Source: Peptococcaceae bacterium
GTDB taxonomy: Bacteria; Bacillota; Dehalobacteriia; UBA4068; JAAVYR01
Direction: 5' to 3'
Length of the DNA: 64,000 bases
NCBI GenBank assembly: GCA_022791255.1
Contig: JAAVYR010000007.1
Location: 62,001-126,000 of the forward strand
The notes beneath the pieces are model-generated. The model saw only the letters and a list, made by a program, of their open reading frames with translations. It was not told where the DNA came from and searched no databases. Made by a program: the position numbers and the translations under genes. Positions within the stretch are counted from its first letter, which is position 1; each line of letters starts with the position of its first letter. This document shows positions 1 to 64,000 of this stretch, one piece after another.

Positions 1-1072
1 TTATATAACTAAAGAGGGTGTTTGGTATACGGGGGAAAGGCTAACGGATATCGAAGCCTATCGCAAGTTGCCTGAGTTACTGGCTACTTGTCAGAAAATT
101 GTTCCTGCTGTCAACAGTGATGAGCGGCAATATTATATCCCAAAGCAAGGGATGTTTGCTAAATGGCTCCAAGAGCAAATTGATGTCATGTTGCCAGTGT
201 TCCATGGTTCTCATGGGGAAGATGGCTGTGTGCAGGGACTGTTTGAGCTGATGAATATTCCTTATGCCGGTCCTGGCGTCCTAGGGGCAGCTGTCGGTAT
301 GGATAAAATCATGATGAAAGCCGTCCTAAAAGACGCGGGGCTTCCTATTGTGCCTTATGTCTGGTTTACCGGATATCGTTGGGTAGAATATCAGGACGCT
401 GTTATTGATGAAATCGAAAAAGAACTAGGGTATCCTGTTATTGTAAAACCGGCTAACTTAGGTTCTAGCATTGGCATTGGCAAGGCAGATACGAGAGAAC
501 AGCTGATAGAAGCCATTGACTTAGCAGCTGGTTTTAGCAGCCGTATCGTCATCGAAAAAATGGTCGAAAGCCTGCGTGAAATCAATTGCTCTGTATTAGG
601 CGATGTAGAGTATGCGGAAGCTTCTGTCTGTGAGGAACCAGTGGCAGCAAAGGATATCCTGACCTATGCAGATAAATATATGAAGGATAGTGCGACCAAA
701 GCTGGGGATAGCAAGGGAATGGCTAGCCTTTCCCGGCAAATCCCTGCCAATATTGGGGAAGAACTAACTCAGCAGGTGCAAGACTATGCTAAGAAAGCCT
801 TTATTGCCTTAGATGGTTCCGGGGTGAGTCGTATTGACTTTTTATTAAATGGTAGCACGGGGCAAGTATATGTCAATGAAATCAACACCATCCCGGGGTC
901 GTTATCTTTTTACTTATGGCAAGCTACCGGCAGAGACTTTAGCAGGTTGATGGATAAATTGATTGAATTGGCGCTGAAGAGAAATCGTGAGAAAAACCGC
1001 TTAACCTACTCTTATGATGGCAATATCTTAGCCGGTGGAAACTTCGGCGGGCTAAAGGGAACCAAAAAATAA
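1..1072 (+). CDS. ddl: D-alanine--D-alanine ligase (5' truncated by window edge)
   Basis: The frame is open from base 2 with no credible start, so the gene begins upstream and only the C-terminal ~357 residues are here. Cytosolic Ddl joins two D-alanines with ATP for peptidoglycan precursor synthesis. Visible family signs are FHGSHGEDG followed by PYAGPGVLGAAVGMDK (end of N-domain into the ATP-grasp fold), the ATP-grasp strand YPVIVKPANLGSSIGI, and the metal-binding end RIDFLLN...VYVNEINTIPGSLSFYLW. The loop with YADKYMKDSATKAG before the last motif is the variable omega-loop region. A TTG at 68 is in frame but lies inside the conserved fold and is not a real start. A strong terminator follows. 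Family call is secure; the substrate (D-Ala versus D-Lac or D-Ser) is not determined. Confidence 0.93.
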   Translation, partial: YITKEGVWYTGERLTDIEAYRKLPELLATCQKIVPAVNSDERQYYIPKQGMFAKWLQEQIDVMLPVFHGSHGEDGCVQGLFELMNIPYAGPGVLGAAVGMDKIMMKAVLKDAGLPIVPYVWFTGYRWVEYQDAVIDEIEKELGYPVIVKPANLGSSIGIGKADTREQLIEAIDLAAGFSSRIVIEKMVESLREINCSVLGDVEYAEASVCEEPVAAKDILTYADKYMKDSATKAGDSKGMASLSRQIPANIGEELTQQVQDYAKKAFIALDGSGVSRIDFLLNGSTGQVYVNEINTIPGSLSFYLWQATGRDFSRLMDKLIELALKRNREKNRLTYSYDGNILAGGNFGGLKGTKK

Positions 1073-1083
1073 AATAAACATAA

Positions 1084-1124
1084 AAAATACTGGTTATTGG
1101 GAAAAATAGCCAGTATTTTCTTTT
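1084..1124 (+). terminator. Rho-independent terminator after ddl
   Basis: A 15-bp stem (AAAATACTGGTTATT pairing with AATAGCCAGTATTTT) is followed by a T-rich run. It separates ddl from dprA. Confidence 0.85.
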
Positions 1125-1198
1125 ATCTCTTGCCTTAAAATGGCGTTGACTGCATAGGGAAAAATCATGAAATCGGAAGAAAAGAAATAGATTAAATA

Positions 1199-1227
1199 TT
1201 GACAAACCTAAGGGAACGGCATAAACT
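1199..1227 (+). promoter_or_regulatory. Sigma-A type promoter for dprA
   Basis: TTGACA at 1199-1204, a 17-base spacer, then TAAACT at 1222-1227. It lies just downstream of the ddl terminator and ~40 bases before the dprA start, so dprA-topA-trmFO probably begins a transcription unit here. Confidence 0.55.
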
Positions 1228-1269
1228 ACCATATTGTGTAAGATTTTAAAATATGAAGGAGTCATAGCC

Positions 1270-2370
1270 ATGTCTATTCCCCATCTATTGGCGCTGCATT
1301 CTCTTGCCGGTATGAACAATGAGCGTCTGCGGAAGATTATGGATTACTATACAGACCCTGTGCTTGCCTGGGAGGATAGTCGGAATTGGGCTGGGGTGCC
1401 TGGGCTTGGTAAGGAAGCAGCGCTTCATCTGGATTTAGCTAAGCGAGAGCTGGACTTTGATGACACTTATGAGCGTTTTTTGCAGCTGGAGGGAAATCTC
1501 GTATCTATTTATGATGAGGATTATCCAGAGCTATTGAGACATATTTATGAGGCGCCGGTAATTTTATATTACAAGGGGACCTTGCCAAGAGAAGAACAGC
1601 TTTCGGTGGCTATGGTAGGAACCAGGCATTCTACAGCTTATGGCCGTATGGTGGCAGAGGATTTAGCAAAGGACTTGGCCCGTCATGGTGTATGGGTTAT
1701 TAGTGGCATGGCTCGGGGCATTGACGCTTGCTGTCATCAAGGTGCTCTAGATGGCAAAGGTAAAACCATTGCGGTGCTTGGCAGTGGATTAGATGTTATT
1801 TACCCAAAAGAAAATACAGATTTGTATTATAATATAGTAGAAAACGGGTGCGTTATTAGCGAGTTTCCTTTGGGGACGACGCCGCTGCCGCGGAATTTCC
1901 CAGTGCGAAACCGTATCATTAGTGGCTTAGCGCAGGGTGTTGTCGTGGTAGAAGCAGCAGAGAAGAGTGGCACTTTGATTACGGTAGACTATGGTATGGA
2001 ACAGGGCAAGACTATCTTTGCTGTACCTGGTCCTATTACCAGCAAGCAGAGTAAAACACCTCATCGCCTCATACGGGAAGAGGCAAAATTGGTGAGCTGT
2101 GCGGAAGATATCATAGAAGAATTTTCTTATTTGTTTCCAGAAGTGAAGGCAACGCCTGTTATAAATGGGAAAGAAAACGCCGGACTTGCTCTATCTGAAA
2201 CGGAAGAGAAAATTTTGACAATGACAACCGTAGCGATGCATTTTGAAAATATTTTAGTAGAGACTGGTCTGGAGGCCAAGGCATTATCTTCTCTTTTATT
2301 CTTTTTAGAAATGAAAGGTTATATCAAGCAGTTGCCAGGGCAATACTACATAGCAGAAATAAAAAATTAG
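1270..2370 (+). CDS. dprA: DNA-processing protein DprA (Smf)
   Basis: 366 aa. DprA binds incoming single-stranded DNA during natural transformation and loads RecA. The Rossmann-like DNA-binding core is clear: VGTRHSTAYGR, VISGMARGIDACCHQGAL, TIAVLGSGLDVIYPKEN, then SEFPLGT, RNRIISGLAQGVVVVEA and SGTLITVDYGMEQGK. A helix-hairpin-helix-like stretch lies N-terminal (residues ~10-65) and a winged-helix DprA_WH-type domain at the C-terminus (~300-366). The ATG at 1270 is chosen over the in-frame ATG at 1234 because GAAGGAG sits 8 bases upstream of 1270. It lies upstream of topA, as is usual in Bacillota. The gene is also common in bacteria not known to be competent, so it does not by itself prove competence. 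Confidence 0.95.
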   Translation: MSIPHLLALHSLAGMNNERLRKIMDYYTDPVLAWEDSRNWAGVPGLGKEAALHLDLAKRELDFDDTYERFLQLEGNLVSIYDEDYPELLRHIYEAPVILYYKGTLPREEQLSVAMVGTRHSTAYGRMVAEDLAKDLARHGVWVISGMARGIDACCHQGALDGKGKTIAVLGSGLDVIYPKENTDLYYNIVENGCVISEFPLGTTPLPRNFPVRNRIISGLAQGVVVVEAAEKSGTLITVDYGMEQGKTIFAVPGPITSKQSKTPHRLIREEAKLVSCAEDIIEEFSYLFPEVKATPVINGKENAGLALSETEEKILTMTTVAMHFENILVETGLEAKALSSLLFFLEMKGYIKQLPGQYYIAEIKN

Positions 2371-2430
2371 TGAAAAATAGGCGTATCAAATAAGAATAGA
2401 TAAATTTTATATTATTGGGAGGCAGTACCG

Positions 2431-4683
2431 TTGAAAACATTGGTGATTGTGGAGTCCCCCACAAAGGCGAAAACCATTGGTAAATTTTTAGGAAAGAACT
2501 ATACGGTAAAATCCAGTATGGGTCATGTACGGGATTTACCCAAAAGTGATTTAGGGGTAGATATTGAGCATGAGTTTGAACCGAAATATATTACCATTCG
2601 CGGTAAGGGTGAATTATTAAAATCTTTAAAAGAAGCAGCGAAAAAGGCTGATAAAGTTCTTTTGGCCTCGGACCCTGATAGAGAAGGGGAGGCCATTGCT
2701 TGGCATTTAAAGGAGTATCTTGGCTATCCGGAAAAAGATTGCCGTATTGAATTTAACGAAATCACCAAAGACGCGGTGAGTAATGCTGTCAAACATCCTC
2801 GGCCTATTGATGAAAGCCGGGTAGAAGCGCAACAAGCACGGCGTATCTTAGACCGTCTGGTAGGGTATCAGATTAGCCCGCTGCTCTGGGACAAAGTGAA
2901 AAAGGGTTTAAGTGCGGGACGCGTACAGTCTGTAGCGGTCCGTATGATTGTAGACAGGGAAGATGAAATCGAAGCTTTTATCCCAGAAGAATATTGGTCT
3001 TTAAATGCAGATTTGCAAGGAGAAAACGGCAATATCACGGCAAAGCTTGCAAAAATCAGCGGTAAAAAAGCAGAGATTAAAACCCAAGAGGAAATGGATA
3101 AAATCCTGGCTGGCCTTGTTGGGAAAGAGTATGTTGTTTCTAGTGTCCAGAAAAAGGATAAATCTCGTCATCCAGTACCGCCCTTTACCACTAGCAGCTT
3201 GCAGCAAGAGGCGGCCCGGAAAATTGGCTTTACCGCTAAGAAAACTATGCAGATTGCCCAGCAGCTCTATGAAGGGATTGATGTTGGCACGGGCGGTGCT
3301 GTCGGGCTTATCACCTATATGCGTACAGACTCTGTGCGGGTATCTGCGGAAGCAAAAGCTATGGTGCGAAAATTTATTGCAGAGAAATTTGGTGCCGACT
3401 ATGTGCCTGCTAAACCAAACTTTTATTCGAAAAAGGGTAAAATCCAGGATGCCCATGAAGCAGTGCGTCCTAGTAGTGTAGATAGAACACCGGCAGCAGT
3501 TCGTCCTTATTTAAGCGCTGCTCAATATAAATTGTATAAGCTTATCTGGGAGCGGTTTGTGGCCAGTCAGATGAAAGACGCTATCATGGAACAAACCACT
3601 ATTGATGTTACCGCAGGTTCTTATTTGTTCCGTGCCACTGGCAGTGTATTGAAATTTCCTGGCTTCATGCAAGTATACATTGAGGGCAGAGATGGGGATA
3701 GTCATGATGAGGAAGGCTTACTGCCTGTTATCAAGGAAGGGGAACTCTTAAAACTATTAAAGCTAGACCCCAAACAACACTTTACCCAGCCGCCGCCATT
3801 CTATAATGAAGCAACTTTAGTAAAAGCGCTGGAAGAACGAGGCATTGGCCGGCCTAGTACCTATGCTTCCATTATTGATACGATTTTAGCCCGTGGTTAT
3901 GTTGTGCGGGAAGAAAAAATGTTTCACCCGACAGAGCTTGGTAAAATCATCGTTGATTTACTGAAAGAATATTTTACGCAAATTATGGATGTGGAGTTTA
4001 CCGCGGCAATGGAGTCCAATTTGGATAAAGTTGAGGAAGGCTCCGTAGAGTGGCGGAAGCTGCTCACGGACTTCTATGGGCCTTTTGCAGATATGCTGGA
4101 CCACGCGAAAAAAGAAATGACCAAAGTGACGATTATGCCGGAGGAAAGCGGTGAAATCTGTGAAAAATGTGGTCGTCCCATGGTCTATAAAATCAGCAAA
4201 TTCGGTAAATTTTTGGCTTGTTCCGGTTTCCCGGAATGTAGAAATACAAAGGCTATCGTAAAAGAAACGGGTATTCCTTGTCTTGCTTGCGGTGGACAAA
4301 TCGTAGAACGGAAAAGTCGTAGCGGTAAATTATTCTATGGTTGCAATAATTATCCGGATTGTGATTTTGTTTCCTGGGATAAACCAACCCTAGAACGATG
4401 CGCTGTCTGCGGTACTCAAATGGTAGAGAAGAAATTCCGCACAGGGGGAAAATCCATCCTTTGCCCAAATAAAGATTGTCCGTCTAAAGAAAAAGAAGGC
4501 AAGGATACCGCATCCGCAAAGAAGCCAGCCGGTAAAAAGACAACGACTAGTAAAAAATCTACTGCTGCAAAAGGAACAAAAACTGCAAAAACAACAAAAA
4601 CAGCAAGCGGAACAAAAAAGACGGCAGCAAAGACGACTGCTGCTAAGAAAACAACCACCAGAAAGAAAAAGGACGCTGAATAA
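2431..4683 (+). CDS. topA: DNA topoisomerase I (type IA)
   Basis: 750 aa from a TTG start preceded by GGGAGG. It relaxes negative supercoils through a 5'-phosphotyrosine intermediate. The Toprim domain opens the protein ([17 protein letters not shown], then [13 protein letters not shown]). The catalytic tyrosine is Y296 in [12 protein letters not shown]. Three four-cysteine zinc ribbons lie at about residues 575-685 (CEKCG...CSGFPEC, CLACG...CNNYPDC, CAVCG...CPNKDC). The last ~65 residues are a low-complexity Lys/Thr/Ala tail. The stop overlaps the trmFO start by one base (TAATG), suggesting translational coupling. Confidence 0.98.
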
Positions 4684-6023
4684 TGGAAAAGGTAACAGTT
4701 ATCGGTGCGGGGCTTGCTGGAGCGGAGGCAGCTTGGCAGATTGCAGAGCGTGGCATTACAGTTGATTTATACGAAATGCGGCCAGGAAAACAAACGGCAG
4801 CTCACCAAACGGGAAACTTTGCCGAGCTGATTTGCAGCAATTCTCTGCGGGCGGATGGTCTTACCAATGCAGTCGGTCTCTTAAAAGAGGAGATGCGTCA
4901 GCTAAACTCTCTTATATTACAGTGTGCAGAAAAGAAAAAAGTGCCGGCAGGAGTGGCTCTTGCTGTAGAGCGAGATGGTTTTCCGGCGCTGGTTACAGAA
5001 ATGCTGACCAACCATCCCCTGGTCCATATTTACCGGGAAGAGGTAACAGAAATCCCTAAAGATGGCATTGTCATCGTGGCTAGCGGTCCTCTTACAGAAG
5101 GGGCTTTGGCCGCGGATATCCAGCGTATTGTGGGAGCGGATTACTTGCATTTTCATGATGCGGTGGCGCCTGTGGTAGAGGCAGATAGTATCAATATGGA
5201 CATCGCCTTCCGGGGTTCTCGCTATGATAAAGGGGAAACGACAGCAGGGGACTATATTAACTGTCCCTTTACCAGAGAGCAGTATGATATTTTTTATGAA
5301 AACTTAGTTAGCGCTCAGCTGCACCCTCTTCATGACTTTGAAGAGGAGAAAGTCTTTGAAGGGTGTATGCCCATTGAAGTAATGGCAAAGCGGGGACCCC
5401 AAACCATGCTTTACGGGCCCTTGAAACCGGTAGGCTTAACCGACCCCCACACGGGAATGCAGCCTTATGCAGTGGTACAGCTGCGGCAGGATAATGGTGC
5501 GGCTAGTCAATATAACTTAGTAGGCTTTCAGACGCGGCTGACCTGGGGGGAGCAGAAACGAGTTTTTCGGCTTATTCCTGGCTTAGAGCAGGCAGAGTTT
5601 GCTCGTTTTGGCGTCATGCACCGCAATACTTACTTAAATTCACCTTGTTGCTTAAAAGCAGATTTATCATTGAAAAATCATGAAAACATCTTCTTTGCTG
5701 GGCAGATTACTGGGGTGGAAGGCTATATTGAGTCTGCTGCTATGGGGCTTTTAGCGGGGCTGAATGCTAACCGTGCCATACAACAACAACCGTTACTAAC
5801 CTTTCCGCTGGAGACGGCATTGGGAAGCCTGGCGAACTATATTACCATCCCTACGGCGAACTTTCAGCCGTCCAATATTACCTTTGGTATGATGCCGCCA
5901 ATGCTCGCTGCTAACGGTAAAAAAATCCGGAATAAGCAGGAAAAGGCGTTATTGATTTCTGAGCGGTCTTTGGCAGCTTTGAGAAAATTCTGCACGGAAA
6001 CGGGAATAGAAGCAGGAGAATAG
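4683..6023 (+). CDS. trmFO: Methylenetetrahydrofolate--tRNA-(uracil-5-)-methyltransferase TrmFO
   Basis: 446 aa, the usual length. TrmFO is a folate/FAD-dependent enzyme making m5U54 in the tRNA T-loop. The N-terminus has the FAD-binding [19 protein letters not shown] and the family motif [12 protein letters not shown]. The C-terminal half carries [26 protein letters not shown], characteristic of the GidA/TrmFO family. Its start overlaps the topA stop, as in the topA-trmFO-xerC-hslVU arrangement of Bacillus-like genomes. A terminator follows. Confidence 0.97.
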
Positions 6024-6040
6024 AAAAAAAGAGAAAATAA

Positions 6041-6078
6041 AAAGGTAGATAACCGTACAAGGATTATCTATCTTTTTT
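6041..6078 (+). terminator. Terminator after trmFO
   Basis: AAAGGTAGATAACC and GGATTATCTATCTTTTTT form an imperfect hairpin followed by a T run. It would end the dprA-topA-trmFO unit. Confidence 0.7.
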
Positions 6079-6158
6079 ATTAATCAAGAATGGGCTATAA
6101 GTCCTTTTTCAGTTTTTTATGATAAATTTAAGAGAGAGAAATGAAATTAGGTGAAGAT

Positions 6159-7163
6159 ATGGATGAATTATTAGAAGAATTTTTAAATTATCTCATCATT
6201 GAAAAAAATGTTTCTGACCACACATTGGAAAACTACAAAAAAAATATTTGCCGTTTTTTGGCATATTTAAAGGATACGCTCCATAAAAATGACCATACCA
6301 AAGAAGATTATAAAGAAGATAATCGCAGACAAAAAGGTAATGCTTTTCCGCATCCGGCGACAGCATTTCCCTTTCAGGGAATGTCTCGTGCAGAAGCAAT
6401 CGGCATTTTAAGCGAGGTCAAACCGGTGATTATCCGGGGTTATATGGGCCAGCTGCAAAAAAATAAACTTAGTAAAAATACGATTTCAGCTCATTTATCT
6501 GCTATTCGTGCTTTTTATCGTTATTTATGCCGGGAAGAGTTGGTGATGAATAACCCAGCGGCAGTGGTGGCGACTCCTAAGAAAGATATGAAGTTACCAG
6601 AGTTTCTCTATTATCAGGAGGTGGAAAAACTCCTGAACCCGGCATCTCAAGACTGGGTGACAGCAAGAGATTTAGCACTTTTGGAGGTCATCTACAGCAG
6701 CGGTCTGCGGGTAAGTGAGGCAGTGGCGCTAGATATGGGTGATATTGATTTTACCCAGAAAAACATCCGTGTGCTGGGGAAAGGTAATAAAGAACGAATT
6801 GTTCCTATCGGCGAGCCGGCTCTTGTTCGGTTGCAGGCATACCTAGATAAGCTGGGAAAAGAAAAAGAGATATTCCTTCAGAGGGGTGACGCTATCTTTT
6901 TAAATAACCAAGGCAAACGTATTACGGACCGGAGTGTGCGAACCATCCTAAATAAGTATATGCAGGCGGCAGGACTGCCTCAGCATATTTCTCCCCATGC
7001 CTTGCGGCATTCCTTTGCTACGCATTTGCTGGAAGGGGGCGCGGACTTGCGGGCGGTACAGGAATATTTAGGTCACTCCAGCTTATCTACAACGCAAATT
7101 TATACCCATGTGACTAAAACTAGAATGAAGGCGGTTTATGATAAAACGCATCCTAGAGCTTAA
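6159..7163 (+). CDS. xerC: Tyrosine recombinase XerC
   Basis: About 334 aa from ATG 6159 (AGGTG 5 bases upstream; first residues MDELLEEFLNYL match the usual Xer start). An in-frame ATG at 6141 would add six residues. Xer recombinases resolve chromosome dimers at dif. Numbering from the longer start, the catalytic set is complete: R190 (SSGLRVSE), K214 (LGKGNKER), H286 and R289 (HALRH), H312 (LGHSS), Y321 (IYTHV). The N-terminal SAM-like domain holds an unusual extra stretch of ~35 polar residues near positions 45-80. Position between trmFO and hslV supports the XerC (CodV) role rather than a phage integrase. Confidence 0.93.
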   Translation: MDELLEEFLNYLIIEKNVSDHTLENYKKNICRFLAYLKDTLHKNDHTKEDYKEDNRRQKGNAFPHPATAFPFQGMSRAEAIGILSEVKPVIIRGYMGQLQKNKLSKNTISAHLSAIRAFYRYLCREELVMNNPAAVVATPKKDMKLPEFLYYQEVEKLLNPASQDWVTARDLALLEVIYSSGLRVSEAVALDMGDIDFTQKNIRVLGKGNKERIVPIGEPALVRLQAYLDKLGKEKEIFLQRGDAIFLNNQGKRITDRSVRTILNKYMQAAGLPQHISPHALRHSFATHLLEGGADLRAVQEYLGHSSLSTTQIYTHVTKTRMKAVYDKTHPRA

Positions 7164-7165
7164 AA

Positions 7166-7250
7166 ATTCTTCGCTACGCTCAGAATGACAAATGGGCTAA
7201 CGCTGGAAATGATAAATAGGCTAATGCCTGGAATAATATTCTTGCGTATG
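7166..7250. repeat. Interspersed repeat copy 1 (TTCTTCGCT...CAGAATGACA)
   Basis: Between xerC and hslV. ATTCTTCGCTACGCTCAGAATGACA is followed by AAATGGGCTAACGC and a degenerate second unit (AATAGGCTAATGC). Related copies lie at 10243, 23341, 26211 and 59254. Confidence 0.75.
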
Positions 7251-7276
7251 TTTGATGATAAAGGAGGTTTATGTTT

Positions 7277-7816
7277 ATGTTGTTTGAGGGGACTACAATC
7301 CTTGCTGTGCAGAAAGACGGCAAAACGGCTATCGGCGGCGATGGGCAAGTGACCATGGGCAATAATGTGATTATGAAAAAGGGTGCCTGCAAGGTGCGGA
7401 GACTTTATCATGACCAGGTAGCGGCTGGTTTTGCAGGGTCGGTGGCAGATGCCTTTACTTTATTTGAGAAATTCGAAATGAGGCTGGAGGAAACTCGCGG
7501 TAACCTGATGCGTGCTGCGGTGGACCTGGCAAAAGAATGGCGGACCGATAAAATGCTTCGGAACTTAGAAGCGTTGCTTTTAGTTGCCAATAAAGATGAT
7601 TTGCTGATGATTTCTGGTAATGGGGAAGTGATAAAACCAGATGACGGCATTGCGGCTATTGGCTCTGGCGGGTGTTATGCGCTGTCTGCTGCCCGGGCTT
7701 TGGTAGCAAATACTGCTCTTGCGCCAGGGGAAATTGTGCAGAAAGCTCTGGATATTGCAGCAGATATTTGCGTATATACCAATCATCATATTACCATTGA
7801 GGAGTTAGGCGAGTAA
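7277..7816 (+). CDS. hslV: ATP-dependent protease subunit HslV (ClpQ)
   Basis: 179 aa. HslV is the proteasome-like threonine peptidase that pairs with HslU. The sequence [25 protein letters not shown] places the nucleophilic threonine near the N-terminus after removal of a short leader. [18 protein letters not shown] and [16 protein letters not shown] are family signatures. The ATG at 7277 is favoured because GGAGG (7263-7267) is 9 bases upstream, while the ATG at 7271 is only 3 bases away. hslU follows after 25 bases. Confidence 0.97.
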
Positions 7817-7841
7817 GCTAAAAAGGAAAAGGAGGCTGGCT

Positions 7842-9239
7842 ATGATTGATTTAACACCGAGGCAGATAGTAGCAGAGCTGGATAAATATATCGTAGGGCA
7901 GGAAGGGGCAAAGAAATGTGTGGCGGTGGCATTAAGAAATCGCTATCGCCGTCAGCAATTAGGGGAGCATATTCAGGATGAAATCATGCCTAAAAACATT
8001 ATCATGATCGGGCCAACAGGGGTAGGAAAAACGGAAATTGCTCGTCGCCTGGCAAAACTGGTTGGTGCGCCTTTTATTAAAGTAGAGGCGACCAAGTTTA
8101 CAGAAGTAGGCTATGTTGGCCGGGATGTGGAGTCCATGATACGGGATTTAGTAGAAACAGCTATCCGCATGGTGAAAAACGAAAAAATTGCTGCCGTACA
8201 AAGCAAAGGTGAATTTTTAGCAGAGGGCAGACTTGCGGACCTTTTGGCACCGCTGCCCAGCAAAAATCGTTCTATGAACCCCTTTGGTGTGCTGTTTGGC
8301 AACAATGCAGAACAGACCCACACCGAAACAGCGGAAGAGCGAACCAAGTATGAAGAAATGCGTCGGAAACGGCTGCAAGTCCAAGAGAAACTGGCTGCTG
8401 GTGAAATGGAAAACGAGCTGGTAGAAATCGAAGTAGAAGAACAAAACAGCGCTATGTTTGGCGGCATTGCTGGTATGGGCATGGACGAATTAGGCATCAA
8501 CTTCCAGGATATGTTGGGCTCTCTGATGCCCAAAAAACAAAAGAAAAAGAAAGTGCCGGTGAAAGAAGCTAGAAAAATTTTAGCGCAGCAAGAAGCTCAA
8601 AAGCTGGTGGATATGGATGAAGTGATTACACTAGGTATTCATCGGGCGGAACAAGCTGGTATTATCTTTCTAGATGAAATCGATAAAGTGGCAGGGCGTG
8701 ACAGTGGCCATGGCCCAGATGTATCTCGCGGCGGGGTGCAAAGAGATATTTTGCCTATTGTAGAAGGCAGCACGGTGATGACTAAGTATGGCCCTGTGAA
8801 AACAGATTATATGCTTTTCATTGCGGCAGGGGCTTTTCATACCAGTAAGCCGTCAGACTTAATCCCCGAGCTTCAGGGCCGTTTTCCTATTCGGGTAGAG
8901 TTAGATAGCCTAAGCCGGGAAGACTTTAAACGGATTTTATTGGAACCGCAAAACTCTTTAATCAAACAATATGTAGCGTTACTGCAATCAGATGGGGTAC
9001 AGATTACTTTTACCGAAGATGGGTTGGAGGCGCTGGCGGACATTGCCTTTACCGTCAACGAACGGGCGGAAAACATCGGTGCTAGACGGCTACACACTGT
9101 TCTGGAAAAAGTATTAGAGGATTTGCTCTATGATGCGCCGGATAAAATTAGCGGTGCTGTGGCTATCGATAAGACTTATGTAGAAAATAAATTGTCTGCC
9201 ATTATGGTAGATGTGGATTTAAGCAGATTTATCTTATAA
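7842..9239 (+). CDS. hslU: ATP-dependent protease ATPase subunit HslU (ClpY)
   Basis: 465 aa AAA+ unfoldase that feeds HslV. Walker A is GPTGVGKT (57-64), the pore-type motif [14 protein letters not shown] follows, the I-domain insertion spans about 110-240, Walker B is [10 protein letters not shown], and the sensor region [16 protein letters not shown] lies near the C-terminus, which ends in RFIL as expected for the HslV-docking tail. In Bacillus-like genomes codY follows; here the next gene is rpsB. Confidence 0.98.
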
Positions 9240-9279
9240 GATTTTTTTGGTTATTTCCTGATTTTTCCGGGAATAATAC

Positions 9280-9308
9280 TTGCATAAGGCATTTTGTTAT
9301 GATATATT
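9280..9308 (+). promoter_or_regulatory. Promoter for rpsB
   Basis: TTGCAT (9280-9285), 17 bases, TATATT (9303-9308). It gives a transcript with a leader of roughly 105 bases before rpsB. Confidence 0.55.
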
Positions 9309-9314
9309 ACTAAG

Positions 9315-9402
9315 AGGTGTAAAAATACACACGGTATGGGACGGCTGACGGCGCGTGTCTGCTCTCGGGCAGAGGCTGTCTCCGGATGAAGAACCGGCGG
9401 AA
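9315..9402 (+). promoter_or_regulatory. Structured 5' leader of rpsB, candidate ribosomal-protein autoregulation site
   Basis: The leader is much more GC-rich than other gaps. It can form small hairpins: GTGT/ACAC (9317-9330), TCTGC/GCAGA around a TCTCGG loop (9358-9373) and CCGG/CCGG (9382-9397). No specific RNA family was recognised. An S2-binding leader is a reasonable inference because many ribosomal protein operons are feedback-controlled. Confidence 0.3.
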
Positions 9403-9423
9403 AAACAAAAGGAGGAAACACAA

Positions 9424-10170
9424 ATGGCAGTTATTTCTATGAAACAATTATTAGAAGCAGGGGTACATTTTGGTCACCAGACCAGAAGATGGAACCCTAA
9501 AATGGGTCGATATATTTTCACCGAACGGAATGGTATCTATATTATCGACTTACAAAAAACAGTAGGTAAAGTTGAAGAAGCCTACAACTTCGTTCGCGAA
9601 GTGGTAGCTGATGGCAAAGACATTTTGTTCGTTGGTACCAAAAAACAAGCGCAAGAGTCTATCAAAGAAGAAGCAATCCGTTGCGATATGTTCTATGTAA
9701 ACGAACGGTGGTTAGGCGGTATGATGACCAACTTCAAAACCATCCAAAAACGGATTAGCTACTTAAGAGAATTAGAAAAAATGGAAGAGGACGGCACCTT
9801 TGATGTACTTCCTAAAAAAGAAGTTGCTGAACTCCGCAACAAAAAACAAAAATTAGAACGCTTCTTAGGCGGTATCAAAGACATGAAAAAATTGCCTGGG
9901 GCATTGTTTGTAGTAGACCCTCGCAAAGAAAAAATTGCTGTTGCAGAAGCTAAAAAATTAAATATTCCAATCGTTGCAATCGTAGATACAAACTGCGACC
10001 CAGATGAAGTAGATTATGTAATTCCTGGTAATGACGACGCTATCCGTGCCGTTAAATTACTTGCTTCTAAAATCGCTGATGCGGTAATTGAAGCAAAACA
10101 AGGGACCTCTATGGCTGCTGATGCTGTTCAAGAACAAGCTGCTGCTGAAGAAGAAGCAATGGCTGAATAA
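9424..10170 (+). CDS. rpsB: 30S ribosomal protein S2
   Basis: 248 aa. S2 is a small-subunit protein binding helix 26 of 16S rRNA. The N-terminus ([22 protein letters not shown]) and [35 protein letters not shown] are diagnostic. Start is the ATG at 9424 with AGGAGG upstream; an upstream in-frame extension to 9355 would run through the structured leader and is not credible. The C-terminal tail is Ala/Glu rich. A strong terminator follows, so tsf may be partly uncoupled. Confidence 0.98.
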
Positions 10171-10181
10171 GATGGGTATAA

Positions 10182-10215
10182 GGCAGGGATGTTACCCATC
10201 CCTGCCTTTCTTTTA
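10182..10215 (+). terminator. Terminator between rpsB and tsf
   Basis: Perfect 10-bp stem GGCAGGGATG/CATCCCTGCC with a 5-base loop followed by TTTCTTTTAT. It could attenuate read-through from rpsB into tsf. Confidence 0.9.
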
Positions 10216-10242
10216 TGTCAAGGAATAAAATTTATACCATTT

Positions 10243-10324
10243 TGTCATTCTGAGGAGTAAAAGCTCCGAATAATCTTTTTGTCAGTCTTGATTTTAGGAT
10301 TCTTCGCTATCGCTCAGAATGACA
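10243..10324. repeat. Interspersed repeat copy 2, bounded by 12-bp inverted ends
   Basis: TGTCATTCTGAG (10243-10254) and CTCAGAATGACA (10313-10324) are exact reverse complements enclosing ~58 bases. The right half reads ATTCTTCGCTATCGCTCAGAATGACA, as in the other copies. This is the best-preserved two-ended copy in the window and looks like a small MITE- or REP-type element. Confidence 0.8.
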
Positions 10325-10400
10325 ACAAGATGACAGAAAAGTATAAATTTGTGAAATACAAGATAAAACAGAATATGAAAAATTAGAGGAGGCTATGATT

Positions 10401-11051
10401 ATGATTACAGCTGAAATGGTAAAAGAATTACGGGAAAGAACTGGATCCGGTATGATGGACTGCAAAAAAGCATTAAACGAAAGCAATGGTGATATCGAAA
10501 AAGCCATCGACTATTTGAGAGAAAAAGGTTTAGCAGCTGCTGCTAAAAAAGCCGGTCGTGTTGCTGCTGAAGGGATTGTAGAATGCTATATTCATGGTGG
10601 CGGCAGAATTGGTGTATTGGTAGAAGTAAACTGCGAAACTGACTTTGTAGCCAAAACCGATGACTTCAAAGATTTGTGCAGAGATATTGCTATGCAAATC
10701 GCTGCTGCAAACCCTGAATATGTAAGCAGAGAAGAAGTGCCTGCGGATGTAATTGAACGGGAAAAAGAAGTTGTTCGTGCGCAAGCATTGAACGAAGGAA
10801 AACCAGAAGCCATCGTAGAAAAAATGCTTACCGGCAGAATTGAAAAATTCTACAAACAAATCTGCTTGTTAGAACAACCATTCATCAAAGATGATGAAAA
10901 AACTGTACAACAATTGGTAACTGAAAAAATCTCCAAAATTGGGGAAAATATTTCTGTTCGCCGCTTTGCTCGTTTCCAAGTAGGGGAAGGCATCGAAAAG
11001 AAAGAAAACGATTTTGCTGCAGAAGTAGCTTCTATGTCTGCCAAGAACTAA
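10401..11051 (+). CDS. tsf: Elongation factor Ts
   Basis: 216 aa, the shorter EF-Ts form. It regenerates EF-Tu-GTP. The N-terminal UBA-like domain has [20 protein letters not shown] and the core has [31 protein letters not shown] 10401 is preferred over 10395 because AGAGGAGG ends at 10392, giving 8 instead of 2 bases of spacing. pyrH follows after 27 bases. Confidence 0.98.
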
Positions 11052-11795
<744 letters not shown>

Positions 11796-11807
11796 GAGGT
11801 GTGAAAT

Positions 11808-12365
11808 ATGTTGCAGCAGTTATTAACAGAACTAGATGAAAGAATGAATAAAGGCATTGACAGTTTACGGAGAGAGTTTGCTTCCTTCCGGACAGGACGG
11901 GCAAATCCGGGGATTTTGGATCGGGTAACTGTTGATTATTATGGAACGGCAACCCCCATTAACCAGCTGGCAAATATTTCAGTTCCTGAGTCTCGTTTAC
12001 TGGTCATCCAACCTTGGGATAAGTCTACTATTGGTTTAATCGAAAAGGCTATTTTAGGTTCTGATTTAGGATTAAATCCGACCAATGATGGTACGGTTAT
12101 TCGTTTGGCTATTCCTCAACTGACGGAAGAACGGCGTAAAGAAATGGTAAAGACTTGTCATAAAAAAGCTGAAGAAACCAAGGTTGCGTTGCGGAACATT
12201 CGTCGAGATATTAACGATGATATTAAAGCTTTGGAAAAATCGAAGGACATCACTGAAGACGATGCTAAACGCGCTATGGAGGATGTACAGAAGGCGACGG
12301 ATAAGTTTATCCAAAAGGCTGATGAAGTTCTGGCACAAAAAGAAAAAGATATCATGGAAGTTTAA
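11808..12365 (+). CDS. frr: Ribosome recycling factor
   Basis: 185 aa, exactly the family length. With EF-G it splits post-termination ribosomes. The motifs [21 protein letters not shown] and [24 protein letters not shown], and the charged C-terminal helices, are typical. GGAGGTG precedes the ATG by a few bases and pyrH ends 12 bases upstream. Confidence 0.98.
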
Positions 12366-12447
12366 GAGAGACGTGTCATTGAAAATCAGAAGTCAGAAAT
12401 TACCACTCGTTATTTTGTCGATTTATGCAAAAAAATATTAAGAAATA

Positions 12448-12476
12448 GTGGCAAAATAAAAATAACCTGATATAAT
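12448..12476 (+). promoter_or_regulatory. Promoter for the ferredoxin gene
   Basis: GTGGCA (12448-12453), 17 bases, consensus TATAAT (12471-12476), 60 bases before the ferredoxin GTG. Confidence 0.6.
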
Positions 12477-12535
12477 AAGAGTGATGCAATACATTTGCAG
12501 TGAAACTTTTTTAATCTCTTAGGAGGTGAGTGGTC

Positions 12536-12700
12536 GTGGCATACAAAATTACTGATGAATGTTTAGCTTGTGGTGCTTGTGCAGGAGAATGTCCTGTTGG
12601 TGCTATTCAAGAAGGAGATATTTTTGAAATTACTGATGCTTGCATTGAATGCGGTGCTTGTGTTGAAACTTGCCCTGTTGGTGCAATCATTGAAGAGTAA
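12536..12700 (+). CDS. Small 2[4Fe-4S] ferredoxin
   Basis: 54 aa, GTG start with AGGAGGTG upstream. This clostridial-type electron carrier has two CxxCxxCxxxCP clusters: C9, C12, C15, C19 (CLACGACAGECP) and C36, C39, C42, C46 (CIECGACVETCP). The two halves are an internal duplication (both end CPVGAI). It stands alone between its own promoter and terminator, fitting a highly expressed carrier in an anaerobe. Confidence 0.95.
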   Translation: MAYKITDECLACGACAGECPVGAIQEGDIFEITDACIECGACVETCPVGAIIEE

Positions 12701-12749
12701 TCAAAGAATAATCAAAATCTCCTACATAAGATGAAATCATATGATAGAG

Positions 12750-12789
12750 AATACCCCTTGGACAGTTTGGTCGAAGGGGTATTTTTTTA
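12750..12789 (+). terminator. Terminator after the ferredoxin gene
   Basis: AATACCCCTT/AAGGGGTATT stem followed by seven Ts. Confidence 0.9.
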
Positions 12790-12904
12790 TTAGATTTTGA
12801 AATCTTACAAAACTGGAAGATTTTCGTAAGGGGATAGAAAGAATTGTTTGTTATGCTCTTCTTAGAAAGAAATCTTGATGGTGAAATCTTCTGGGAGGTG
12901 TCAA

Positions 12905-13576
12905 ATGATTATTTTACAAACAGAACAACTAAAAAAATATTATGGCTCTAAAGAAACCATTGTCAAGGCACTGGACGATGTGAACATCTCTATCGAGAAT
13001 GGAGAATTTGTCTCCATTGTAGGGACTTCTGGTAGCGGTAAGTCTACCCTGCTGCATTTGTTAGGGGGCTTAGACCGACCTAGCTTTGGGAAGGTGTTGG
13101 TAGATGGAAAGGATATTTTTGCCCTGAAGGATGATGAATTGACCATCTTCCGCCGACGAAAAATCGGTTTTGTCTTTCAAAGCTATAATTTAATCCCTGT
13201 GTTAAGCGTTTACGAAAATATTGTGCTACCTATTGAATTGGACGGTAACAGGGTGGATGAGGCTTACTTAAAGCAAATCGTGGACATGTTGGGATTAAAG
13301 GAAAAGCTCCATAGTTATCCTAATCAGCTTTCAGGAGGGCAACAGCAACGAGTAGCTATTGCACGGGCTCTTGCTACCAAGCCGGCTATTATCTTAGCGG
13401 ATGAACCAACAGGGAATTTAGATACGAAAACCAGCCTGGATGTGCTCAGTCTCTTGAAGGTTAGCAGTGAACGATTTCATCAGACAGTGGTCATGATTAC
13501 CCATAATGAGGAAATCGCTCAAATGGCAGATAGGACCATTCGTATCGAAGACGGTAAAATCATAGGTGGTGAGTAA
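12905..13576 (+). CDS. ABC transporter ATP-binding protein (MacB/LolD-like)
   Basis: 223 aa cytosolic ATPase that would drive the FtsX-type permease encoded next. Walker A is GTSGSGKST, the Q-loop follows in [15 protein letters not shown], the signature is LSGGQQQR, Walker B is [12 protein letters not shown] and the switch histidine is in MITHNEE. ATG 12905 (GGGAGGTG upstream) is chosen over the ATG at 12875. The pair resembles MacB, LolD or peptide-resistance exporters; the substrate is unknown. Confidence 0.92.
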
Positions 13577-13577
13577 G

Positions 13578-16118
13578 ATGTTCCATGTGAATAATAGGAA
13601 AGCCATTGCAATGATATCTAAGGGCTCTATGAAAGCTAATCGGCTGCGTAATCTGATGGCGATTTGCGCCATCGCGCTCACTGCCGTTCTCTTTACTTCC
13701 CTTTTTACGGTAGGCGGCAGCATCTTGACCTCTGTGGAGCATAATACTATGCGACAGGTGGGGACTAGTGCTCATGGTGGATTTAAATTCCTTACCCAAG
13801 AACAATATGATAAGTTGACCCAGGACCCGACCATTAAAGAGTTGTCCTATGATATTTATCTGGCTATGGGGGAAAATAAAGCGCTAAAAAATGTTTATAC
13901 AGAAATCCGTTATTGTGAGGATTTGGCTGCAAAATGGCGGTTTAGTTATCCGGACGTAGGGGATATGCCCCGACAGGGAAAAGAAATTGCTACCTCTGAT
14001 GTAGTATTGGACGCTTTAGGGGTTCCCCATGAAATCGGGGCAGAGGTGCCCTTAGAGTTTACTGTTCATGGGAAACAATATAAAGAGGTTTTTACGCTCT
14101 CCGGCTATTGGCGGGGAGACCCTGTAGCGGTATCTCAGTCTGTCTGGTTATCCAGAGAATATGTGGACAGCGTGACGTCAATACTCTCTGTGCCTCTCTA
14201 TGAAAGCGGTAGTGTAGATATTGCCGGTTCTATTAATCCTGCTTTTATGTTTGCCAATCCTTGGGATTTAGAAGAAAAGGTAGCTCGGGTAAAGGCGAAT
14301 TGCGACTTTAGTGACTTTGTAAATGAAGGCGTCAACTGGGCTTATACTGCGTCTGAAATTGATGTAACCAGTGTTTTGCTGCTAGTGGGGTTAATTCTTC
14401 TGATTGGTTGTTCGGGGTATTTAATTATCTTTAATATTTTTTATATTGCAGTGGCCAGAGATATTCGTTTCTATGGATTGCTAAAAACCATAGGTACTAC
14501 GGCAAAGCAGTTAAAACGCATCGTAAGAAGACAAGCATTGTTTCTTTGTTTCTTAGGCACACCTTTGGGGCTATTATTGGGGGCGCTCATTGGGCGTTTC
14601 CTGGTGCCGGTGGTTTTATCCATTACAGATTTGACAGAGTTTGATATGGTTGTTTCTGTTCACCCGATTATTTTCATCATTGCAGCAATCTTTACTGTGT
14701 TGACAGTGTTGATTAGTTGTCGGAAGCCATGCCATATAGCGGGAATAGTTTCACCCATTGAGGCTATCCGTTATACGGAAATGGCTGGAGGTAAAAAGAA
14801 AAGCAAGCGACGCCTAAAAAAAGTGCGTCTGGGCACCATGGCTTATGAGAATGTATTTCGCAATCAGAAAAAGGCGTTGGTGGTTATCGCTTCCCTTTCT
14901 TTAAGCATGATATTGTTAAACGGGGTTTACACTTTGGTGCATGGCTTTGACATGGATAAGTTTATTGCTAATTCTATTATTTCTGATTTCCAGGTAGCCA
15001 GTCCTTCTCTTTATGCACCATTAGGATATTTAGACACAGATGTGGTTACGGATGCTGATATGACAGCTTTTGCAGCGCTTCCTGGGGTGACAGACCTAGA
15101 GGCGATTTACTTTAAGGAAAATATGCATATTCCTAGCGAAGCAGCTTTATCCCGTGTCAATGAGATGATGGCTGTCTATGGGGAAGAAATTAATCCTATG
15201 TATCGGGAAGAAATTGTTCGGAGGTTATCAGAAGAAGGGGATATGGCCGCTCACATTTATGGGGTGGGACCACTGATTTGCAGTAAAATTAGCTTATACG
15301 GAGACCAGTCTTCTATTGATTGGGAAAAGTTTAACACTGGGAATTATGTCATCGTGGACCCGTTCCGGGTAGATGCAAATGGGGAAGTTCTTTATTATGA
15401 GGTAGGGGAAACCGTAACGCTGCAATTTGGTAACGGACGGGAAAAAGAATATGAAGTCCTAGCTATCGGGACGGTTCCTTATGCTGTGTCTGCTCACCAT
15501 AGTCATTACATTGACCCTAACTTTGTCTTGCCAGAACAAGAGTTTATGGCGCAATATCCGGAAGCTCTTGGTATGGCGGCCATCCTTGATGTAGAAGACC
15601 AATATATTTCTTCCGCAGAGGAGTGGCTAACGGCTTACTGTGATACGGTAAATGACCAATTGCAGTCTCGTAGTGCCAAAACCTATGAAGAGGAATTTCA
15701 AACGACGAAAATGATGTTTACAGTGGTTGGCGGCGGTTTAAGTGGGGTACTAGGCGTCATTGGTATCTTAAACTTTGTGAATGCAATGATTACTTCTCTG
15801 ATTGCTCGGCGGCGGGAGCTGGCAATGCTAGAAAGCATCGGTATGACCAGTCGTCAAATACAGACGACGCTGTGCCTGGAAGGGTTGTATTATATTCTCT
15901 TTACTGTGGGGATTACAGCAACGATTGGTGCTGTTATCGTCCAGTTCCTTGCCCAGCTGCTAGGTCAACAAATCGGTTATTTTACTTATCGCTTTACGGT
16001 GGTACCGGTGCTCTATTGTTTGCCTTGGTTGGTTCTTATCGCCATCCTGGTGCCGTTAGTCAGCAATCGATTGATCAACCGGCAATCAGTGGTAGAACGG
16101 TTGCGCCAGGCAGAATAA
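13578..16118 (+). CDS. FtsX-family ABC transporter permease
   Basis: 846 aa with about eight membrane spans in two similar halves. There is one span near the N-terminus, a long outside domain, and three spans with an FtsX-type core (~residues 260-390). Then come one span near 430, a second outside domain, and three C-terminal spans. ATG 13578 is 8 bases after a GGTGG site; the frame also runs from GTG 13566, overlapping the ATPase stop. Type VII (mechanotransmission) ABC systems of this architecture export peptides or lipids or sense antibiotics. No histidine kinase is adjacent. Substrate unknown. Confidence 0.88.
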   Translation: MFHVNNRKAIAMISKGSMKANRLRNLMAICAIALTAVLFTSLFTVGGSILTSVEHNTMRQVGTSAHGGFKFLTQEQYDKLTQDPTIKELSYDIYLAMGENKALKNVYTEIRYCEDLAAKWRFSYPDVGDMPRQGKEIATSDVVLDALGVPHEIGAEVPLEFTVHGKQYKEVFTLSGYWRGDPVAVSQSVWLSREYVDSVTSILSVPLYESGSVDIAGSINPAFMFANPWDLEEKVARVKANCDFSDFVNEGVNWAYTASEIDVTSVLLLVGLILLIGCSGYLIIFNIFYIAVARDIRFYGLLKTIGTTAKQLKRIVRRQALFLCFLGTPLGLLLGALIGRFLVPVVLSITDLTEFDMVVSVHPIIFIIAAIFTVLTVLISCRKPCHIAGIVSPIEAIRYTEMAGGKKKSKRRLKKVRLGTMAYENVFRNQKKALVVIASLSLSMILLNGVYTLVHGFDMDKFIANSIISDFQVASPSLYAPLGYLDTDVVTDADMTAFAALPGVTDLEAIYFKENMHIPSEAALSRVNEMMAVYGEEINPMYREEIVRRLSEEGDMAAHIYGVGPLICSKISLYGDQSSIDWEKFNTGNYVIVDPFRVDANGEVLYYEVGETVTLQFGNGREKEYEVLAIGTVPYAVSAHHSHYIDPNFVLPEQEFMAQYPEALGMAAILDVEDQYISSAEEWLTAYCDTVNDQLQSRSAKTYEEEFQTTKMMFTVVGGGLSGVLGVIGILNFVNAMITSLIARRRELAMLESIGMTSRQIQTTLCLEGLYYILFTVGITATIGAVIVQFLAQLLGQQIGYFTYRFTVVPVLYCLPWLVLIAILVPLVSNRLINRQSVVERLRQAE

Positions 16119-16178
16119 AATCAAAGAGATATTAGATAAAAAGGATATTAGATAATTGGAAATAATTTCATAAAGAAC

Positions 16179-16207
16179 TTTACAAGTAGGTTCCTACCTG
16201 ATATAAT
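16179..16207 (+). promoter_or_regulatory. Promoter of marR-MATE operon
   Basis: TTTACA (16179-16184), 17 bases, TATAAT (16202-16207). Near-consensus, and overlapped or flanked by the two GTAGG palindromes. Confidence 0.75.
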
Positions 16208-16235
16208 AGCAAACATATCGTGTAGGAACCTACTT
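16184..16235. promoter_or_regulatory. Paired operator palindromes, candidate MarR binding sites
   Basis: AAGTAGGTTCCTAC (16184-16197) lies in the -35/-10 spacer. Its exact reverse complement GTAGGAACCTACTT (16222-16235) lies just downstream of the start point. Each contains a palindrome of the form GTAGG-NN-CCTAC. MarR proteins usually bind such dyads in their own promoters, so autoregulation is inferred. Confidence 0.75.
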
Positions 16236-16280
16236 ATTTGCTTATTAGAATAGTTGTTCTGATAGAAGGAAGTGTTTGCG

Positions 16281-16718
16281 TTGTGTAAACGAGATATTGG
16301 TTTCTTGCTAAAACAAATTGGCAATCGTCTAGAGAAAAATAGGAACTTACGGCTGCGTGAGTTTGATGTAACTGGTGCACAAATGGACTTTTTGCTTTAT
16401 CTTTATCACCATCAAGCAGGGCAGATTTCTCAAAAAGATATTAGCGATTATTTTGGCATTTGCCATACCAGTGTTATTGATATTATGAAAAATCTAGAGC
16501 GGAAAGAATTTATTCGGCGAGAGATTAACCCAGATAATGCCCGTTACCGTTGTGTTTCTCTGACAGAAAAGGGCGTGGCGGTTGTTGCGTCTTTAGGAAC
16601 ACTAATCAGTGATGTGGAGGCAGCATTATTAGCTGGTTTTGCTGCCGTGGAGGTGGAGGCATTATGCAGCTATCTACAACGAATTTATGAAAATATAGGA
16701 CAAATGATTGCAGAATAG
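16281..16718 (+). CDS. MarR family transcriptional regulator
   Basis: 145 aa from TTG 16281, with GAAGGAAG about 8 bases upstream; a GTG at 16272 overlaps that site and is less likely. The winged helix is clear: QMDFLLYLYHHQAGQISQKDISDYFGICHTSVIDIMKNLERKEFI, then the wing (DNARYRCVSLTEKG). The MATE pump gene follows after 12 bases. The inferred role is ligand-relieved repression of itself and the pump. Confidence 0.92.
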   Translation: MCKRDIGFLLKQIGNRLEKNRNLRLREFDVTGAQMDFLLYLYHHQAGQISQKDISDYFGICHTSVIDIMKNLERKEFIRREINPDNARYRCVSLTEKGVAVVASLGTLISDVEAALLAGFAAVEVEALCSYLQRIYENIGQMIAE

Positions 16719-16730
16719 AGGTGGCATAAG

Positions 16731-18116
16731 ATGAAAAAAGAGATGAATACTGATTTATTTGCAACAGGGTCGGTGGCAAAAGTTGTTTTAACCAATGTCG
16801 TTCCTTCCATTATTAGTATGATTATGGTGCTGGTGTATAACTTAGCGGATACTTTCTTTATCGGACGGACTCATAATGACTTTATGGTAGCGGCAGTGTC
16901 TGTCGCTACGCCTGTTTTTTTGATTTTCATGGCCTTAGGTATGTTGTTTGGTATTGGGGGTACCTCCCTGATTTCCCGTACTCTAGGGGGAAATAATCTG
17001 GCAAAGGCAAAAAATATTTCCTCTTTTTGTTTTTGGGTGAGTGCGGGCGTTGGTGTTTTTGGCATGTTTTTTATCTGGGTGGCCATGGATTGGCTTTGTC
17101 AGGTCATTGGTGCTAGTGCTGATACCATCGGCTATGTGCGGGAATATTTGGGTATCTTAGCCTTTGGCATTCCTTTTTTGGTGATTTCTAATGTATTTAG
17201 CAATATTTTGCGTACCGAAGGGCAAGCAAATCGGGCTATGATTGGTATGATTTTAGGCAATATGCTCAATGTGGTGCTGGACCCTATTATGATTTTGACC
17301 CTGGAATGGAACGTAGCAGGGGCAGCTATTGCAACGGTTATTGGTAATGTGGTAGCGGCTGTCTATTATCTTGCCTATTATATTTCCGGTAAATCTATGC
17401 TTTCTATTAAGTTGAAGGATTTTTCTTGTAGTAATCGTATTCCGATGGATGTCTTTGCCATTGGGGTACCAGCGTCTTTAAATAGTATGTTGATGAGTGT
17501 ATCTAATATTGTCATTAATAAAGTCATGTTTGTTTATGGGGATATGGCCATTGCGGCATTAGGTGTGGCTATGAAGGTAAATATGATTGCGGTAATGCTT
17601 CTCATCGGTGTGGGAACAGGGATACAGCCGGTGCTGGGGTATTGTTATGGTGCAGGGAACCGTGCTCGCTTTATGGCGGTGTTAAAGTTCTCTATGGTGT
17701 TTGTCATTGGGTTAAGCCTTGTTATGTCGGCTATCTGTTATTTCGGTGCTTCTGGATTAGTACAGGCGTTCCTAGAAGATGACGCTGCTTTAGATTTAGG
17801 GATGAAGTTTACGCGGGTGTTGATTATCTCTGGTCCGATTTTGGGTATCTTATTTGTCTTGATTAATACTATCCAGGCATTAGGGGCGGCACTGCCTTCT
17901 TTGGTTCTTTCTGTAAGTAGACAAGGGTTGATTTATTTGCCGCTGCTTTTCATCCTACAGGCCTTTGCAGACTCTCCGGAAATGATTGTGGCGGTGCAAC
18001 CGTTAACAGACTATCTGGCAACATTACTAGCATTTATTTTATTTGTTTTTGCCTATCGTTCCCGTTTCCCGAAAAGACAGTTAGAACCAGTATCTTCTGG
18101 CTTACTGGAAAAATAA
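16731..18116 (+). CDS. MATE family efflux transporter
   Basis: 461 aa with about 12 hydrophobic spans in two halves. MATE proteins export cationic drugs or metabolites using H+ or Na+. Early motifs are VVPSIISMIMVLVYNLADTFFIGR and GIGGTSLISRTLGG; the second half repeats this pattern with GVPASLNSMLMSVSNIVINK and GVGTGIQPVLGYCYGA. It is expressed with the upstream MarR gene and ends at a terminator. Substrate unknown. Confidence 0.93.
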   Translation: MKKEMNTDLFATGSVAKVVLTNVVPSIISMIMVLVYNLADTFFIGRTHNDFMVAAVSVATPVFLIFMALGMLFGIGGTSLISRTLGGNNLAKAKNISSFCFWVSAGVGVFGMFFIWVAMDWLCQVIGASADTIGYVREYLGILAFGIPFLVISNVFSNILRTEGQANRAMIGMILGNMLNVVLDPIMILTLEWNVAGAAIATVIGNVVAAVYYLAYYISGKSMLSIKLKDFSCSNRIPMDVFAIGVPASLNSMLMSVSNIVINKVMFVYGDMAIAALGVAMKVNMIAVMLLIGVGTGIQPVLGYCYGAGNRARFMAVLKFSMVFVIGLSLVMSAICYFGASGLVQAFLEDDAALDLGMKFTRVLIISGPILGILFVLINTIQALGAALPSLVLSVSRQGLIYLPLLFILQAFADSPEMIVAVQPLTDYLATLLAFILFVFAYRSRFPKRQLEPVSSGLLEK

Positions 18117-18125
18117 GAAAAACAG

Positions 18126-18159
18126 AAAAGTATCTAGGCTATGGCTAGATACTTTTTTT
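18126..18159 (+). terminator. Terminator after the MATE gene
   Basis: AAAAGTATCTAG/CTAGATACTTTT stem with a T run. Confidence 0.88.
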
Positions 18160-18215
18160 AATCAGCAGGAAAGAGGTGGAAAAAGAAAGACTGGTAGAAA
18201 CAGGGAAAAAGGTGT

Positions 18216-18221
18216 ATAATA
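18216..18221 (+). promoter_or_regulatory. -10 element before uppS
   Basis: Perfect TATAAT with no convincing -35 box, 33 bases upstream of the favoured uppS start. The mRNA leader would be very short. Confidence 0.4.
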
Positions 18222-18253
18222 TATAAAATAAAAATAAAAAAATGGGGTATTTT

Positions 18254-18991
18254 ATGCCGAATAACAATATAGATAAGCAAGTGCCTATTTCTAGCTTGCC
18301 CCGTCATATTGCCATTATCATGGATGGTAACGGTCGCTGGGCGCAAAGAAGAGGACTGCCACGCAGCGCGGGGCACAAGGCGGGCGCTGACGCTGTAGAA
18401 AGAATAGTCCGGGCTTGCGTAGAGCTGGAAATCCCAGTATTGACGGTCTATGCATTTTCCACTGAAAATTGGAAACGGCCGGCAGCGGAAGTATCTCTTT
18501 TAATGCAATTATTATTAGAGTATTTGCAGCGAAAAGTGAAAATCATGGCAACAGAAAATATTAAAATCTGTTTCTTGGGTGAACGAGATAATCTACCGGA
18601 AAAAGTCAAAACTGCTATAGAGCGGACTGAAGTATATACCCAAGAAAACACTGGGCTTATCTTTAATATCGCCCTAAACTATGGGGGGCAACAGGAAATC
18701 CTTCATGGAGTGAAAGAAGTGGCGGCAGCTGTAGCGGCCGGGGAATGTGCGCTAGCAGGTATCAATCAAGCATTTTTTGCGCAGCATCTCTATACGAAGG
18801 GATTGCCAGAAGTGGATTTGATGATACGCACTTCGGGGGAACAGCGAATTAGTAATTTTTTGCTCTGGCAAATGGCATATGCGGAGTTATATTTTACGGA
18901 AACTTATTGGCCGGATTTTGATAAAGAGGCACTCCTTGCGGCTATTACGGCTTATGGCAACAGAGAGCGGCGTCTAGGCGGTCTAAAATAA
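18254..18991 (+). CDS. uppS: Isoprenyl transferase (undecaprenyl diphosphate synthase)
   Basis: 245 aa cis-prenyltransferase making the C55 lipid carrier for cell-wall synthesis. Motifs: HIAIIMDGNGRWAQRRG, HKAGADAVERIVRAC, LTVYAFSTENWKRP, and near the C-terminus DLMIRTSGEQRISNFLLWQMAYAE. ATG 18254 is favoured because the ATG at 18242 has only an A-rich run before it. It starts the uppS-cdsA-dxr-rseP-ispG-proS series of envelope and isoprenoid genes. Confidence 0.97.
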   Translation: MPNNNIDKQVPISSLPRHIAIIMDGNGRWAQRRGLPRSAGHKAGADAVERIVRACVELEIPVLTVYAFSTENWKRPAAEVSLLMQLLLEYLQRKVKIMATENIKICFLGERDNLPEKVKTAIERTEVYTQENTGLIFNIALNYGGQQEILHGVKEVAAAVAAGECALAGINQAFFAQHLYTKGLPEVDLMIRTSGEQRISNFLLWQMAYAELYFTETYWPDFDKEALLAAITAYGNRERRLGGLK

Positions 18992-19014
18992 ATGGTCCTG
19001 AATAAGGAGGCATT

Positions 19015-19821
19015 ATGGTTTATCGTGTAATAGGAGCGGCGCTTATCGTTCCTTTATTGATGTTAACATCTTGGCTGGGAAGCATCTATTGGTCCTTTTT
19101 GGTGGGAATTATTATTGCTCTTGGCATCTGGGAATATGGTCAATTAGTAGCGAAAAAGGGTTATGAAATTCCTACTCTTAGCCTGGCGGTGCTTGGTTTT
19201 TTCTTAGCCCAATGTGCTTTTATTGATAGTCGCTTTGGCATGTGGGAAGAAGTCAATGGCTATATGATGGGGTTTGCGCTGCTTTTGACTGTTCTTTGGG
19301 TGTTGTTATGGGGATTATGGAAGAAAGCGGATGTGTCTCTTTGGGCTATTAGCTTATTTGGGTTTCTTTGGATTGGTTGGGGATTATGTCATTTAATCTT
19401 GCTGCAAGGCTTAAATTGGGGGGATGTCTACTTTGCCTGGCTGGCGATTTTCATTACCTGGGCAACGGATACTGGCGCATTTGTCGTAGGTTCCTGGATT
19501 GGTAAAAATAAAATGGCGCCAAATATTAGCCCCAATAAAACTTGGGAGGGCAGCCTCGGCGGCGTTCTTTTCTGTCTATTTATTGTTTTCTTCTATAATT
19601 TGTGGTTCCTGCATTTACCAATGTTGCCCATGCTTGCCATTGGGGTCGTTGGTTCTGTTCTAGACCAAGTGGGAGATTTGATAGAGTCTTTGTTGAAGCG
19701 CTGGGCTGGCGTGAAGGACTCTGGAAAGCTTATTCCTGGTCATGGCGGCATTTTAGATCGTTTTGATAGTTTGATTTTAGTTGCGCCGGTTATTTATTAT
19801 TTGACGGCGTTGTTGGTATAG
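19015..19821 (+). CDS. cdsA: Phosphatidate cytidylyltransferase
   Basis: 268 aa polytopic membrane enzyme making CDP-diacylglycerol. Multiple hydrophobic spans are followed by the C-terminal signature around SVLDQVGDLIESLLKRWAGVKDSGKLIPGHGGILDRFDS. AAGGAGG lies 5 bases before the ATG; uppS ends 24 bases upstream. Confidence 0.96.
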   Translation: MVYRVIGAALIVPLLMLTSWLGSIYWSFLVGIIIALGIWEYGQLVAKKGYEIPTLSLAVLGFFLAQCAFIDSRFGMWEEVNGYMMGFALLLTVLWVLLWGLWKKADVSLWAISLFGFLWIGWGLCHLILLQGLNWGDVYFAWLAIFITWATDTGAFVVGSWIGKNKMAPNISPNKTWEGSLGGVLFCLFIVFFYNLWFLHLPMLPMLAIGVVGSVLDQVGDLIESLLKRWAGVKDSGKLIPGHGGILDRFDSLILVAPVIYYLTALLV

Positions 19822-19969
19822 GTTATCACGCCTATAAAGGGGCGTATAAATCAAAGTGAAACCAGATAGAATATAGGGTGTTGTATATCGTTTTGTTTGA
19901 TATAGGCTGGTGCAGTTGATTAGGAATTGTATTTAAGCTGGAATGGTTAATGCGAAAGGAGGGGGATTG

Positions 19970-21064
19970 ATGAGCCTAAAAAATTGGAACCAGGAACAAG
20001 CCACCTTACAGTTAAAAAAGGTAGGGGTGGTGACAGGTGTTTGCATTAGTTTGGCGATTATTTGTTATTTCCTGTTTCCTGCTGCCTTGCAGGTGGTTTC
20101 TTTTGTTTTCCCGCTTCTGTTGCCGTTTCTTTTGGCTATGGTTATTTCTATCATTGTGGAGCCTTTGGTAAACCTTGGGCTAAAATATCTGAAGCTGCCA
20201 AAGTCTTTGACAGTAACTTTGGTACTGTTAGCAGTGATAGGTGGGCTTTCTTTTATTGTAATCTTTGCTTCTTCTAGGCTGATTATAGAACTCTTGCGTT
20301 TAACGGAGAACCTGCCTTCTTTTGCTGGCTATTGGCAGCAGATTATGGATTGGGCGTCTGTCTTTTATCGTGATTTATCTGGTAGCGAGGTGGAACAAAT
20401 CCAGTCTGTTATGTCTAATGTAGGCAGCACTCTCTTACAGTCTACCTCTGTATTTTTAGATAAAATGGTGGATTGGGTAACGGCAACACCTAATACCGTC
20501 ATGGTGTTATTTGTTACGGTGATGGCAACTTTCTTTTGGTGTCGAGACAAAGGGTTGATTTTATCTGCCTTAAATAGTCTGGTGCCAAAGGCTATGCGGA
20601 AGAACACTGCTTCTGCCTATGAGGAATTTTCTCGGGCAGTATCTGGTTATGTACGAGCTCAGTTTACCCTTGTGTCTATTACGATGATTTTGTCTATGAT
20701 TGGTTTGTGGATTTTAGATATTGACTATGCTTTTTCTATTGGCGTTATCGTAGGCTTATTTGATATTTTACCAGTGTTGGGGCCGGCGGGCATTTATATT
20801 CCGTGGCTAGTAGTTTGTCTTATTTTGGGGGATTATCCTCTTGCCATCGGGCTGGGCATTGTACTGGCAGTAGTTTCTATTGTTCGGCAGCTTTTAGAAC
20901 CGAAACTTATTGGGGATAGTTTAGGACTGCATCCACTGCTAACGCTGCTTTCTGTCTTTGTTGGCTTTAAGCTGGTAGGTATTTGGGGGATGATTTTTGG
21001 GCCTATCCTGATGGTGATTATTGTGACGCTGTTGTTTCCGAAAGGAAAGGGGGCTGACGCATAA
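19970..21064 (+). CDS. AI-2E family transporter (PerM/YtvI-like membrane protein)
   Basis: 364 aa, about eight spans. The family feature is the C-terminal GLFDILPVLGPAGIYIPW followed by VRQLLEPKLIGDSLGLHPLLTLLSVFVGFKL. ATG 19970 has AAAGGAGGGGG upstream and is preferred over 19943. Members of this family do varied jobs (quorum-signal export, Na+/H+ antiport, sporulation), so no substrate is assigned. It is embedded between cdsA and dxr. Confidence 0.9.
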   Translation: MSLKNWNQEQATLQLKKVGVVTGVCISLAIICYFLFPAALQVVSFVFPLLLPFLLAMVISIIVEPLVNLGLKYLKLPKSLTVTLVLLAVIGGLSFIVIFASSRLIIELLRLTENLPSFAGYWQQIMDWASVFYRDLSGSEVEQIQSVMSNVGSTLLQSTSVFLDKMVDWVTATPNTVMVLFVTVMATFFWCRDKGLILSALNSLVPKAMRKNTASAYEEFSRAVSGYVRAQFTLVSITMILSMIGLWILDIDYAFSIGVIVGLFDILPVLGPAGIYIPWLVVCLILGDYPLAIGLGIVLAVVSIVRQLLEPKLIGDSLGLHPLLTLLSVFVGFKLVGIWGMIFGPILMVIIVTLLFPKGKGADA

Positions 21065-21066
21065 TC

Positions 21067-22230
21067 ATGAACATGAAAAAGATTGCGATTTTAGGGTCGA
21101 CTGGTTCTATTGGCCGGCAGGCCCTTGCTGTGGTGGACGCCTTTCCGGAGCGCTTTCAAGTGGTGTCTCTTGCTGCTGGCAGTAATGTACAGCTTTTAGC
21201 GGACCAGGCAAAGAAATACCATCCACAAATTGTCAGCATTGGCAATGGGGAAAAAGCAAAAGAGTTGGCAGCCTTATTACAAGGAGAGTCTTGTGAGATT
21301 GTAGTGGGTCAGGAAGGCTCGGAGCTGGCAGCTACTCATGAGGATGTGGATATGGTGTTGGCTGCTATCTCTGGCATAGCTGGTCTTTTGCCTGTTGTGG
21401 CGGCTATCAAGGCGGGAAAAGACATTGCTTTTGCCAATAAAGAAGTATTGGTGGCAGCCGGCCAACTGGTGATGGATTTGGTGCGGGAGCATCAGGTGCA
21501 ACTATTGCCGGTAGATAGTGAGCATTCTGCAGTATGGCAGTGTTTATCTGGCGGCTGTAGGGAGGTAGAGTCTATCTTGCTGACGGCTTCTGGCGGGCCG
21601 TTTCGTAATTTTACAAAAGAGCAGCTAGCTCATGTACGGGCAGCAGACGCCTTAAAGCACCCTACCTGGTCCATGGGAGATAAGATTACCATTGACTCGG
21701 CAACGCTGATGAACAAAGGCTTTGAGGTGATAGAGGCGCATTGGTTATTTGGGATGCCTTATGAGAAAATCAAAGCGGTCATCCATCCTCAAAGCGTCAT
21801 TCACTCTATGGTGCAGTTTGTGGATGGAGCTATCTTGGCTCAATTAGGGCCTACGGATATGCGGTTGGCTATCCAATATGCTTTTACATACCCGGAAAGA
21901 TGGGAAAATGCATTAGAGCGTGTAGATTTTTCTGCTTTAGGCGAGCTTACCTTTGCTACTCCTGATACAAAGCGCTTTCCTTGCCTTTCTATGGCAATAG
22001 AGGCTGGGAAGCAAGGGGCGACTTATCCCGTGGTATTAAATGGTGCCAATGAAGCGCTGGTAGGTTTATTCCTGCAGGATAAAATCAGCTTCTTGGATAT
22101 TCCAAAGATGGTGGCGAGGACTTTAGAGGCGCATAATTCTATGGCAAATCCAACTCTTGCAGATATTTTAGCTTGTGACCAGTGGGCAAGGGCATTTGTG
22201 CAAGAACAATTGGCCTGTATCATTAGATAA
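21067..22230 (+). CDS. dxr: 1-deoxy-D-xylulose 5-phosphate reductoisomerase
   Basis: 387 aa, second step of the MEP isoprenoid pathway. NADPH-binding ILGSTGSIGRQ is at the N-terminus; metal/substrate residues are in LPVDSEHSA and TWSMGDKITIDSATLMNKGFEVIEA. An ATG two codons downstream (21073) is an alternative start. It begins 2 bases after the AI-2E gene. Confidence 0.98.
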   Translation: MNMKKIAILGSTGSIGRQALAVVDAFPERFQVVSLAAGSNVQLLADQAKKYHPQIVSIGNGEKAKELAALLQGESCEIVVGQEGSELAATHEDVDMVLAAISGIAGLLPVVAAIKAGKDIAFANKEVLVAAGQLVMDLVREHQVQLLPVDSEHSAVWQCLSGGCREVESILLTASGGPFRNFTKEQLAHVRAADALKHPTWSMGDKITIDSATLMNKGFEVIEAHWLFGMPYEKIKAVIHPQSVIHSMVQFVDGAILAQLGPTDMRLAIQYAFTYPERWENALERVDFSALGELTFATPDTKRFPCLSMAIEAGKQGATYPVVLNGANEALVGLFLQDKISFLDIPKMVARTLEAHNSMANPTLADILACDQWARAFVQEQLACIIR

Positions 22231-22255
22231 GAAAATAAACAGATAAGAGGACAAT

Positions 22256-23320
22256 ATGAGTATTATACTAACGATTATTATCTTAGGTGTGTTGGCAATG
22301 GCCCATGAATGGGGGCATTTTATTGCAGCAAAATTAAATCATATTTTTGTTTCGGAGTTTTCTATTGGTGTGGGACCAAAAATCCTTAGTTGGCAAGGGA
22401 AGGAAACCATGTATTCTTTGCGGCTTATTCCCTTTGCAGCGTATGTGGCCATGAAGGGCGGCGACGAAGATAAAGAAACAGAGGATGATGCTGAAACGGA
22501 AACTGCAGAAAGTTTTCTAACGGCACCTGTATATGACGCTGACTCCTTTTTAGGAAAAAAAGCTTGGCAAAAAATCGTGGTAATGCTGGCGGGCCCTGTG
22601 ATGAACTTGGTCGTTGCTGGTCTTTTGTTTGCGGCTATCTTCATGATGATGGGGATGCCTTCTAATTCTAATATCTTAGGCGATGTGGTAGAGAATAGTC
22701 CTGCTGCTGTCAGTGGACTGGCTGCTGGGGATGAAATCCTCTCTGTAAATGGTATTGCTATTAGTAGCTGGACTGATTTAGTGCAGGCTATCCGGGAAAA
22801 TGGCGGGGAGCCTCTGCAAATCCAGGCAAAACATGAGGGAGCGCTAAAAGATTTTTTTGTGACGCCGGAAATCTCGGCTGAAGATGGTGTGCCGCGCATT
22901 GGGATTACCCAAGCGGTCAAAACGCCAAATGTATTTTATAGTGTTTACTTGGGCTTTAAAGAAACAGCTTATTTCTCGGTGAATATGCTATCTATTTTGG
23001 CGAAAATGTTTACCAAAGAAGTACCTTTAGAGTTGACCGGGCCTGTGGGGATGGTGGATATGGTAGGTACTGCCATGAGTTATGGATTTATCAATATTTT
23101 ATATTTTGCTGCGCTTCTTAGTATTAACTTAGCTATCTTTAACTTATTGCCTATTCCTTCTTTAGATGGCAGCAAGGTGCTTTTTGTCCTTTTAGAAAAG
23201 CTGCGGGGAAAGCCTATCCCACCGGAAAAAGAAAATATGGTTCATTTGGTAGGCATTGTCTGCCTGATGGCGCTGGCTTTATTCGTTACCTATCAGGATA
23301 TTTTAAAGTTGTTTTCTTAA
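22256..23320 (+). CDS. rseP: RIP metalloprotease RseP (site-2 protease)
   Basis: 354 aa intramembrane zinc protease. HEWGH lies in the first membrane span (residues ~17-21) and the partner metal motif NLLPIPSLDGSK in the C-terminal part. A PDZ domain spans about 130-215 (SPAAVSGLAAGDEILSVNG). An acidic insertion of ~20 residues (DEDKETEDDAETET) sits at about 74-95, before the second span. Family roles are regulated cleavage of anti-sigma factors and signal-peptide remnants; the substrate here is unknown. Confidence 0.96.
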   Translation: MSIILTIIILGVLAMAHEWGHFIAAKLNHIFVSEFSIGVGPKILSWQGKETMYSLRLIPFAAYVAMKGGDEDKETEDDAETETAESFLTAPVYDADSFLGKKAWQKIVVMLAGPVMNLVVAGLLFAAIFMMMGMPSNSNILGDVVENSPAAVSGLAAGDEILSVNGIAISSWTDLVQAIRENGGEPLQIQAKHEGALKDFFVTPEISAEDGVPRIGITQAVKTPNVFYSVYLGFKETAYFSVNMLSILAKMFTKEVPLELTGPVGMVDMVGTAMSYGFINILYFAALLSINLAIFNLLPIPSLDGSKVLFVLLEKLRGKPIPPEKENMVHLVGIVCLMALALFVTYQDILKLFS

Positions 23321-23340
23321 TAGAATAGGGCTGCGTATGA

Positions 23341-23394
23341 AGGATGCTTCGCTAATGATCAGAATGACAAGTGGGCTAATGCCCTGAATGACAA
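23341..23394. repeat. Interspersed repeat copy 3
   Basis: Between rseP and ispG. GCTTCGCTAATGATCAGAATGACAAGTGGGCTAATGCCCTGAATGACAAAT matches the two-unit form of copy 1 with substitutions. It ends about 18 bases before the ispG ATG, so it forms the ispG 5' UTR. Confidence 0.7.
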
Positions 23395-23412
23395 ATTGTG
23401 AGGTTTGTGGTT

Positions 23413-24492
23413 ATGGAAAGGACAAGACGAAAGACCAGACAAATCCATATTGGGGATGTGTCCATCGGTGGTGGGGCGCCTATCCGCATCCAGTCTATGA
23501 CTAATACCAAAACCTATGATATAGCGGCAACTCTTGGACAAATCCAAGCGTTGGCAGCGGCTGGCTGTGAAATGGTGCGCTTTGCAGTGCCAGATAGGGA
23601 AAGTGCGGCGGCGGTAAAGGAATTGGTTGCAAAATCTCCTGTGCCCCTCATTGCAGATATTCATTTTGATTATCGTTTGGCACTAGAGGTGATAGCCAAT
23701 GGTATACAGGGGTTGCGTATTAATCCCGGTAACATTGGCGGCAAAGACAGAGTGTTGGCTGTGGTCAAGGCTTGTAAAGAGCGAGGCGTCCCCATTCGTA
23801 TTGGGGTTAATGGCGGTTCGCTGGAAAAGGACCTTTTGGTTAAATACGGCGGTGTAACGGCTGACGCTTTGGTAGAAAGTGCGTTGGCCCATATTCATCT
23901 TCTGGAAGAGGCCAATTTCTTTGATATGAAAATCTCTTTGAAGTGTTCCCATATTCCCTTAATGCTAGCAGCTTATGAAAAGCTAGGGCGGCTGGTGGAT
24001 TATCCCTTTCACATTGGTGTGACGGAGGCAGGTACTGTGCGGCAGGGGACCATTAAGTCTGCTGTGGGCATTGGTGCTTTACTTGCTCAGGGCATTGGGG
24101 ATACCTTGCGGGTGTCTCTGGCGGGGGACCCAGTGGAAGAAATATTTGTGGCAAAAACCATTTTACGGTCTTTAGATTTACTACAAAATGGTGTAGAATA
24201 TATCGTGTGTCCTACTTGCGGACGGACAGAGATAGACTTGCCGGCTCTTGCGGCTCAGGTAGAAACAAAAGTAGAGCAGTTACAGATCACGGCTCCTTTA
24301 AAAGTGGCCATCATGGGCTGCGTCGTCAATGGGCCGGGAGAGGCAAGAGAAGCAGATGTGGGCATCGCCGGCGGCAAAGATAGTGGCTTACTGTTCGTCA
24401 AAGGGCAAATCGTAGGAAAATACCCTAAAGAAGTATTAGCTGATGTTCTAATCCAAAAAATCATAGAAATAGCGAAGGAGAAAGGCAAATGA
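23413..24492 (+). CDS. ispG: 4-hydroxy-3-methylbut-2-en-1-yl diphosphate synthase
   Basis: 359 aa [4Fe-4S] enzyme of the MEP pathway (GcpE). Motifs: IRIQSMTNTKTYD, the TIM-barrel stretch GLRINPGNIGG, then CPTCGRTEIDL and MGCVVNGPGEAREADVGIAG, which carry the cluster cysteines. ATG 23413 is preferred; GTG 23398 is an alternative. The stop overlaps proS by four bases (ATGA). Confidence 0.97.
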   Translation: MERTRRKTRQIHIGDVSIGGGAPIRIQSMTNTKTYDIAATLGQIQALAAAGCEMVRFAVPDRESAAAVKELVAKSPVPLIADIHFDYRLALEVIANGIQGLRINPGNIGGKDRVLAVVKACKERGVPIRIGVNGGSLEKDLLVKYGGVTADALVESALAHIHLLEEANFFDMKISLKCSHIPLMLAAYEKLGRLVDYPFHIGVTEAGTVRQGTIKSAVGIGALLAQGIGDTLRVSLAGDPVEEIFVAKTILRSLDLLQNGVEYIVCPTCGRTEIDLPALAAQVETKVEQLQITAPLKVAIMGCVVNGPGEAREADVGIAGGKDSGLLFVKGQIVGKYPKEVLADVLIQKIIEIAKEKGK

Positions 24493-26198
24493 GAGCAACG
24501 AAGCTTTATGCGCCTACACTAAGAGAGGTGCCGGCAGAGGCAGAAATCGCCAGCCATAAATTGATGTTGAAGGCGGGGTTGATTTGTAAAATCACAGCAG
24601 GAATGTATACATATCTACCGCTTGCATGGCGCGTCATGAAGAAAATCGAAGCAATTATTCGGGAAGAAATGGACGGTATCGACGGGCAGGAGCTAATGAT
24701 GCCCATCGTACAGCCGGCCGAACTATGGCAAGCTTCCGGTAGATGGCCAGTTTATGGTGAAGAAATGATGCGCCTTAAGGACCGTCACCAGCGGGAATAT
24801 TGCTTAGGGCCTACCCATGAAGAGATGATTACTTGGCAGGTGGCCCATGATTTGAAATCTTACAAGCAGCTACCTATCCGTCTTTATCAAATGCAAAGTA
24901 AATTCCGGGATGAACGGCGGCCTCGCTTTGGCTTAATGCGCAGTCGAGAATTTGTCATGAAGGATATGTATTCTTTTGATAAAGATGAGGCAGGATTACA
25001 GGCAAGCTATGACGCAGCATATGGGGCATACAGCCGTATTTTCTCTCGCTGTGGATTGAACTTCCGTCCGGTAGAGGCAGATAGTGGTGCAATCGGTGGC
25101 AGCGGCAGTCATGAATTTATGGCTTTGGCTGACTCTGGCGAAGCAGAAGTATTATTCTGCGATGGCTGTGACTATGCGGCTAATGTAGAAATTGCCGCCC
25201 TTCCACCGGAAAAGGCGGTAGCAGCAGAAGCAAAAGCCATAGAAGAAGTAGTGACGCCTGATTGCGGTACCATTGAAGCTGTTGCAAATTTTTTGGGGCT
25301 GGCTACTCATCAAACAGTGAAATCTCTCTGCTATCAGGCAGATGATGAATTTGTCTTAGTGCTTATCCGCGGGGACCGTCACTTAAACGAAGTGAAACTG
25401 CAGAACGCCTTAAACTGTGTGGAGCTGTCCATGGCTACAGATGAAGCCATTGTTGCTCATGGTTTGGTAAAAGGGTTTATCGGGCCGGTGGGCGTAAAAG
25501 GCATTAAAATCGTTATTGATGAAGAAGTATCTTTCATGGTCAATCAAGTAGTAGGCGCTAATAAAAAAGATTGTCATTTGCTGAATGTGAACTTAGGCAG
25601 AGATTACCAGGCTGATATTATCGCAGATGTAAGATTAGTTGGCGCTGGGGACGCTTGTCCGCACTGTGGCAAGGGACATTTGCAATCTGCCCGTGGTATC
25701 GAAGTAGGGCAAGTTTTCAAACTCTATACTAAATACAGTGAAAAGCTAAAGGCCGTTTACCTAGATGAAAATGGTGTAGAAAAGCCTACTGTCATGGGAT
25801 GTTATGGCATTGGCGTCGGGCGGACCATGGCGGCTCTCATCGAGCAAAGCCATGACGAATATGGTATTATCTGGCCGATGGCCATCGCTCCTTATCAGGT
25901 GGTTATCGTACCGGTCAATGATAAGGATGCTGCCATCACTGCTTGTTGTGAGGACCTTTATCAAGCTCTAACTGCAGCCGGTATCGAAGTGGTGCTGGAT
26001 GATAGAAAAGAACGCTCTGGGGTGAAGTTTAACGATGCGGACTTAATCGGTTACCCCATTCGTGTGACGGTAGGTACCAAAGGATTGGAAAAGGGTATCG
26101 TTGAAGTGAAGTATCGTCATAATGGAGCTGTAGAAGAAATCGCTGTAAAGGAAAGTGCAGCCTACATCAGTGACAAAGTAAAAGAAATGTTAAAATAA
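24489..26198 (+). CDS. proS: Prolyl-tRNA synthetase
   Basis: 569 aa bacterial-type class II synthetase. Motif 1 region GQELMMPIVQPAELW, motif 2 FRDERRPRFGLMRSREFVMKDMYSFD, an inserted editing (INS) domain at about 220-400, and motif 3 GCYGIGVGRTMAALIEQ, followed by the anticodon-binding domain (PYQVVIVPVN...). The ATG overlaps the ispG stop, so translation is coupled. Confidence 0.98.
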   Translation: MRATKLYAPTLREVPAEAEIASHKLMLKAGLICKITAGMYTYLPLAWRVMKKIEAIIREEMDGIDGQELMMPIVQPAELWQASGRWPVYGEEMMRLKDRHQREYCLGPTHEEMITWQVAHDLKSYKQLPIRLYQMQSKFRDERRPRFGLMRSREFVMKDMYSFDKDEAGLQASYDAAYGAYSRIFSRCGLNFRPVEADSGAIGGSGSHEFMALADSGEAEVLFCDGCDYAANVEIAALPPEKAVAAEAKAIEEVVTPDCGTIEAVANFLGLATHQTVKSLCYQADDEFVLVLIRGDRHLNEVKLQNALNCVELSMATDEAIVAHGLVKGFIGPVGVKGIKIVIDEEVSFMVNQVVGANKKDCHLLNVNLGRDYQADIIADVRLVGAGDACPHCGKGHLQSARGIEVGQVFKLYTKYSEKLKAVYLDENGVEKPTVMGCYGIGVGRTMAALIEQSHDEYGIIWPMAIAPYQVVIVPVNDKDAAITACCEDLYQALTAAGIEVVLDDRKERSGVKFNDADLIGYPIRVTVGTKGLEKGIVEVKYRHNGAVEEIAVKESAAYISDKVKEMLK

Positions 26199-26210
26199 TC
26201 TATATGCTAT

Positions 26211-26270
26211 TGTCATCCTGATGGTTATGTAGGAATTATAAAAAATTCTTCGCTAACGCACAGAATGACA
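26211..26270. repeat. Interspersed repeat copy 4
   Basis: TGTCATCCTGA at the left and ATTCTTCGCTAACGCACAGAATGACA at the right form the same inverted-end layout as copy 2 with mismatches. It lies directly after proS. Confidence 0.72.
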
Positions 26271-26320
26271 GATAGATAATAAAGCATGAAATAATGTGGT
26301 AGGTAAAATGGTAGTGAAAT

Positions 26321-26364
26321 ACAGAAAGGGCAGCTTACAGGGTCTTGTCCCTTTCTGTTTTTTG
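26321..26364 (+). terminator. Terminator between proS and the PolC-like gene
   Basis: ACAGAAAGGG/CCCTTTCTGT stem with a T run. It separates the degenerate polC gene from the proS operon. Confidence 0.85.
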
Positions 26365-26409
26365 TTGAGGAACCTATTGGAAAGAATTGTTTTCAAAGGA
26401 TGAGCGGAC

Positions 26410-29400
26410 ATGTGGCAGCAGAAAATCGCAGCAGCATATGAAAAGGTAACAGGTGTAGCTGATTTACCTGATTGGCTGAGTCAGGTCGTTTGGCAAAAGG
26501 TAGAGTTACATAAAAAGAGCAAGTTGTGCCGGGTCGTGTATCAGCGGCAGGTGGTCTTTAGGCCAGAAGAGCTGCAACAGTTAGAAATGGTTTTCCATTC
26601 GTTATTGCCTTCTGGTATCCAGATAGAAATCGTAAAAGATGAGGCTATAATGGAGATGGAACCGAAGCAGGAACAATCATCTGAGCCGCAAGCAGCAGAG
26701 GAAACAGAAAAGCTCTTATCAAAGGAAGCTGTGTTAGCAGAGGCCCTGGCGGCGTTGTATGAGGCAAAGCCAAAAGCAAAACTATGGCTGCTTTCTTGTG
26801 AATATACTTGGCAGGAAGAAAATCAGTTGCAGATTTCTTTTCCTTCCCAAGTGGCGAAAGATACCTGTGGAAAGTTGCAGGTTGGCGTTTTTTTGGAAAA
26901 CGATTTAAGTAGCAGGCTAGATTGCCATTGTCAAGTGAAGCTTTGCTATGAACAGGAATTGCAGACCTCTATTATGGCGGCGGCGGAAAAACGAGAAGAG
27001 AAAATCATTGCCAGCGCGCTTACGGCGCAAAAAGTCTCCTGGGGCTATAGCGGTCCTATCTATGGCAAGTTTATCTATGATAGTCCTATTGCTATCTCAG
27101 CAGTATTCGACCGGGAAGATTTTTGTGTGGTGCGAGGGGAAATCCTCGCTGTAGCAGAAAGCAGCCTGAAAAGTGGTAAGACGGTTTACCTTTTGACCAT
27201 TTATGATGATACAGGCTATTTACCATTAAAAATCAGTGCCGGGAAAGACAAGGAATTTTTTCCGGAGCATCTGGTGCCTGGACAGTGGATTAAGTGTCGA
27301 GGGAAATATGGCATGGACCGTTTTTCTGGAGAAGTGCTGTTTTCTGTCTTTGATGTGGAGGGTATTTCTCATCCGGTATGGGGCAGTGATTTGGCGGATG
27401 AAAAACGAGTAGAATTGGCCCTGCATACCAAGGCTTCCAGTTTTGCTAGTGTGATTGCAGTGGAGCAAGGCGTCTATACAGCAGCGAAATGGGGACAACA
27501 TAGTATCGGTGTAGCAGACCGGCATAGTGTGGCGGCTTTTCCCGGATTATGGCATGCTTGTCAGGACTATGGTCTCAAGCCTATTTATGGCATGGAGCTA
27601 ATGGTGTTGGCGGCGGAACAGCCTATTGGCACGGTGCTGCTCTGGGCTAAGGACCGGCAGGGGATACCTATTCTTTATGAACTATTAAGTTTGGCAAAGC
27701 AGCATGGTCCAGGCAGACAGGAAGGAGTTAATTTTCCTGATTTATGTGATGTGTTACACCAAACAGATGGCAGACAGCATGTTTTTTGTGGACTTTTGGC
27801 AACTGACTTTACATATGAGGCTTGGCAGTCTTATTGGCAGGGACTAATTGATTATCTGGTGGTAGAGCCAGTAGAACAGGGCTTGCAGCAACAGCAAAAG
27901 GTCCTATTGCAGTGGGCAAGAGAACAGGAGCTTGGTCTTTTGGCTACAGACGCTGCAGCAAGCTGTAGCGACCGTCAAGGGGAAATTGTTCGCTTTCTGC
28001 GGGAAAATGGCGGTAAGACTGGGGGTGGCCCTATCCGCAAAATTACCTCTACGGATAGCTTCTTGAAGACCTTTTATTATCTGGGGGAGGATATGGCGAA
28101 ACAACTGGTTATTGAGGGGCCGGAAACGCTGTATCAAGCAGTAGAAACTTTTACTCCTGTAGCTGGACAAGCTTTAGCCTACCCTGCAAACGAGGACTTT
28201 TGGCAGACGGTACTTGCTGCTAGTAAGCAGAAATATGATGGTCTTATTCCCCAAGAGGTGCTAGACCGATTAGAAGCAGAACGAACTCTTCTTGTGGAAA
28301 AAGGTTATTACTGGCTTTATCCAGTGCTTTTGCAATTAAAAGAGCGTTATGGCGGACTGTTCCTACAGGACCATTTATTGACGAGCTATGTGTTGGGGCT
28401 TAGCAGGGAAAATCCTTTATCCCATTTTATCTATTGTCAGGATTGTGGTTTTTCAGGGACCGGAGCAGGTTTCCTTTGCCCAAACTGTGGTCGGCCTGTA
28501 AAAGAATTTGGCATGGGAACAGCGACAGAAGATCTTTTAGCTCCTGAGGCCTTGCAAAAAATCTATCTTTGTGGCTTGCCAGAGAATAAAGAACTTCTTT
28601 GGCAAGACTTGGCCGTGCTGTTAGTGGATTGTCAGCTGATGGCACCAGGTGTTTATCGGCGTTTGTCCTGGGATAGTGTAGAGGCTATGGCAGAGCTTTT
28701 TCTCTCGGGGGAAAAACGAGAGGAGCTTCCCGGGGAGCGTCAATGGTTTGCAGCTGTTTGCCAGGGGATGTTGTTGGGTGTGGACCGGGATGATGACGCT
28801 CGTCTGCTTATTCCAGAACAAGGGCATATTTATGAGATTACGCCTGTTTTAACGGCAGAGGGTTGTTTCTATACTTATTATCCAGAAGAGATCTTAAGTG
28901 ATTTTGTGTTATCCCTTCATTATCAGGCAGCGGCGCAGCAGCAGTTATTTTGGGATATTTATCGCCTGCTACCTGATTATCGTCAGGTGGAAGTGATGCA
29001 GGCGAGAGATTGGTCGGATGGGGCTGTCTGGCATATGCTAAAGAAGCATTATTGGCAGGGGGTTCCTTATCTGGAGCAGTTTGCAGCTAGCGGAGAGATT
29101 AGCTCTGTAGAGGATTTTGTGCGGGCTGTGGCCCATAGCATAGGGATGCTGTCGGGGGCGCCAGATGATTTTAGGGATGATAACTCACTGTCATCTGAGG
29201 AAGTAGTGGCTGTTACAGATGAACAGGTAGACAAAAGCGAAGCGGCTGTTTCAGCGGAGACTGCAGCATTTCAGTCTGTAGAGGGGCTTTTGCAACAGTT
29301 TGGTGAGGAAATCGGTCTTACCTGGGATATTTGCCGAATGAAGGCTTATTCTCCAGAAGTTTTCTATACGGTGGTGTTAAATAACTTAGCAGACCGTAGC

Positions 29401-29748
29401 AGTTTCCGCGATATGTGGCAAGAAAAAACTGCTCCTATCGGTGTCTTAGGGCAAATTATTACAGAAATGAAGGAGCAGGGGATTGGGGTATTGCCCATCG
29501 ATGTGAATGGTTCAGAACAGCATAAGTTTATTTTAACAGAACAAGGAATATTGGCTTCTTTGGATAGTACGGCTGCTTTTGACCAGGATTTAATCAAGCA
29601 AATAGCGGTACACCGAAAGCAAGAAAGATTTTCTTCCCAAAGGGATTTCTTTCATCGGCTGAGTATTTCTCCTCATTTGCAACATTTGTTTTTAACAGAA
29701 CATCTTTTGGGGGAACTACCAGAAGATAGCCAGACTAGTTTATTCTAA
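26410..29748 (+). CDS. PolC-like protein lacking exonuclease and polymerase catalytic motifs (predicted pseudoenzyme)
   Basis: 1112 aa against ~1440 for typical PolC. It aligns co-linearly with PolC. There is an N-terminal domain (~1-75), a variable region, and an OB fold (~236-320, VVRGEILAV...LLTIYDDTG). The PHP domain starts at ~332 (KRVELALHTK, AAKWG, AAFPGLWHACQDYGLKPIYGMEL), followed by the SFLGEE-like DSFLKTFYYLGED. Next come the thumb-like EVLDRLEAERTLLVEKGYY, a C4 zinc site (C676, C679, C690, C693) and a PolC-like C-terminus ending QTSLF. Missing are the DEDD exonuclease insertion, PHP metal ligands (HLH is ALH; DH is DR), the GSRGSVGSS motif and the DIDLNF catalytic aspartates. The reading frame is intact, so it is probably a functional non-enzymatic protein rather than a fresh pseudogene. 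ATG has AAAGGA 9 bases upstream. Confidence 0.85.
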   Translation: MWQQKIAAAYEKVTGVADLPDWLSQVVWQKVELHKKSKLCRVVYQRQVVFRPEELQQLEMVFHSLLPSGIQIEIVKDEAIMEMEPKQEQSSEPQAAEETEKLLSKEAVLAEALAALYEAKPKAKLWLLSCEYTWQEENQLQISFPSQVAKDTCGKLQVGVFLENDLSSRLDCHCQVKLCYEQELQTSIMAAAEKREEKIIASALTAQKVSWGYSGPIYGKFIYDSPIAISAVFDREDFCVVRGEILAVAESSLKSGKTVYLLTIYDDTGYLPLKISAGKDKEFFPEHLVPGQWIKCRGKYGMDRFSGEVLFSVFDVEGISHPVWGSDLADEKRVELALHTKASSFASVIAVEQGVYTAAKWGQHSIGVADRHSVAAFPGLWHACQDYGLKPIYGMELMVLAAEQPIGTVLLWAKDRQGIPILYELLSLAKQHGPGRQEGVNFPDLCDVLHQTDGRQHVFCGLLATDFTYEAWQSYWQGLIDYLVVEPVEQGLQQQQKVLLQWAREQELGLLATDAAASCSDRQGEIVRFLRENGGKTGGGPIRKITSTDSFLKTFYYLGEDMAKQLVIEGPETLYQAVETFTPVAGQALAYPANEDFWQTVLAASKQKYDGLIPQEVLDRLEAERTLLVEKGYYWLYPVLLQLKERYGGLFLQDHLLTSYVLGLSRENPLSHFIYCQDCGFSGTGAGFLCPNCGRPVKEFGMGTATEDLLAPEALQKIYLCGLPENKELLWQDLAVLLVDCQLMAPGVYRRLSWDSVEAMAELFLSGEKREELPGERQWFAAVCQGMLLGVDRDDDARLLIPEQGHIYEITPVLTAEGCFYTYYPEEILSDFVLSLHYQAAAQQQLFWDIYRLLPDYRQVEVMQARDWSDGAVWHMLKKHYWQGVPYLEQFAASGEISSVEDFVRAVAHSIGMLSGAPDDFRDDNSLSSEEVVAVTDEQVDKSEAAVSAETAAFQSVEGLLQQFGEEIGLTWDICRMKAYSPEVFYTVVLNNLADRSSFRDMWQEKTAPIGVLGQIITEMKEQGIGVLPIDVNGSEQHKFILTEQGILASLDSTAAFDQDLIKQIAVHRKQERFSSQRDFFHRLSISPHLQHLFLTEHLLGELPEDSQTSLF

Positions 29749-29790
29749 TTACAAACATAAAAGATAAAATGATAAGGAAGAGGTAAGAGG

Positions 29791-30312
29791 ATGTCTATTT
29801 GTAAATTTCAAGACTTAACGCCCGAAATCCATGAAGAAACCTATATCCATCCGACAGCCCAGGTAATCGGTGGCGTAACGCTGGAAAAACAAGTGAATAT
29901 TTGGCCCGGGGTCGTATTAAGAGGGGATGTGAGTCCTATTCAAATAGGGGAATTAACCAATATTCAGGATAACGCAGTGCTTCATGGTGATGATAACGCA
30001 CCGGTTATCTTAGGAAAACGGGTAACTGTGGGGCATGGTGCTATCGTCCATGGCTGCACGGTGGAGGATGGTTGTCTCATTGGTATGGGCGCTATTATTC
30101 TCACGGGAGCGGTGATCGGAGCTGGTTCTATTATTGGTGCCGGGGCTTTGGTGGGCGAGGGCAAGGTTATTCCGCCCAATTCTGTCGTAGTAGGTATCCC
30201 CGGGAAGGTTATCAAAGAAGTGACCCCGGAAAAACAACAGGAAAATTGGCAACATGCCGAGGATTATTGGCAATGGGCTAAGGAAATGGCTGCCAGTGAA
30301 ATCTTGAAATAG
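29791..30312 (+). CDS. Gamma-class carbonic anhydrase family protein
   Basis: 173 aa left-handed beta-helix protein built of hexapeptide repeats. The zinc-ligand pattern of gamma carbonic anhydrases is present: H65 (AVLHGDD), H82 and H87 (GHGAIVHGC), plus R44/D46 (LRGDV) and Q59 (NIQD). A C-terminal helix (residues ~145-173) is Trp rich. Many family members (YrdA, PaaY, CaiE-like) have other or unproven activity, so carbonic anhydrase activity is not certain. It is alone between the PolC-like gene and recA. Confidence 0.9.
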   Translation: MSICKFQDLTPEIHEETYIHPTAQVIGGVTLEKQVNIWPGVVLRGDVSPIQIGELTNIQDNAVLHGDDNAPVILGKRVTVGHGAIVHGCTVEDGCLIGMGAIILTGAVIGAGSIIGAGALVGEGKVIPPNSVVVGIPGKVIKEVTPEKQQENWQHAEDYWQWAKEMAASEILK

Positions 30313-30314
30313 GC

Positions 30315-30343
30315 TTGCCAAGGGGCATAAAATAGGGTATAAT
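30315..30343 (+). promoter_or_regulatory. recA promoter
   Basis: TTGCCA (30315-30320), 17 bases, TATAAT (30338-30343), directly upstream of the SOS box. Confidence 0.8.
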
Positions 30344-30349
30344 AATAAG

Positions 30350-30363
30350 CGAACAGATGTTCG
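30350..30363. promoter_or_regulatory. LexA/SOS box of recA
   Basis: CGAACAGATGTTCG is a perfect match to the Gram-positive CGAACRNRYGTTCG box. It sits 6 bases after the -10 element, over the start point, where LexA would block initiation. lexA itself is not in the window. Confidence 0.9.
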
Positions 30364-30412
30364 ATGTTTTTGAAATAGATGAGTATGTTGGTAACAGGGA
30401 GGAGAATAGATT

Positions 30413-31489
30413 ATGGCTGAAAAAGCTTCTGATAAAGGTCTGGTGGCAGATAAAAAGCAATCTTCTGACCGGATGCAAGCACTGGATGCGGCGCTAGCTC
30501 AGATAGAAAAGCAGTTTGGCAAAGGTTCAATTATGCGTTTAGGAGAGTCTACGGTGCGGGCAGGGATTTCTACTATTCCCACTGGTGCTTTGGCATTGGA
30601 TATTGCTCTTGGCGTTGGCGGGGTGCCTAAAGGCAGAGTGGTAGAGATTTTTGGGCCGGAGTCTTCGGGGAAAACGACTGTTGCCTTGCATATTACGGCA
30701 GAAGCCCAAAAGCAGGGCGGTGTTGCAGCTTTTATTGATGCCGAACACGCCTTAGACCCTGTATATGCTCAGCGGCTTGGAGTAAACATTGATGATTTAT
30801 TGATTTCTCAGCCAGATACTGGGGAACAAGCTTTAGAAATTGCAGAGGCATTAGTACGTAGTGGTGCTGTAGATTTGGTTGTTGTGGACTCTGTGGCAGC
30901 GCTGGTACCTAGAATGGAATTGGAAGGCGAAATGGGCGACGCTCATGTGGGCTTACAGGCCCGGCTCATGTCGCAAGCATTGCGGAAATTAACCGGCTGC
31001 ATTAGTAAGTCCAATACTTGTGTTGTTTTCATTAACCAAATCCGTGAAAAAGTAGGGATTATGTTTGGTAATCCGGAAACCACGCCGGGGGGCCGTGCGC
31101 TGAAATTTTATTCTTCGGTGCGGATGGATGTACGGAAAGCAGATGTAATCAAGCAAGGAACGGAAGTTATCGGTAACAGAACGAAAGTAAAAATCGTTAA
31201 AAATAAAGTGGCGCCACCATTCAAACAGGCTGAGTTTGACATTATGTATGGAGAAGGTATTTCTAGAGAAGGAAATATTTTGGACATTGCCTCTGACTTA
31301 AAAGTGGTCAATAAATCCGGTGCTTGGTATGCCTATAATGGTGAAAAAATTGGTCAGGGCAGAGAAAATGCCAAGATTTATTTGAAAGAACATCCGGAAG
31401 TAGCCCAAGAAATAGAAAATACCATCAGAGAGCAAGCTGGAGACAGCAATATGCTGAGCTTTGGTTCCGGTGAAAGTGAAGAAAGCTAA
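30413..31489 (+). CDS. recA: Recombinase RecA
   Basis: 358 aa. Walker A is GPESSGKTT, Walker [11 protein letters not shown], followed by the loop region [14 protein letters not shown] and [26 protein letters not shown]. RecA forms filaments on single-stranded DNA for recombination and triggers LexA self-cleavage. Strong GGGAGGAG site. The stop overlaps the recX start (TAATG). Confidence 0.99.
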
Positions 31490-32100
31490 TGGGTTGGAGA
31501 AGAGAAAGAGTATCTGCATTAAACTACAGTGTGAACTACCTCAGCTATCGTCCTCGGTCGGTGGCTGAGGTGGTTTCTGCATTGCGAAAGAAGAAATATG
31601 AACCGGCAGAAATCGATGCAGCGATTAACGAGTTAATAGAAAAAGGCTTGTTGGACGATAGGAGTTTTACGGAAAGCTGGATTAATTTCCGGAAAAATCA
31701 ATCTATCCGCAGCAGGTCTTTTGTCCGGCAGGAACTTCGCACCAAGGGAGTTGCTGCTTCTATCATTGAGTCTAGTCTGGAAGAATATTATCCGCAAGAG
31801 GATGAACGGGAAGTGCTTCTACCATTATTAGAACGGCAATGGCAGAACTTAAATCGGAAGCAGGCAAGCAGTGATGCGGATGATGAGGATATGGAACTAG
31901 AAGCAGATGATGAAGATCGAGACAATGAGGAAGTTGTAGCGACTGCTACCTCTTTTGGTTGGCGCAGAACGGATGGATGTGACCCGACCAGGAAAATAAC
32001 AGAAAAATTAATGCGTAAATACGCCGGCAAAGGTTTTTCTCCCTCTTTGATACGGGATGTATTAGCAGAAGTGCAGGCGATGGCAATAGAAGAGGAATAG
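31489..32100 (+). CDS. recX: Regulatory protein RecX
   Basis: 203 aa with repeated three-helix units (AEVVSALRKKKYEPAEIDAAINELIEKGLLDD...). It modulates RecA filaments. A very acidic insertion (~residues 125-150, DADDEDMELEADDEDRDNEE) interrupts the C-terminal part. Its ATG overlaps the recA stop, so it should share recA's SOS control. Confidence 0.93.
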   Translation: MGWRRERVSALNYSVNYLSYRPRSVAEVVSALRKKKYEPAEIDAAINELIEKGLLDDRSFTESWINFRKNQSIRSRSFVRQELRTKGVAASIIESSLEEYYPQEDEREVLLPLLERQWQNLNRKQASSDADDEDMELEADDEDRDNEEVVATATSFGWRRTDGCDPTRKITEKLMRKYAGKGFSPSLIRDVLAEVQAMAIEEE

Positions 32101-32531
32101 GGCGATATCGCTTATCTTGTGGTCTCTTGACAGAATAGTGTCTCAATACTATAATATATAGTATTGAGACACTATTTTAGATACCTGCCTAAAGCTGGTT
32201 TTCATAGATTTTTTATATAGTAACTTAGCGGGAAGGCTTAAAAGTATAGATATCAATAACGGTAGCATATGAGACTGTCGCAGTTTGCCTGGACATAATT
32301 TTCTTATTTATTTGTGAAAGATGAAGAAATGAAAACGGAGCGGTTTTCTGTTTTGTTTCGGTTTTTAAATAGGAATTTAATATTTTGCACAGGTTTTATC
32401 TTTATTTTGCAGCAGTTTTTACTTTTATTATTCTATATGGCAATCTAAAATCGGGTTTCAACTCGATTTTCTTTTATTTTAAAATGAAAAATATTGTATG
32501 AAAGAAATTTATGAAGGAGGGAGCGTGGATA
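32101..32531. other. 431-bp gap between recX and rny: hairpins, no gene seen
   Basis: AT-rich, no convincing ORF. It holds the 20-bp-arm hairpin at 32134-32176, a weaker GAAAAC/GTTTTC hairpin near 32327-32350, and a terminator-like stem (AAAATCGGGTT/AACTCGATTTT, 32447-32470) followed by CTTTTATTTT only ~60 bases before rny. A small RNA or a long rny leader is possible, but I recognise no family. Confidence 0.6.
32134..32176 (+). terminator. Very long perfect hairpin after recX (terminator or palindromic element)
   Basis: AATAGTGTCTCAATACTATA and TATAGTATTGAGACACTATT are exact 20-base reverse complements around a 3-base loop, followed by TTTAG. It is longer and less GC-rich than the other terminators here, and the downstream T run is short. 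Confidence 0.6.
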
Positions 32532-34061
32532 ATGGAATATGTATTTGCAGCCTTAGGCGTTTTAATCGGCGTTGCTATTGGCTATTTGGTACGAAAAAAA
32601 TTAGCAGAAGCAAAAATTAGCACAGCGGAAGATGAAGCAAAACGAATTTTGCTGGATGCGAAAAAAGATGCTGAAGCAAAGAAAAAAGAAGCCCTGGTAG
32701 AGGCAAAAGATGAAATTTATAAATTACGGGTAGAGTCTGAAAAAGAAAACAAAGAAAGACGCAATGAAGTAACCCGCATGGAGCGGAGAATACTGCAAAA
32801 GGAAGAGTCCTTAGACCGTAAAACAGAAGCCATCGAACGGAAAGAGGAACATTTGCAGGAAAAGGAAAGAGAAATCGATGATATTAAAGAAAATATCCAG
32901 GAAACCAAAGAGAAAATCATCGAAGAATTAGAAAAAATCTCTGGTTTGAGTTCTCAGGAAGCTAAAGAAATGCTTCTGGTCAGCATTGAAGACGATGTCA
33001 AACATGACGCTGCTTTGATGATAAAAGAAGTGGAAACCCAGGCAAAAGAAGATAGTGAGAAAAGAGCCAGAGAAATCATTACCATGGCTATCCAGCGGGT
33101 GGCAGCAGACCATGCTGCTGAAACCACTGTTTCTGTGGTAGCGTTGCCAAACGAAGAAATGAAAGGAAGGATTATCGGTCGGGAAGGCCGTAATATCCGT
33201 ACTTTAGAAACGGCAACAGGCATTGATTTGATTATTGATGATACACCGGAGGCTGTTATTTTATCCGGTTTTGACCCGGTACGGCGGGAAATCGCCAGAG
33301 TTGCCCTGGAAAAGTTGATTTTAGATGGGCGTATTCACCCGGCAAGAATTGAAGAAATGGTGGAAAAATCCCGGAAGGAAGTGGAACAGCGCATCCGGGA
33401 GGAAGGGGAAGCTGCTGTTTTTGAAACGGGTATGCATGGCATTCATCCGGAATTAATTAAGTATCTGGGGCGATTGAAATATCGCACCAGCTATGGACAA
33501 AATGTATTAAAACACTCCATTGAAGTATCTCACTTAGCAGGGGTGATGGCCTCTGAACTGGGTGTGGATATTACCATCGCCAAACGGGCCGGTCTGCTCC
33601 ACGACTTGGGAAAAGCAATCGACCATGAAGTAGAAGGGCCTCATGCTGTTCTCGGCGCGGACCTGGCAAAGAAATATCGGGAGTCTGCTGAAGTGGTACA
33701 TGCCATTATGGCGCACCATGGTGATGTGGAAGCCAATACATTAGAAGCTGTTTTGGTACAAGCTGCAGACGCTATTTCCGCGGCTCGTCCAGGAGCTAGA
33801 AGAGAAACGCTAGAATATTACATTAAACGGTTAGAAAAATTAGAAGAAATTGCCAATGGTTTCGATGGCGTAGAAAAATCTTTTGCCATCCAAGCTGGGC
33901 GGGAAATCCGCATTATGGTGCAACCGGATAAGATTGACGATACTACCAGTCCGCTTTTGGCTAGGGAAATCGTGAAAAAAATCGAGTCTGAACTGGAATA
34001 TCCAGGCCAAATCAAAGTTGTTCTTATTCGGGAAACCCGTTCTGTGGACTATGCCAAATAA
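32532..34061 (+). CDS. rny: Ribonuclease Y
   Basis: 509 aa membrane-anchored endoribonuclease that starts mRNA decay. It has an N-terminal span ([20 protein letters not shown]), a long charged coiled coil (~25-190), a KH domain ([29 protein letters not shown]) and an HD domain with [13 protein letters not shown] 32532 has GGAGGGAG upstream; an in-frame ATG at 32511 is less likely. It is linked to ymdB as in many Bacillota. Confidence 0.97.
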
Positions 34062-34095
34062 GAAAATATGATCTAGAAAAAATATAATTAGTTAG

Positions 34096-34126
34096 AAATA
34101 AGCCGGTTTTCCGGCTTATTTTTTTA
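34096..34126 (+). terminator. Terminator after rny
   Basis: AAATAAGCCGG-TTTT-CCGGCTTATTT with a T run; perfect stem. Confidence 0.93.
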
Positions 34127-34169
34127 TAGAATTTTTAAGAGATATCCTTTTGTTATGCTGTTTCTGCCA

Positions 34170-34198
34170 TTGCTGTTTCCTTAATATGATGCTATAAT
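34170..34198 (+). promoter_or_regulatory. Promoter for 34248 gene and ymdB
   Basis: TTGCTG (34170-34175), 17 bases, TATAAT (34193-34198), after the rny terminator. Confidence 0.5.
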
Positions 34199-34247
34199 TA
34201 AATAATATCATAAAATACGATAAGGGTTTTTATATTTGGAGTTGAAC

Positions 34248-34790
34248 ATGTTTAAAAATATATTCAAAAGAAAAGAAAAAGAAAAGGCCATGGCCATGAA
34301 TACGGTTAATCTTTTAGCTGGCATTTTAGTGCATTATCCAGAGATTAGTACCGTGCAGTATGACCCGGCGACGCAGTGTTTGCGGTTTTCTTATACCATA
34401 GACGGTACTCTTTTAGGAAGAATGGAGACGCCAGAGCTTTTTTTGGAGCGGGAAATATGGCAGGGCATTCAAGGGTATCATCGTTTTAATAAAATCTATT
34501 CACAGATAACGGAGGTAGAGATCGAACATATTGCGCCTTTTGCTAATGTAGTTATTCGGCGTGATTTGAAATCTTTTTCTCCACGGGAGATTTCTTTTAT
34601 CCTAGCATTACTTTCTCAGACAATACCAGGCTTTTTTGCTATTGACAGTCTGGACCGGAGAGAGCTAGACGATTTTTCTATGGGGGAGGAAACTCTAAGC
34701 GTTCGCCTGGAAAATGTCAATAATGTTTCTGGGGAAAAGGAAATCGTGGCCTTCCGGGATAAAGAGCGGGTACTTTTTTATAATAAATAA
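34248..34790 (+). CDS. Conserved-looking hypothetical protein upstream of ymdB
   Basis: 180 aa, not recognised. The N-terminus is lysine rich (NIFKRKEKEK), the rest a mixed alpha/beta globular sequence without membrane spans or cysteine motifs. ATG 34248 has TTGGAG 6 bases upstream. It lies between the rny terminator and ymdB (30-base gap) and is probably co-transcribed with ymdB. No function can be assigned. Confidence 0.8.
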   Translation: MFKNIFKRKEKEKAMAMNTVNLLAGILVHYPEISTVQYDPATQCLRFSYTIDGTLLGRMETPELFLEREIWQGIQGYHRFNKIYSQITEVEIEHIAPFANVVIRRDLKSFSPREISFILALLSQTIPGFFAIDSLDRRELDDFSMGEETLSVRLENVNNVSGEKEIVAFRDKERVLFYNK

Positions 34791-34820
34791 TAGAAGAGGA
34801 AAGATAAAAAGGAAGTTAGC

Positions 34821-35606
34821 ATGCGCGTATTATTTATTGGTGATATAGTGGGAAAGCCTGGCCGGATTATGTTGGAAAAATACTTGCCGGATTTGATAGA
34901 GACTGAGAAGATAGATTTTGTAATTGCCAATGGGGAAAATGCTGCTGCAGGTGTGGGCATTAATAAAAAAATCTTTCAGGAAATCATCAATTTTGGTGTA
35001 GATGTAGTTACCATGGGCAATCATGTCTGGGGGAACCGAGATATTTTCCAATTTATTGACCATGAAGAGCGGTTGGTGCGTCCTCTTAACCTGCCGCCGG
35101 AAAGTCCGGGGAAGGGATACCAAATCGTATCTGTGGGGGGTAAAAAGATCGCCGTTATCAATGTGCTGGGTACTATTTTTTTAAGCGGCAGTAATGCTTG
35201 TCCTTTTCATAGCGTGGAAGCGGTGCTCAAGGAAATCAGATCAGTGACGCCATATATTTTTGTAGATTTTCATGGAGAGGCTACCTCTGAAAAACAAGCT
35301 TTTAGTTGGTATTTTGATGGCAGGGTGACAGCGGTGTGCGGCACCCATACTCATGTGCCTACTGCAGATAGTCGCATTTTGCCACGAGGCACTGCTTTTC
35401 AGTGTGACGCTGGTATGACAGGGCCCAATGATGGTATCCTGGGGATGGATAGAGATATCGTGTTAAAGCGGTTTGTAACGGGATTGCCAGAGCGTTTCCA
35501 GGTGGCAAGTGGTGATATGCAGTTTAATGGTATCCTCATTGATTGTGACGACCAAGGTAAGAGCACAGATATTCGCAGAGTGCAGATATTTCAGCCGTCT
35601 TTTTAA
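34821..35606 (+). CDS. ymdB: YmdB family metallophosphoesterase
   Basis: 261 aa, TIGR00282-type. Metal-binding motifs: IGDIVGKPG, ANGENAAAGVGIN, TMGNHVWGNRD, VDFHGEATSEKQA, and GTHTHVPTADSRILP. Family members hydrolyse 2',3'-cyclic nucleotides and affect biofilm and sporulation decisions in Bacillus. Co-occurrence with rny and spoVS is usual. Confidence 0.95.
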   Translation: MRVLFIGDIVGKPGRIMLEKYLPDLIETEKIDFVIANGENAAAGVGINKKIFQEIINFGVDVVTMGNHVWGNRDIFQFIDHEERLVRPLNLPPESPGKGYQIVSVGGKKIAVINVLGTIFLSGSNACPFHSVEAVLKEIRSVTPYIFVDFHGEATSEKQAFSWYFDGRVTAVCGTHTHVPTADSRILPRGTAFQCDAGMTGPNDGILGMDRDIVLKRFVTGLPERFQVASGDMQFNGILIDCDDQGKSTDIRRVQIFQPSF

Positions 35607-35663
35607 ATGGCATGAGTTCTTAAGATATGATTTTATAAAAAACAGAGATAAATTTCTGCCTTG

Positions 35664-35705
35664 TGCATATAGATAAAGCAAAGCAATAAAATCGCTGTAT
35701 ATGCA
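35664..35705 (+). promoter_or_regulatory. Inverted repeat in the spoVS 5' region
   Basis: TGCATATA (35664-35671) and TATATGCA (35698-35705) can form a hairpin ending ~20 bases before the spoVS start. It could be an operator or leader stem. Confidence 0.3.
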
Positions 35706-35726
35706 GAACTATGAGGAGGAAATAAC

Positions 35727-35987
35727 ATGGAAGTGTTAAAAGTATCAGCAAAATCAAACCCAAACTCTGTGGCAGGTGCTCTAGCCGGTGTATTAAGAGA
35801 ACGGGGCGGCGCAGAAATCCAAGCTATCGGTGCTGGCGCGATTAATCAAGCGGTAAAAGCAGTAGCTGTAGCCAGAGGGTTTGTGGCGCCTGGCGGTGTG
35901 GATTTAATCTGCATTCCTGCCTTTACGGATATTATCATTGATGGACAGCCACGGACGGCTATTAAGTTAATCGTAGAACCTCGATAA
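35727..35987 (+). CDS. spoVS: Stage V sporulation protein S
   Basis: 86 aa, the normal length of this Alba-fold protein. Start MEVLKVSAKSNPNSVAGALAG and the body IQAIGAGAINQAVKAVAVARGFVAPGG are nearly invariant in the family. It is needed for late sporulation in Bacillus but also occurs in non-sporulators, so it does not prove sporulation. GAGGAGG site upstream, terminator downstream. Confidence 0.97.
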   Translation: MEVLKVSAKSNPNSVAGALAGVLRERGGAEIQAIGAGAINQAVKAVAVARGFVAPGGVDLICIPAFTDIIIDGQPRTAIKLIVEPR

Positions 35988-35990
35988 AGC

Positions 35991-36020
35991 AAAGGACCTG
36001 TCATTTTGACAGGCCTTTTC
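35991..36020 (+). terminator. Terminator after spoVS
   Basis: AAAGGACCTGTCA/TGACAGGCCTTTT hairpin (one bulged A) with a T run. Confidence 0.88.
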
Positions 36021-36060
36021 TTTATGGATTGACTTGATTTCTAAGGGAGGAGTGAGTTTT

Positions 36061-37047
36061 TTGCGCATTGATTGCCATTGTGATACGGTTATGCATAGTC
36101 GTAAAGAATTATTATGGGAAAATCCGCAGTGCCATTGTGACTTTCGTCGTTTGCGGCAGGTGGTGGATATCCAGTTTATGGCGGTGTTTCCTTATCTGGA
36201 TAAGATTAGAGAAAAAAATAAGGATCAGGCGCCTTTATTAGCAGAGGCGTTAATCGAGCGATTACTAGAGGCGGCAGACCTTTTCTCTGCTGAAGTAGGG
36301 ATTATTCGCAATCAGGAGGATATTTCTCAATATGAAGCGCAGCAGCGGTTAGGTCTTCTGATTAGCATAGAGGGGGGCGAGGCGCTGGGAGGTGATTTAG
36401 CTCGATTGGATACTTACTTTCATCAGGGGGTACGGGCAATCGGTCTGACCTGGAACTATGAAAATGATTTGGCTTGGGGCTGCAATAGTGACAAGGGCCT
36501 AAAGGAAGGCATGTTATTAGGCATCCATGATGGTGTGAAGCCTTTTGGCATAGCTGTTATCGAGCGGGCAAATGAACTGGGTATGGTGGTGGATTTGGCC
36601 CATCTTAGTTATCATGGTTTTTGGCGGGCGCTAGGCGTGTGTAGGAAACCGGTATTAGTCAGCCATGGCAACTGTCATGCACTTTGCCCTCATGTGCGCA
36701 ATTTACGGGATGAACAGCTTAAGGCTTTAGCCGAATATGATAGCGTGTTGGGGATTTCTTTTGTGCCAGCTTTTTTAAGTGGTAAAGCAGAAAAATCTAT
36801 CGAAGATGTTTTGCAGCATATAGATTATGGCGTTGGTGTTGCTGGTATCGACCATATTGGCATTGGTTCTGATTTTGATGGTGTGGAAACCCTGCCCCAA
36901 GGTATAGATGGCTGCCTGTTTCTTTCGTATCTTGCAGAAGCCTTGGATAAGCGAGGCTATACGGACATTGATATTCATAAAATCATGGGGGATAATGTTT
37001 ATCGGGTGCTGGCAGCAAACCTTCCCCATGGTCCAGAACGAAGCTAA
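36061..37047 (+). CDS. Membrane-dipeptidase family protein (peptidase M19)
   Basis: 328 aa from TTG 36061 with GGGAGGAG 9 bases upstream. Zinc motifs of renal-dipeptidase-type enzymes are present: HCD near the N-terminus (IDCHCDTVM), the bridging glutamate in SIEGGEAL, histidines in VSHGNCHALCPHVRN, and GIGSDFDG near the end. No signal peptide, so it is probably a cytosolic dipeptidase. Confidence 0.93.
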   Translation: MRIDCHCDTVMHSRKELLWENPQCHCDFRRLRQVVDIQFMAVFPYLDKIREKNKDQAPLLAEALIERLLEAADLFSAEVGIIRNQEDISQYEAQQRLGLLISIEGGEALGGDLARLDTYFHQGVRAIGLTWNYENDLAWGCNSDKGLKEGMLLGIHDGVKPFGIAVIERANELGMVVDLAHLSYHGFWRALGVCRKPVLVSHGNCHALCPHVRNLRDEQLKALAEYDSVLGISFVPAFLSGKAEKSIEDVLQHIDYGVGVAGIDHIGIGSDFDGVETLPQGIDGCLFLSYLAEALDKRGYTDIDIHKIMGDNVYRVLAANLPHGPERS

Positions 37048-37192
37048 ATCTTGTAATTGTTTCATCTTTTTTACTACTGCTGTGATTGCGGAGAAAGAAG
37101 ATGGTAGTCAATGGCATTCCTCTTCTGTTTTTCGGTGGATTTGTGTTAAAATAGATAGAGAAAGAGGAGCAGAGGAGGAGGCCTTTCCTGAT

Positions 37193-38002
37193 ATGAGTGG
37201 AATAGATATGCATATCCATAGCACAGCTTCTGATGGTAAATACACGGTAAGAGAAATTGCACTGCAAGCAAAGGCCATCGGTTTGGAGGGAATTGCTATT
37301 ACAGACCATGATACAGTGCAGGGACTCGAGGACTTGGCGGCTATCAGCCAGGATGTTGGCTTGCCCATCTTTCCTGGTATCGAAATCAGTACGGTCTGGG
37401 AAGGAAAATCTATTCATGTATTAGGATACTTATTTGACTCCCATCATCAGGGACTTTTAGCTTGGTTAGAAAAACGCCAGATGGAGCGGGTGGCACGGGC
37501 AAAAAATATTCTCGCTCAGTTGCGAGACCATGGGATTTTTTTGGATGAAGCGACCGTTTTAACCCAACAAAATCTGGGGTCTTTAGGGCGGGTACATATT
37601 GGGCAAGCCATGATAGCAGCAGGTTATGCTCACACCCTGGACCAGGTCTTTCATAAGTGGCTGGGAGAAGATGGCCCGATTGCTATCCCGCCGCATCAGG
37701 TCACGCCCAAAGACGCCATTGAGATGATACATCAGGCAGGTGGTGTCTGTGCCATAGCACATCCCGGTCTATCAGGTTGTGACCAGTGGTTAGAGTTGTT
37801 TTGCCGTTGGGGGCTGGATGGGGTGGAAGCCTATCATCCAGAGCATAAGAAAAAACAGCGGAAACGCTATGTGCAATTTGCAGGAGCTCAACAGTTATTT
37901 GTGACAGCTGGGTCGGATTTTCATCGAGATGGTTTGGGCAGGTGTACAATTGCATTGGAGTTATTGCCAGAAGTATTTCGTTCTTTTGTCAATCATAAAT
38001 AG
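37193..38002 (+). CDS. PHP domain phosphoesterase
   Basis: 269 aa. HxH (DMHIHSTASDG), ITDHDTVQGL, GIEIS, and C-terminal AIAHPG and TAGSDFHRDG are the four metal motifs of stand-alone PHP enzymes such as the RNase AM / 3',5'-bisphosphate phosphatase group. ATG 37193 is preceded by AGAGGAGGAGG. The frame stays open upstream into the dipeptidase gene, but that extension has no family resemblance. Exact substrate unknown. Confidence 0.9.
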   Translation: MSGIDMHIHSTASDGKYTVREIALQAKAIGLEGIAITDHDTVQGLEDLAAISQDVGLPIFPGIEISTVWEGKSIHVLGYLFDSHHQGLLAWLEKRQMERVARAKNILAQLRDHGIFLDEATVLTQQNLGSLGRVHIGQAMIAAGYAHTLDQVFHKWLGEDGPIAIPPHQVTPKDAIEMIHQAGGVCAIAHPGLSGCDQWLELFCRWGLDGVEAYHPEHKKKQRKRYVQFAGAQQLFVTAGSDFHRDGLGRCTIALELLPEVFRSFVNHK

Positions 38003-38081
38003 CTTAAATTTTGCATATACTAACCTAACTGAATAAAAGCTGCTAGGGAATGAAAAGCATTTGGTTTGGGGGAGGAAATTC

Positions 38082-38333
38082 ATGCAAAAACAAAGAAATG
38101 ATATACCATGGCAAGTAGCCGTACAGATTGATTTGATGGAAAAAGAAATCAGCTGTTTGCGGGAAAAGGTTGCGGCATTAAGAGAGAGTCGGCAAGTCCT
38201 CATGGGATTATTGCAACAGCAAATGACGGCGGAACGCAGCCTGGTAAGCAGCTTAGAGCAAAATATTGCCCAGCTCAAAAAGGAAAATCTTTATTATAAA
38301 AAACAAACCTTGCAGCGAAAAATTACTTCTTAG
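38082..38333 (+). CDS. Small coiled-coil protein
   Basis: 83 aa, GGGGGAGG upstream of ATG 38082. Nearly the whole chain is predicted helical with heptad-like Leu/Ile spacing (IDLMEKEISCLREKVAALRESRQ...). Not recognised. The strong ribosome site suggests it is real. It stands alone before guaB. Confidence 0.65.
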   Translation: MQKQRNDIPWQVAVQIDLMEKEISCLREKVAALRESRQVLMGLLQQQMTAERSLVSSLEQNIAQLKKENLYYKKQTLQRKITS

Positions 38334-38386
38334 GCAGGCGTTGTCGAAAAAAATAAGAAAAAGTAAGACAAATTATGAAAAAAGTG

Positions 38387-38416
38387 TTGTTTTCCATGGG
38401 CCTTTGGTGGTAAAAT
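38387..38416 (+). promoter_or_regulatory. guaB promoter
   Basis: TTGTTT (38387-38392), 18 bases, TAAAAT (38411-38416). The predicted start point is near 38424, so the transcript would begin just before the structured element. Confidence 0.5.
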
Positions 38417-38429
38417 ACTACTAATATAG

Positions 38430-39982
<1,553 letters not shown>

Positions 39983-40018
39983 TCAAATCGTAAATAACTT
40001 CTGAAATCATGAATATTT

Positions 40019-40055
40019 ACAGCAACCAAGCATTTACTTGGTTGCTGTTTTTATG
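40019..40055 (+). terminator. Terminator after guaB
   Basis: CAGCAACCAAG/CTTGGTTGCTG with a 6-base loop and a T run. Confidence 0.93.
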
Positions 40056-40168
40056 TTTTTATTGCAAATGTTTTTTAAGCAATCTTTAAGATTTTGTGTA
40101 TAATATAAAATCATTGTCCATAAATAATAAGTAAGAAAATTGTGTATCATAAAAGGCAGGATTGCAGA

Positions 40169-41116
40169 ATGAAAAAAATAATTGGTTTTGCCCTACTGGC
40201 AGTTGTTATTATCGGCGGTCTTTTTGTTTGGTATTGGGGAAATAGTTATGGTTTCTTGGTACCAGATAGAACGAAAACGGAAGATGGAAAACGGATAGAG
40301 ACTGCTTTTCCTTATTCCAAAGAGTGGATTAATATCTTAGTGGTTGGCTCTGACCGTAATGAAAACACGCGAGATGTGGGCCGTTCTGATACCATCATGG
40401 TGGTAGGGGTCGACTTAAAACATAAAAAGATTAATATGCTTTCTATCCCAAGAGATACGCGTGTTGTTATTCCAGGTAGAACCAGAGCTTCTCGGATTAA
40501 TGAAGCTTATAGTTTAGGCGGGGTAGAAAAAGTTAAAGAAACTGTAGAAGGTATTTTGAATATCCCTATTGATTATTACGCTGAGACGAATTTTGAGGGG
40601 TTCAAAGATGTGGTGGATTTACTGGGTGGTGTGGAAATTGATGTAGAGGAACGCATGAAAGCCCATACCCACTATGATAATATTGATTTACAACCAGGGC
40701 TGCAAACGTTGAATGGTGCTGATGCTTTAGGTTATGTGCGCTTTCGTTATAATGCTGCAGGGGATTTTGGCCGGGCGGAGCGGCAGCAGAAGTTTCTAAT
40801 CGCGGTGGCAAAGAAAATGACCCAACCTGGCAATATAACAAAGCTGCCTGCTCTTATGGAAAAAATGGATGAGGTTGTGGATACAGATTTGACTGTGCCG
40901 CAGATTTTACGGCTAGCGAAAGACTTTGTAGGGATTACGCCAGAGGATGTCACCCACGCTCTGCTACCTGTTTATGGAGAAGATATCAATGGTGCTAGTT
41001 ATCAGATTATCAAAGAAGATGAGATGAAAGAAGTGGTACAGCAGTTATTCTATCCGCAGGAAACAGAAGCAGATACAGGCAACCTGGCAAATCAGAAGTC
41101 AGAAAAAAGAAAATAG
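40169..41116 (+). CDS. LytR-CpsA-Psr (LCP) family protein
   Basis: 315 aa. It has an N-terminal membrane anchor (IIGFALLAVVIIGGLFVWYW) and an outside LCP domain: VVGSDRN, MLSIPRDTRV, the arginine-rich RASRINEAYSLGG, NFEGFKDVVDLLGGVEID, and YVRFRYNAAGDFGRAERQQ. LCP enzymes attach glycopolymers such as teichoic acids or capsule to peptidoglycan. ATG 40169 is favoured over GTG 40142 by a GGCAGG site. Confidence 0.94.
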   Translation: MKKIIGFALLAVVIIGGLFVWYWGNSYGFLVPDRTKTEDGKRIETAFPYSKEWINILVVGSDRNENTRDVGRSDTIMVVGVDLKHKKINMLSIPRDTRVVIPGRTRASRINEAYSLGGVEKVKETVEGILNIPIDYYAETNFEGFKDVVDLLGGVEIDVEERMKAHTHYDNIDLQPGLQTLNGADALGYVRFRYNAAGDFGRAERQQKFLIAVAKKMTQPGNITKLPALMEKMDEVVDTDLTVPQILRLAKDFVGITPEDVTHALLPVYGEDINGASYQIIKEDEMKEVVQQLFYPQETEADTGNLANQKSEKRK

Positions 41117-41129
41117 GAAAATAATCTAG

Positions 41130-41156
41130 AAAAAGCACTTTTTAAGTGCTTTTTTG
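41130..41156 (+). terminator. Terminator after the LCP gene
   Basis: AAAAAGCACTT/AAGTGCTTTTT hairpin and T run. Confidence 0.88.
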
Positions 41157-41229
41157 CTATTCTGTGGTATAATACTATAATAGATATATGGATAAGCATT
41201 TGGCTGAAAATAAAAAACGGAGGCTCTTC

Positions 41230-42003
41230 ATGAAGAAAAAAGAGGCTGAAAACCCGGAATTTGAAGGCGTTCTCGAAGGTCTGGTGGAACCATCCAAGGA
41301 GGAAAAGATAAATTTACATGCAGGACATCGTCATCGTGTAAAACAACGGTTTGTAGAAGAAGGCTTGGTAAACTTTCATGATCATCAAGTATTAGAATTG
41401 TTGTTGTTCTATGCACAGCCATATAAAGATGTCAATGAGCTGGCGCATCTCTTGTTGTTGAAATTTGGTTCTTTGTCCGGTGTGTTTGAAGCCAGCGTTC
41501 ATGATTTGATGCAGGTAAAGGGTGTTGGTTATAATACGGCAGTACTTCTTTCTTTAGTGCCCGGCATTGTTAATCGCTATCAGATGGATAAATGGCGCGA
41601 TAAAGAAGTATTGACAGATACAACAAAAATGGGTCAATATGTGCTTTCTTTGTTTTCGGGAAGGGTCAACGAGGCATTTTATATCATTTGTGTAGATGGT
41701 CAGAATAAAGTGAAATCTGTACAGTTGGTTTCTGAAGGAACCAGCAATGAAGTATCGGTATATCCTAGAATGTTGGTAGAAGCCATTATTCGTTCTCAGG
41801 GTAAGCATATTATTTTGGCTCATAACCATCCCAGTGGAATTTTGCGACCGTCTAAGATGGATATCGCTCTGACAAAACAAGTTATTGCTATTTTAAGAGC
41901 TATTTCTGTTAAGGTACTGGACCATATCATCGTGGGCAAAGGCCGGTATTATAGCTTTGCGGAAACTGGTGCGCTAGCCTATTGTGAACAAGCCGCTGAA
42001 TAA
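41230..42003 (+). CDS. radC: RadC family protein (JAB/MPN domain)
   Basis: 257 aa. Helix-hairpin-helix region (LMQVKGVGYNTAVLLSLV) then a JAB1/MPN metalloprotease-like domain with the HNHPSG core (ILAHNHPSGILRPSKMDIALT). The cellular role of RadC is still unclear despite its name. ATG 41230 has CGGAGG upstream, preferred over ATG 41188. It lies between the LCP gene and dnaE. Confidence 0.93.
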   Translation: MKKKEAENPEFEGVLEGLVEPSKEEKINLHAGHRHRVKQRFVEEGLVNFHDHQVLELLLFYAQPYKDVNELAHLLLLKFGSLSGVFEASVHDLMQVKGVGYNTAVLLSLVPGIVNRYQMDKWRDKEVLTDTTKMGQYVLSLFSGRVNEAFYIICVDGQNKVKSVQLVSEGTSNEVSVYPRMLVEAIIRSQGKHIILAHNHPSGILRPSKMDIALTKQVIAILRAISVKVLDHIIVGKGRYYSFAETGALAYCEQAAE

Positions 42004-42068
42004 GAAACGATGTTTATTGGTTGTTTGTCGTCTGATGGGAATTGATAATTGACTAGAAAGGAAAAAAT

Positions 42069-45000
42069 ATGGGAGAATTTGTTCATTTACATAATCATAC
42101 AGAATATAGCCTGTTGGATGGTGCAGCAAGAATAAAAAACCTCATAGCTAGGGCTAAAGAACTGAATATGTCTGCCATTGCTATTACCGACCATGGGGTG
42201 ATGCATGGGGTAGTAGATTTTTATAAAGAAGCGTTGAAAGAGGGATTAAAGCCTATTATTGGCTGCGAGGTATATGTTGCGCCTCGTACTCGTTTTGACA
42301 AAGAACCCCGCAAGGATGACTCTGCTTTTCACCTTATCTTGTTGGCAGAAAACCAAACAGGCTACGAAAATCTTTGTAAAATTGTTTCCTTTGCTTCCTT
42401 AGAAGGGTTTTATTATAAACCGAGAGTGGATAAAGAGTTGCTTCGGGAATACCATGAGGGGATTATTGCTCTTTCTGGTTGTATTGCAGGACAAGTATCC
42501 CAGTCTCTTTTGGCCGATAAATATGAAGAAGCAAAAGCTATTGCCAAAGAATATAGTGAGATTTTCGGAGAAAATAACTATTTTATCGAAATCCAGCAGC
42601 ATGGCATGGAAGAAGAGCACATTGCTAACCGGGGTCTTATCCAGATTGCGAGAGAGTTAAACCTGCCTCTGGTTGCTACCAATGACTTGCACTATGTCAA
42701 TAAAGAGGACGCCCTGGCTCATGATATTTTGCTGTGTATTCAGACGGGGCGGGTGCGGGACGACGCTAACAGGATGCGGTTTCCTAGTGACGAGTTTTAT
42801 TTGAAAAGCGCGGAAGAAATGGAGCTGCTCTTTGGCGAATACCCAGAAGCACTGGAAAATACGGTAAAAATCGCGGAGCGGTGCCATATCGAGTTTGAAT
42901 TTGGTCACCTTTATTTGCCTCGCTTTGATGTACCGGAAGGCCACACCTTAGATACCTACCTGCGGGAATTATGTGAAGAAGGTATGGTAAAGCGGTATGG
43001 CGTTGTTACACCGGAGCTGCAGGAACGACTGGATTATGAATTAGATATTATTAAGACTATGGACTTTTCCGGTTACTTCCTTTTGGTGTGGGATATGATT
43101 AACTTTGCCCATAAGGAAGGTATCTATGTAGGGCCGGGGCGTGGTTCTGCGGCAGGGAGTATCACTGCTTATAGCTTAGGGATTACCAATATTGACCCTA
43201 TTCGTTATAATCTGTTGTTTGAACGGTTCTTAAACCCAGAACGGGTAACGCCGCCGGATATTGATACGGACTTTTGTTATGTACGCCGATTAGAAGTGGT
43301 TGACTATTTATTTCGGAAATATGGACAAGACCATGTGGCCATGATTATCACTTTCGGTACCATGCTTGCCAAAGGGGTAATCAAGGATGTGGGCAGAGCT
43401 CTGGATATGCCCTATAGCGAGACAGACCGTATTGCCAAGATGATACCGGCAGAGCTGGGGATTACCCTGACAGACGCCATGAAGAAAAATCCGGAACTTC
43501 AAGAAGCATACGATACAGAGCCGGCGATTAAAGAGTTAATTGATATTTCTTTGCAGCTGGAAGGTATTCCTCGGCATTCTTCTATCCACGCGGCAGGTGT
43601 GGTAATCGCCCAGAAAAAAGTAATCGACTATATGCCGGTAATGAAGACTTCAGATAATATCGTTGTGACCCAGCTGCCCAAAGAACAGGTGGAAGAACGA
43701 GGCTTAGTAAAAATGGACTTGCTTGGCTTGCGGACTTTGACGGTTATCGGGGATGCGGTTGCTAATATCAAACAAACTCATGGCATTGATATCGATATCC
43801 ATAATATCGCTACTGATGACCCAGCTGTGTATGAAATGCTTTCTCGTGGGGAGACTGGAGGGGTATTCCAGTTAGAAAGCGATGGGATGCGTGGTATTCT
43901 CCGTAACTTGCAGCCAGAACGTTTTGAGGACTTAATCGCTGTTGTTGCCTTGTATCGTCCAGGACCGTTAGGCAGCGGCATGTTAGATGACTTCATTGCG
44001 CGGAAACATGGGTTAACAAAATCCACTTATTTACATCCAATCTTAGAACCGATTTTAGAAGAAACCTATGGGGTTATCCTTTATCAGGAACAGGTTATGC
44101 AGATTTCCTCTCGGATGGCTGGTTTTACCTTGGGGGAAGCGGACCTTTTACGCCGAGCTATGGGGAAGAAGAAACCGTCTATTATTGCAGCGAAAAGAAA
44201 AGACTTTGTTGACGGGGCCAAAAAGAATGGCGTATCTGAGAAAATCTCTGGGGAAGTATTCGACTTAATGGCCTATTTTGCAGGGTACGGCTTTAATAAA
44301 AGTCACTCGGCGGCCTATGCTTTTGTAACCTATGAAACGGCCTGGCTGCGCTGTCACTATCCAGTAGAATACATGGCGGCGCTCCTGACTAGCATCATGG
44401 ATAACATGGATAAAGTACCGGAATATATCGAAGAGTGTCGTAACTCTGGTATTTCTGTGTTGCCGCCAAACATCAATGAAAGTCGTTCCGACTTTACCGT
44501 ATCTGGTGAAAATATCCGCTTTGGTCTGGGTGCTGTGAAAAATGTAGGCAAAGACGCTGTAAAAATCATTATCCAAGAACGAGAAGCCAATGGTAAATTT
44601 ACCTCCATTATGGATTTATGTGAACGGGTGCCGCTAAATAAGAAAATGCTGGAAAGCCTTATCAAATGTGGTGCCTTAGATGGCTTGGGACATAACCGTG
44701 CCCAAATGTTGGACGCCATGGAAAACCTTTTAGAAGTTAGCAGAAAGATTGCCGAAGAGAAAAACTCTAATCAACTGTCTTTATTTGATTTTGGTATGGA
44801 AGAAGCAGAAGCTTCAACCATTGACTTTGCCATGCGGGATATGCCAGAATTTTCAGAGCGGGAGCTCCTTGCCATGGAAAAGGAAATGATTGGCTTCTAT
44901 GTGAGTGGTCATCCTGTTATGGTCTATGAGGAAATCTTCCAGAAGAAAGGCCTCATGAATGTGGGGGATGTGCTAAAAAAAGGCCATGAAGAAAAGGTGA

Positions 45001-45452
45001 AATTAGGCGGGCTTATTACGGGTTATCGTCAGCATCTGACGAAAAAGGGCGCTAATATGGCTATGTTTAGCATAGAAGATATGCGGGGTTCTATTCGTTG
45101 TCTTGCTTTCCCGAAGGTGTTTGAACAATATCGTAAAATGTTGGGTGAGGGTAGAGTGGTCATTGCTAGTGGCCGCATGAGTGTAGAAGATGAAGAGAAA
45201 AAACTCTTCATCGAAAGTGTGCAGCCGCCGCAAAAGCTCTATATCCGTCTGCCTTCTAGTACGGATAGGGCAGCCTATGACCAAGTCATATCGGTTCTTT
45301 CTCAAAATCAAGGAGATGTGCCGGTGAGTCTTTTCTATTCGGATATTGCTCAATATAGAGAACTACCGGAACAGCTATGGGTACTAGCCAATCGTCAGGT
45401 CTTGGGCGAGATGGAAGAACGCTGGGGTGCCGATAATGTTATCTTAAGATAA
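42069..45452 (+). CDS. dnaE: DNA polymerase III alpha subunit DnaE
   Basis: 1127 aa, full length. The PHP domain keeps its metal residues (HLHNH at the N-terminus, ITDHG), so it may be an active PHP nuclease. Catalytic aspartates are in PDIDTDF (396-402) with a third in VKMDLLGLRTLT; GPGRGSAAGS precedes them. QLSLF at 902-906 is a clamp-binding motif, followed by a helix-hairpin-helix/OB region (VKLGGLITGYRQHLTKKGANMAMFSIED). It is the only intact replicative polymerase in the window, which matters because the PolC-like gene is degenerate. Confidence 0.97.
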   Translation: MGEFVHLHNHTEYSLLDGAARIKNLIARAKELNMSAIAITDHGVMHGVVDFYKEALKEGLKPIIGCEVYVAPRTRFDKEPRKDDSAFHLILLAENQTGYENLCKIVSFASLEGFYYKPRVDKELLREYHEGIIALSGCIAGQVSQSLLADKYEEAKAIAKEYSEIFGENNYFIEIQQHGMEEEHIANRGLIQIARELNLPLVATNDLHYVNKEDALAHDILLCIQTGRVRDDANRMRFPSDEFYLKSAEEMELLFGEYPEALENTVKIAERCHIEFEFGHLYLPRFDVPEGHTLDTYLRELCEEGMVKRYGVVTPELQERLDYELDIIKTMDFSGYFLLVWDMINFAHKEGIYVGPGRGSAAGSITAYSLGITNIDPIRYNLLFERFLNPERVTPPDIDTDFCYVRRLEVVDYLFRKYGQDHVAMIITFGTMLAKGVIKDVGRALDMPYSETDRIAKMIPAELGITLTDAMKKNPELQEAYDTEPAIKELIDISLQLEGIPRHSSIHAAGVVIAQKKVIDYMPVMKTSDNIVVTQLPKEQVEERGLVKMDLLGLRTLTVIGDAVANIKQTHGIDIDIHNIATDDPAVYEMLSRGETGGVFQLESDGMRGILRNLQPERFEDLIAVVALYRPGPLGSGMLDDFIARKHGLTKSTYLHPILEPILEETYGVILYQEQVMQISSRMAGFTLGEADLLRRAMGKKKPSIIAAKRKDFVDGAKKNGVSEKISGEVFDLMAYFAGYGFNKSHSAAYAFVTYETAWLRCHYPVEYMAALLTSIMDNMDKVPEYIEECRNSGISVLPPNINESRSDFTVSGENIRFGLGAVKNVGKDAVKIIIQEREANGKFTSIMDLCERVPLNKKMLESLIKCGALDGLGHNRAQMLDAMENLLEVSRKIAEEKNSNQLSLFDFGMEEAEASTIDFAMRDMPEFSERELLAMEKEMIGFYVSGHPVMVYEEIFQKKGLMNVGDVLKKGHEEKVKLGGLITGYRQHLTKKGANMAMFSIEDMRGSIRCLAFPKVFEQYRKMLGEGRVVIASGRMSVEDEEKKLFIESVQPPQKLYIRLPSSTDRAAYDQVISVLSQNQGDVPVSLFYSDIAQYRELPEQLWVLANRQVLGEMEERWGADNVILR

Positions 45453-45465
45453 ATAAAATAGCAAT

Positions 45466-45499
45466 AAAAAAGAAAGCCAGTACTTTGGCTTTCTTTTTT
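45466..45499. terminator. Bidirectional terminator between dnaE and the convergent 45501 gene
   Basis: A 14-bp stem AAAAAAGAAAGCCA/TGGCTTTCTTTTTT gives a T run on both strands. Confidence 0.9.
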
Positions 45500-45500
45500 A

Positions 45501-45989
45501 TTAGGCGATATAATCAGAAGTATTGTCGTTGTAATAACATAAAGTAGAAATGTAATGTAGGAAACGATGGGTTCGTTTGTCAATATCCTCTTGACTAAGA
45601 CCTTGGTAAAGCAGGATATCTTTCATAATGGGGTTTATTGCAGTTGGAGAAGTGTTTTGTCCTTTTGCTACGGCAAAGTCAAATTGATAGATTTCTTCGG
45701 TAATGCGTTCTAATACCAGCGTGAAAGTGCCTAGCGTTGCGTTTTCTGCTTGGAGTGGAAAGGTGTAAGCGGCAATATCCATGGGGATTTTATGGTTTTT
45801 AGCCTCGCTATAATGCCGCAAAATGATTTCTTGTTCTATAAAGCGTAATCGTTCTTTTGACAGTATGATAGGTTGCGCGCCATATTGATTTATTAAATAT
45901 TGCTCTAACTGTGCGACTGTCTTACGATTGGGTTTTAACTTTGCAGTGATATCCTCTAACCATTGTTGATAAGGCGTTATCTGGTCCAT
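45501..45989 (-). CDS. Hypothetical protein
   Basis: 162 aa, not recognised; no signal peptide or membrane span. Start ATG has AAAGAGGAAC upstream on the minus strand. It converges on dnaE across a shared terminator. First gene of an accessory block of short unassigned genes. Confidence 0.72.
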   Translation of the reverse strand: MDQITPYQQWLEDITAKLKPNRKTVAQLEQYLINQYGAQPIILSKERLRFIEQEIILRHYSEAKNHKIPMDIAAYTFPLQAENATLGTFTLVLERITEEIYQFDFAVAKGQNTSPTAINPIMKDILLYQGLSQEDIDKRTHRFLHYISTLCYYNDNTSDYIA

Positions 45990-46109
45990 ATAGGTTCCTC
46001 TTTCTTCTATGCAAGCGCAAGATAAACGAAATTGATTACTCTTTTATTGTAACGCCAGGATGGGGCTTTGACAAGGTGCAAGCCGTTTTATCCAGATAAA
46101 AATTGGGAA

Positions 46110-46280
46110 TTATTTTTCGTTTTCATCAACCCAGTTCTTTGCTGTTAAGATATTTTCTTCTGAAGGCATGGGGATATTTCCAGGATGATAATAAATGTGT
46201 TGTTCTGCTAGGGCCAGTGTCTCAAATGCCTCTTGCTTGGGGGGAACTACCTGGGTTCGGGAAGATTTTTTTCGTTTCAT
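46110..46280 (-). CDS. Small hypothetical protein, basic N-terminus
   Basis: 56 aa from the ATG at 46280, which has AAGAGGAAA upstream. An upstream TTG at 46352 would add a very Lys/Arg/Asn-rich 24 residues with no good ribosome site. The body (LALAEQHIYYHPGNIPMPSEENILTAKNWVDENE) is not recognised. Confidence 0.55.
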   Translation of the reverse strand: MKRKKSSRTQVVPPKQEAFETLALAEQHIYYHPGNIPMPSEENILTAKNWVDENEK

Positions 46281-46483
46281 GATTTTCCTCTTTTTCTTGT
46301 TTCTATTTTTTGCTACAGCTTTATTATGCTTTAGGTTTTCCTGGTATGACAAAAATATGTAACATTTTTAATAGATTTGCTGCAGGTCTTTTGTATCTTT
46401 TAGAGGGTGTTTTCATATGATAGGGCAAAGGATGGATAAAGATAAGTCTATATGTGGCTTCTTTAGGAAGAGGAAAAGAATAA

Positions 46484-47254
46484 ATGCGAAAAATCATATT
46501 TTATATTTTGGGAGTGGTTATCTGTCTTGGTGCTTGGAGCTTATATCGTTATTCTGCAAAAGAAGGGGCTATTTTTTATCAAGGTGGAACCTATGCTGCA
46601 CTTTATGCTGGTAATTATAACCAAATGGCGTCAGTGGGACAGATCAAAGAAAAAGGAGATTTTGGTCTAGGTGTATTTGATTTATTAGATGGAGAAATGA
46701 TGGTTTTAGACGGTGAGGTTTATCAAATGACCAGTGATGGTAGGGTGGCAAAGGTGAAGAGAGATGCTGGTACGCCTTTTTACATGATGACTGCTTTTCA
46801 TGCTGACAGTGAGAAGGAACTGGTGGCAATTGATAACTTTTCTCAGTTATGTCAGATATTAGATGGTTATCGGAAACGGGATGATGTTATTTATGGGGTG
46901 AAAATAAGCGGTAGTTTTTCCTATATAAAAACAGCCGCGTTTGCGCGGCAATATTATCCTTATCCTACCTTAGCAGAGGCGGCAAAGGAGCAGGCTGTTT
47001 TTACTTATGAGAATGTTTCTGGTACGCTTATCGGATTTTGGCTGCCGGATTGTACAGGGACTATGAACCTGCCCGGGTATCATTTTCATTTTCTCTCGGA
47101 TGATAGGCAGCAAGGAGGCCATGTATTAGAGGTGCAGCTTGTAGATGGATTGGTACAGTTTGATGAGATAGTAGAGATGAATATTGCTCTTTCTGGGGTA
47201 ATGACGGTACCGTTATCTGATGGTGGTAGCGTACCTGTACTGGTAACTAGATAA
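46484..47254 (+). CDS. budA: Alpha-acetolactate decarboxylase with N-terminal membrane anchor or signal
   Basis: 256 aa. ALDC converts acetolactate to acetoin. Family motifs: KGDFGLGVFDLLDGEMMVLDGEVYQ (58-81), TPFYMMTAF, VKISGSFSYIKT, and the zinc histidines H200, H202 and H213 in GYHFHFLSDDRQQGGHVLE. Unlike most ALDCs it begins with a hydrophobic segment (residues ~4-20, IIFYILGVVICLGAW), so it is probably exported or anchored. No acetolactate synthase gene is adjacent. AGGAAGAGG precedes the start. Confidence 0.88.
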   Translation: MRKIIFYILGVVICLGAWSLYRYSAKEGAIFYQGGTYAALYAGNYNQMASVGQIKEKGDFGLGVFDLLDGEMMVLDGEVYQMTSDGRVAKVKRDAGTPFYMMTAFHADSEKELVAIDNFSQLCQILDGYRKRDDVIYGVKISGSFSYIKTAAFARQYYPYPTLAEAAKEQAVFTYENVSGTLIGFWLPDCTGTMNLPGYHFHFLSDDRQQGGHVLEVQLVDGLVQFDEIVEMNIALSGVMTVPLSDGGSVPVLVTR

Positions 47255-47267
47255 AAATTTACAAAAA

Positions 47268-47510
47268 CTATTCGTTTTGATATTCACTAAAGTCTAATAA
47301 ATCTTTGGCGGGAATACCCAGTGCTTCTGCTAGGGTAAATAAAATTTCTAATGAGAAGGAGCGATGGTCTGTTGTAGACTCAATATAACTAATGTAACTG
47401 CGACTGATATGGCTGATTTCTGCTAAATTTTCCTGAGATAATCCTAGTTTTTTACGATATTTTTTTACATTTTTTGCTAAATAGGTAAAAGATTTCTCAT
47501 GTCTTGACAC
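47268..47510 (-). CDS. XRE family helix-turn-helix regulator
   Basis: 80 aa single-domain HTH protein, GTG start with AGGGAAG upstream. HTH: YRKKLGLSQENLAEISHISRSYISYIESTTDHRSFSLEILFTLAEALGI. It diverges from the small gene at 47634 and may control it and itself. Confidence 0.9.
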   Translation of the reverse strand: MSRHEKSFTYLAKNVKKYRKKLGLSQENLAEISHISRSYISYIESTTDHRSFSLEILFTLAEALGIPAKDLLDFSEYQNE

Positions 47511-47562
47511 AGTATCACTTCCCTTTTAGCTTATTGTAGAATAATTTGTCGTTTGTTATTGT

Positions 47563-47591
47563 TTGACATAGTTTGTAAAATTATGTATGTT
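47563..47591 (+). promoter_or_regulatory. Promoter for the 47634 small gene
   Basis: TTGACA (47563-47568), 17 bases, TATGTT (47586-47591), in the gap divergent from the XRE gene. TTTGT repeats around it (47545-47575) are possible binding sites. Confidence 0.55.
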
Positions 47592-47633
47592 AGACAGGGA
47601 AGCAGTTATATTTTGTAGAAAGAAGGGGACATC

Positions 47634-47822
47634 ATGCAGCAGAAACAACAAATTTTTACAATGTCTAGGCAGGAGGATAAAGTTACGCAGACAGAGGGAA
47701 CATTGGCAGCCATCGAACTAAATAAACAGTGTATGGCGGCAATTCTTTCTTCCATGTTTACCATTGAAAAGGAACTATTTGCAATTACCGATATATTAGC
47801 AGGGCAGGTTTCGGAGTCTTAA
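47634..47822 (+). CDS. Small hypothetical protein
   Basis: 62 aa with an AAGAAGGGG site and a promoter upstream. Mostly helical in appearance; no membrane span. Not recognised. Divergent partner of the XRE regulator. Confidence 0.6.
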   Translation: MQQKQQIFTMSRQEDKVTQTEGTLAAIELNKQCMAAILSSMFTIEKELFAITDILAGQVSES

Positions 47823-47921
47823 CATTTGAACTGGTACTAACTTTGTCTTAATCCTGCACAAAATCATATCGCGTTTCATAGATTAATAAAAGGCTATACT
47901 TTTGAAAAGCGGTGTTGATAA

Positions 47922-48248
47922 ATGAATGCAGAAAAAACACAATGTTTATATTTGTATGATACCTTAACATTCATAGGGACAAGCCGTAAAATAAATCTAT
48001 TCTTTTGGGGTGGGATTATAGTGGGGCGTTCTTCTAATGGGAACGCTCCAGATAAGCCGGCTGTGATTAATTTTGTTGTACCAAGGCAGTCTAAAATTGT
48101 TATCTTGAGAGAGGACAAGCTGTTGTTTCCCTTCTGTTCTTATTATTGGAACGGTTTGCCGCTTGCAGCTGCGGAAAAGGAACGGATTTTTTTAATAGGT
48201 GACGATACAGTCTATACATTAGCAGAAGCAGAGATGGTACAGTCGTAA
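47922..48248 (+). CDS. Hypothetical protein
   Basis: 108 aa, not recognised, with a weak ribosome site (GGTG). Beta-rich appearance (INLFFWGGIIVGRSS, FVVPRQSKIVILREDKLLFPF). Followed by a terminator, which supports it as a gene. Confidence 0.55.
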   Translation: MNAEKTQCLYLYDTLTFIGTSRKINLFFWGGIIVGRSSNGNAPDKPAVINFVVPRQSKIVILREDKLLFPFCSYYWNGLPLAAAEKERIFLIGDDTVYTLAEAEMVQS

Positions 48249-48269
48249 AGCTGTATAAGGCTTGGTAAG

Positions 48270-48299
48270 AAAGAGTGATGCAAGTCACTCTTTTTATTT
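48270..48299 (+). terminator. Terminator after the 47922 gene
   Basis: AAAGAGTGA/TCACTCTTT with a T run. Confidence 0.85.
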
Positions 48300-48389
48300 G
48301 CTTATTTACAGGGAAACCTTTATACTGAGATTAAGGGGAATTGACTTTATTAAAATAAAATAGAAACTTGGAAACAAGGAGGTGGGCAA

Positions 48390-49301
48390 ATGTTAGAAAA
48401 CTTTACAATAGCAGTGATTTGCCTGGTTATCTCTGCTATCTGGGCTTTTTTTGCTGATTTAATTGCAAAACACAGAGGCTATACCAGTATGCTTTATTTT
48501 TGGTTGGGATTTTTCTTCTGGCCTTTTGGTATTTTCATTGCCGCATTACAGCCAGACTTATATGTAGATAAACCAGACCATTCTCATGGGGCAGATATCC
48601 GGGTAAAGGGTAATGATGGCAAGCCTGTCCTTGGTGTAGTAGAAAATTGGTATCAGCAAATGCCGGTAGGCCTATTGCATAATCAGATTATTGTTAATCG
48701 CAATCGAGACCATGCTTATTTAATCCTTACCTTTTTAAATCGGGGCGATAAGGTGATAAATTCTTTGCATTTACAGATTACTTGTTTAGATGACTGTGGC
48801 GATCCTATTGGTGCAGAACCGGTCATTTATCATGCTTATCAGGATTTGGCAGTGTTGCCAGGGGAAAAATTTGGCGATAAACGAAATGTATTGCTGCCAT
48901 CCTCTTTTACTCGCAGAGTAAGAATAAAACCAGTAAAAATGCTTTTTAGCGATGGTACGATTTTGCGGGCAGAGGATATTGATTTATCAGATGTAGAGCG
49001 GTTACCGCAATTGCGGCTTTTAAAGAAAAAATCTCCTTATGAACAGTTTCTAGTGGATAAATATGGAGAGAAAAAAGATGCGTTTCCGGCTCTGTATATT
49101 CCGGAGTTATTAGATGATACGGCTTGGAGCTGTTTTTGTGGTAAGGTAAACAGTCATAATGATATTTGTGAGCGTTGTGGTAGAAGCAAAGAAAAAACTT
49201 TTGCTGTCTATAATGAAGAATTTATGGGAGAAAAGCTGGCAGAGCTAATGGCTGACCAGGAAGAGTTTAAATATTATCGCTTTAATAAAGGATTAGAGTA
49301 A
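48390..49301 (+). CDS. Membrane protein with C-terminal zinc-ribbon motif
   Basis: 303 aa. Two membrane spans at the N-terminus (~5-25 and ~35-52), a soluble beta-rich middle (NQIIVNRNRDHAYLILTFLN...), then a CxC...CxxC zinc site (WSCFCGKVNSHNDICERCGRS, ~250-270). Family not recognised. AAGGAGG precedes the ATG. Confidence 0.78.
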   Translation: MLENFTIAVICLVISAIWAFFADLIAKHRGYTSMLYFWLGFFFWPFGIFIAALQPDLYVDKPDHSHGADIRVKGNDGKPVLGVVENWYQQMPVGLLHNQIIVNRNRDHAYLILTFLNRGDKVINSLHLQITCLDDCGDPIGAEPVIYHAYQDLAVLPGEKFGDKRNVLLPSSFTRRVRIKPVKMLFSDGTILRAEDIDLSDVERLPQLRLLKKKSPYEQFLVDKYGEKKDAFPALYIPELLDDTAWSCFCGKVNSHNDICERCGRSKEKTFAVYNEEFMGEKLAELMADQEEFKYYRFNKGLE

Positions 49302-49327
49302 AAGAGAGGCTTAGACCTCTCTTTTTA
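49300..49327. terminator. Bidirectional terminator
   Basis: AAAAGAGAGG/CCTCTCTTTT between convergent genes. Confidence 0.87.
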
Positions 49328-49328
49328 T

Positions 49329-49823
49329 TTAAATACGAACACCTTCTATGTGTAAAAAACGGATGTTGGCAAAGTCGTATGTTGATAGTTGCCTTAGATG
49401 TGCATCAAATGTGTGGGTAGAGACAAAGATTGTCTCGGGAGTAGGCGTCCCATCTATATCGCTAATAAAGAGAGAGTGATAAAAATGTTTCTCTTCATCT
49501 CCTAACTGAATAATATCGCCTGCAGTTAGCTTTTCTATCTGACTGTCTGTAGCAAAGGGACCTTTGGCGCGATTGCCGACTAGAAAACGATAAAGGGGTT
49601 CTACACCTGCCCAAGCAGGAGCACGGTCTTTTGCCGAGCGATAGTACCAGCCATAGTTGGGGGTGGTATTCATGACGCCGCTGCCAGCATAAAGGCACTG
49701 GGAGATAAAATTGGTGCAGTCACCGCCCATGGTGCTGAAATCTTGATATTTTTTGTTTCGCTTGTGGGCCCATTGTGCACAATAGGCCAGGGCCTTTTCT
49801 CTATCATAAGGGATTTGCCGCAT
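49329..49823 (-). CDS. Amidase_6 domain protein (putative NlpC/P60-like amidase)
   Basis: 164 aa consisting of one domain. MGGDCTNFISQCLYAGSG holds the presumed nucleophilic cysteine, YHSLFISD the histidine. Start of the domain (YDREKALAYCAQWAHKRNKKY) is typical of the putative amidase domain found in many Bacillota. No signal peptide is visible, which is unusual for a wall hydrolase. Confidence 0.85.
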   Translation of the reverse strand: MRQIPYDREKALAYCAQWAHKRNKKYQDFSTMGGDCTNFISQCLYAGSGVMNTTPNYGWYYRSAKDRAPAWAGVEPLYRFLVGNRAKGPFATDSQIEKLTAGDIIQLGDEEKHFYHSLFISDIDGTPTPETIFVSTHTFDAHLRQLSTYDFANIRFLHIEGVRI

Positions 49824-49969
49824 AGTGTTTCTAGTTCCTTTTTCTTTTTGTTATAGTTTATGCTTGTCTTGTCTTGTTTGGTACGAAAAAGAAAAGGAGA
49901 TTGTAAAGATTTGGCAAATATTATAAGAATAAGGAAGTCTGAAAAGAGACAGAAATGGAGAGGACGCAT

Positions 49970-50845
49970 ATGGGTAAAAGAAGCCTTGTTTTAGCATTTG
50001 TCAGTATTTTATGTATGAGTTTATTGGTTAATGGTATTTTATTTTTGGAGTGGAATAAAGAAAAGAAAGCGTCAGTTGCTTTGCATGGACAGGTAGCAGA
50101 GCTATCTGCTGATAATGAGCAATTGACCAAAACGGTAGCCGAATTAGAGGGAACCATTGAATATCCACAGCAAACAGAAACTACCGGTGACAGCAACTGG
50201 CAACACAGCATTTGGTGGCAGATAGCCATGCTACGCGGGGATAGTGAAAAAGAAGCCGCTTTCGATAAGATGGTAAAAGAAAATCCTATTGACGCTTATT
50301 TCCGTGAGCAAAAAGAACCTGTAACCACCGTTGACTATAATGGGTATTATTATCTCTATGAAAATGCCTGGAAAGATGAAATGGAAGAAGTTTATGGGAA
50401 ATTATTGCCATTAGTAAAGGAGCCAGAATTGCAAAAGAAACTGACGGATGGGCAAGTTGCTTTTCATAGTTCTTTGCAGGCAAATTATGATTTTGTGGTA
50501 GCGGCCTTTAGTGCAGATGGGGTCTATCCTATGTATGGTACCAATGTCTGGCTGTTGCGGGCAGGTCTTGCTCAGAGCTATAAAGAAAGAACTATTGAGT
50601 TGTTAGAATGGTCTTATATTTTAGATAGCAGCAGTGATTTTACTTTTAATCCGCTGGAATTTAAAAGGAAATATGATGCTAGCGACCTGCAGGAACAACC
50701 AAAACAGGAAGTAATGCCATCTCAAAATCAGCCGCAAATCCAATTGCCAATCCTGCCTGGGGAACAAAATGGTGGTGTAAACCGTCAAAGGAATGTAACC
50801 AATGGGAATGACGGCGGCAATCAAGCACCAAGCAGCGTTAATTAA
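49970..50845 (+). CDS. Membrane-anchored coiled-coil protein, possibly LprI/DUF1311-like core
   Basis: 291 aa from ATG 49970 (GGAGAGG upstream); ATG 49955 is an alternative. N-terminal span (LVLAFVSILCMSLLVNGILFL), short coiled coil (~30-62), then an outside domain with WKDEMEEVYGKLLPLV...LQKKLTDGQVAFHSSLQANYDF, which faintly resembles the LprI N-terminal (DUF1311) pattern. The C-terminal ~60 residues are low complexity (Gln/Pro/Asn). Function unknown. Confidence 0.72.
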   Translation: MGKRSLVLAFVSILCMSLLVNGILFLEWNKEKKASVALHGQVAELSADNEQLTKTVAELEGTIEYPQQTETTGDSNWQHSIWWQIAMLRGDSEKEAAFDKMVKENPIDAYFREQKEPVTTVDYNGYYYLYENAWKDEMEEVYGKLLPLVKEPELQKKLTDGQVAFHSSLQANYDFVVAAFSADGVYPMYGTNVWLLRAGLAQSYKERTIELLEWSYILDSSSDFTFNPLEFKRKYDASDLQEQPKQEVMPSQNQPQIQLPILPGEQNGGVNRQRNVTNGNDGGNQAPSSVN

Positions 50846-50951
50846 CTAATTTCAGGATTTGTTTTTTACGGTTTTCTTTGCTGTTCGTTATCATCCTTAG
50901 ACAGATGAGTAATTCATCTTGTGATAGAAAAAGGAGAAAGGAAGGAAAATC

Positions 50952-51857
50952 GTGAGAAAGAAATTTTTAATTGCTGTCAGTGTGGCCTTTTCTGTTGCAG
51001 CGTTTGCCCTGCCGTGTTATGCGGCCCAGAAAATTGCCATTACCCTGGATGGTGTGCCGCTCTCCACGGAAACCGCGCCTGTTATCATTAAAGGCCGGAC
51101 TTATGTGCCGGCTCGCGTCATTGCTGAGAACTTAGGCGCATCTGTGGACTGGCAGAATAACAGCGTCATTATTTCTGCTGCTACCGGCGAAGTCATCACC
51201 CTGCCTATGGGCAGCAAAACGGCAACTAGCTCATATCCAGATGGGGTGGATGAGACAGGAGAAACTTATACGGCAGTTGGTACTTATACGCTGGATGTGC
51301 CTGCTCGTACCGTAAACGGCAGAGCTATGGTGCCTTTGCGGGATATGGGTCTCTTAATGGGGGCAAATGTCGATTATGTAAAGGGTACGGTCATTATTAC
51401 GACTGTTCCTTATCATATCAATGACAAACCTGCTGAGCTGACTTATGAGTGGCACATGACAGCAGGCAGCAGTATCAATCAAATGAAAGGCAATATGAAC
51501 ATCGGACAAATGCATTATTGGCTGACAGAAGGCAAAGGGGTAGAGGTAGCGGCGCCTGTTTCTTATGGTTGTAATGTCAATCTGGACCCGCCAAACTATT
51601 ATTACCTAGACAAGCACTATCGTTTCTATACGGACGGAATAGATATTACCAAACCGGGACAGGAAAATATGGATGTCTATACCCATACTTCTTATGATGG
51701 TAATCCCATTCCCGAAGGGTATAGCCAATTTCTCTTACATGATGTAGACCAGGATAAATGGTATCAATTTGACGCTGAAATTCATGAAAAAATTGATAAT
51801 TTTCTGTTGAACCTAGGCGACGATATGTGGGAAAACTTATCTAATACCATTCTATAG
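50952..51857 (+). CDS. Secreted stalk protein with copper amine oxidase N-terminal-like domain (copy A)
   Basis: 301 aa, GTG start with GGAAGG upstream. Signal peptide ends around LPCYA|AQK (residue ~24). Residues ~28-160 hold two repeats of the Cu_amine_oxidN1-type fold (DGVPLSTETAPVIIKGRTYVPARVIAENLGASVDW; GRAMVPLRDMGLLMGANVDY). The C-terminal ~140 residues are unrecognised and shared with copy B. Despite the domain name, no amine oxidase catalytic domain is present. Confidence 0.87.
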   Translation: MRKKFLIAVSVAFSVAAFALPCYAAQKIAITLDGVPLSTETAPVIIKGRTYVPARVIAENLGASVDWQNNSVIISAATGEVITLPMGSKTATSSYPDGVDETGETYTAVGTYTLDVPARTVNGRAMVPLRDMGLLMGANVDYVKGTVIITTVPYHINDKPAELTYEWHMTAGSSINQMKGNMNIGQMHYWLTEGKGVEVAAPVSYGCNVNLDPPNYYYLDKHYRFYTDGIDITKPGQENMDVYTHTSYDGNPIPEGYSQFLLHDVDQDKWYQFDAEIHEKIDNFLLNLGDDMWENLSNTIL

Positions 51858-51883
51858 AAACGAAATGGAGGAGAAATGTAACG

Positions 51884-52783
51884 ATGAAGAAATTTTTACT
51901 TACGCTGGGTGTGGCCTTTTCTGTTGCTGCGTTTGCTCTGCCTTGCTATGCAGCACAAAAAATCTCTATTACCTTAGACGGTGTACCACTTTCCACAGAT
52001 GTTGCTCCCGTGGTGGTGAAGGGCCGTACCTTAGTCCCTGCTCGCGTTATTGCAGAAAATATGGGGGCAACGGTAGACTGGAAAGATAATAATGTCATTA
52101 TCAATTCAGCTACTGGTGAAGTGATTACACTACCGGTGCGGAGCAATATCGCTACTGCGAAAAACCCAGATGGCACTACCAGTAAATATCAGCTGGAAAC
52201 GCCAGCGCAAACCAGAAATAACAGAACAGTGGTACCTCTTCGATTTATTGCCGAAAGCATGGGGGCCAATGTGGATTATAAAGACGGTAAGGTAACCATT
52301 ACCACCAATCCTTTGGTTATTAATACAAAGACGATTACTTCTATGACCTATACTTATTGCATGACCATGGGTGGCAGTATTTCTGAGTTTAAGGGCAACA
52401 ACAATCTATATCAATTCTATAATCTAATCCAAGCAGGGAAGGGTGACCCGGTTGCTGCGCCTGCTTACTATGGCAGACATATAGACTTAGACCAGGAATA
52501 TTTCTATTACCTGCAGGGGAATTATCGTTTTTATGCTGAACCTGTTGTCATTAATGAAGCGGAAAATTATATCAGCGACGGCGCGGTGAATTATGCACTT
52601 TATGGGGCATTGACAGGTGAACACCGTAAAACGCCGGAGGGATATGGTCAAATGTTGCTCCATGATGAAGACGCCGACCAATGGTATACCTTTGATACTG
52701 ACTGCTATGAACAGATAGAGAACTTTCAGTCCAACCTGTGGGTAAGTGATATGCGAAAAGAAATCTTTAATAATATCGCATAG
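51884..52783 (+). CDS. Secreted stalk protein with copper amine oxidase N-terminal-like domain (copy B)
   Basis: 299 aa, 26 bases after copy A and clearly its paralogue along the whole length: nearly identical signal peptide (VAFSVAAFALPCYAAQKI), same domain pair, and related C-terminal part (YYYLDKHYRFY versus FYYLQGNYRFY; MLLHDEDADQWYTFD versus FLLHDVDQDKWYQFD). Tandem duplication followed by divergence. Role unknown; probably cell-surface. A terminator follows. Confidence 0.87.
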   Translation: MKKFLLTLGVAFSVAAFALPCYAAQKISITLDGVPLSTDVAPVVVKGRTLVPARVIAENMGATVDWKDNNVIINSATGEVITLPVRSNIATAKNPDGTTSKYQLETPAQTRNNRTVVPLRFIAESMGANVDYKDGKVTITTNPLVINTKTITSMTYTYCMTMGGSISEFKGNNNLYQFYNLIQAGKGDPVAAPAYYGRHIDLDQEYFYYLQGNYRFYAEPVVINEAENYISDGAVNYALYGALTGEHRKTPEGYGQMLLHDEDADQWYTFDTDCYEQIENFQSNLWVSDMRKEIFNNIA

Positions 52784-52794
52784 TTTAAAAAAAT

Positions 52795-52828
52795 AAAAAG
52801 GCCCTCTGCAAAACAGAGTGCCTTTTTA
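52795..52828. terminator. Bidirectional terminator
   Basis: AAAAAGGCCCTCTG/CAGAGTGCCTTTTT between the stalk gene and sstT. Confidence 0.85.
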
Positions 52829-52844
52829 TTTTTGTGTATGCAAG

Positions 52845-54068
52845 TTAAAATTTTACTTCTTTGCCCTTCTTTTGCCATTCCATAAATTCTGCAGTGGCTG
52901 TGAAGAGCACATCACCAGAGGAGTTAATAGCCGTTTCTAAGGAGTCTTGTACGACACCGATGATAAAGCCGACGCCTACCATTTGCATGGCGACTTCTTG
53001 GGGAACGCCTAAAAGGGAGCAGGCCATGGGAATGAGCAGGAGAGAGCCGCCTGCTACGCCAGAAGCTCCACAAGCGCCAAGAGTGGCCACAAAGCTTAAA
53101 AGAATAGCTAAAAGAATGTTAACGGTGATGCCTTGGGAGAAGGCAGCAGATAAGGATAGGATGGTAATGGTGATAGCAGCACCGTCCATATTGATGGTAG
53201 CGCCTAAGGGGATAGATACGGAATAATACTCTTTATCTAGGCCCAATCTTTCACAAAGAGACATATTTACCGGAATATTTGCAGCGGAGCTGCGGGTGAA
53301 AAAGGCAGTCACGCCAGACTCTTTGAAGCAGCGGAATACCAAAGGATAAGGATTTTTCTTTAAGCAGATGGCGGCAAGCAGCGGGTCGATGACCAATGCC
53401 ACTACTAACATGCAGCCAACCAGCACAAAGAGTAACTTTCCATAGGTGGTGAAAATATCTAATCCGTATTCATTAACAGAGGAGAATACCAAGCCCATAA
53501 TACCAAAAGGCGCAAACTGAATAACCCAGGCTACTACTTTAGAAACAGCATTGGAAATGTCGGTAAATACTTCTTTTGTTTTTTCTGAAGCAATGGAACG
53601 CAGGGCAAGACCAAAGAAGATGGCCCAGGTAAGAATACCTACATAGTTTGCATTCATGAGAGAGTCGATAGGGTTTGCTACCATATTGCTGCCTAATGTG
53701 CGGAAGACTTCTCCTAAGCCTGCAGGAGCCGCTTGGTTTGCTGCATCTGTAAGAGGAATGGTAATAGGGAAAAGAAAACTGGCAAATACCGCGGCAACAG
53801 CTGCTAAAAAGGTGCTGGCAAGATAGAGTAAGATAACAGTGCGGAACCGTTTGCCAATGCCTGTGCCGGCGCTGGCCAGAGAACTAATAACCAAAACAAA
53901 AACAAGAATGGGGGCGATGGCCTTTAATGCGCCAACGAAATAGTCCCCAAAGATAGCGACAAAGCCTAGCTGGGGAACCCATAAGCCTAATGCTACCCCA
54001 ATGATAAGGCCGATTAAAATCCTTAAAATCAGTGGAATACTGGTATATTGTTTCAATAGATTTGACAT
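52845..54068 (-). CDS. sstT: Serine/threonine:Na+ symporter SstT
   Basis: 407 aa of the dicarboxylate/amino acid:cation symporter family, closely like SstT: SGVTAFFTRSSAANIPVNMSLCERLGLD, YSVSIPLGATINMDGAAITITILSL, and GACGASGVAGGSLLLIPMACSLLG with VGFIIGVVQDSLETAINSS. About eight spans plus two re-entrant hairpins expected. AGAAGGAGG precedes the ATG. It imports L-serine and L-threonine with sodium. Confidence 0.96.
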   Translation of the reverse strand: MSNLLKQYTSIPLILRILIGLIIGVALGLWVPQLGFVAIFGDYFVGALKAIAPILVFVLVISSLASAGTGIGKRFRTVILLYLASTFLAAVAAVFASFLFPITIPLTDAANQAAPAGLGEVFRTLGSNMVANPIDSLMNANYVGILTWAIFFGLALRSIASEKTKEVFTDISNAVSKVVAWVIQFAPFGIMGLVFSSVNEYGLDIFTTYGKLLFVLVGCMLVVALVIDPLLAAICLKKNPYPLVFRCFKESGVTAFFTRSSAANIPVNMSLCERLGLDKEYYSVSIPLGATINMDGAAITITILSLSAAFSQGITVNILLAILLSFVATLGACGASGVAGGSLLLIPMACSLLGVPQEVAMQMVGVGFIIGVVQDSLETAINSSGDVLFTATAEFMEWQKKGKEVKF

Positions 54069-54134
54069 TATGTCAACCTCCTTCTAGACGTTATCATGAT
54101 AGAAAGCCTTGTCTACTCCAAGTATAGATGGATT

Positions 54135-56009
54135 TTACTGGCTTTTCAAGGCTGGGCTGTGGGGGGAGCGTTTTCCTTTATTTTTCCGGTTGTGAATGGG
54201 AACCGAGTTATTTTTTTTCGCGTCATATTTCGAGCCATAAGGTTTTGTCGCTGCTTGCTTATTCTTATGCAGGGTAGTGATTGGCTCTGGGGTGATAAGA
54301 GGTCTTTTTCGTTCAGGTTTCCGTTCTCTGGGATGACTGTTATTATTTCTGTTGTTTTTAAATTTATTATTGTTACGAGATGTTTTACTGGGCGTTATCT
54401 TATTTTCGAGCTCTCCTTCGCAAGCATCGCTCAGAAGTGTAAATGTGACTGGTTTATCTTTAATGGTGGCATGCTCCATTTTATCTAATACCAATTTTGC
54501 GTCAGTGTAGAGTAGTTCGATATTGGTGTAGTCTGGGTAAATATCAATTTTACCAATTTGTTTGCCTGGAATGCCGGCACCTTCTGCGATGGCGCTGACG
54601 ATAAATTTGGCAACAATTTTATCTCGTCTGCCTATATTTACCTGTAAGTGGACTTTAGGATTATCCGGTGTTTCTATCATTTTTTCAGAGTTTGGGCTAT
54701 GGAGGAGTGTGGCAAACATTTGGTCTTCTTCTGCAAGCAGATGAAGTAGAGCCAGTGGAAGCCGTTCTTCAGTGATACCGGTTGCTTTAATCTGTTCGTA
54801 AAGATAGCTCTCTTCTGTTAAGTTGTCCTCTTTTAAAATCCTATTCAGCTTAGCGAAAAATTGTTCCCGTTTTTGCCGGGTAATCTCGGTGCCTGAGGGG
54901 AGGGGCATTCTTTTAATCGGTGCTTTAATATAGCGGACGATATCTTGAATTTGATGGATTTGCCGGCGAGTGTTGGCCAGGGTAAAGGAGTAGCCCGATT
55001 TCCCAGCACGGCCAGTACGGCCAATGCGGTGGATATAGTATTCATATTCAGCCGGAATATCGAAGTTAAACACGGCTTCTATATTATCTACATCAATACC
55101 GCGAGCTGCTACATCTGTAGCTACTAAAATATTGGTTCTGCCTAGTTTAAATTGTTGCATGGTTTGGTTGCGGGCTTGTTGCCGCATATCTCCATGGAGA
55201 CCAATGGCGTCGATACCCAGTTCTAAAAGCTGCTCTGTTAATTGGTCTACCATTTTCTTGGTATTGCAGAAAATGATGGACTTGGCTGGTTGATAAAGAG
55301 AGAGAAGAGCGGCGATGGTCTCTGTCTTTCTGCCCTGGGGCACTTCATAGTAATATTGGGTAATGGTGTCTATGGTTTTTTGTCCTTTATCTACCGCAAT
55401 GAGCAGGGGGTTCTTTTGAAATTCTTTGGTAATTTTCATAATTTCTGGCGGCATGGTGGCTGAAAAAAGCAAGGTTTGTCGTTCTTTAGGCGTTTGTTCT
55501 AAGATGGTGGTGATATCCTCATAAAAGCCCATATTAAGCATTTCATCAGCTTCGTCTAAAACTACCATTTTTAATTGTGCCAGTTTTAAAGTTTTTCTAC
55601 GGATATGGTCGAGCATGCGGCCTGGGGTGCCGATGACGATGTTGGCTCTTTTTAGTTGCTTGATTTGTATATCCATGCTTTGTCCACCATAGACCAGGGC
55701 AAAGTGGGCGGAGCGCTTGAATTTAGCAAATTTTTTCATTTCTTCCCAAACCTGAATGGCTAACTCTCGGGTAGGGCAGAGCACTAATACCTGCGGACGG
55801 TATTCATTTTCTTCGCTGATGGACTCAATAGCCGGGATGCCAAAGGCAGCTGTTTTTCCCGTGCCGGTGCTGGAGCGGCCGATAACATCCCGGCCCTCTA
55901 AAATAACAGGAATGGCCTGTGCTTGGATTTGAGTCATTTCTGTATAGCCTACTTGGGCGATGGCCTTTTGCAATTCTGGGGATAAATTTAAGGTTGTAAA
56001 CAATTTCAT
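54135..56009 (-). CDS. DEAD-box ATP-dependent RNA helicase with DbpA-type RNA-binding domain
   Basis: 624 aa. Motifs in order: Q motif (GYTEMTQIQAQAIP), I (SSTGTGKTAAFG), Ia/Ib (PTRELA, GTPGRMLDH), II (VLDEADEMLNMGF), III (SATMP), V (ATDVAARGID), VI (HRIGRTGRAG). A DbpA/CsdA-type RNA-binding domain follows (~450-530, VNIGRRDKIVAKFIVSAIAEGAGIPGKQIGKIDIY), then a basic Asn/Arg/Lys tail. Probably the DeaD/CshA-type helicase for ribosome assembly and mRNA turnover. AAAGGATG precedes the ATG. Confidence 0.95.
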   Translation of the reverse strand: MKLFTTLNLSPELQKAIAQVGYTEMTQIQAQAIPVILEGRDVIGRSSTGTGKTAAFGIPAIESISEENEYRPQVLVLCPTRELAIQVWEEMKKFAKFKRSAHFALVYGGQSMDIQIKQLKRANIVIGTPGRMLDHIRRKTLKLAQLKMVVLDEADEMLNMGFYEDITTILEQTPKERQTLLFSATMPPEIMKITKEFQKNPLLIAVDKGQKTIDTITQYYYEVPQGRKTETIAALLSLYQPAKSIIFCNTKKMVDQLTEQLLELGIDAIGLHGDMRQQARNQTMQQFKLGRTNILVATDVAARGIDVDNIEAVFNFDIPAEYEYYIHRIGRTGRAGKSGYSFTLANTRRQIHQIQDIVRYIKAPIKRMPLPSGTEITRQKREQFFAKLNRILKEDNLTEESYLYEQIKATGITEERLPLALLHLLAEEDQMFATLLHSPNSEKMIETPDNPKVHLQVNIGRRDKIVAKFIVSAIAEGAGIPGKQIGKIDIYPDYTNIELLYTDAKLVLDKMEHATIKDKPVTFTLLSDACEGELENKITPSKTSRNNNKFKNNRNNNSHPRERKPERKRPLITPEPITTLHKNKQAATKPYGSKYDAKKNNSVPIHNRKNKGKRSPHSPALKSQ

Positions 56010-56199
56010 ATCATCCTTTAATGTTATAATATTTTGTTAGTTTGATAGCAATTTAAAATCTATAATTTTATAGTCAGGAATAAATTTACTATTTATTTAA
56101 CTTATCTATTATGCCATAATATAAGAAATATCGCTATCTTTTTATTGAAATAAACATGAAATATTCCTTATAAGTTAAGAAAGTATTAGGTGAAGATAT

Positions 56200-56817
56200 A
56201 TGGATTGGTCTATTTATGCGCCTTATGTGCCGTTGATTTTCATGCCTTTGGTGGGCGGATTTATTGGTTGGGTTACCAATATGATTGCTATTCGTCTCTT
56301 GTTCCGGCCCTATGAACCTATTTCTATATTAGGTATACCATTTCAAGGGGTAATCCCGAAACGACGGGCCCAGATGGCTCAGCAAATCGGGAGTATTGTA
56401 GCTCAGCAATTGCTTTCTTGGGAGGATTTATTTACCAAGTTTGATAAAAATAAATTTTATCAGGACTTAACAATCCAAGCAGCAGAAGCAGTAGAAAAGC
56501 GCGTTTTGGAAAAAATCCCTTCTATTGTGCCTCATAGCTTTGCAAAGAATATTGCCCATGGCATTGGTGATATGGTGATAAAAGAAGCACCAAAATTCAT
56601 TGCTGATATGGAGGGGAATATAAAGGACAAGCTGACCAATGAAATCGATATTGCTGCCATAATTACAGAAAAAATCAATGGCTTTGATATGGCTTATTTA
56701 GAGCAACTGACTTTAGAGTTGGCCCATAAAGAGTTACGGACGTTAGAGATATTAGGCGGCGTCTTAGGGGCTGTTATTGGACTATTTCAAGCGGGATTAA
56801 TATTATTCATCAAATAA
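56200..56817 (+). CDS. DUF445 family membrane protein
   Basis: 205 aa. The opening MPLVGGFIGWVTNMIAIRLLFRPYEPI and GVIPKRRAQMAQQIGSIV are the DUF445 (YheB-like) hallmark; a second hydrophobic segment closes the protein (GGVLGAVIGLFQAGLILFI). It is shorter than many members. Function of the family is unknown. Confidence 0.88.
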   Translation: MDWSIYAPYVPLIFMPLVGGFIGWVTNMIAIRLLFRPYEPISILGIPFQGVIPKRRAQMAQQIGSIVAQQLLSWEDLFTKFDKNKFYQDLTIQAAEAVEKRVLEKIPSIVPHSFAKNIAHGIGDMVIKEAPKFIADMEGNIKDKLTNEIDIAAIITEKINGFDMAYLEQLTLELAHKELRTLEILGGVLGAVIGLFQAGLILFIK

Positions 56818-56829
56818 TAAAGACAATAT

Positions 56830-56878
56830 AAAAAGCTACTGTTTTTATCTGATACCAGGTAAGAAGCAGTAGCTTTTT
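56830..56878. terminator. Bidirectional terminator
   Basis: AAAAAGCTACTG/CAGTAGCTTTTTT around a 25-base interior that can pair further (TTATCTGATACCAGGTAA). Shared by the DUF445 gene and the convergent PTS_EIIC_2 gene. Confidence 0.8.
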
Positions 56879-56901
56879 TATTGGAAGTTTTTAGCTGTGT
56901 A

Positions 56902-57939
56902 TTAAATATCCAGTTTTAGGTCCTCGTCTGTTATCCAGCCTCGTTTCTTCATGAGTAGGTAGATAAGGTAGGAGAGCAGGGCTGGTAATATCAAATGAAC
57001 TAAGACTACGGCAAATAGGGTAGAATTGGTAAAGCCCATAGCGGTGAAGGTGCCGATTTGTCCCACCAGTCCGCTGGTGCCCATGCCGGCGCCGGAGGGA
57101 ATATTGGTCATCATAAATATTTTTGTAGAGACTGGGCCGAGAATTGCGGCAGCAAGGGTAGGCGGAACTAAAATACGCCAGTTTTTGGCAATGTTTGCGA
57201 TTTGCAGCATAGAGGTGCCCAACCCCTGGGCTAGAAAGCCACCAAAGCCATTGGCCCGATAGCTAATCACAGCAAAGCCTATCATTTGCGCGCAGCAGCC
57301 GGCAGTGGCAGCGCCTGCTGCCAGACCATCTAAGTCCAGCATGATAGCAAGAGCCGCGCTGGAAATAGGTGCGGTAAGTACCAACCCCATGACAACGGAA
57401 ACGATGATGCCCATGAGGAAAGGCTGCATTTCTGTAGCGGAGATGATGATTTGTCCAAGAGATGTCATCAGTAGGCTGACAACAGGGCCAATGGTCTGGG
57501 CGGCAAGTCCACCGAAAATCAAAGTGACAGCAGGGGTGACCATAATGTCCACTTTGGTTTCTTTAGAAATGGCTTTGCCAAATTCGCTACCTACAGCGGC
57601 GGCGACAAAAGCACCGGCCGGCCCGCCTAAATCAGCGCCTAGGGCACCAGTAATGGCAGAAGCGAAAAGCACCAGCGGCGGGGCATTGAGCCCAAAGGCT
57701 ACACTGACGCCGACTGCCGCGCCCATCATCGCCATGGCTTTCGCGCCAATGGTTACTAAAAAGCTGGATATGGCGTTTTCTCCCCAGAGAAGGATGGTCT
57801 GTTCACCGAGGGTTTTTAGGATGAGACCAATGAGCAGAGAGGCGAAAAGCCCTAATGCCATGGCGGATAGGGCGTCCTGGATATAGCGTTTAAAGGTGAA
57901 TTGAATGTCTTTTTTTGCTAAAAAATCTTTGATTACCAT
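56902..57939 (-). CDS. PTS_EIIC_2 family membrane protein
   Basis: 345 aa, about 8-10 hydrophobic spans rich in Gly/Ala. Matches the stand-alone PTS_EIIC-like family (GADLGGPAGAFVAAAVGSEFGKAISKETKVDIMVTPAVTL; NIPSGAGMGTSGLVGQIGTF). No EIIA or EIIB domain or gene is adjacent, so PTS function is doubtful and the substrate unknown. AAAAGGAGG precedes the ATG. Confidence 0.87.
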   Translation of the reverse strand: MVIKDFLAKKDIQFTFKRYIQDALSAMALGLFASLLIGLILKTLGEQTILLWGENAISSFLVTIGAKAMAMMGAAVGVSVAFGLNAPPLVLFASAITGALGADLGGPAGAFVAAAVGSEFGKAISKETKVDIMVTPAVTLIFGGLAAQTIGPVVSLLMTSLGQIIISATEMQPFLMGIIVSVVMGLVLTAPISSAALAIMLDLDGLAAGAATAGCCAQMIGFAVISYRANGFGGFLAQGLGTSMLQIANIAKNWRILVPPTLAAAILGPVSTKIFMMTNIPSGAGMGTSGLVGQIGTFTAMGFTNSTLFAVVLVHLILPALLSYLIYLLMKKRGWITDEDLKLDI

Positions 57940-58077
57940 GATAGAAAATCCTCCTTTTGGGGTGTTCCCTTAATCTTTTACAGCGGATATTTTCCTGAAA
58001 TGTGTAAATTAAGAGCAATTATAGCAGAATTTTTTTAGAGAAACAATAAAAAATAATCAAGATGTAGAAATTTTTCG

Positions 58078-58105
58078 TTGCGAAAATCTGCTGATGTAGT
58101 ATAAT
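58078..58105 (+). promoter_or_regulatory. Promoter for the TrpX-like ABC operon
   Basis: TTGCGA (58078-58083), 16 bases, TATAAT (58100-58105), giving a ~95-base leader. No riboswitch or T-box was recognised in the leader. Confidence 0.6.
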
Positions 58106-58208
58106 GCAAGTGTATAGATAAATTTCAGCATAAGTTATGGTGCTGGGATGCTCTATAAAGAAAAAATGTTAAAACAGGTAAAACGGAAGAAAGAAGGAAG
58201 GATTTAAC

Positions 58209-59219
58209 ATGAAGACAAAAAAACTCTTAACCATGCTTCTTGCTGGTACCATGATGGTAGGAATGTTAGCTGGCTGTGGTAATGGTGACGCTGACAAAAA
58301 GCAGGATGATACCCAGGGTGGGGAAAATGAAAAAGTTTATACCATTGGGATTTTACAACAATTAGAACACCCAGCTTTAGATGAAGCAACCAGAGGCTTC
58401 AAAGAAGGGGCTATCGCAAAATTTGGTGAAGCTAATGTAAAATTTGATGTAAAAAATGGTCAAAATGAACAAGCAAACTGTGCAACTATCGCCAATAGCT
58501 TTGTTTCTTCTAATGTTGACTTGATTTTAGCAAATGCTACTACTGCACTGCAGTCTTCTGCAGCTGCTACCAATACTATCCCGATTTTAGGGACATCTAT
58601 TACGGACTATGCTACAGCATTAGATATTAAGGATTGGACCGGGGCTACTGGCACTAATATTTCCGGTACCAGTGACTTGGCTCCTATTAACGAACAGGAA
58701 GCAGTTTTGAAAGAGTTGTTCCCAGAAGTGAAAAAAGTAGGTATCGTATATTGCTCTGGGGAACCAAACTCTAAATACCAAGCAGACCTCTTTAAATTAG
58801 CCCTTGACCAAGATGGTATTGCTTATGCAGAGTTTACTGCTGCAGACTCTAATGAAATCCAATCTGTAGTAACAGCTGCTATTGCTGATTGTGATGTGCT
58901 TTATATTCCTACTGATAACACCATGGCAGACGCTACGGAAATCATCAACAATATCTGCGAACCTGCAAAAGTTCCGATTATTGCCGGGGAAGAAAATATC
59001 TGTCGTGGTTGTGGTGTAGCTACCCTTTCCATCAGCTACTATGATATTGGTTATAAAGCTGGGGAAATGGCTTATGATGTATTGGTAAATGGAGCAGATA
59101 TCAGCACCATGAATATCGAATATGCACCAACTGTAACCAAAAAATACAATGCAAAACTTTGTGACTCTTTAGGCGTTACTGTTCCAGAAGGTTATGAACC
59201 AATCGCTGACGCTGAATAG
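58209..59219 (+). CDS. ABC transporter substrate-binding lipoprotein (TrpX/ABC_sub_bind type)
   Basis: 336 aa. Lipoprotein signal with lipobox LAGC (Cys ~22), a Gly/Asp/Gln linker, then the ABC_sub_bind fold: IGILQQLEHPALDEATRGFKEG, NCATIANSFVSSNVDLILANATTALQ, PILGTSITD, VGIVYCSGEPNS, LYIPTDNTMAD, ISYYDIGYKAGEMAYDVL. It is the first of a three-gene importer. The TrpX group of this family binds tryptophan, but the ligand here cannot be fixed by eye. Confidence 0.93.
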   Translation: MKTKKLLTMLLAGTMMVGMLAGCGNGDADKKQDDTQGGENEKVYTIGILQQLEHPALDEATRGFKEGAIAKFGEANVKFDVKNGQNEQANCATIANSFVSSNVDLILANATTALQSSAAATNTIPILGTSITDYATALDIKDWTGATGTNISGTSDLAPINEQEAVLKELFPEVKKVGIVYCSGEPNSKYQADLFKLALDQDGIAYAEFTAADSNEIQSVVTAAIADCDVLYIPTDNTMADATEIINNICEPAKVPIIAGEENICRGCGVATLSISYYDIGYKAGEMAYDVLVNGADISTMNIEYAPTVTKKYNAKLCDSLGVTVPEGYEPIADAE

Positions 59220-59253
59220 GCGAAACGGTATTTAAATAATCAAAACAACAAGT

Positions 59254-59340
59254 AAAGGTTCTTCGGAGCGTATGCTCCTCAGGATGACAAATGGCAGGTG
59301 TTTTCGGTCTTGTCCTTCTGAGCAAAGGCGGGGAACCTTT
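59254..59340. repeat. Interspersed repeat copy 5 with inverted ends
   Basis: AAAGGTTC at the left and GAACCTTT at the right are exact reverse complements. Inside are TTCTTCGGAGCGTATGCTCCTCAGGATGACAAATGG and, near the right end, TTGTCCTTCTGAG, a mismatched inverse of CTCAGGATGACAA. It lies between the binding-protein and permease genes, where a foldback structure may set their expression ratio. Confidence 0.75.
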
Positions 59341-59374
59341 TCTTATAAGCTAAGTAAAGGATTGGTTTTTAGGT

Positions 59375-60331
59375 ATGCTATTAGAATATTTTGCATCATT
59401 AGACCCGATGGCATTGGTACGGGCGTTGCCTGGTAGCGTGGCCCAAGGGTTAATATGGGGTGTGATGGCGTTAGGTGTTTTCATCACGTTCCGTTTATTA
59501 GATTTTGCAGATTTGACGGTAGATGGTTCGCTAGCTACTGGCGGGGCTGTGGCTGTTATGCTTATTCGTGGCGGTATGCATCCGGTAAATGCATTGATTT
59601 TTGCTTTCCTTGCTGGCATGCTTGCCGGGCTGATTACGGGGTTATTGCATACGGCATTGGGTATTCCTGGCATCCTTGCCAGCATTTTGACGCAGATTTC
59701 CTTATACTCTGTAAACTTGGGAATTATGGGAAAATCTAACCAAGGTATCAATGTGGACCAATATCCATTGGTAGCGTCGTTGCGTTATGTAACAGGGGAT
59801 GCGGCGACTAGAGCTAGTTTTTTTTCTTTTCTAATTCTTGGGTCCCTTATTTTGATAGCCATTCTTTATTGGTTCTTTGGCACGGAGTTGGGGGCGGCTA
59901 TCCGCACTACCGGGTGCAATCTCCACATGTCTCGTGCTCAAGGTATTAACACCAACAAGATGAAAGTATTGGCACTGATGATTTCCAATGGTTTGGTAGG
60001 GCTTTCCGGTGGGATTTATGCCCAATATCAAGGTTCTGCAGATGTGAATATGGGGCGGGGCGCTATCGTCATTGGTCTTGCGGCGGTCATTATCGGTGAA
60101 GTGCTCTTTGCTCGGTTCTGTGCAGGGAAAAAACTATCCTTTGCTTATACCATGATGTCTGTTGCCATTGGCGCTATTTTATATTACATGGTGATTACGG
60201 TTGTTCTTTGGCTGAAGATGCCTTCTGACTATATGAAGTTATTCTCCGCTATGGTAGTAGCTGCATTTCTTTCTGTGCCTTACTTAAAAAGCAAGTATGG
60301 CAGGAAGCGGAAAGGAGCGGTGGTCAAATGA
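59375..60331 (+). CDS. ABC transporter permease (TrpY-like, branched-chain permease type)
   Basis: 318 aa, about 8-9 spans. GLIWGVMALGVFITFRLLDFADLTVDGSLATGGAVAV and LIFAFLAGMLAGLITGLLHTALGIPGILASILTQISLYSVNL are typical of this permease group. ATG start has only a weak site (AGG). The stop overlaps the next gene (ATGA). Confidence 0.92.
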   Translation: MLLEYFASLDPMALVRALPGSVAQGLIWGVMALGVFITFRLLDFADLTVDGSLATGGAVAVMLIRGGMHPVNALIFAFLAGMLAGLITGLLHTALGIPGILASILTQISLYSVNLGIMGKSNQGINVDQYPLVASLRYVTGDAATRASFFSFLILGSLILIAILYWFFGTELGAAIRTTGCNLHMSRAQGINTNKMKVLALMISNGLVGLSGGIYAQYQGSADVNMGRGAIVIGLAAVIIGEVLFARFCAGKKLSFAYTMMSVAIGAILYYMVITVVLWLKMPSDYMKLFSAMVVAAFLSVPYLKSKYGRKRKGAVVK

Positions 60332-61131
60332 GCTATATGTTAGAAATCAAAGATGTTCACAAAACCTTTAATCCTGGGACCATTAATCAGAAAATCGCTT
60401 TAAACGGTGTGAATTTGCAACTGGATGAAGGAGACTTTGTTACCATCATTGGTGGTAATGGGGCAGGGAAATCTACCACCCTCAATGCCATCGCTGGCGT
60501 ATGGGAAGTGGACTCTGGGAGCATTGTCATTGATGGTGTAGATGTGACCAAGCTTCCCGAGCATAAGCGGGCAAAGTATCTAGGTAGGGTGTTCCAAGAC
60601 CCCATGAATGGTACGGCGGCTACCATGTCCATCGATGAAAACATGGCCATTGCTGCAAGGCGGGGAAAAAGCCGCACACTGCGCTGGGGCATTAGCAAGC
60701 AAGAGCGGGAGCAATACCATGCGTTGCTTTCTACGCTTGATTTAGGGTTAGAGTCTCGCATGAGTGCAAAGGTAGGGCTCCTTTCTGGTGGTCAGCGGCA
60801 GGCCATTACCCTGCTGATGGCTACTATCCAAAAACCGAAGCTGTTGCTCTTAGACGAACATACAGCGGCATTAGACCCAAAGACTGCGGCTAAAGTATTA
60901 GCGTTATCTGATAAAATCATTGAAGAAAACCATTTAACTGCTATGATGGTGACCCACAACATGAAGGACGCTATTGTCCATGGTAATCGTCTCATTATGA
61001 TGCATGAAGGTCGGATTATCTATGATGTACGCGGTGAAGAAAAGCAAAACTTGACAGTCTCAGACCTTTTGGCGAAATTTGATGAGGCTAGCGGTGGTGA
61101 ATTTGCCAATGACCGCATGTTATTTGTATAA
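60328..61131 (+). CDS. ABC transporter ATP-binding protein (TrpZ-like)
   Basis: 267 aa. Walker A GGNGAGKST, Q-loop RVFQDP, signature LSGGQRQA, Walker B LLLLDEHTAALDP, switch MMVTHNMKDA. Translationally coupled to the permease. Completes the importer 58209-61131. Confidence 0.95.
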   Translation: MSYMLEIKDVHKTFNPGTINQKIALNGVNLQLDEGDFVTIIGGNGAGKSTTLNAIAGVWEVDSGSIVIDGVDVTKLPEHKRAKYLGRVFQDPMNGTAATMSIDENMAIAARRGKSRTLRWGISKQEREQYHALLSTLDLGLESRMSAKVGLLSGGQRQAITLLMATIQKPKLLLLDEHTAALDPKTAAKVLALSDKIIEENHLTAMMVTHNMKDAIVHGNRLIMMHEGRIIYDVRGEEKQNLTVSDLLAKFDEASGGEFANDRMLFV

Positions 61132-61201
61132 CTAAAAACACTTGTATCATTATGATTTGTTTTACTGGGGCTGTATATTGCAATTTAGGAGGGTTTCGGG
61201 A

Positions 61202-63565
61202 ATGAAACGAAAATTAACAAAATACCTAAGTGTGCTTTTGGCGGTATGTCTGATTACTGTCATTACACCGATTACAGCTTCGGCAATGCAGGTTTTTGTA
61301 AAAACGCTGACAGGAAAGCATATTACATTGGAAGTGGAGCCGACAGACCGAATTGAAGATATAAAAGCAAAAATTCAGGATAAAGAAGGCGTGCCTCCTG
61401 ATCAACAGCGGTTGGTTTTTTCAGGCAAACAGCTTGAGGACGGCAATACGCTTCAGGATTACAGTATTCAAAAGGATAGCACAATACATTTGGTTTTGCG
61501 CCAAAACGTATCTATAAAATTAGGCGATTATGTACAGATGGGCACCTATGATACAGACGGCGACGGTACAGCTGAACCTATTTTGTGGCGGTGCGTTGCG
61601 TTTGAGAAAGCAACGCGTCAGGCAGACGGTTCTCTTAAGATTGACTCGACGGTGACCAATAATGCATATCAGGCAGTGGGAGATGCAGAAGGGGATACTG
61701 GATATCTTCCGCTTATGCTTGCAGACTCTTTAATATGCAAAAAAGAATTTGACGCAAATGGCGAAGGCACCAATGGTTCACACGGTAGAGATACCGAGAT
61801 CAGAAAAAATGATGGTTCAAACTATTGGGGCGATAGCAATCTCCGTGATTGGCTTAATTCCTCTAAAAAAGCAGGAAGTATCGTTTGGTCTTGCGGTAAT
61901 GCCCCGTCTTATGCAAACGAAGCCGGCTTTTTAACGAACTTTACTGCTGCGGAAAAGGCGGCAATGCAAACTGTCCTACAGAAAACGACTCTGACAAAAG
62001 CGGATATTGGGCTTACGGACAAAACAGGCTCGGAACTATATGAGCCAGAACAAGAGATTGCTATTGTTGTGCAAAATTACAGCACAGCGTATTCCCAGTG
62101 GTTTACGGATACCATGTTTCTTATGGATACCCAGCAACTATACAATGTGTATGTCAATGACGCTGCTCTTGGTGGTGGGGACTACTATTATAGTGACGAC
62201 AACTCCGGCGACTTGTTGCGCACACCGTTTTATTATACAGGGGCTCCTTCCCGGTATGCATATTGGAACATTATGGTGATAGCGTATGCAGATATAGCAG
62301 ATGGTACGCCTATTTTGTACCCCACTGGTCCTTTCAATGATGGGCGCGGTGTACGTCCTGCGTACTATCTTAATCCTCAAACGGAGTTAAGTGGAAAAGG
62401 GACAAAAGCAGAACCATATGTAGTAATGCCAGGGCACACCCATAGGCTGAAGCACTATGAGGCTATTGCAGCAACGTGCACCACAAGTGGGAACAGTGAA
62501 TATTGGCAATGTTTAGACTGTGATAAGCTATTCTCCGATGGGGCTGGAACAGTGGAAATAGACGCTGTTCCCGCAATCGCTGCAAAGGAACACCACTACG
62601 GTAAGTGGGCATTAACTTCCAGTGGAACAACGACAATGGTTGTTAGAACTTGTGAAAACGATAACAAACATCAGGAAAAGCGAAACGCGGAAATTCAGCT
62701 TATCATACCGAAGCCATATATATACAATGGCGAGGAATGTAAACCAAATGTGACTGTGAAGGTTTTTCATGGCAGCGAAGAACTTGTACTTACAGAAAAT
62801 ATCGATTATGCGCTCAGTTATGAAAACAATATCAATATCGGTACGGCAACAGTTAAGATTACCGGTATGGGCGATTACAGTGGAGCGGTAGTAAGAAAGT
62901 TCAGCATTCGTGGCAAAACCCTTGCTGCAATCGGTGGGGGAACTGATGAACCGGCGCAAGAAACAATCGTTGCGCCTGAAGTAACGCAGCACCAAGCCTA
63001 TATTGTAGGCTATGCAGATAACAAGTTTATTCCCGATGGCAATATGACAAGAGCGGAAGCGTCTGCGATATTTGCACGTCTTACGGATGGCTTTGATAAA
63101 GACGCCAGCTATGCAACATCTTTTGCCGATGTTGACAGCTCACTATGGTATGGGGATTATATTGGCTTTGTAGAAGGGCAAAATATTATAACAGGCTATG
63201 AGGATGGAACCTTTCACCCTGAAAATAATGTTACTCGTGCAGAATTTGCAACGATGATTATGCGTTTTATAAAATTAAGTGAGGCTACAGATAAGGATAC
63301 ACTATTTGTTGATATCAGCGGTCATTGGGCTCAGAAGCAAATTACAGCTTGTTATTATGAAAAATACATAAAGGGATATGCAAATAACTTGTTCCGTCCG
63401 GATGATTATATCACTCGCGCTGAAGTGGTGACGATTATCAATCGTGTGCTCGATAGAAAGGATATGAAAAATACCCAAAATCCTTTTACGGATGTAACGA
63501 CAGGTCATTGGGCATATAAGGATATTCTTGAAGCGGCGGTTACCCATGATGTAGAAAATAACTGA
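61202..63565 (+). CDS. Secreted surface protein: signal peptide, ubiquitin domain, DUF6273-like region, SLH repeats
   Basis: 787 aa. ATG 61202 has AGGAGG 8 bases upstream; the frame is open to 61142, but that extension is not needed. Residues 1-28 are a signal peptide ending A-S-A. Residues 29-100 are a ubiquitin domain (58 of 72 identical to human ubiquitin as I recall it). All seven lysines (K6, K11, K27, K29, K33, K48, K63) and L8/V44/H68/V70 are kept, but Q-N-V-S replaces the C-terminal L-R-G-G. Residues ~103-409 resemble DUF6273 ([28 protein letters not shown]), ~410-490 a His/Cys linker module ([25 protein letters not shown]), ~500-575 a beta-rich module ([12 protein letters not shown]...[15 protein letters not shown]). 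From ~592 there are three SLH repeats, each with TRAE. Predicted wall-attached by SLH. It follows the ABC importer by 70 bases and may share its transcript. Confidence 0.93.
61286..61501 (+). other. Ubiquitin domain coding segment
   Basis: Codons for ubiquitin positions 1-72 lie exactly here, starting with ATG (Met1) directly after the signal-peptidase site. Differences from human ubiquitin are at 3, 12, 20, 22, 25, 26, 36, 44, 46, 54, 57, 60, 64 and 67, mostly conservative. Confidence 0.93.
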
Positions 63566-63634
63566 GTTCTTTTTTCAAAAGCAAGTGTTTGTTTGGTCTG
63601 TAAACCTTGAAGGTTGTGCTAAGGAGTGTTTTTT

Positions 63635-64000
63635 ATGGATATGAAGGAAGCAATGTTTCAAAGACACACTGTGCGAAAATACATAGACCGTCCTATTCCT
63701 CGGGATTTGGTGGCAGATATTGCAGCGCGTTTACAGCAGCATAACGAAGCATATGGCCTTAATATGCAGCTGATAACAGAAAATAATGATGCCTTTAATG
63801 CTGTGCTTAAGTTGGTGTTAGCCAAAGGTGTTCATAACTACATTATCCTTGCTGGGCCGGATACTGCAGATTTAGGAGAAAAAATAGGATATTCTGGTGC
63901 AGATATGATGCTCTATGTCCAGACGCTGGGGTTAAATACCTGGTGGGTTGGGGGAACCTTTAGCCGTAAAGGCGTAGAAAAACATGCTGATTTACCTGAT
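63635..64000 (+). CDS. Nitroreductase family protein (3' truncated by window edge)
   Basis: First 122 residues, open to the last base. MFQRHTVRKYIDRPIPRDLVADI is the FMN-binding RxSxRxF-like start of nitroreductases; HNYIILAGP and IGYSGADMMLYVQTLGLNTWWVGG match the middle of the fold. AAGGAGTG precedes the ATG. Oxidoreductase of unknown substrate. Confidence 0.9.
   Translation, partial: MDMKEAMFQRHTVRKYIDRPIPRDLVADIAARLQQHNEAYGLNMQLITENNDAFNAVLKLVLAKGVHNYIILAGPDTADLGEKIGYSGADMMLYVQTLGLNTWWVGGTFSRKGVEKHADLPD

Follow-up and report, generated by a model that had tools for sequence, protein, structure and literature searches.

A predicted catalytically inactive PolC homologue is retained by purifying selection in an uncultured bacterial lineage

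Introduction

In a survey of about 2000 genomes the catalytic aspartates are called absolutely conserved in C-family DNA polymerases (PMC3919608). According to its description, fragments without an intact active site were dropped and an intact active-site region was demanded, so that inactivated cases such as the PolC presented here would be invisible to the survey. The same paper reports exonuclease-less PolC in Clostridia and Negativicutes, proposes a role of the PolC N-terminal domain in clamp-loader binding, and asks whether DnaE1 alone is sufficient for replication in bacteria with both PolC and DnaE1 and whether PolC makes a contribution besides catalysis. The clamp-binding motif of PolC is described as lying at the extreme C-terminus and as not deletable in B. 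subtilis (PMC12309361). No inactivated C-family polymerase turned up in our literature searches.

Here we describe the polC locus in a window of 64,000 nucleotides of contig JAAVYR010000007.1. The carrier is a gut-type bacterium of an uncultured order.

Results

The polC locus and its product

The gene (dead polC, 26410..29748; all features given here are on the forward strand) starts with ATG and encodes a 1112-residue protein that appears to be a catalytically inactive PolC homologue, or pseudo-polymerase. It lies 211 bases downstream of proS (24489..26198), which serves as a syntenic marker, and is followed after 42 bases by a gamma-carbonic-anhydrase-like ORF, named by eye, and then by recA. 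Between proS and dead polC a perfect 10-bp terminator-like inverted repeat with an 18-base loop precedes a T run (26321..26358), and dead polC may therefore have its own transcription. Our terminator scan, which considered loops of 3-8 bases only, missed this repeat because of the length of its loop. An intact dnaE (42069..45452) encodes the sole C-family polymerase core that our searches of the genome revealed; profile matches show a complete domain set for this DnaE, the presumed active replicase.

The dead PolC matched the PolC model NF001688 with 188 bits (E 1.5e-55, best stretch residues 21-406) and TIGR01405 with 147 bits, under the NCBI curated cut-offs of 873 and 1043 bits; for comparison, the live PolC L123 scored 1621 and 1478 bits. 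With the DnaE equivalog NF004226 the score was 49 bits at a cut-off of 1002, and the protein is thus not DnaE-type. Of the Pfam domains, PHP and HHH_6 were found above their cut-offs and OB and NII below theirs, and neither DNA_pol3_alpha (PF07733) nor the finger domain (PF17657) was matched. The closest solved structures by sequence were PolC. By its PolC-specific domain order, C-terminal clamp motif and place downstream of proS the gene is identified as a PolC homologue by descent. The ORF, profile and domain matches bear out the preliminary description, in which a 1112-residue frame in PolC order had been recognized after proS.

The PolC-type N-terminal domain (residues 1-189, 26410..26976), recognized from the DNA_pol3_a_NII match below cut-off and the AF2 model, is followed by an OB-fold region (residues 190-326, 26977..27387) and a PHP-like domain without exonuclease insertion (residues 327-545, 27388..28044). 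A four-cysteine zinc site is retained (C676, C679, C690 and C693, 28435..28488). Beyond it lie a degenerate, shortened palm/fingers remnant (residues 701-975, 28510..29334) and a helix-hairpin-helix (HhH) and C-terminal part (residues 1014-1112, 29449..29745). The latter ends in QTSLF (29731..29745), a putative clamp-binding sequence of the QxxLF type, assigned by motif and identical in the congeneric genomes G001 and G002.

An AF2 model computed from an alignment including 45 live PolCs had a pLDDT of 79.8, and its top structural matches were PolC (3f2c and 3f2b, Z 38.3, 839 and 844 residues aligned, rmsd 7.2 and 7.1). With live PolCs in the input alignment, the PolC fold of this model is a consistency check only, and the model obtained from the three dead sequences alone (pLDDT 40.9) was too poor for use. 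The structure prediction proposed in the preliminary description thus gave the PolC fold, with the weight of a consistency check.

Loss of the catalytic motifs

In an alignment with the 45 live PolCs, the PHP motifs ELHLHT and AITDHGV are changed to ELALHT and GVADRHS (TDH to ADR) and the P-loop VGSRGSVGSS to YGGLFLQDHL (28348..28377). The palm motif PDIDLN (28555-28572) has become QKIYLC, the three dead rows reading QKIYLC, QKICIC and QKITLC. The segment of the third aspartate, KLDILGH, reads SLHYQAA, and each of the three dead rows has a His opposite this Asp. The live set agrees to at least 95% in 207 columns; the window copy has the common residue in 68 of them, another residue in 110 and a gap in 29. 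The nine PHP metal ligands follow the consensus HHDHEH[C/H]DH given in PMC12926913; by our own mapping onto the dead PolC, the window copy retains 3/9 (H339, D370, E396), too few for an active PHP exonuclease. The three congeneric copies lack the catalytic motifs over the parts read (that of G001 lies on two contigs), and the copy of G006, from another family, likewise lacks the palm aspartates of PDIDLN and LDILGH. Polymerase inactivation of this PolC homologue is thus well supported by sequence comparison, and the losses that had been noted earlier, of the PHP metal residues, the GSRGSVGSS region and the DIDLNF aspartates, are all seen in the alignment; the catalytic residues are gone.

The exonuclease insertion, also noted as missing, is indeed absent. 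This carries no weight as a sign of inactivation because L121, L123, L132 and L082, the four live PolCs from this class (1224-1288 aa), lack it as well. A motif pattern for the exonuclease was set aside, as it misses most full-length PolCs.

Replicase content of related genomes

Searches for a second, intact polC with PF07733 and with the PolC model found none in this genome or its relatives. Exactly one PF07733 match, DnaE, occurred in each of G000, G001, G002 and G006, the window genome being 96.8% complete. None of the 35 genomes searched in the order, some of them incomplete, contained a PolC over the family cut-off, which fits the earlier proposal of a lineage that has abandoned PolC as replicase. 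The other 31 order genomes searched had no match to the dead PolC protein either, so that its function is dispensable or replaced there. A weak match in the order member G007, encountered in the phylum search, was its DnaE.

A scan for relatives found 383 sequences, of which the best 80 were examined for motifs: 76 had the P-loop and 75 both P-loop and PDIDLN. The exceptions were the congeners L119 and L120, and L154, which runs off its contig, L192, an interrupted frame read to the stop only, and L198, an interrupted frame with the P-loop only. A profile search of 199 phylum genomes matched 165, and no further dead PolC was established among the best places listed. The short frame of G073 is cut by the end of its contig. 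In G232 the frame is interrupted, and a second one behind it has core matches and runs off the contig; the short frames of G112, G122, G116, G086, G130 and G070 have PolC-type core matches.

Orthologues and a single inactivation

Orthologues are present in G002 and G001, as the full-length L119 and as L120 with L040, a copy split over two contigs. The copy of G006 (L038), a member of the sister family f5, is a shorter open frame of 851 aa in which the zinc cysteines are lost and the second half of the N-terminal domain is missing; its C-terminus is QLSIFDV, that is QLSIF followed by DV, not a free QxxLF. The window family f1 and f5 are sister families in the species tree (support 1.0), and the dead PolCs form a clade in the gene tree (support 1.0). 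The same new residue occurs in f1 and f5 at 13/59 columns, as compared to a mean of 4.8 in shuffles, 0/2000 of which were as high. Together, the two trees and the 13 shared derived residues make a single inactivation, before f1 and f5 split, a well-supported reconstruction.

Selection and shifted constraint

Selection was measured in one genus with three genomes, at dS of about 2-3, near saturation. The dN/dS (w) of dead polC was 0.11 for G000-G002 and 0.11 and 0.09 for the two G001 pieces, and w=1 was rejected for G000-G002 (2dlnL=528). Other genes gave 0.006-0.010 (DnaE), 0.03-0.04 (ProS) and 0.106 (RecX); the dN of dead polC was the highest of 19 genes in the comparison with G001 and of 13 genes with G002. 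In a neutral simulation 0/400 copies were stop-free at 0.05 substitutions per site. Retention of dead polC by purifying selection is therefore well supported, in agreement with the earlier suggestion of selection on the open frame.

The distribution of constraint along the protein is inverted. The OB region is the most conserved part, with 94% and 91% identity between dead pairs and w of 0.02-0.03, whereas the former catalytic core has evolved fast (67% for G002, 62% and 51% for the two G001 pieces). The C-terminal part with QTSLF comes next (79% and 71%; w 0.04 for G000-G002). In live pairs the OB identity was lower than that of the core in 3/3 class pairs and in 11/12 other, hand-picked pairs. 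Region-wise fits with runaway dS were left out of w; these were PHP and HhH of G001, residues 976-1013 of G002 and several live pairs.

Discussion

The preservation of the dead PolC by selection suggests a structural role in replication, with an old enzyme kept as part of the replication machinery. The account that we consider probable is that polC was vertically inherited, lost its polymerase activity once before the two sister families split, and is kept as a non-enzymatic replisome component beside DnaE as sole replicase. The QTSLF end would dock the protein on the sliding clamp, and DNA would be contacted by the OB domain, with its strong conservation, and by the HhH region; we infer both clamp and DNA binding by homology and from the motif, although the OB ligand could be RNA or protein. 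The dead PolC might then serve alongside DnaE as a scaffold or as a factor for DNA hand-off, with the N-terminal domain possibly holding the clamp loader. Both this role and a partnership with the clamp loader are speculative, and against them stands that the N-terminal domain is among the fastest evolving parts (w 0.17). The losses in the G006 copy, the lack of matches in the other 31 order genomes searched and the high dN of the gene also weigh against the replisome account.

A more specific version is a first C-family pseudo-replicase, a clamp-bound scaffold gripping single-stranded DNA with its OB domain and working with an extended DnaX after takeover by DnaE; we put it forward tentatively and hold it to be rather unlikely. 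We compared 14 DnaX proteins. Four of them, those of the two dead-PolC families, have an additional acidic tail that contains SSB-tip-like motifs and are 631-645 aa long in f1 and 694 aa in f5; the ten others have 348-570 aa, including two f6 frames that begin late (open f6 frames 522-585). Since f1 and f5 are one clade, the long tail may reflect shared ancestry only.

Recruitment of the dead polymerase away from the fork, as an OB/KH-type nucleic-acid-binding regulator or as a repair or clamp-unloading factor, has an appreciable though lesser probability. The strongest constraint rests on the OB region and not on the clamp motif alone, the polymerase scaffold evolves fast, and RPA-like, PolD DP1 and tRNA synthetase OB folds are among the structural neighbours of the OB region. 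The clamp motif and HhH lie in a C-terminal part that is also strongly conserved, which does not favor such a job, and the gene has stayed after proS, though position says little on function. A still-active enzyme with relocated catalytic residues is very improbable. Predictions of inactivity are fallible, as PolB2 of archaea was reported to polymerize after having been predicted inactive (PMC8764526), but the dead PolC copies have, wherever they cover these sites, other residues in both palm motifs, at the third aspartate and in the P-loop, and their core is shortened, is no longer matched by PF07733 or PF17657 and is not the best conserved region.

We see next to no chance for a decaying pseudogene that is open by chance. 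Its high dN relative to the neighbours, the few residues in common with live PolC and the lack of matches in other families of the order would suit decay, but the frames are open in three species at a distance far beyond that at which all simulated neutral copies had acquired stops, dN/dS is not near 1, and another family has an open frame of 851 aa; for the genus, dN/dS and simulation refute this explanation. The probability of an assembly or binning artefact, i.e. a chimeric polC, is negligible. The named copies are metagenome-assembled and that of G001 is on two contigs, but the window, which lies on a 134-kb contig, and two named MAGs from other species show the same design and neighbours, with L119 at full length and L120 up to the contig end; these separate copies refute an artefact.

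The class displays the stages together: live exonuclease-less PolC downstream of proS in family f6, a PolC that is dead but under selection, and genomes in which no PolC was found. This coexistence makes the question of PMC3919608 on DnaE1 alone and a non-catalytic PolC contribution testable. A polC-like gene is no proof of a polymerase, and we infer that this bears on predicted sensitivity to PolC inhibitors.

Compared to PolC of B. subtilis and G. kaustophilus, the dead copy has the same place after proS, the NTD-OB-PHP-Pol3 remnant-HhH order, the zinc site, the C-terminal QxxLF and, in the AF2 model with live PolCs in its alignment, the fold; it differs by the lack of P-loop, palm aspartates and exonuclease, a broken PHP metal site, identities of only ca. 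18-20% and scores far under the NCBI PolC cut-offs. The f6 PolCs (L121, L123, L132, L082) are the nearest live relatives by taxonomy and share the position and the missing exonuclease insertion, but their catalytic motifs are intact and the core is their most conserved region. ImuB binds the clamp. Together with other inactive Y-family polymerases, ImuB is described as a dead relative working beside a C-family polymerase (PMC12926913); unlike the dead PolC it belongs to the Y family and has a role in mutagenesis. The inactivated B-family polymerases, in archaea (PMC2527604) and in the C-terminal half of Pol epsilon (PMC2669801), have also lost their active site and have been proposed to act structurally alongside an active polymerase, but they belong to another family, and the dead half of Pol epsilon is fused to a live half.

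Sequence and predicted structure of the PolC homologue

The open reading frame at 26410-29748 (+) is complete, comprises 1112 codons, and is preceded by proS; after it come a gamma-carbonic-anhydrase-like gene and then recA, the last two named by eye. The stretch at 26321-26358, between proS and the frame, holds a putative terminator or leader element: an inverted repeat with perfectly matching arms around an 18-base loop, plus a T run. Profile searches gave 188 bits against NF001688 (cut-off 873) and 147 bits against TIGR01405 (cut-off 1043). Judged from these matches the protein belongs to the PolC line, though far under the curated cut-offs, in agreement with the preliminary description of a full frame with PolC affinity after proS. 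The Pfam domains PHP and HHH_6 were matched above and OB and NII below cut-off, and the polymerase core and fingers gave no Pfam match. PolC of Candidatus Formimonas warabiya, of the same class and with catalytic motifs ('live'), scored 1621 bits, with core, finger, PHP, OB and HhH domains all above cut-off.

The copies devoid of such motifs ('dead') were aligned with 45 live PolCs, hand-chosen from the best 80 of 383 relatives. Of 207 columns at least 95% uniform among the live proteins, the window protein keeps the common residue in 68, carries another in 110 and shows a gap in 29. In each of the three dead rows other residues stand in place of the P-loop motif, the two palm aspartates and the third aspartate, which bears out the reported absence of the GSRGSVGSS region and the DIDLNF aspartates. 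Likewise, six of the nine PHP metal positions, by our own mapping to columns, are changed in the window copy. By these replacements the protein is predicted to have lost catalysis. The N-terminal domain, OB domain, PHP scaffold, four zinc cysteines and HhH region are retained, and the final five residues, QTSLF, form a QxxLF clamp motif. The exonuclease insertion is indeed missing as first described, but its absence is no part of the inactivation because none of the four live PolCs of the class has it; exonuclease-less PolC was already described in a published survey (PMC3919608).

An AF2 model (pLDDT 79.8, pTM 0.64; alignment of 48 sequences, 45 of them live) had PolC structures 3f2c and 3f2b as best solved matches (Foldseek E 1.9e-48 and 3.5e-48; Z 38.3; 839 and 844 residues at rmsd 7.2 and 7.1). 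The model agrees with a PolC fold but is no independent proof of it, since the 45 live sequences pull towards PolC and a model from the three dead sequences only reached a pLDDT of 40.9.

Selection and shift of constraint

Pairwise codon models gave a dN/dS (w) of 0.112 between the window genome and its congener G002 (1085 codons, dS 2.0) and of 0.110 and 0.090 for the two pieces of the split copy in congener G001, values that are approximate because dS is near saturation. Neutrality (w=1) was rejected (2dlnL 528), and in neutral simulations at 0.05 substitutions per site the frame was lost in 400 of 400 runs (mean 7.6 stops). These results support the proposed selection on the open frame and, for this genus, rule out a decaying pseudogene. 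Compared genes had w of 0.006-0.010 (DnaE), 0.03-0.04 (ProS), 0.024-0.025 (RecA), 0.106 (RecX) and 0.045-0.146 (RadC), and dN was highest for the dead polC. Of 12 live PolC pairs compared, eight gave a usable dS, with w of 0.016-0.14; the dead gene falls within this range, yet well above four live pairs at dS 1.4-3.7 (w 0.016-0.033).

Constraint was unevenly distributed. In the dead pairs the OB region (190-326) is 94% and 91% identical (w 0.022 and 0.027), the HhH/C-terminal part 79% and 71%, and the erstwhile core (701-975) 67% for G002 and 62% and 51% for the G001 pieces. Live pairs of the class have 68, 60 and 57% identity in OB versus 89, 88 and 83% in the core, and OB was the less conserved in 11 of 12 further live pairs, the exception being L173-L177 (97 versus 95%). 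In the OB region synonymous sites change about as freely as in the rest of the gene (dS 1.5-1.9), therefore the OB constraint acts on the protein. Such a pattern would be expected for a protein that lacks catalysis and keeps nucleic-acid and clamp contacts.

Occurrence and origin

The class Dehalobacteriia comprises the orders Dehalobacteriales, UBA7702 and UBA4068 (PMC10327494); the order of the window belongs to the two without cultured members and is probably UBA4068. Eight of 43 class genomes match the dead protein at E <=0.001. Besides the window's genome these are its two congeners, at 69% and 61-63% identity, G006 from a different family at 27%, and four genomes of family f6 with live PolC, Candidatus Formimonas warabiya among them. 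Among the 35 genomes of the window's order, some incomplete, 31 have no match and none has a PolC above the family cut-off; no polC-like frame follows proS in the order's other genomes whose contigs extend past it. Three f6 genomes have the order proS, GT2-like frame (by eye), live polC, and the fourth (L079) has proS and live polC with no GT2-like frame between. G006 has proS, the GT2-like frame, dead polC (851 aa), two more frames, the carbonic-anhydrase-like gene and recA; in the window dead polC directly follows proS and precedes the latter two genes.

In a tree built on 39 taxa and six concatenated markers, the families of the window (f1) and G006 (f5) are sisters with support 1.0; its weak nodes are the grouping of f1/f5 with f3 and f4 (0.50) and the branching among the three f1 species (0.25). 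Fifty-nine PolC columns conserved in live proteins are changed in both dead families, 13 of them to the same new residue (mean 4.8, maximum 11 in 2000 shuffles). The dead sequences of the window's genome, G002 and G006 form a clade in the PolC tree with support 1.0, which long branches could inflate. A single inactivation common to f1 and f5 is well supported by these sequence comparisons.

Contigs titled candidate division FCPU426, by name outside Bacillota, carry live PolCs of exonuclease-less size (L130 and L134; 1219 and 1230 aa). Within-contig interruptions of the PolC frame in Listeria riparia, a Lachnospiraceae MAG, Desulforamulus aquiferis and G232 (L192, L198, L137, L210) are sequencing errors or broken genes.

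Other genes in the window

In the 807-aa protein at 61142-63565 (+) a signal-like N-terminal stretch (by eye) precedes a ubiquitin domain (PF00240, E 9e-29, residues 51-121), which seems very similar to the eukaryotic protein; DUF6273 and S-layer homology repeats follow. The frames at 50952-51857 and 51884-52783 (+) are adjacent and similar, suggesting a tandem duplication; a copper amine oxidase N-terminal domain is present in the first.

Possible role and comparison with known polymerases

DnaE has a full domain set and is the sole C-family core found in the genome. From this lone intact DnaE, the retained clamp motif and the part in clamp-loader binding proposed for the PolC N-domain (PMC3919608), we infer that the dead PolC probably docks on the clamp via its C-terminal motif and contacts DNA as an accessory of the DnaE replisome. 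In f1 and f5, DnaX (L216-L219) is extended at its C-terminus by an acidic tail bearing PPEE and SSB-tip-like EEDLPW motifs; ten DnaX of other families compared have no such tail. The motifs resemble, with W for F, the DDDVPF or DDDLPF ends of SSB in three genes examined (G000, G002, G037), and the tail is a lead to the mechanism. In family f3, DnaX (L223 of G004, L224 of G010) is 348-349 aa long and misses the tau-like C-terminal part; no PolC was found there either. A DnaQ-like exonuclease match at G000:C1:233484-234017 contains one in-frame stop, as in several relatives, perhaps because the match extends upstream of the start codon.

No inactivated C-family polymerase was met in the accessible portions of the open-access literature searched, including two C-family surveys. 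One survey describes the aspartates as absolutely conserved, but fragments without active site had been removed beforehand (PMC3919608). PolB2, a group once predicted inactive, was later found to be active (PMC8764526), a caution for such predictions. Families B, X and Y already include inactivated polymerases (PMC2527604, PMC2669801, PMC12926913). In B. subtilis PolC the clamp motif forms the extreme C-terminal end, and strains lacking it were unobtainable (PMC12309361); the same kind of motif ends the dead protein in the window's genome and both congeners, and G006 has QLSIF two residues short of the end.

What the first reader, a model, noticed from the sequence alone, without database searches (positions are those of the whole stretch)
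61202..63565. A eukaryote-like ubiquitin domain in a secreted bacterial SLH surface protein
Directly seen: one uninterrupted reading frame with its own AGGAGG site encodes signal peptide, a 72-residue ubiquitin domain with ~81% identity to human ubiquitin, a DUF6273-like region and three SLH repeats. Established: bacteria normally lack true ubiquitin; Bacteroides fragilis carries a secreted ubiquitin homologue (BfUbb), and SLH repeats bind cell-wall polymers. Inference: ubiquitin was acquired from a eukaryote (host or protist) and fused to a surface display scaffold, perhaps to meet host ubiquitin-binding proteins, enzymes or antibodies. I cannot tell from here whether relatives are already described.
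Basis: partly seen in the sequence, partly recalled or inferred. Interest (0 to 1): 0.95.

Follow-up and report, generated by a model that had tools for sequence, protein, structure and literature searches.

The report
Protist ubiquitin on bacterial surface protein
A gut-type bacterium carries a secreted, wall-anchored surface protein whose outer tip is a ubiquitin domain; its sequence points to a trichomonad-like protist as the donor, the same domain recurs on unrelated surface proteins of other bacteria, and it can no longer be attached to other proteins the way ubiquitin normally is.

Summary
Confirmed. ORF 61202-63565 (787 aa) encodes a signal peptide, a 72-residue ubiquitin domain starting exactly at the mature N-terminus (58/72 identical to human), a borderline DUF6273 region and three SLH repeats. 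It is not an assembly chimera: a separate gut MAG (L010) has the whole fusion (66% identity over residues 1-492) on a contig that also carries the chromosomal gene der. Ubiquitin codon usage is native and dN/dS is 0.15.

Main additions:
(1) Donor: the domain is 66/72 identical to a 'H12' ubiquitin type found in at least 20 bacterial loci (Bacillota, Pseudomonadota, Nomurabacteria). That consensus matches the ubiquitin of Trichomonas vaginalis (PDB 5XY3) by an indirect score test, so a parabasalid donor is very likely.
(2) The fusion is one case of a wider, rare pattern: 202 ubiquitin-coding stretches in bacterial contigs; 71 of 75 ORFs with at least 15 residues before the domain have a signal-peptidase motif directly before Met1. 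C-terminal partners vary (autotransporters, SLH, LPxTG-like, IPTL-CTERM, dockerin).
(3) The conjugation tail is lost (no H-type domain keeps GG); core, lysines and the F4/D58 side are kept.

Best reading: a conjugation-dead ubiquitin used as an extracellular binding head, partner unknown. Precedent: BfUbb.

The parts
61187..61192 (+). AGGAGG ribosome-binding site, 9 nt before the ATG
   Evidence: sequence
61202..63565 (+). CDS, 787 aa: signal peptide - ubiquitin - DUF6273 region - Cys-containing and Ig-like region - 3 SLH
61202..61285 (+). signal peptide, 28 aa, ending ITASA; predicted signal peptidase I cut directly before ubiquitin Met1
   Evidence: sequence; same AxA-like motif at -3/-1 in 71 of 75 homologous ORFs
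61286..61501 (+). ubiquitin domain (72 residues), parabasalid 'H12' type; the tail continues as QNVS instead of LRGG
   Evidence: PF00240 E=9e-29; 66/72 to the inferred T. vaginalis ubiquitin, 58/72 to human; fold model
61514..62431 (+). DUF6273-containing region (best Pfam stretch aa 199-278 = 61796-62035)
   Evidence: 65% identical in L010
62432..62986 (+). Cys/His-containing repeat-like segment and Ig-like segment (linker between DUF6273 region and SLH); limits by eye
   Evidence: sequence; partly repeated in L010
62987..63562 (+). three SLH repeats, wall or S-layer anchor
   Evidence: PF00395 E=7e-34; own-genome paralogues 41-56% identical

Best explanation
A monoderm Clostridia-type bacterium exports and wall-anchors (through SLH) a protein whose free mature N-terminus is a folded ubiquitin. 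The ubiquitin was taken from a parabasalid protist, lost its conjugation tail, and spread horizontally among gut-type bacteria, becoming attached to whatever surface scaffold each lineage uses. It most likely works as an extracellular binding head: a conjugation-dead ubiquitin that engages a partner on neighbouring cells, most plausibly a protein of ubiquitin-using eukaryotes (gut flagellates or host), less likely an envelope protein of a competing bacterium as BfUbb does. Shown: anatomy, parabasalid-type sequence, loss of the tail, purifying selection, recurrence. Inferred: export and cleavage, surface exposure, whole-gene transfer to or from the L010 lineage. Not shown: the partner.
For: Anatomy. 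Donor: best non-concatemer PDB match is 5xy3_m, 142.7 bits against 125.3 for human ubiquitin; 5XY3 is the T. vaginalis ribosome (PMC8860606); the H-type consensus scores 155.8 on it, and among 1,445 sequences (the consensus and all its single substitutions) only the consensus lies within 0.3 bits of both observed scores. Tree: window + T. vaginalis + 21 bacterial H-type domains, support 100/99, T. vaginalis at zero branch length, human ubiquitin outside. Not a chimera: L010 orthologue; its contig carries der, 56% identical to der of the window's genome, although the fusion is 66% identical with dS of about 0.7-1.3 and DnaE is 50%, which fits whole-gene transfer. Selection: dN/dS 0.146 in the ubiquitin, 0.04 between L002 and L008 (from the dN and dS). 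Native codon usage. No Omp85 in the genome, so monoderm and SLH means outside. Sporadic: 1 of 35 genomes in the order and 1 of 399 sampled in the phylum have a strong match. Recurrence on secreted scaffolds. Conserved sides and lost tail.
Against: No partner, expression or surface-exposure data. No conserved neighbouring gene across unrelated loci that would point to a pathway. Parts of the classic ubiquitin-binding face (R42, Q49, V70) have drifted in the H-type group, which weakens mimicry of a standard ubiquitin ligand, although L8, H68 and an aliphatic residue at 44 are mostly kept and the window's own patch is intact apart from I44V. In Frisingicoccus (L004) the ubiquitin is internal, so a free Met1 is not essential. 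The donor rests on one parabasalid sequence, inferred by score rather than read, and other eukaryotes are sampled only as far as PDB holds them.
Confidence: 0.6

Rival explanations
1. BfUbb-like weapon: the surface ubiquitin head inhibits competing bacteria on contact or after shedding, by binding an envelope target.
For: BfUbb has the same layout at the N-terminus (signal peptidase I cut exactly at ubiquitin Met1, no terminal glycine) and kills B. fragilis strains without a dedicated immunity gene (PMC5705921). No neighbouring immunity gene is seen here either. Many ubiquitin-head proteins belong to free-living bacteria.
Against: The protein is wall-anchored rather than soluble; the window ubiquitin is of a different (parabasalid) type; no target known in monoderms.
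Confidence: 0.25
2. Structural cap: ubiquitin is kept only as a small, very stable, protease-resistant fold that protects the N-terminus or helps export; no specific partner.
For: Buried core residues are about 95% conserved; partner domains are very varied; ubiquitin tolerates fusions well (general knowledge).
Against: The parabasalid-specific surface residues H12, N54, Q57 and S60 are invariant in all 20 H-type domains compared, and D64 in 19, more than stability alone should need. Caveat: the search words ask for parts of these regions, though H12 and S60 lie in none of them.
Confidence: 0.2
3. Assembly chimera or eukaryotic contamination.
For: Some MAG hits elsewhere look like eukaryotic polyubiquitin (L043).
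Against: Same full fusion in an independent MAG, native codon usage and GC, bacterial signal peptide and RBS, 134-kb contig with the gene 8.6 kb inside its end, relatives in cultured isolates and a closed plasmid.
Confidence: 0.01
4. Ancient bacterial ubiquitin-like protein rather than a transferred eukaryotic one.
For: Bacterial ubiquitin-like folds (ThiS, MoaD, Bil systems) exist (general knowledge).
Against: 80-92% identity to eukaryotic ubiquitins, sporadic distribution and grouping with T. vaginalis.
Confidence: 0.01

Closest known systems
BfUbb of Bacteroides fragilis (PMC3352274, PMC5705921)
   Same: Secreted eukaryote-type ubiquitin in a gut bacterium; signal peptide cut exactly at ubiquitin Met1; C-terminal glycine(s) lost
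   Different: BfUbb is a free 76-aa protein and an antibacterial toxin, with a giant-virus or entomopoxvirus-like source proposed; here the ubiquitin is a domain of a 787-aa SLH wall protein, of parabasalid type
Trichomonas vaginalis ubiquitin-eL40 (PDB 5XY3 chain m)
   Same: Ubiquitin residues: 66/72 identical to the window; the H-type bacterial consensus is indistinguishable from it by score
   Different: Intracellular, with the LRLRGG tail and further protein behind it (eL40 by general knowledge; the PDB record says only 'Ubiquitin, putative')
Ruminococcus albus 'ubiquitin family protein' (WP_013483628.1, plasmid pRUMAL01; L039 in R. albus 8)
   Same: Ubiquitin in a Clostridia gut bacterium; annotated only by family
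   Different: Human-like (T12) type in L039; other C-terminal part; on a mobilizable plasmid in R. albus 7
SLH surface proteins of the same genome
   Same: SLH triplet 41-56% identical
   Different: No ubiquitin: the window gene is the genome's only PF00240 match

Membership tests
Ubiquitin (PF00240) | sequence profile and beta-grasp fold | tested here: met
   E=9e-29; model matches ubiquitins at TM 0.94-0.97 of the target, 0.5-1 A
Ubiquitin (PF00240) | C-terminal LRLRGG for activation and conjugation | tested here: not met
   window reads LRQNVS; 0 of 20 H-type domains keep GG
Ubiquitin (PF00240) | acceptor lysines and hydrophobic I44 patch | tested here: met
   all seven lysines, L8, R42, G47, Q49, H68, V70 kept; I44V
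Ubiquitin conjugation system | E2 enzyme in the same genome | tested here: inconclusive
   PF00179 found nothing, but no control genome rang
BfUbb-type secreted ubiquitin | signal peptidase I cut directly at ubiquitin Met1 | tested here: met
   ITASA|MQVF, motif only; cut not measured
BfUbb-type secreted ubiquitin | free single-domain 76-aa protein | tested here: not met
   787 aa with SLH
BfUbb-type secreted ubiquitin | antibacterial activity | not testable with these tools
   needs a killing assay
SLH wall-anchored protein | signal peptide plus SLH triplet in a cell without outer membrane | tested here: met
   no Omp85 in a 97%-complete genome while 7 of 14 control genomes rang
Parabasalid-type ubiquitin | H12, T20, R22, D25, N54, Q57, S60, D64 | tested here: met
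   all eight in the window; consensus matches 5xy3_m by score

The most novel reading that the evidence does not exclude
Gut bacteria of several phyla share a mobile, conjugation-dead trichomonad ubiquitin that they display on their surface to influence how phagocytic gut flagellates (or hosts) handle them: molecular mimicry aimed at a protist neighbour instead of the animal host.
Probability: 0.25. Interest if true: 0.9.

Novelty: new variant of a known kind. Interest (0 to 1): 0.78.

Why it matters
[quoted passage not shown] Here it recurs as the outer tip of many unrelated bacterial surface proteins, and one group points to a named donor lineage, Parabasalia. That makes a protist-to-bacterium transfer and its function directly testable with culturable trichomonads and cultured carriers (Frisingicoccus caecimuris, Clostridium spiroforme An567). 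It also bears on antibody and proteomics studies that take ubiquitin signal in gut samples as eukaryotic (inference).

Tried and rejected
Looked for a partner or immunity gene next to H-type ubiquitin genes: nothing shared between unrelated lineages. Looked for phage carriage: no match in annotated phages; seven loci from viral contigs, three carrying one identical IPTL-CTERM protein. Suspected a periplasmic location (SLH proteins of diderm Bacillota): rejected, no Omp85. Suspected mis-binning of L010: its contig holds that genome's full-length der match, only 56% identical to the window genome's. Tried to infer DUF6273 function from a fold: the model beyond residue 145 has pLDDT under 50. Tried to find the H-type peptides in papers: none. 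Literature search limited to CC-licensed PMC papers; none joined ubiquitin with SLH proteins. First attempt to compare with human ubiquitin used a wrong start base, corrected.

Full report
Observation. The ORF at 61202-63565 is as described. It begins ATG after AGGAGG and encodes 787 residues: a 28-residue signal peptide ending ITASA, then [72 protein letters not shown], which is 58/72 identical to human ubiquitin (PF00240 9e-29), a borderline DUF6273 match and an SLH triplet. The ubiquitin model is confident (pLDDT about 86-96 over residues 1-70) and superposes on solved ubiquitins at 0.5-1 A; the following region is not modelled reliably.

Not an artefact. An independent MAG (L010, isolate name iMGMC-609, from its name a mouse-gut set) has the whole gene: 66% identity over residues 1-492 and a second matching stretch through the SLH end. 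Its contig carries der, the full-length der match of that genome and 56% identical to der of the window's genome, so it is neither mis-binned nor the same species. GC, GC3 and codon choice of the ubiquitin segment are ordinary for the window. Cultured isolates (Frisingicoccus caecimuris, C. spiroforme An567, R. albus, Dyella, Cohnella, Saccharibacillus and others) and a closed R. albus plasmid carry relatives.

Origin. In PDB the best non-concatemer match is chain m of 5XY3, the Trichomonas vaginalis ribosome (PMC8860606): 142.7 bits against 125.3 for human ubiquitin. The consensus of the bacterial H-type domains, with the standard LRLRGG tail added, scores 155.8 bits there; an identical sequence in a 132-residue chain gives 155.7, and no single substitution comes within 0.3 bits on both queries. 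So the T. vaginalis ubiquitin is, by score, identical to that consensus. This is an inference from two scores, not a reading of the sequence. Window to this type: 66/72, the differences being I3V, V26I, I36V, I44V, A46S, L67I. A tree of 88 ubiquitin domains puts window, T. vaginalis and 21 bacterial H-type domains (10 Bacillota rows, 9 Pseudomonadota, one Nomurabacteria, the rest unlabelled) together at 100/99, with human ubiquitin on the other side. With 72 columns, inner order is not resolved.

Spread. The collection scan found 202 ubiquitin-coding stretches in bacterial and archaeal genome contigs, of which the best 80 were kept. In 71 of 75 ORFs with at least 15 residues before the domain, an AxA-like motif lies directly before ubiquitin Met1. 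Behind it come autotransporter barrels (22 of 78), SLH (6), DUF6273 (6), GLUG (6), CBM_X2 (4), IPTL-CTERM (2-3), and by motif LPxTG-like tails and a dockerin. Yet it is rare: one strong match in 35 genomes of the order and one in 399 sampled in the phylum. Rarity, scattered phyla, different scaffolds and more than one ubiquitin type suggest repeated gains and horizontal spread. For the window gene itself, 66% identity and dS of about 0.7-1.3 to L010, when DnaE is 50% and Der 56% identical, fit transfer of the whole fusion. The closest named genome by DnaE among those compared is Peptococcaceae UBA7185 at 56% (L078), which has its own H-type ubiquitin on a different SLH protein.

Function. dN/dS is 0.146 for the ubiquitin between window and L010 and 0.04 between L002 and L008, so it is kept. 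The tail is not: none of 20 H-type domains and 5 of 57 human-like ones have GG at 75-76. In the H type, R42, Q49 and V70, beside the tail, have drifted, while H12, N54, Q57 and S60 are invariant, D64 is kept in 19 of 20, and lysines and core are 95-96% kept. The scan asks for one of six 8-mers, so some conservation is by selection of hits; H12 and S60 lie in none of them. The genome has no Omp85, so the SLH protein should sit on the outside of a monoderm wall. I therefore read it as a surface-displayed, conjugation-dead ubiquitin acting as a binding head. A eukaryotic partner is my first guess because the donor is a protist of the trichomonad type and the domain keeps a ubiquitin surface; BfUbb shows that a bacterial target has a real precedent. 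From memory, a 2024 paper reports a peptidyl-prolyl isomerase as the BfUbb target; it was not in the library.

Verdict. Real, maintained, and a new variant of a known kind: secreted bacterial ubiquitin (BfUbb), here as a wall-anchored fusion of parabasalid type and part of a wider set. My ten searches found no held paper describing this set, within a library of CC-licensed papers only.

Noticed in passing
window 26410-29748 (+): 1,112-aa PolC-like protein: matches the PolC start and PHP domain plus a C-terminal HHH_6, but Pfam shows no polymerase core or exonuclease domain; a normal DnaE is at 42069-45452. Possibly a PolC that lost its catalytic part.
   Followed up: no
L086, L087, L088 (viral contigs): Three viral contigs carry one identical 128-aa secreted ubiquitin with an IPTL-CTERM sorting tail.
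   Followed up: no
L022, L057, L073, L074 and similar: Actinomycetota ubiquitin fusions with a shared C-terminal part (GVVTYQ...) and mostly no signal peptide: possibly intracellular.
   Followed up: no
L062 6001-8624; L011 5941-7096: Apparently broken ubiquitin-head genes: the C-terminal SLH or barrel part lies in a separate downstream ORF.
   Followed up: partly
L014, L021, L033, L077, L084: Bacterial (L084: viral contig) secreted ubiquitins that keep GG at 75-76, some followed by more protein: could still be cut by deubiquitinases.
   Followed up: no
L043: Tandem ubiquitins ending RLRGGF in a Nitrospinota MAG: looks like eukaryotic polyubiquitin contamination.
   Followed up: no
NC_014824.1 387760-388500: Ubiquitin gene of R. 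albus 7 on a mobilizable plasmid, near a dockerin protein and a transposase.
   Followed up: partly
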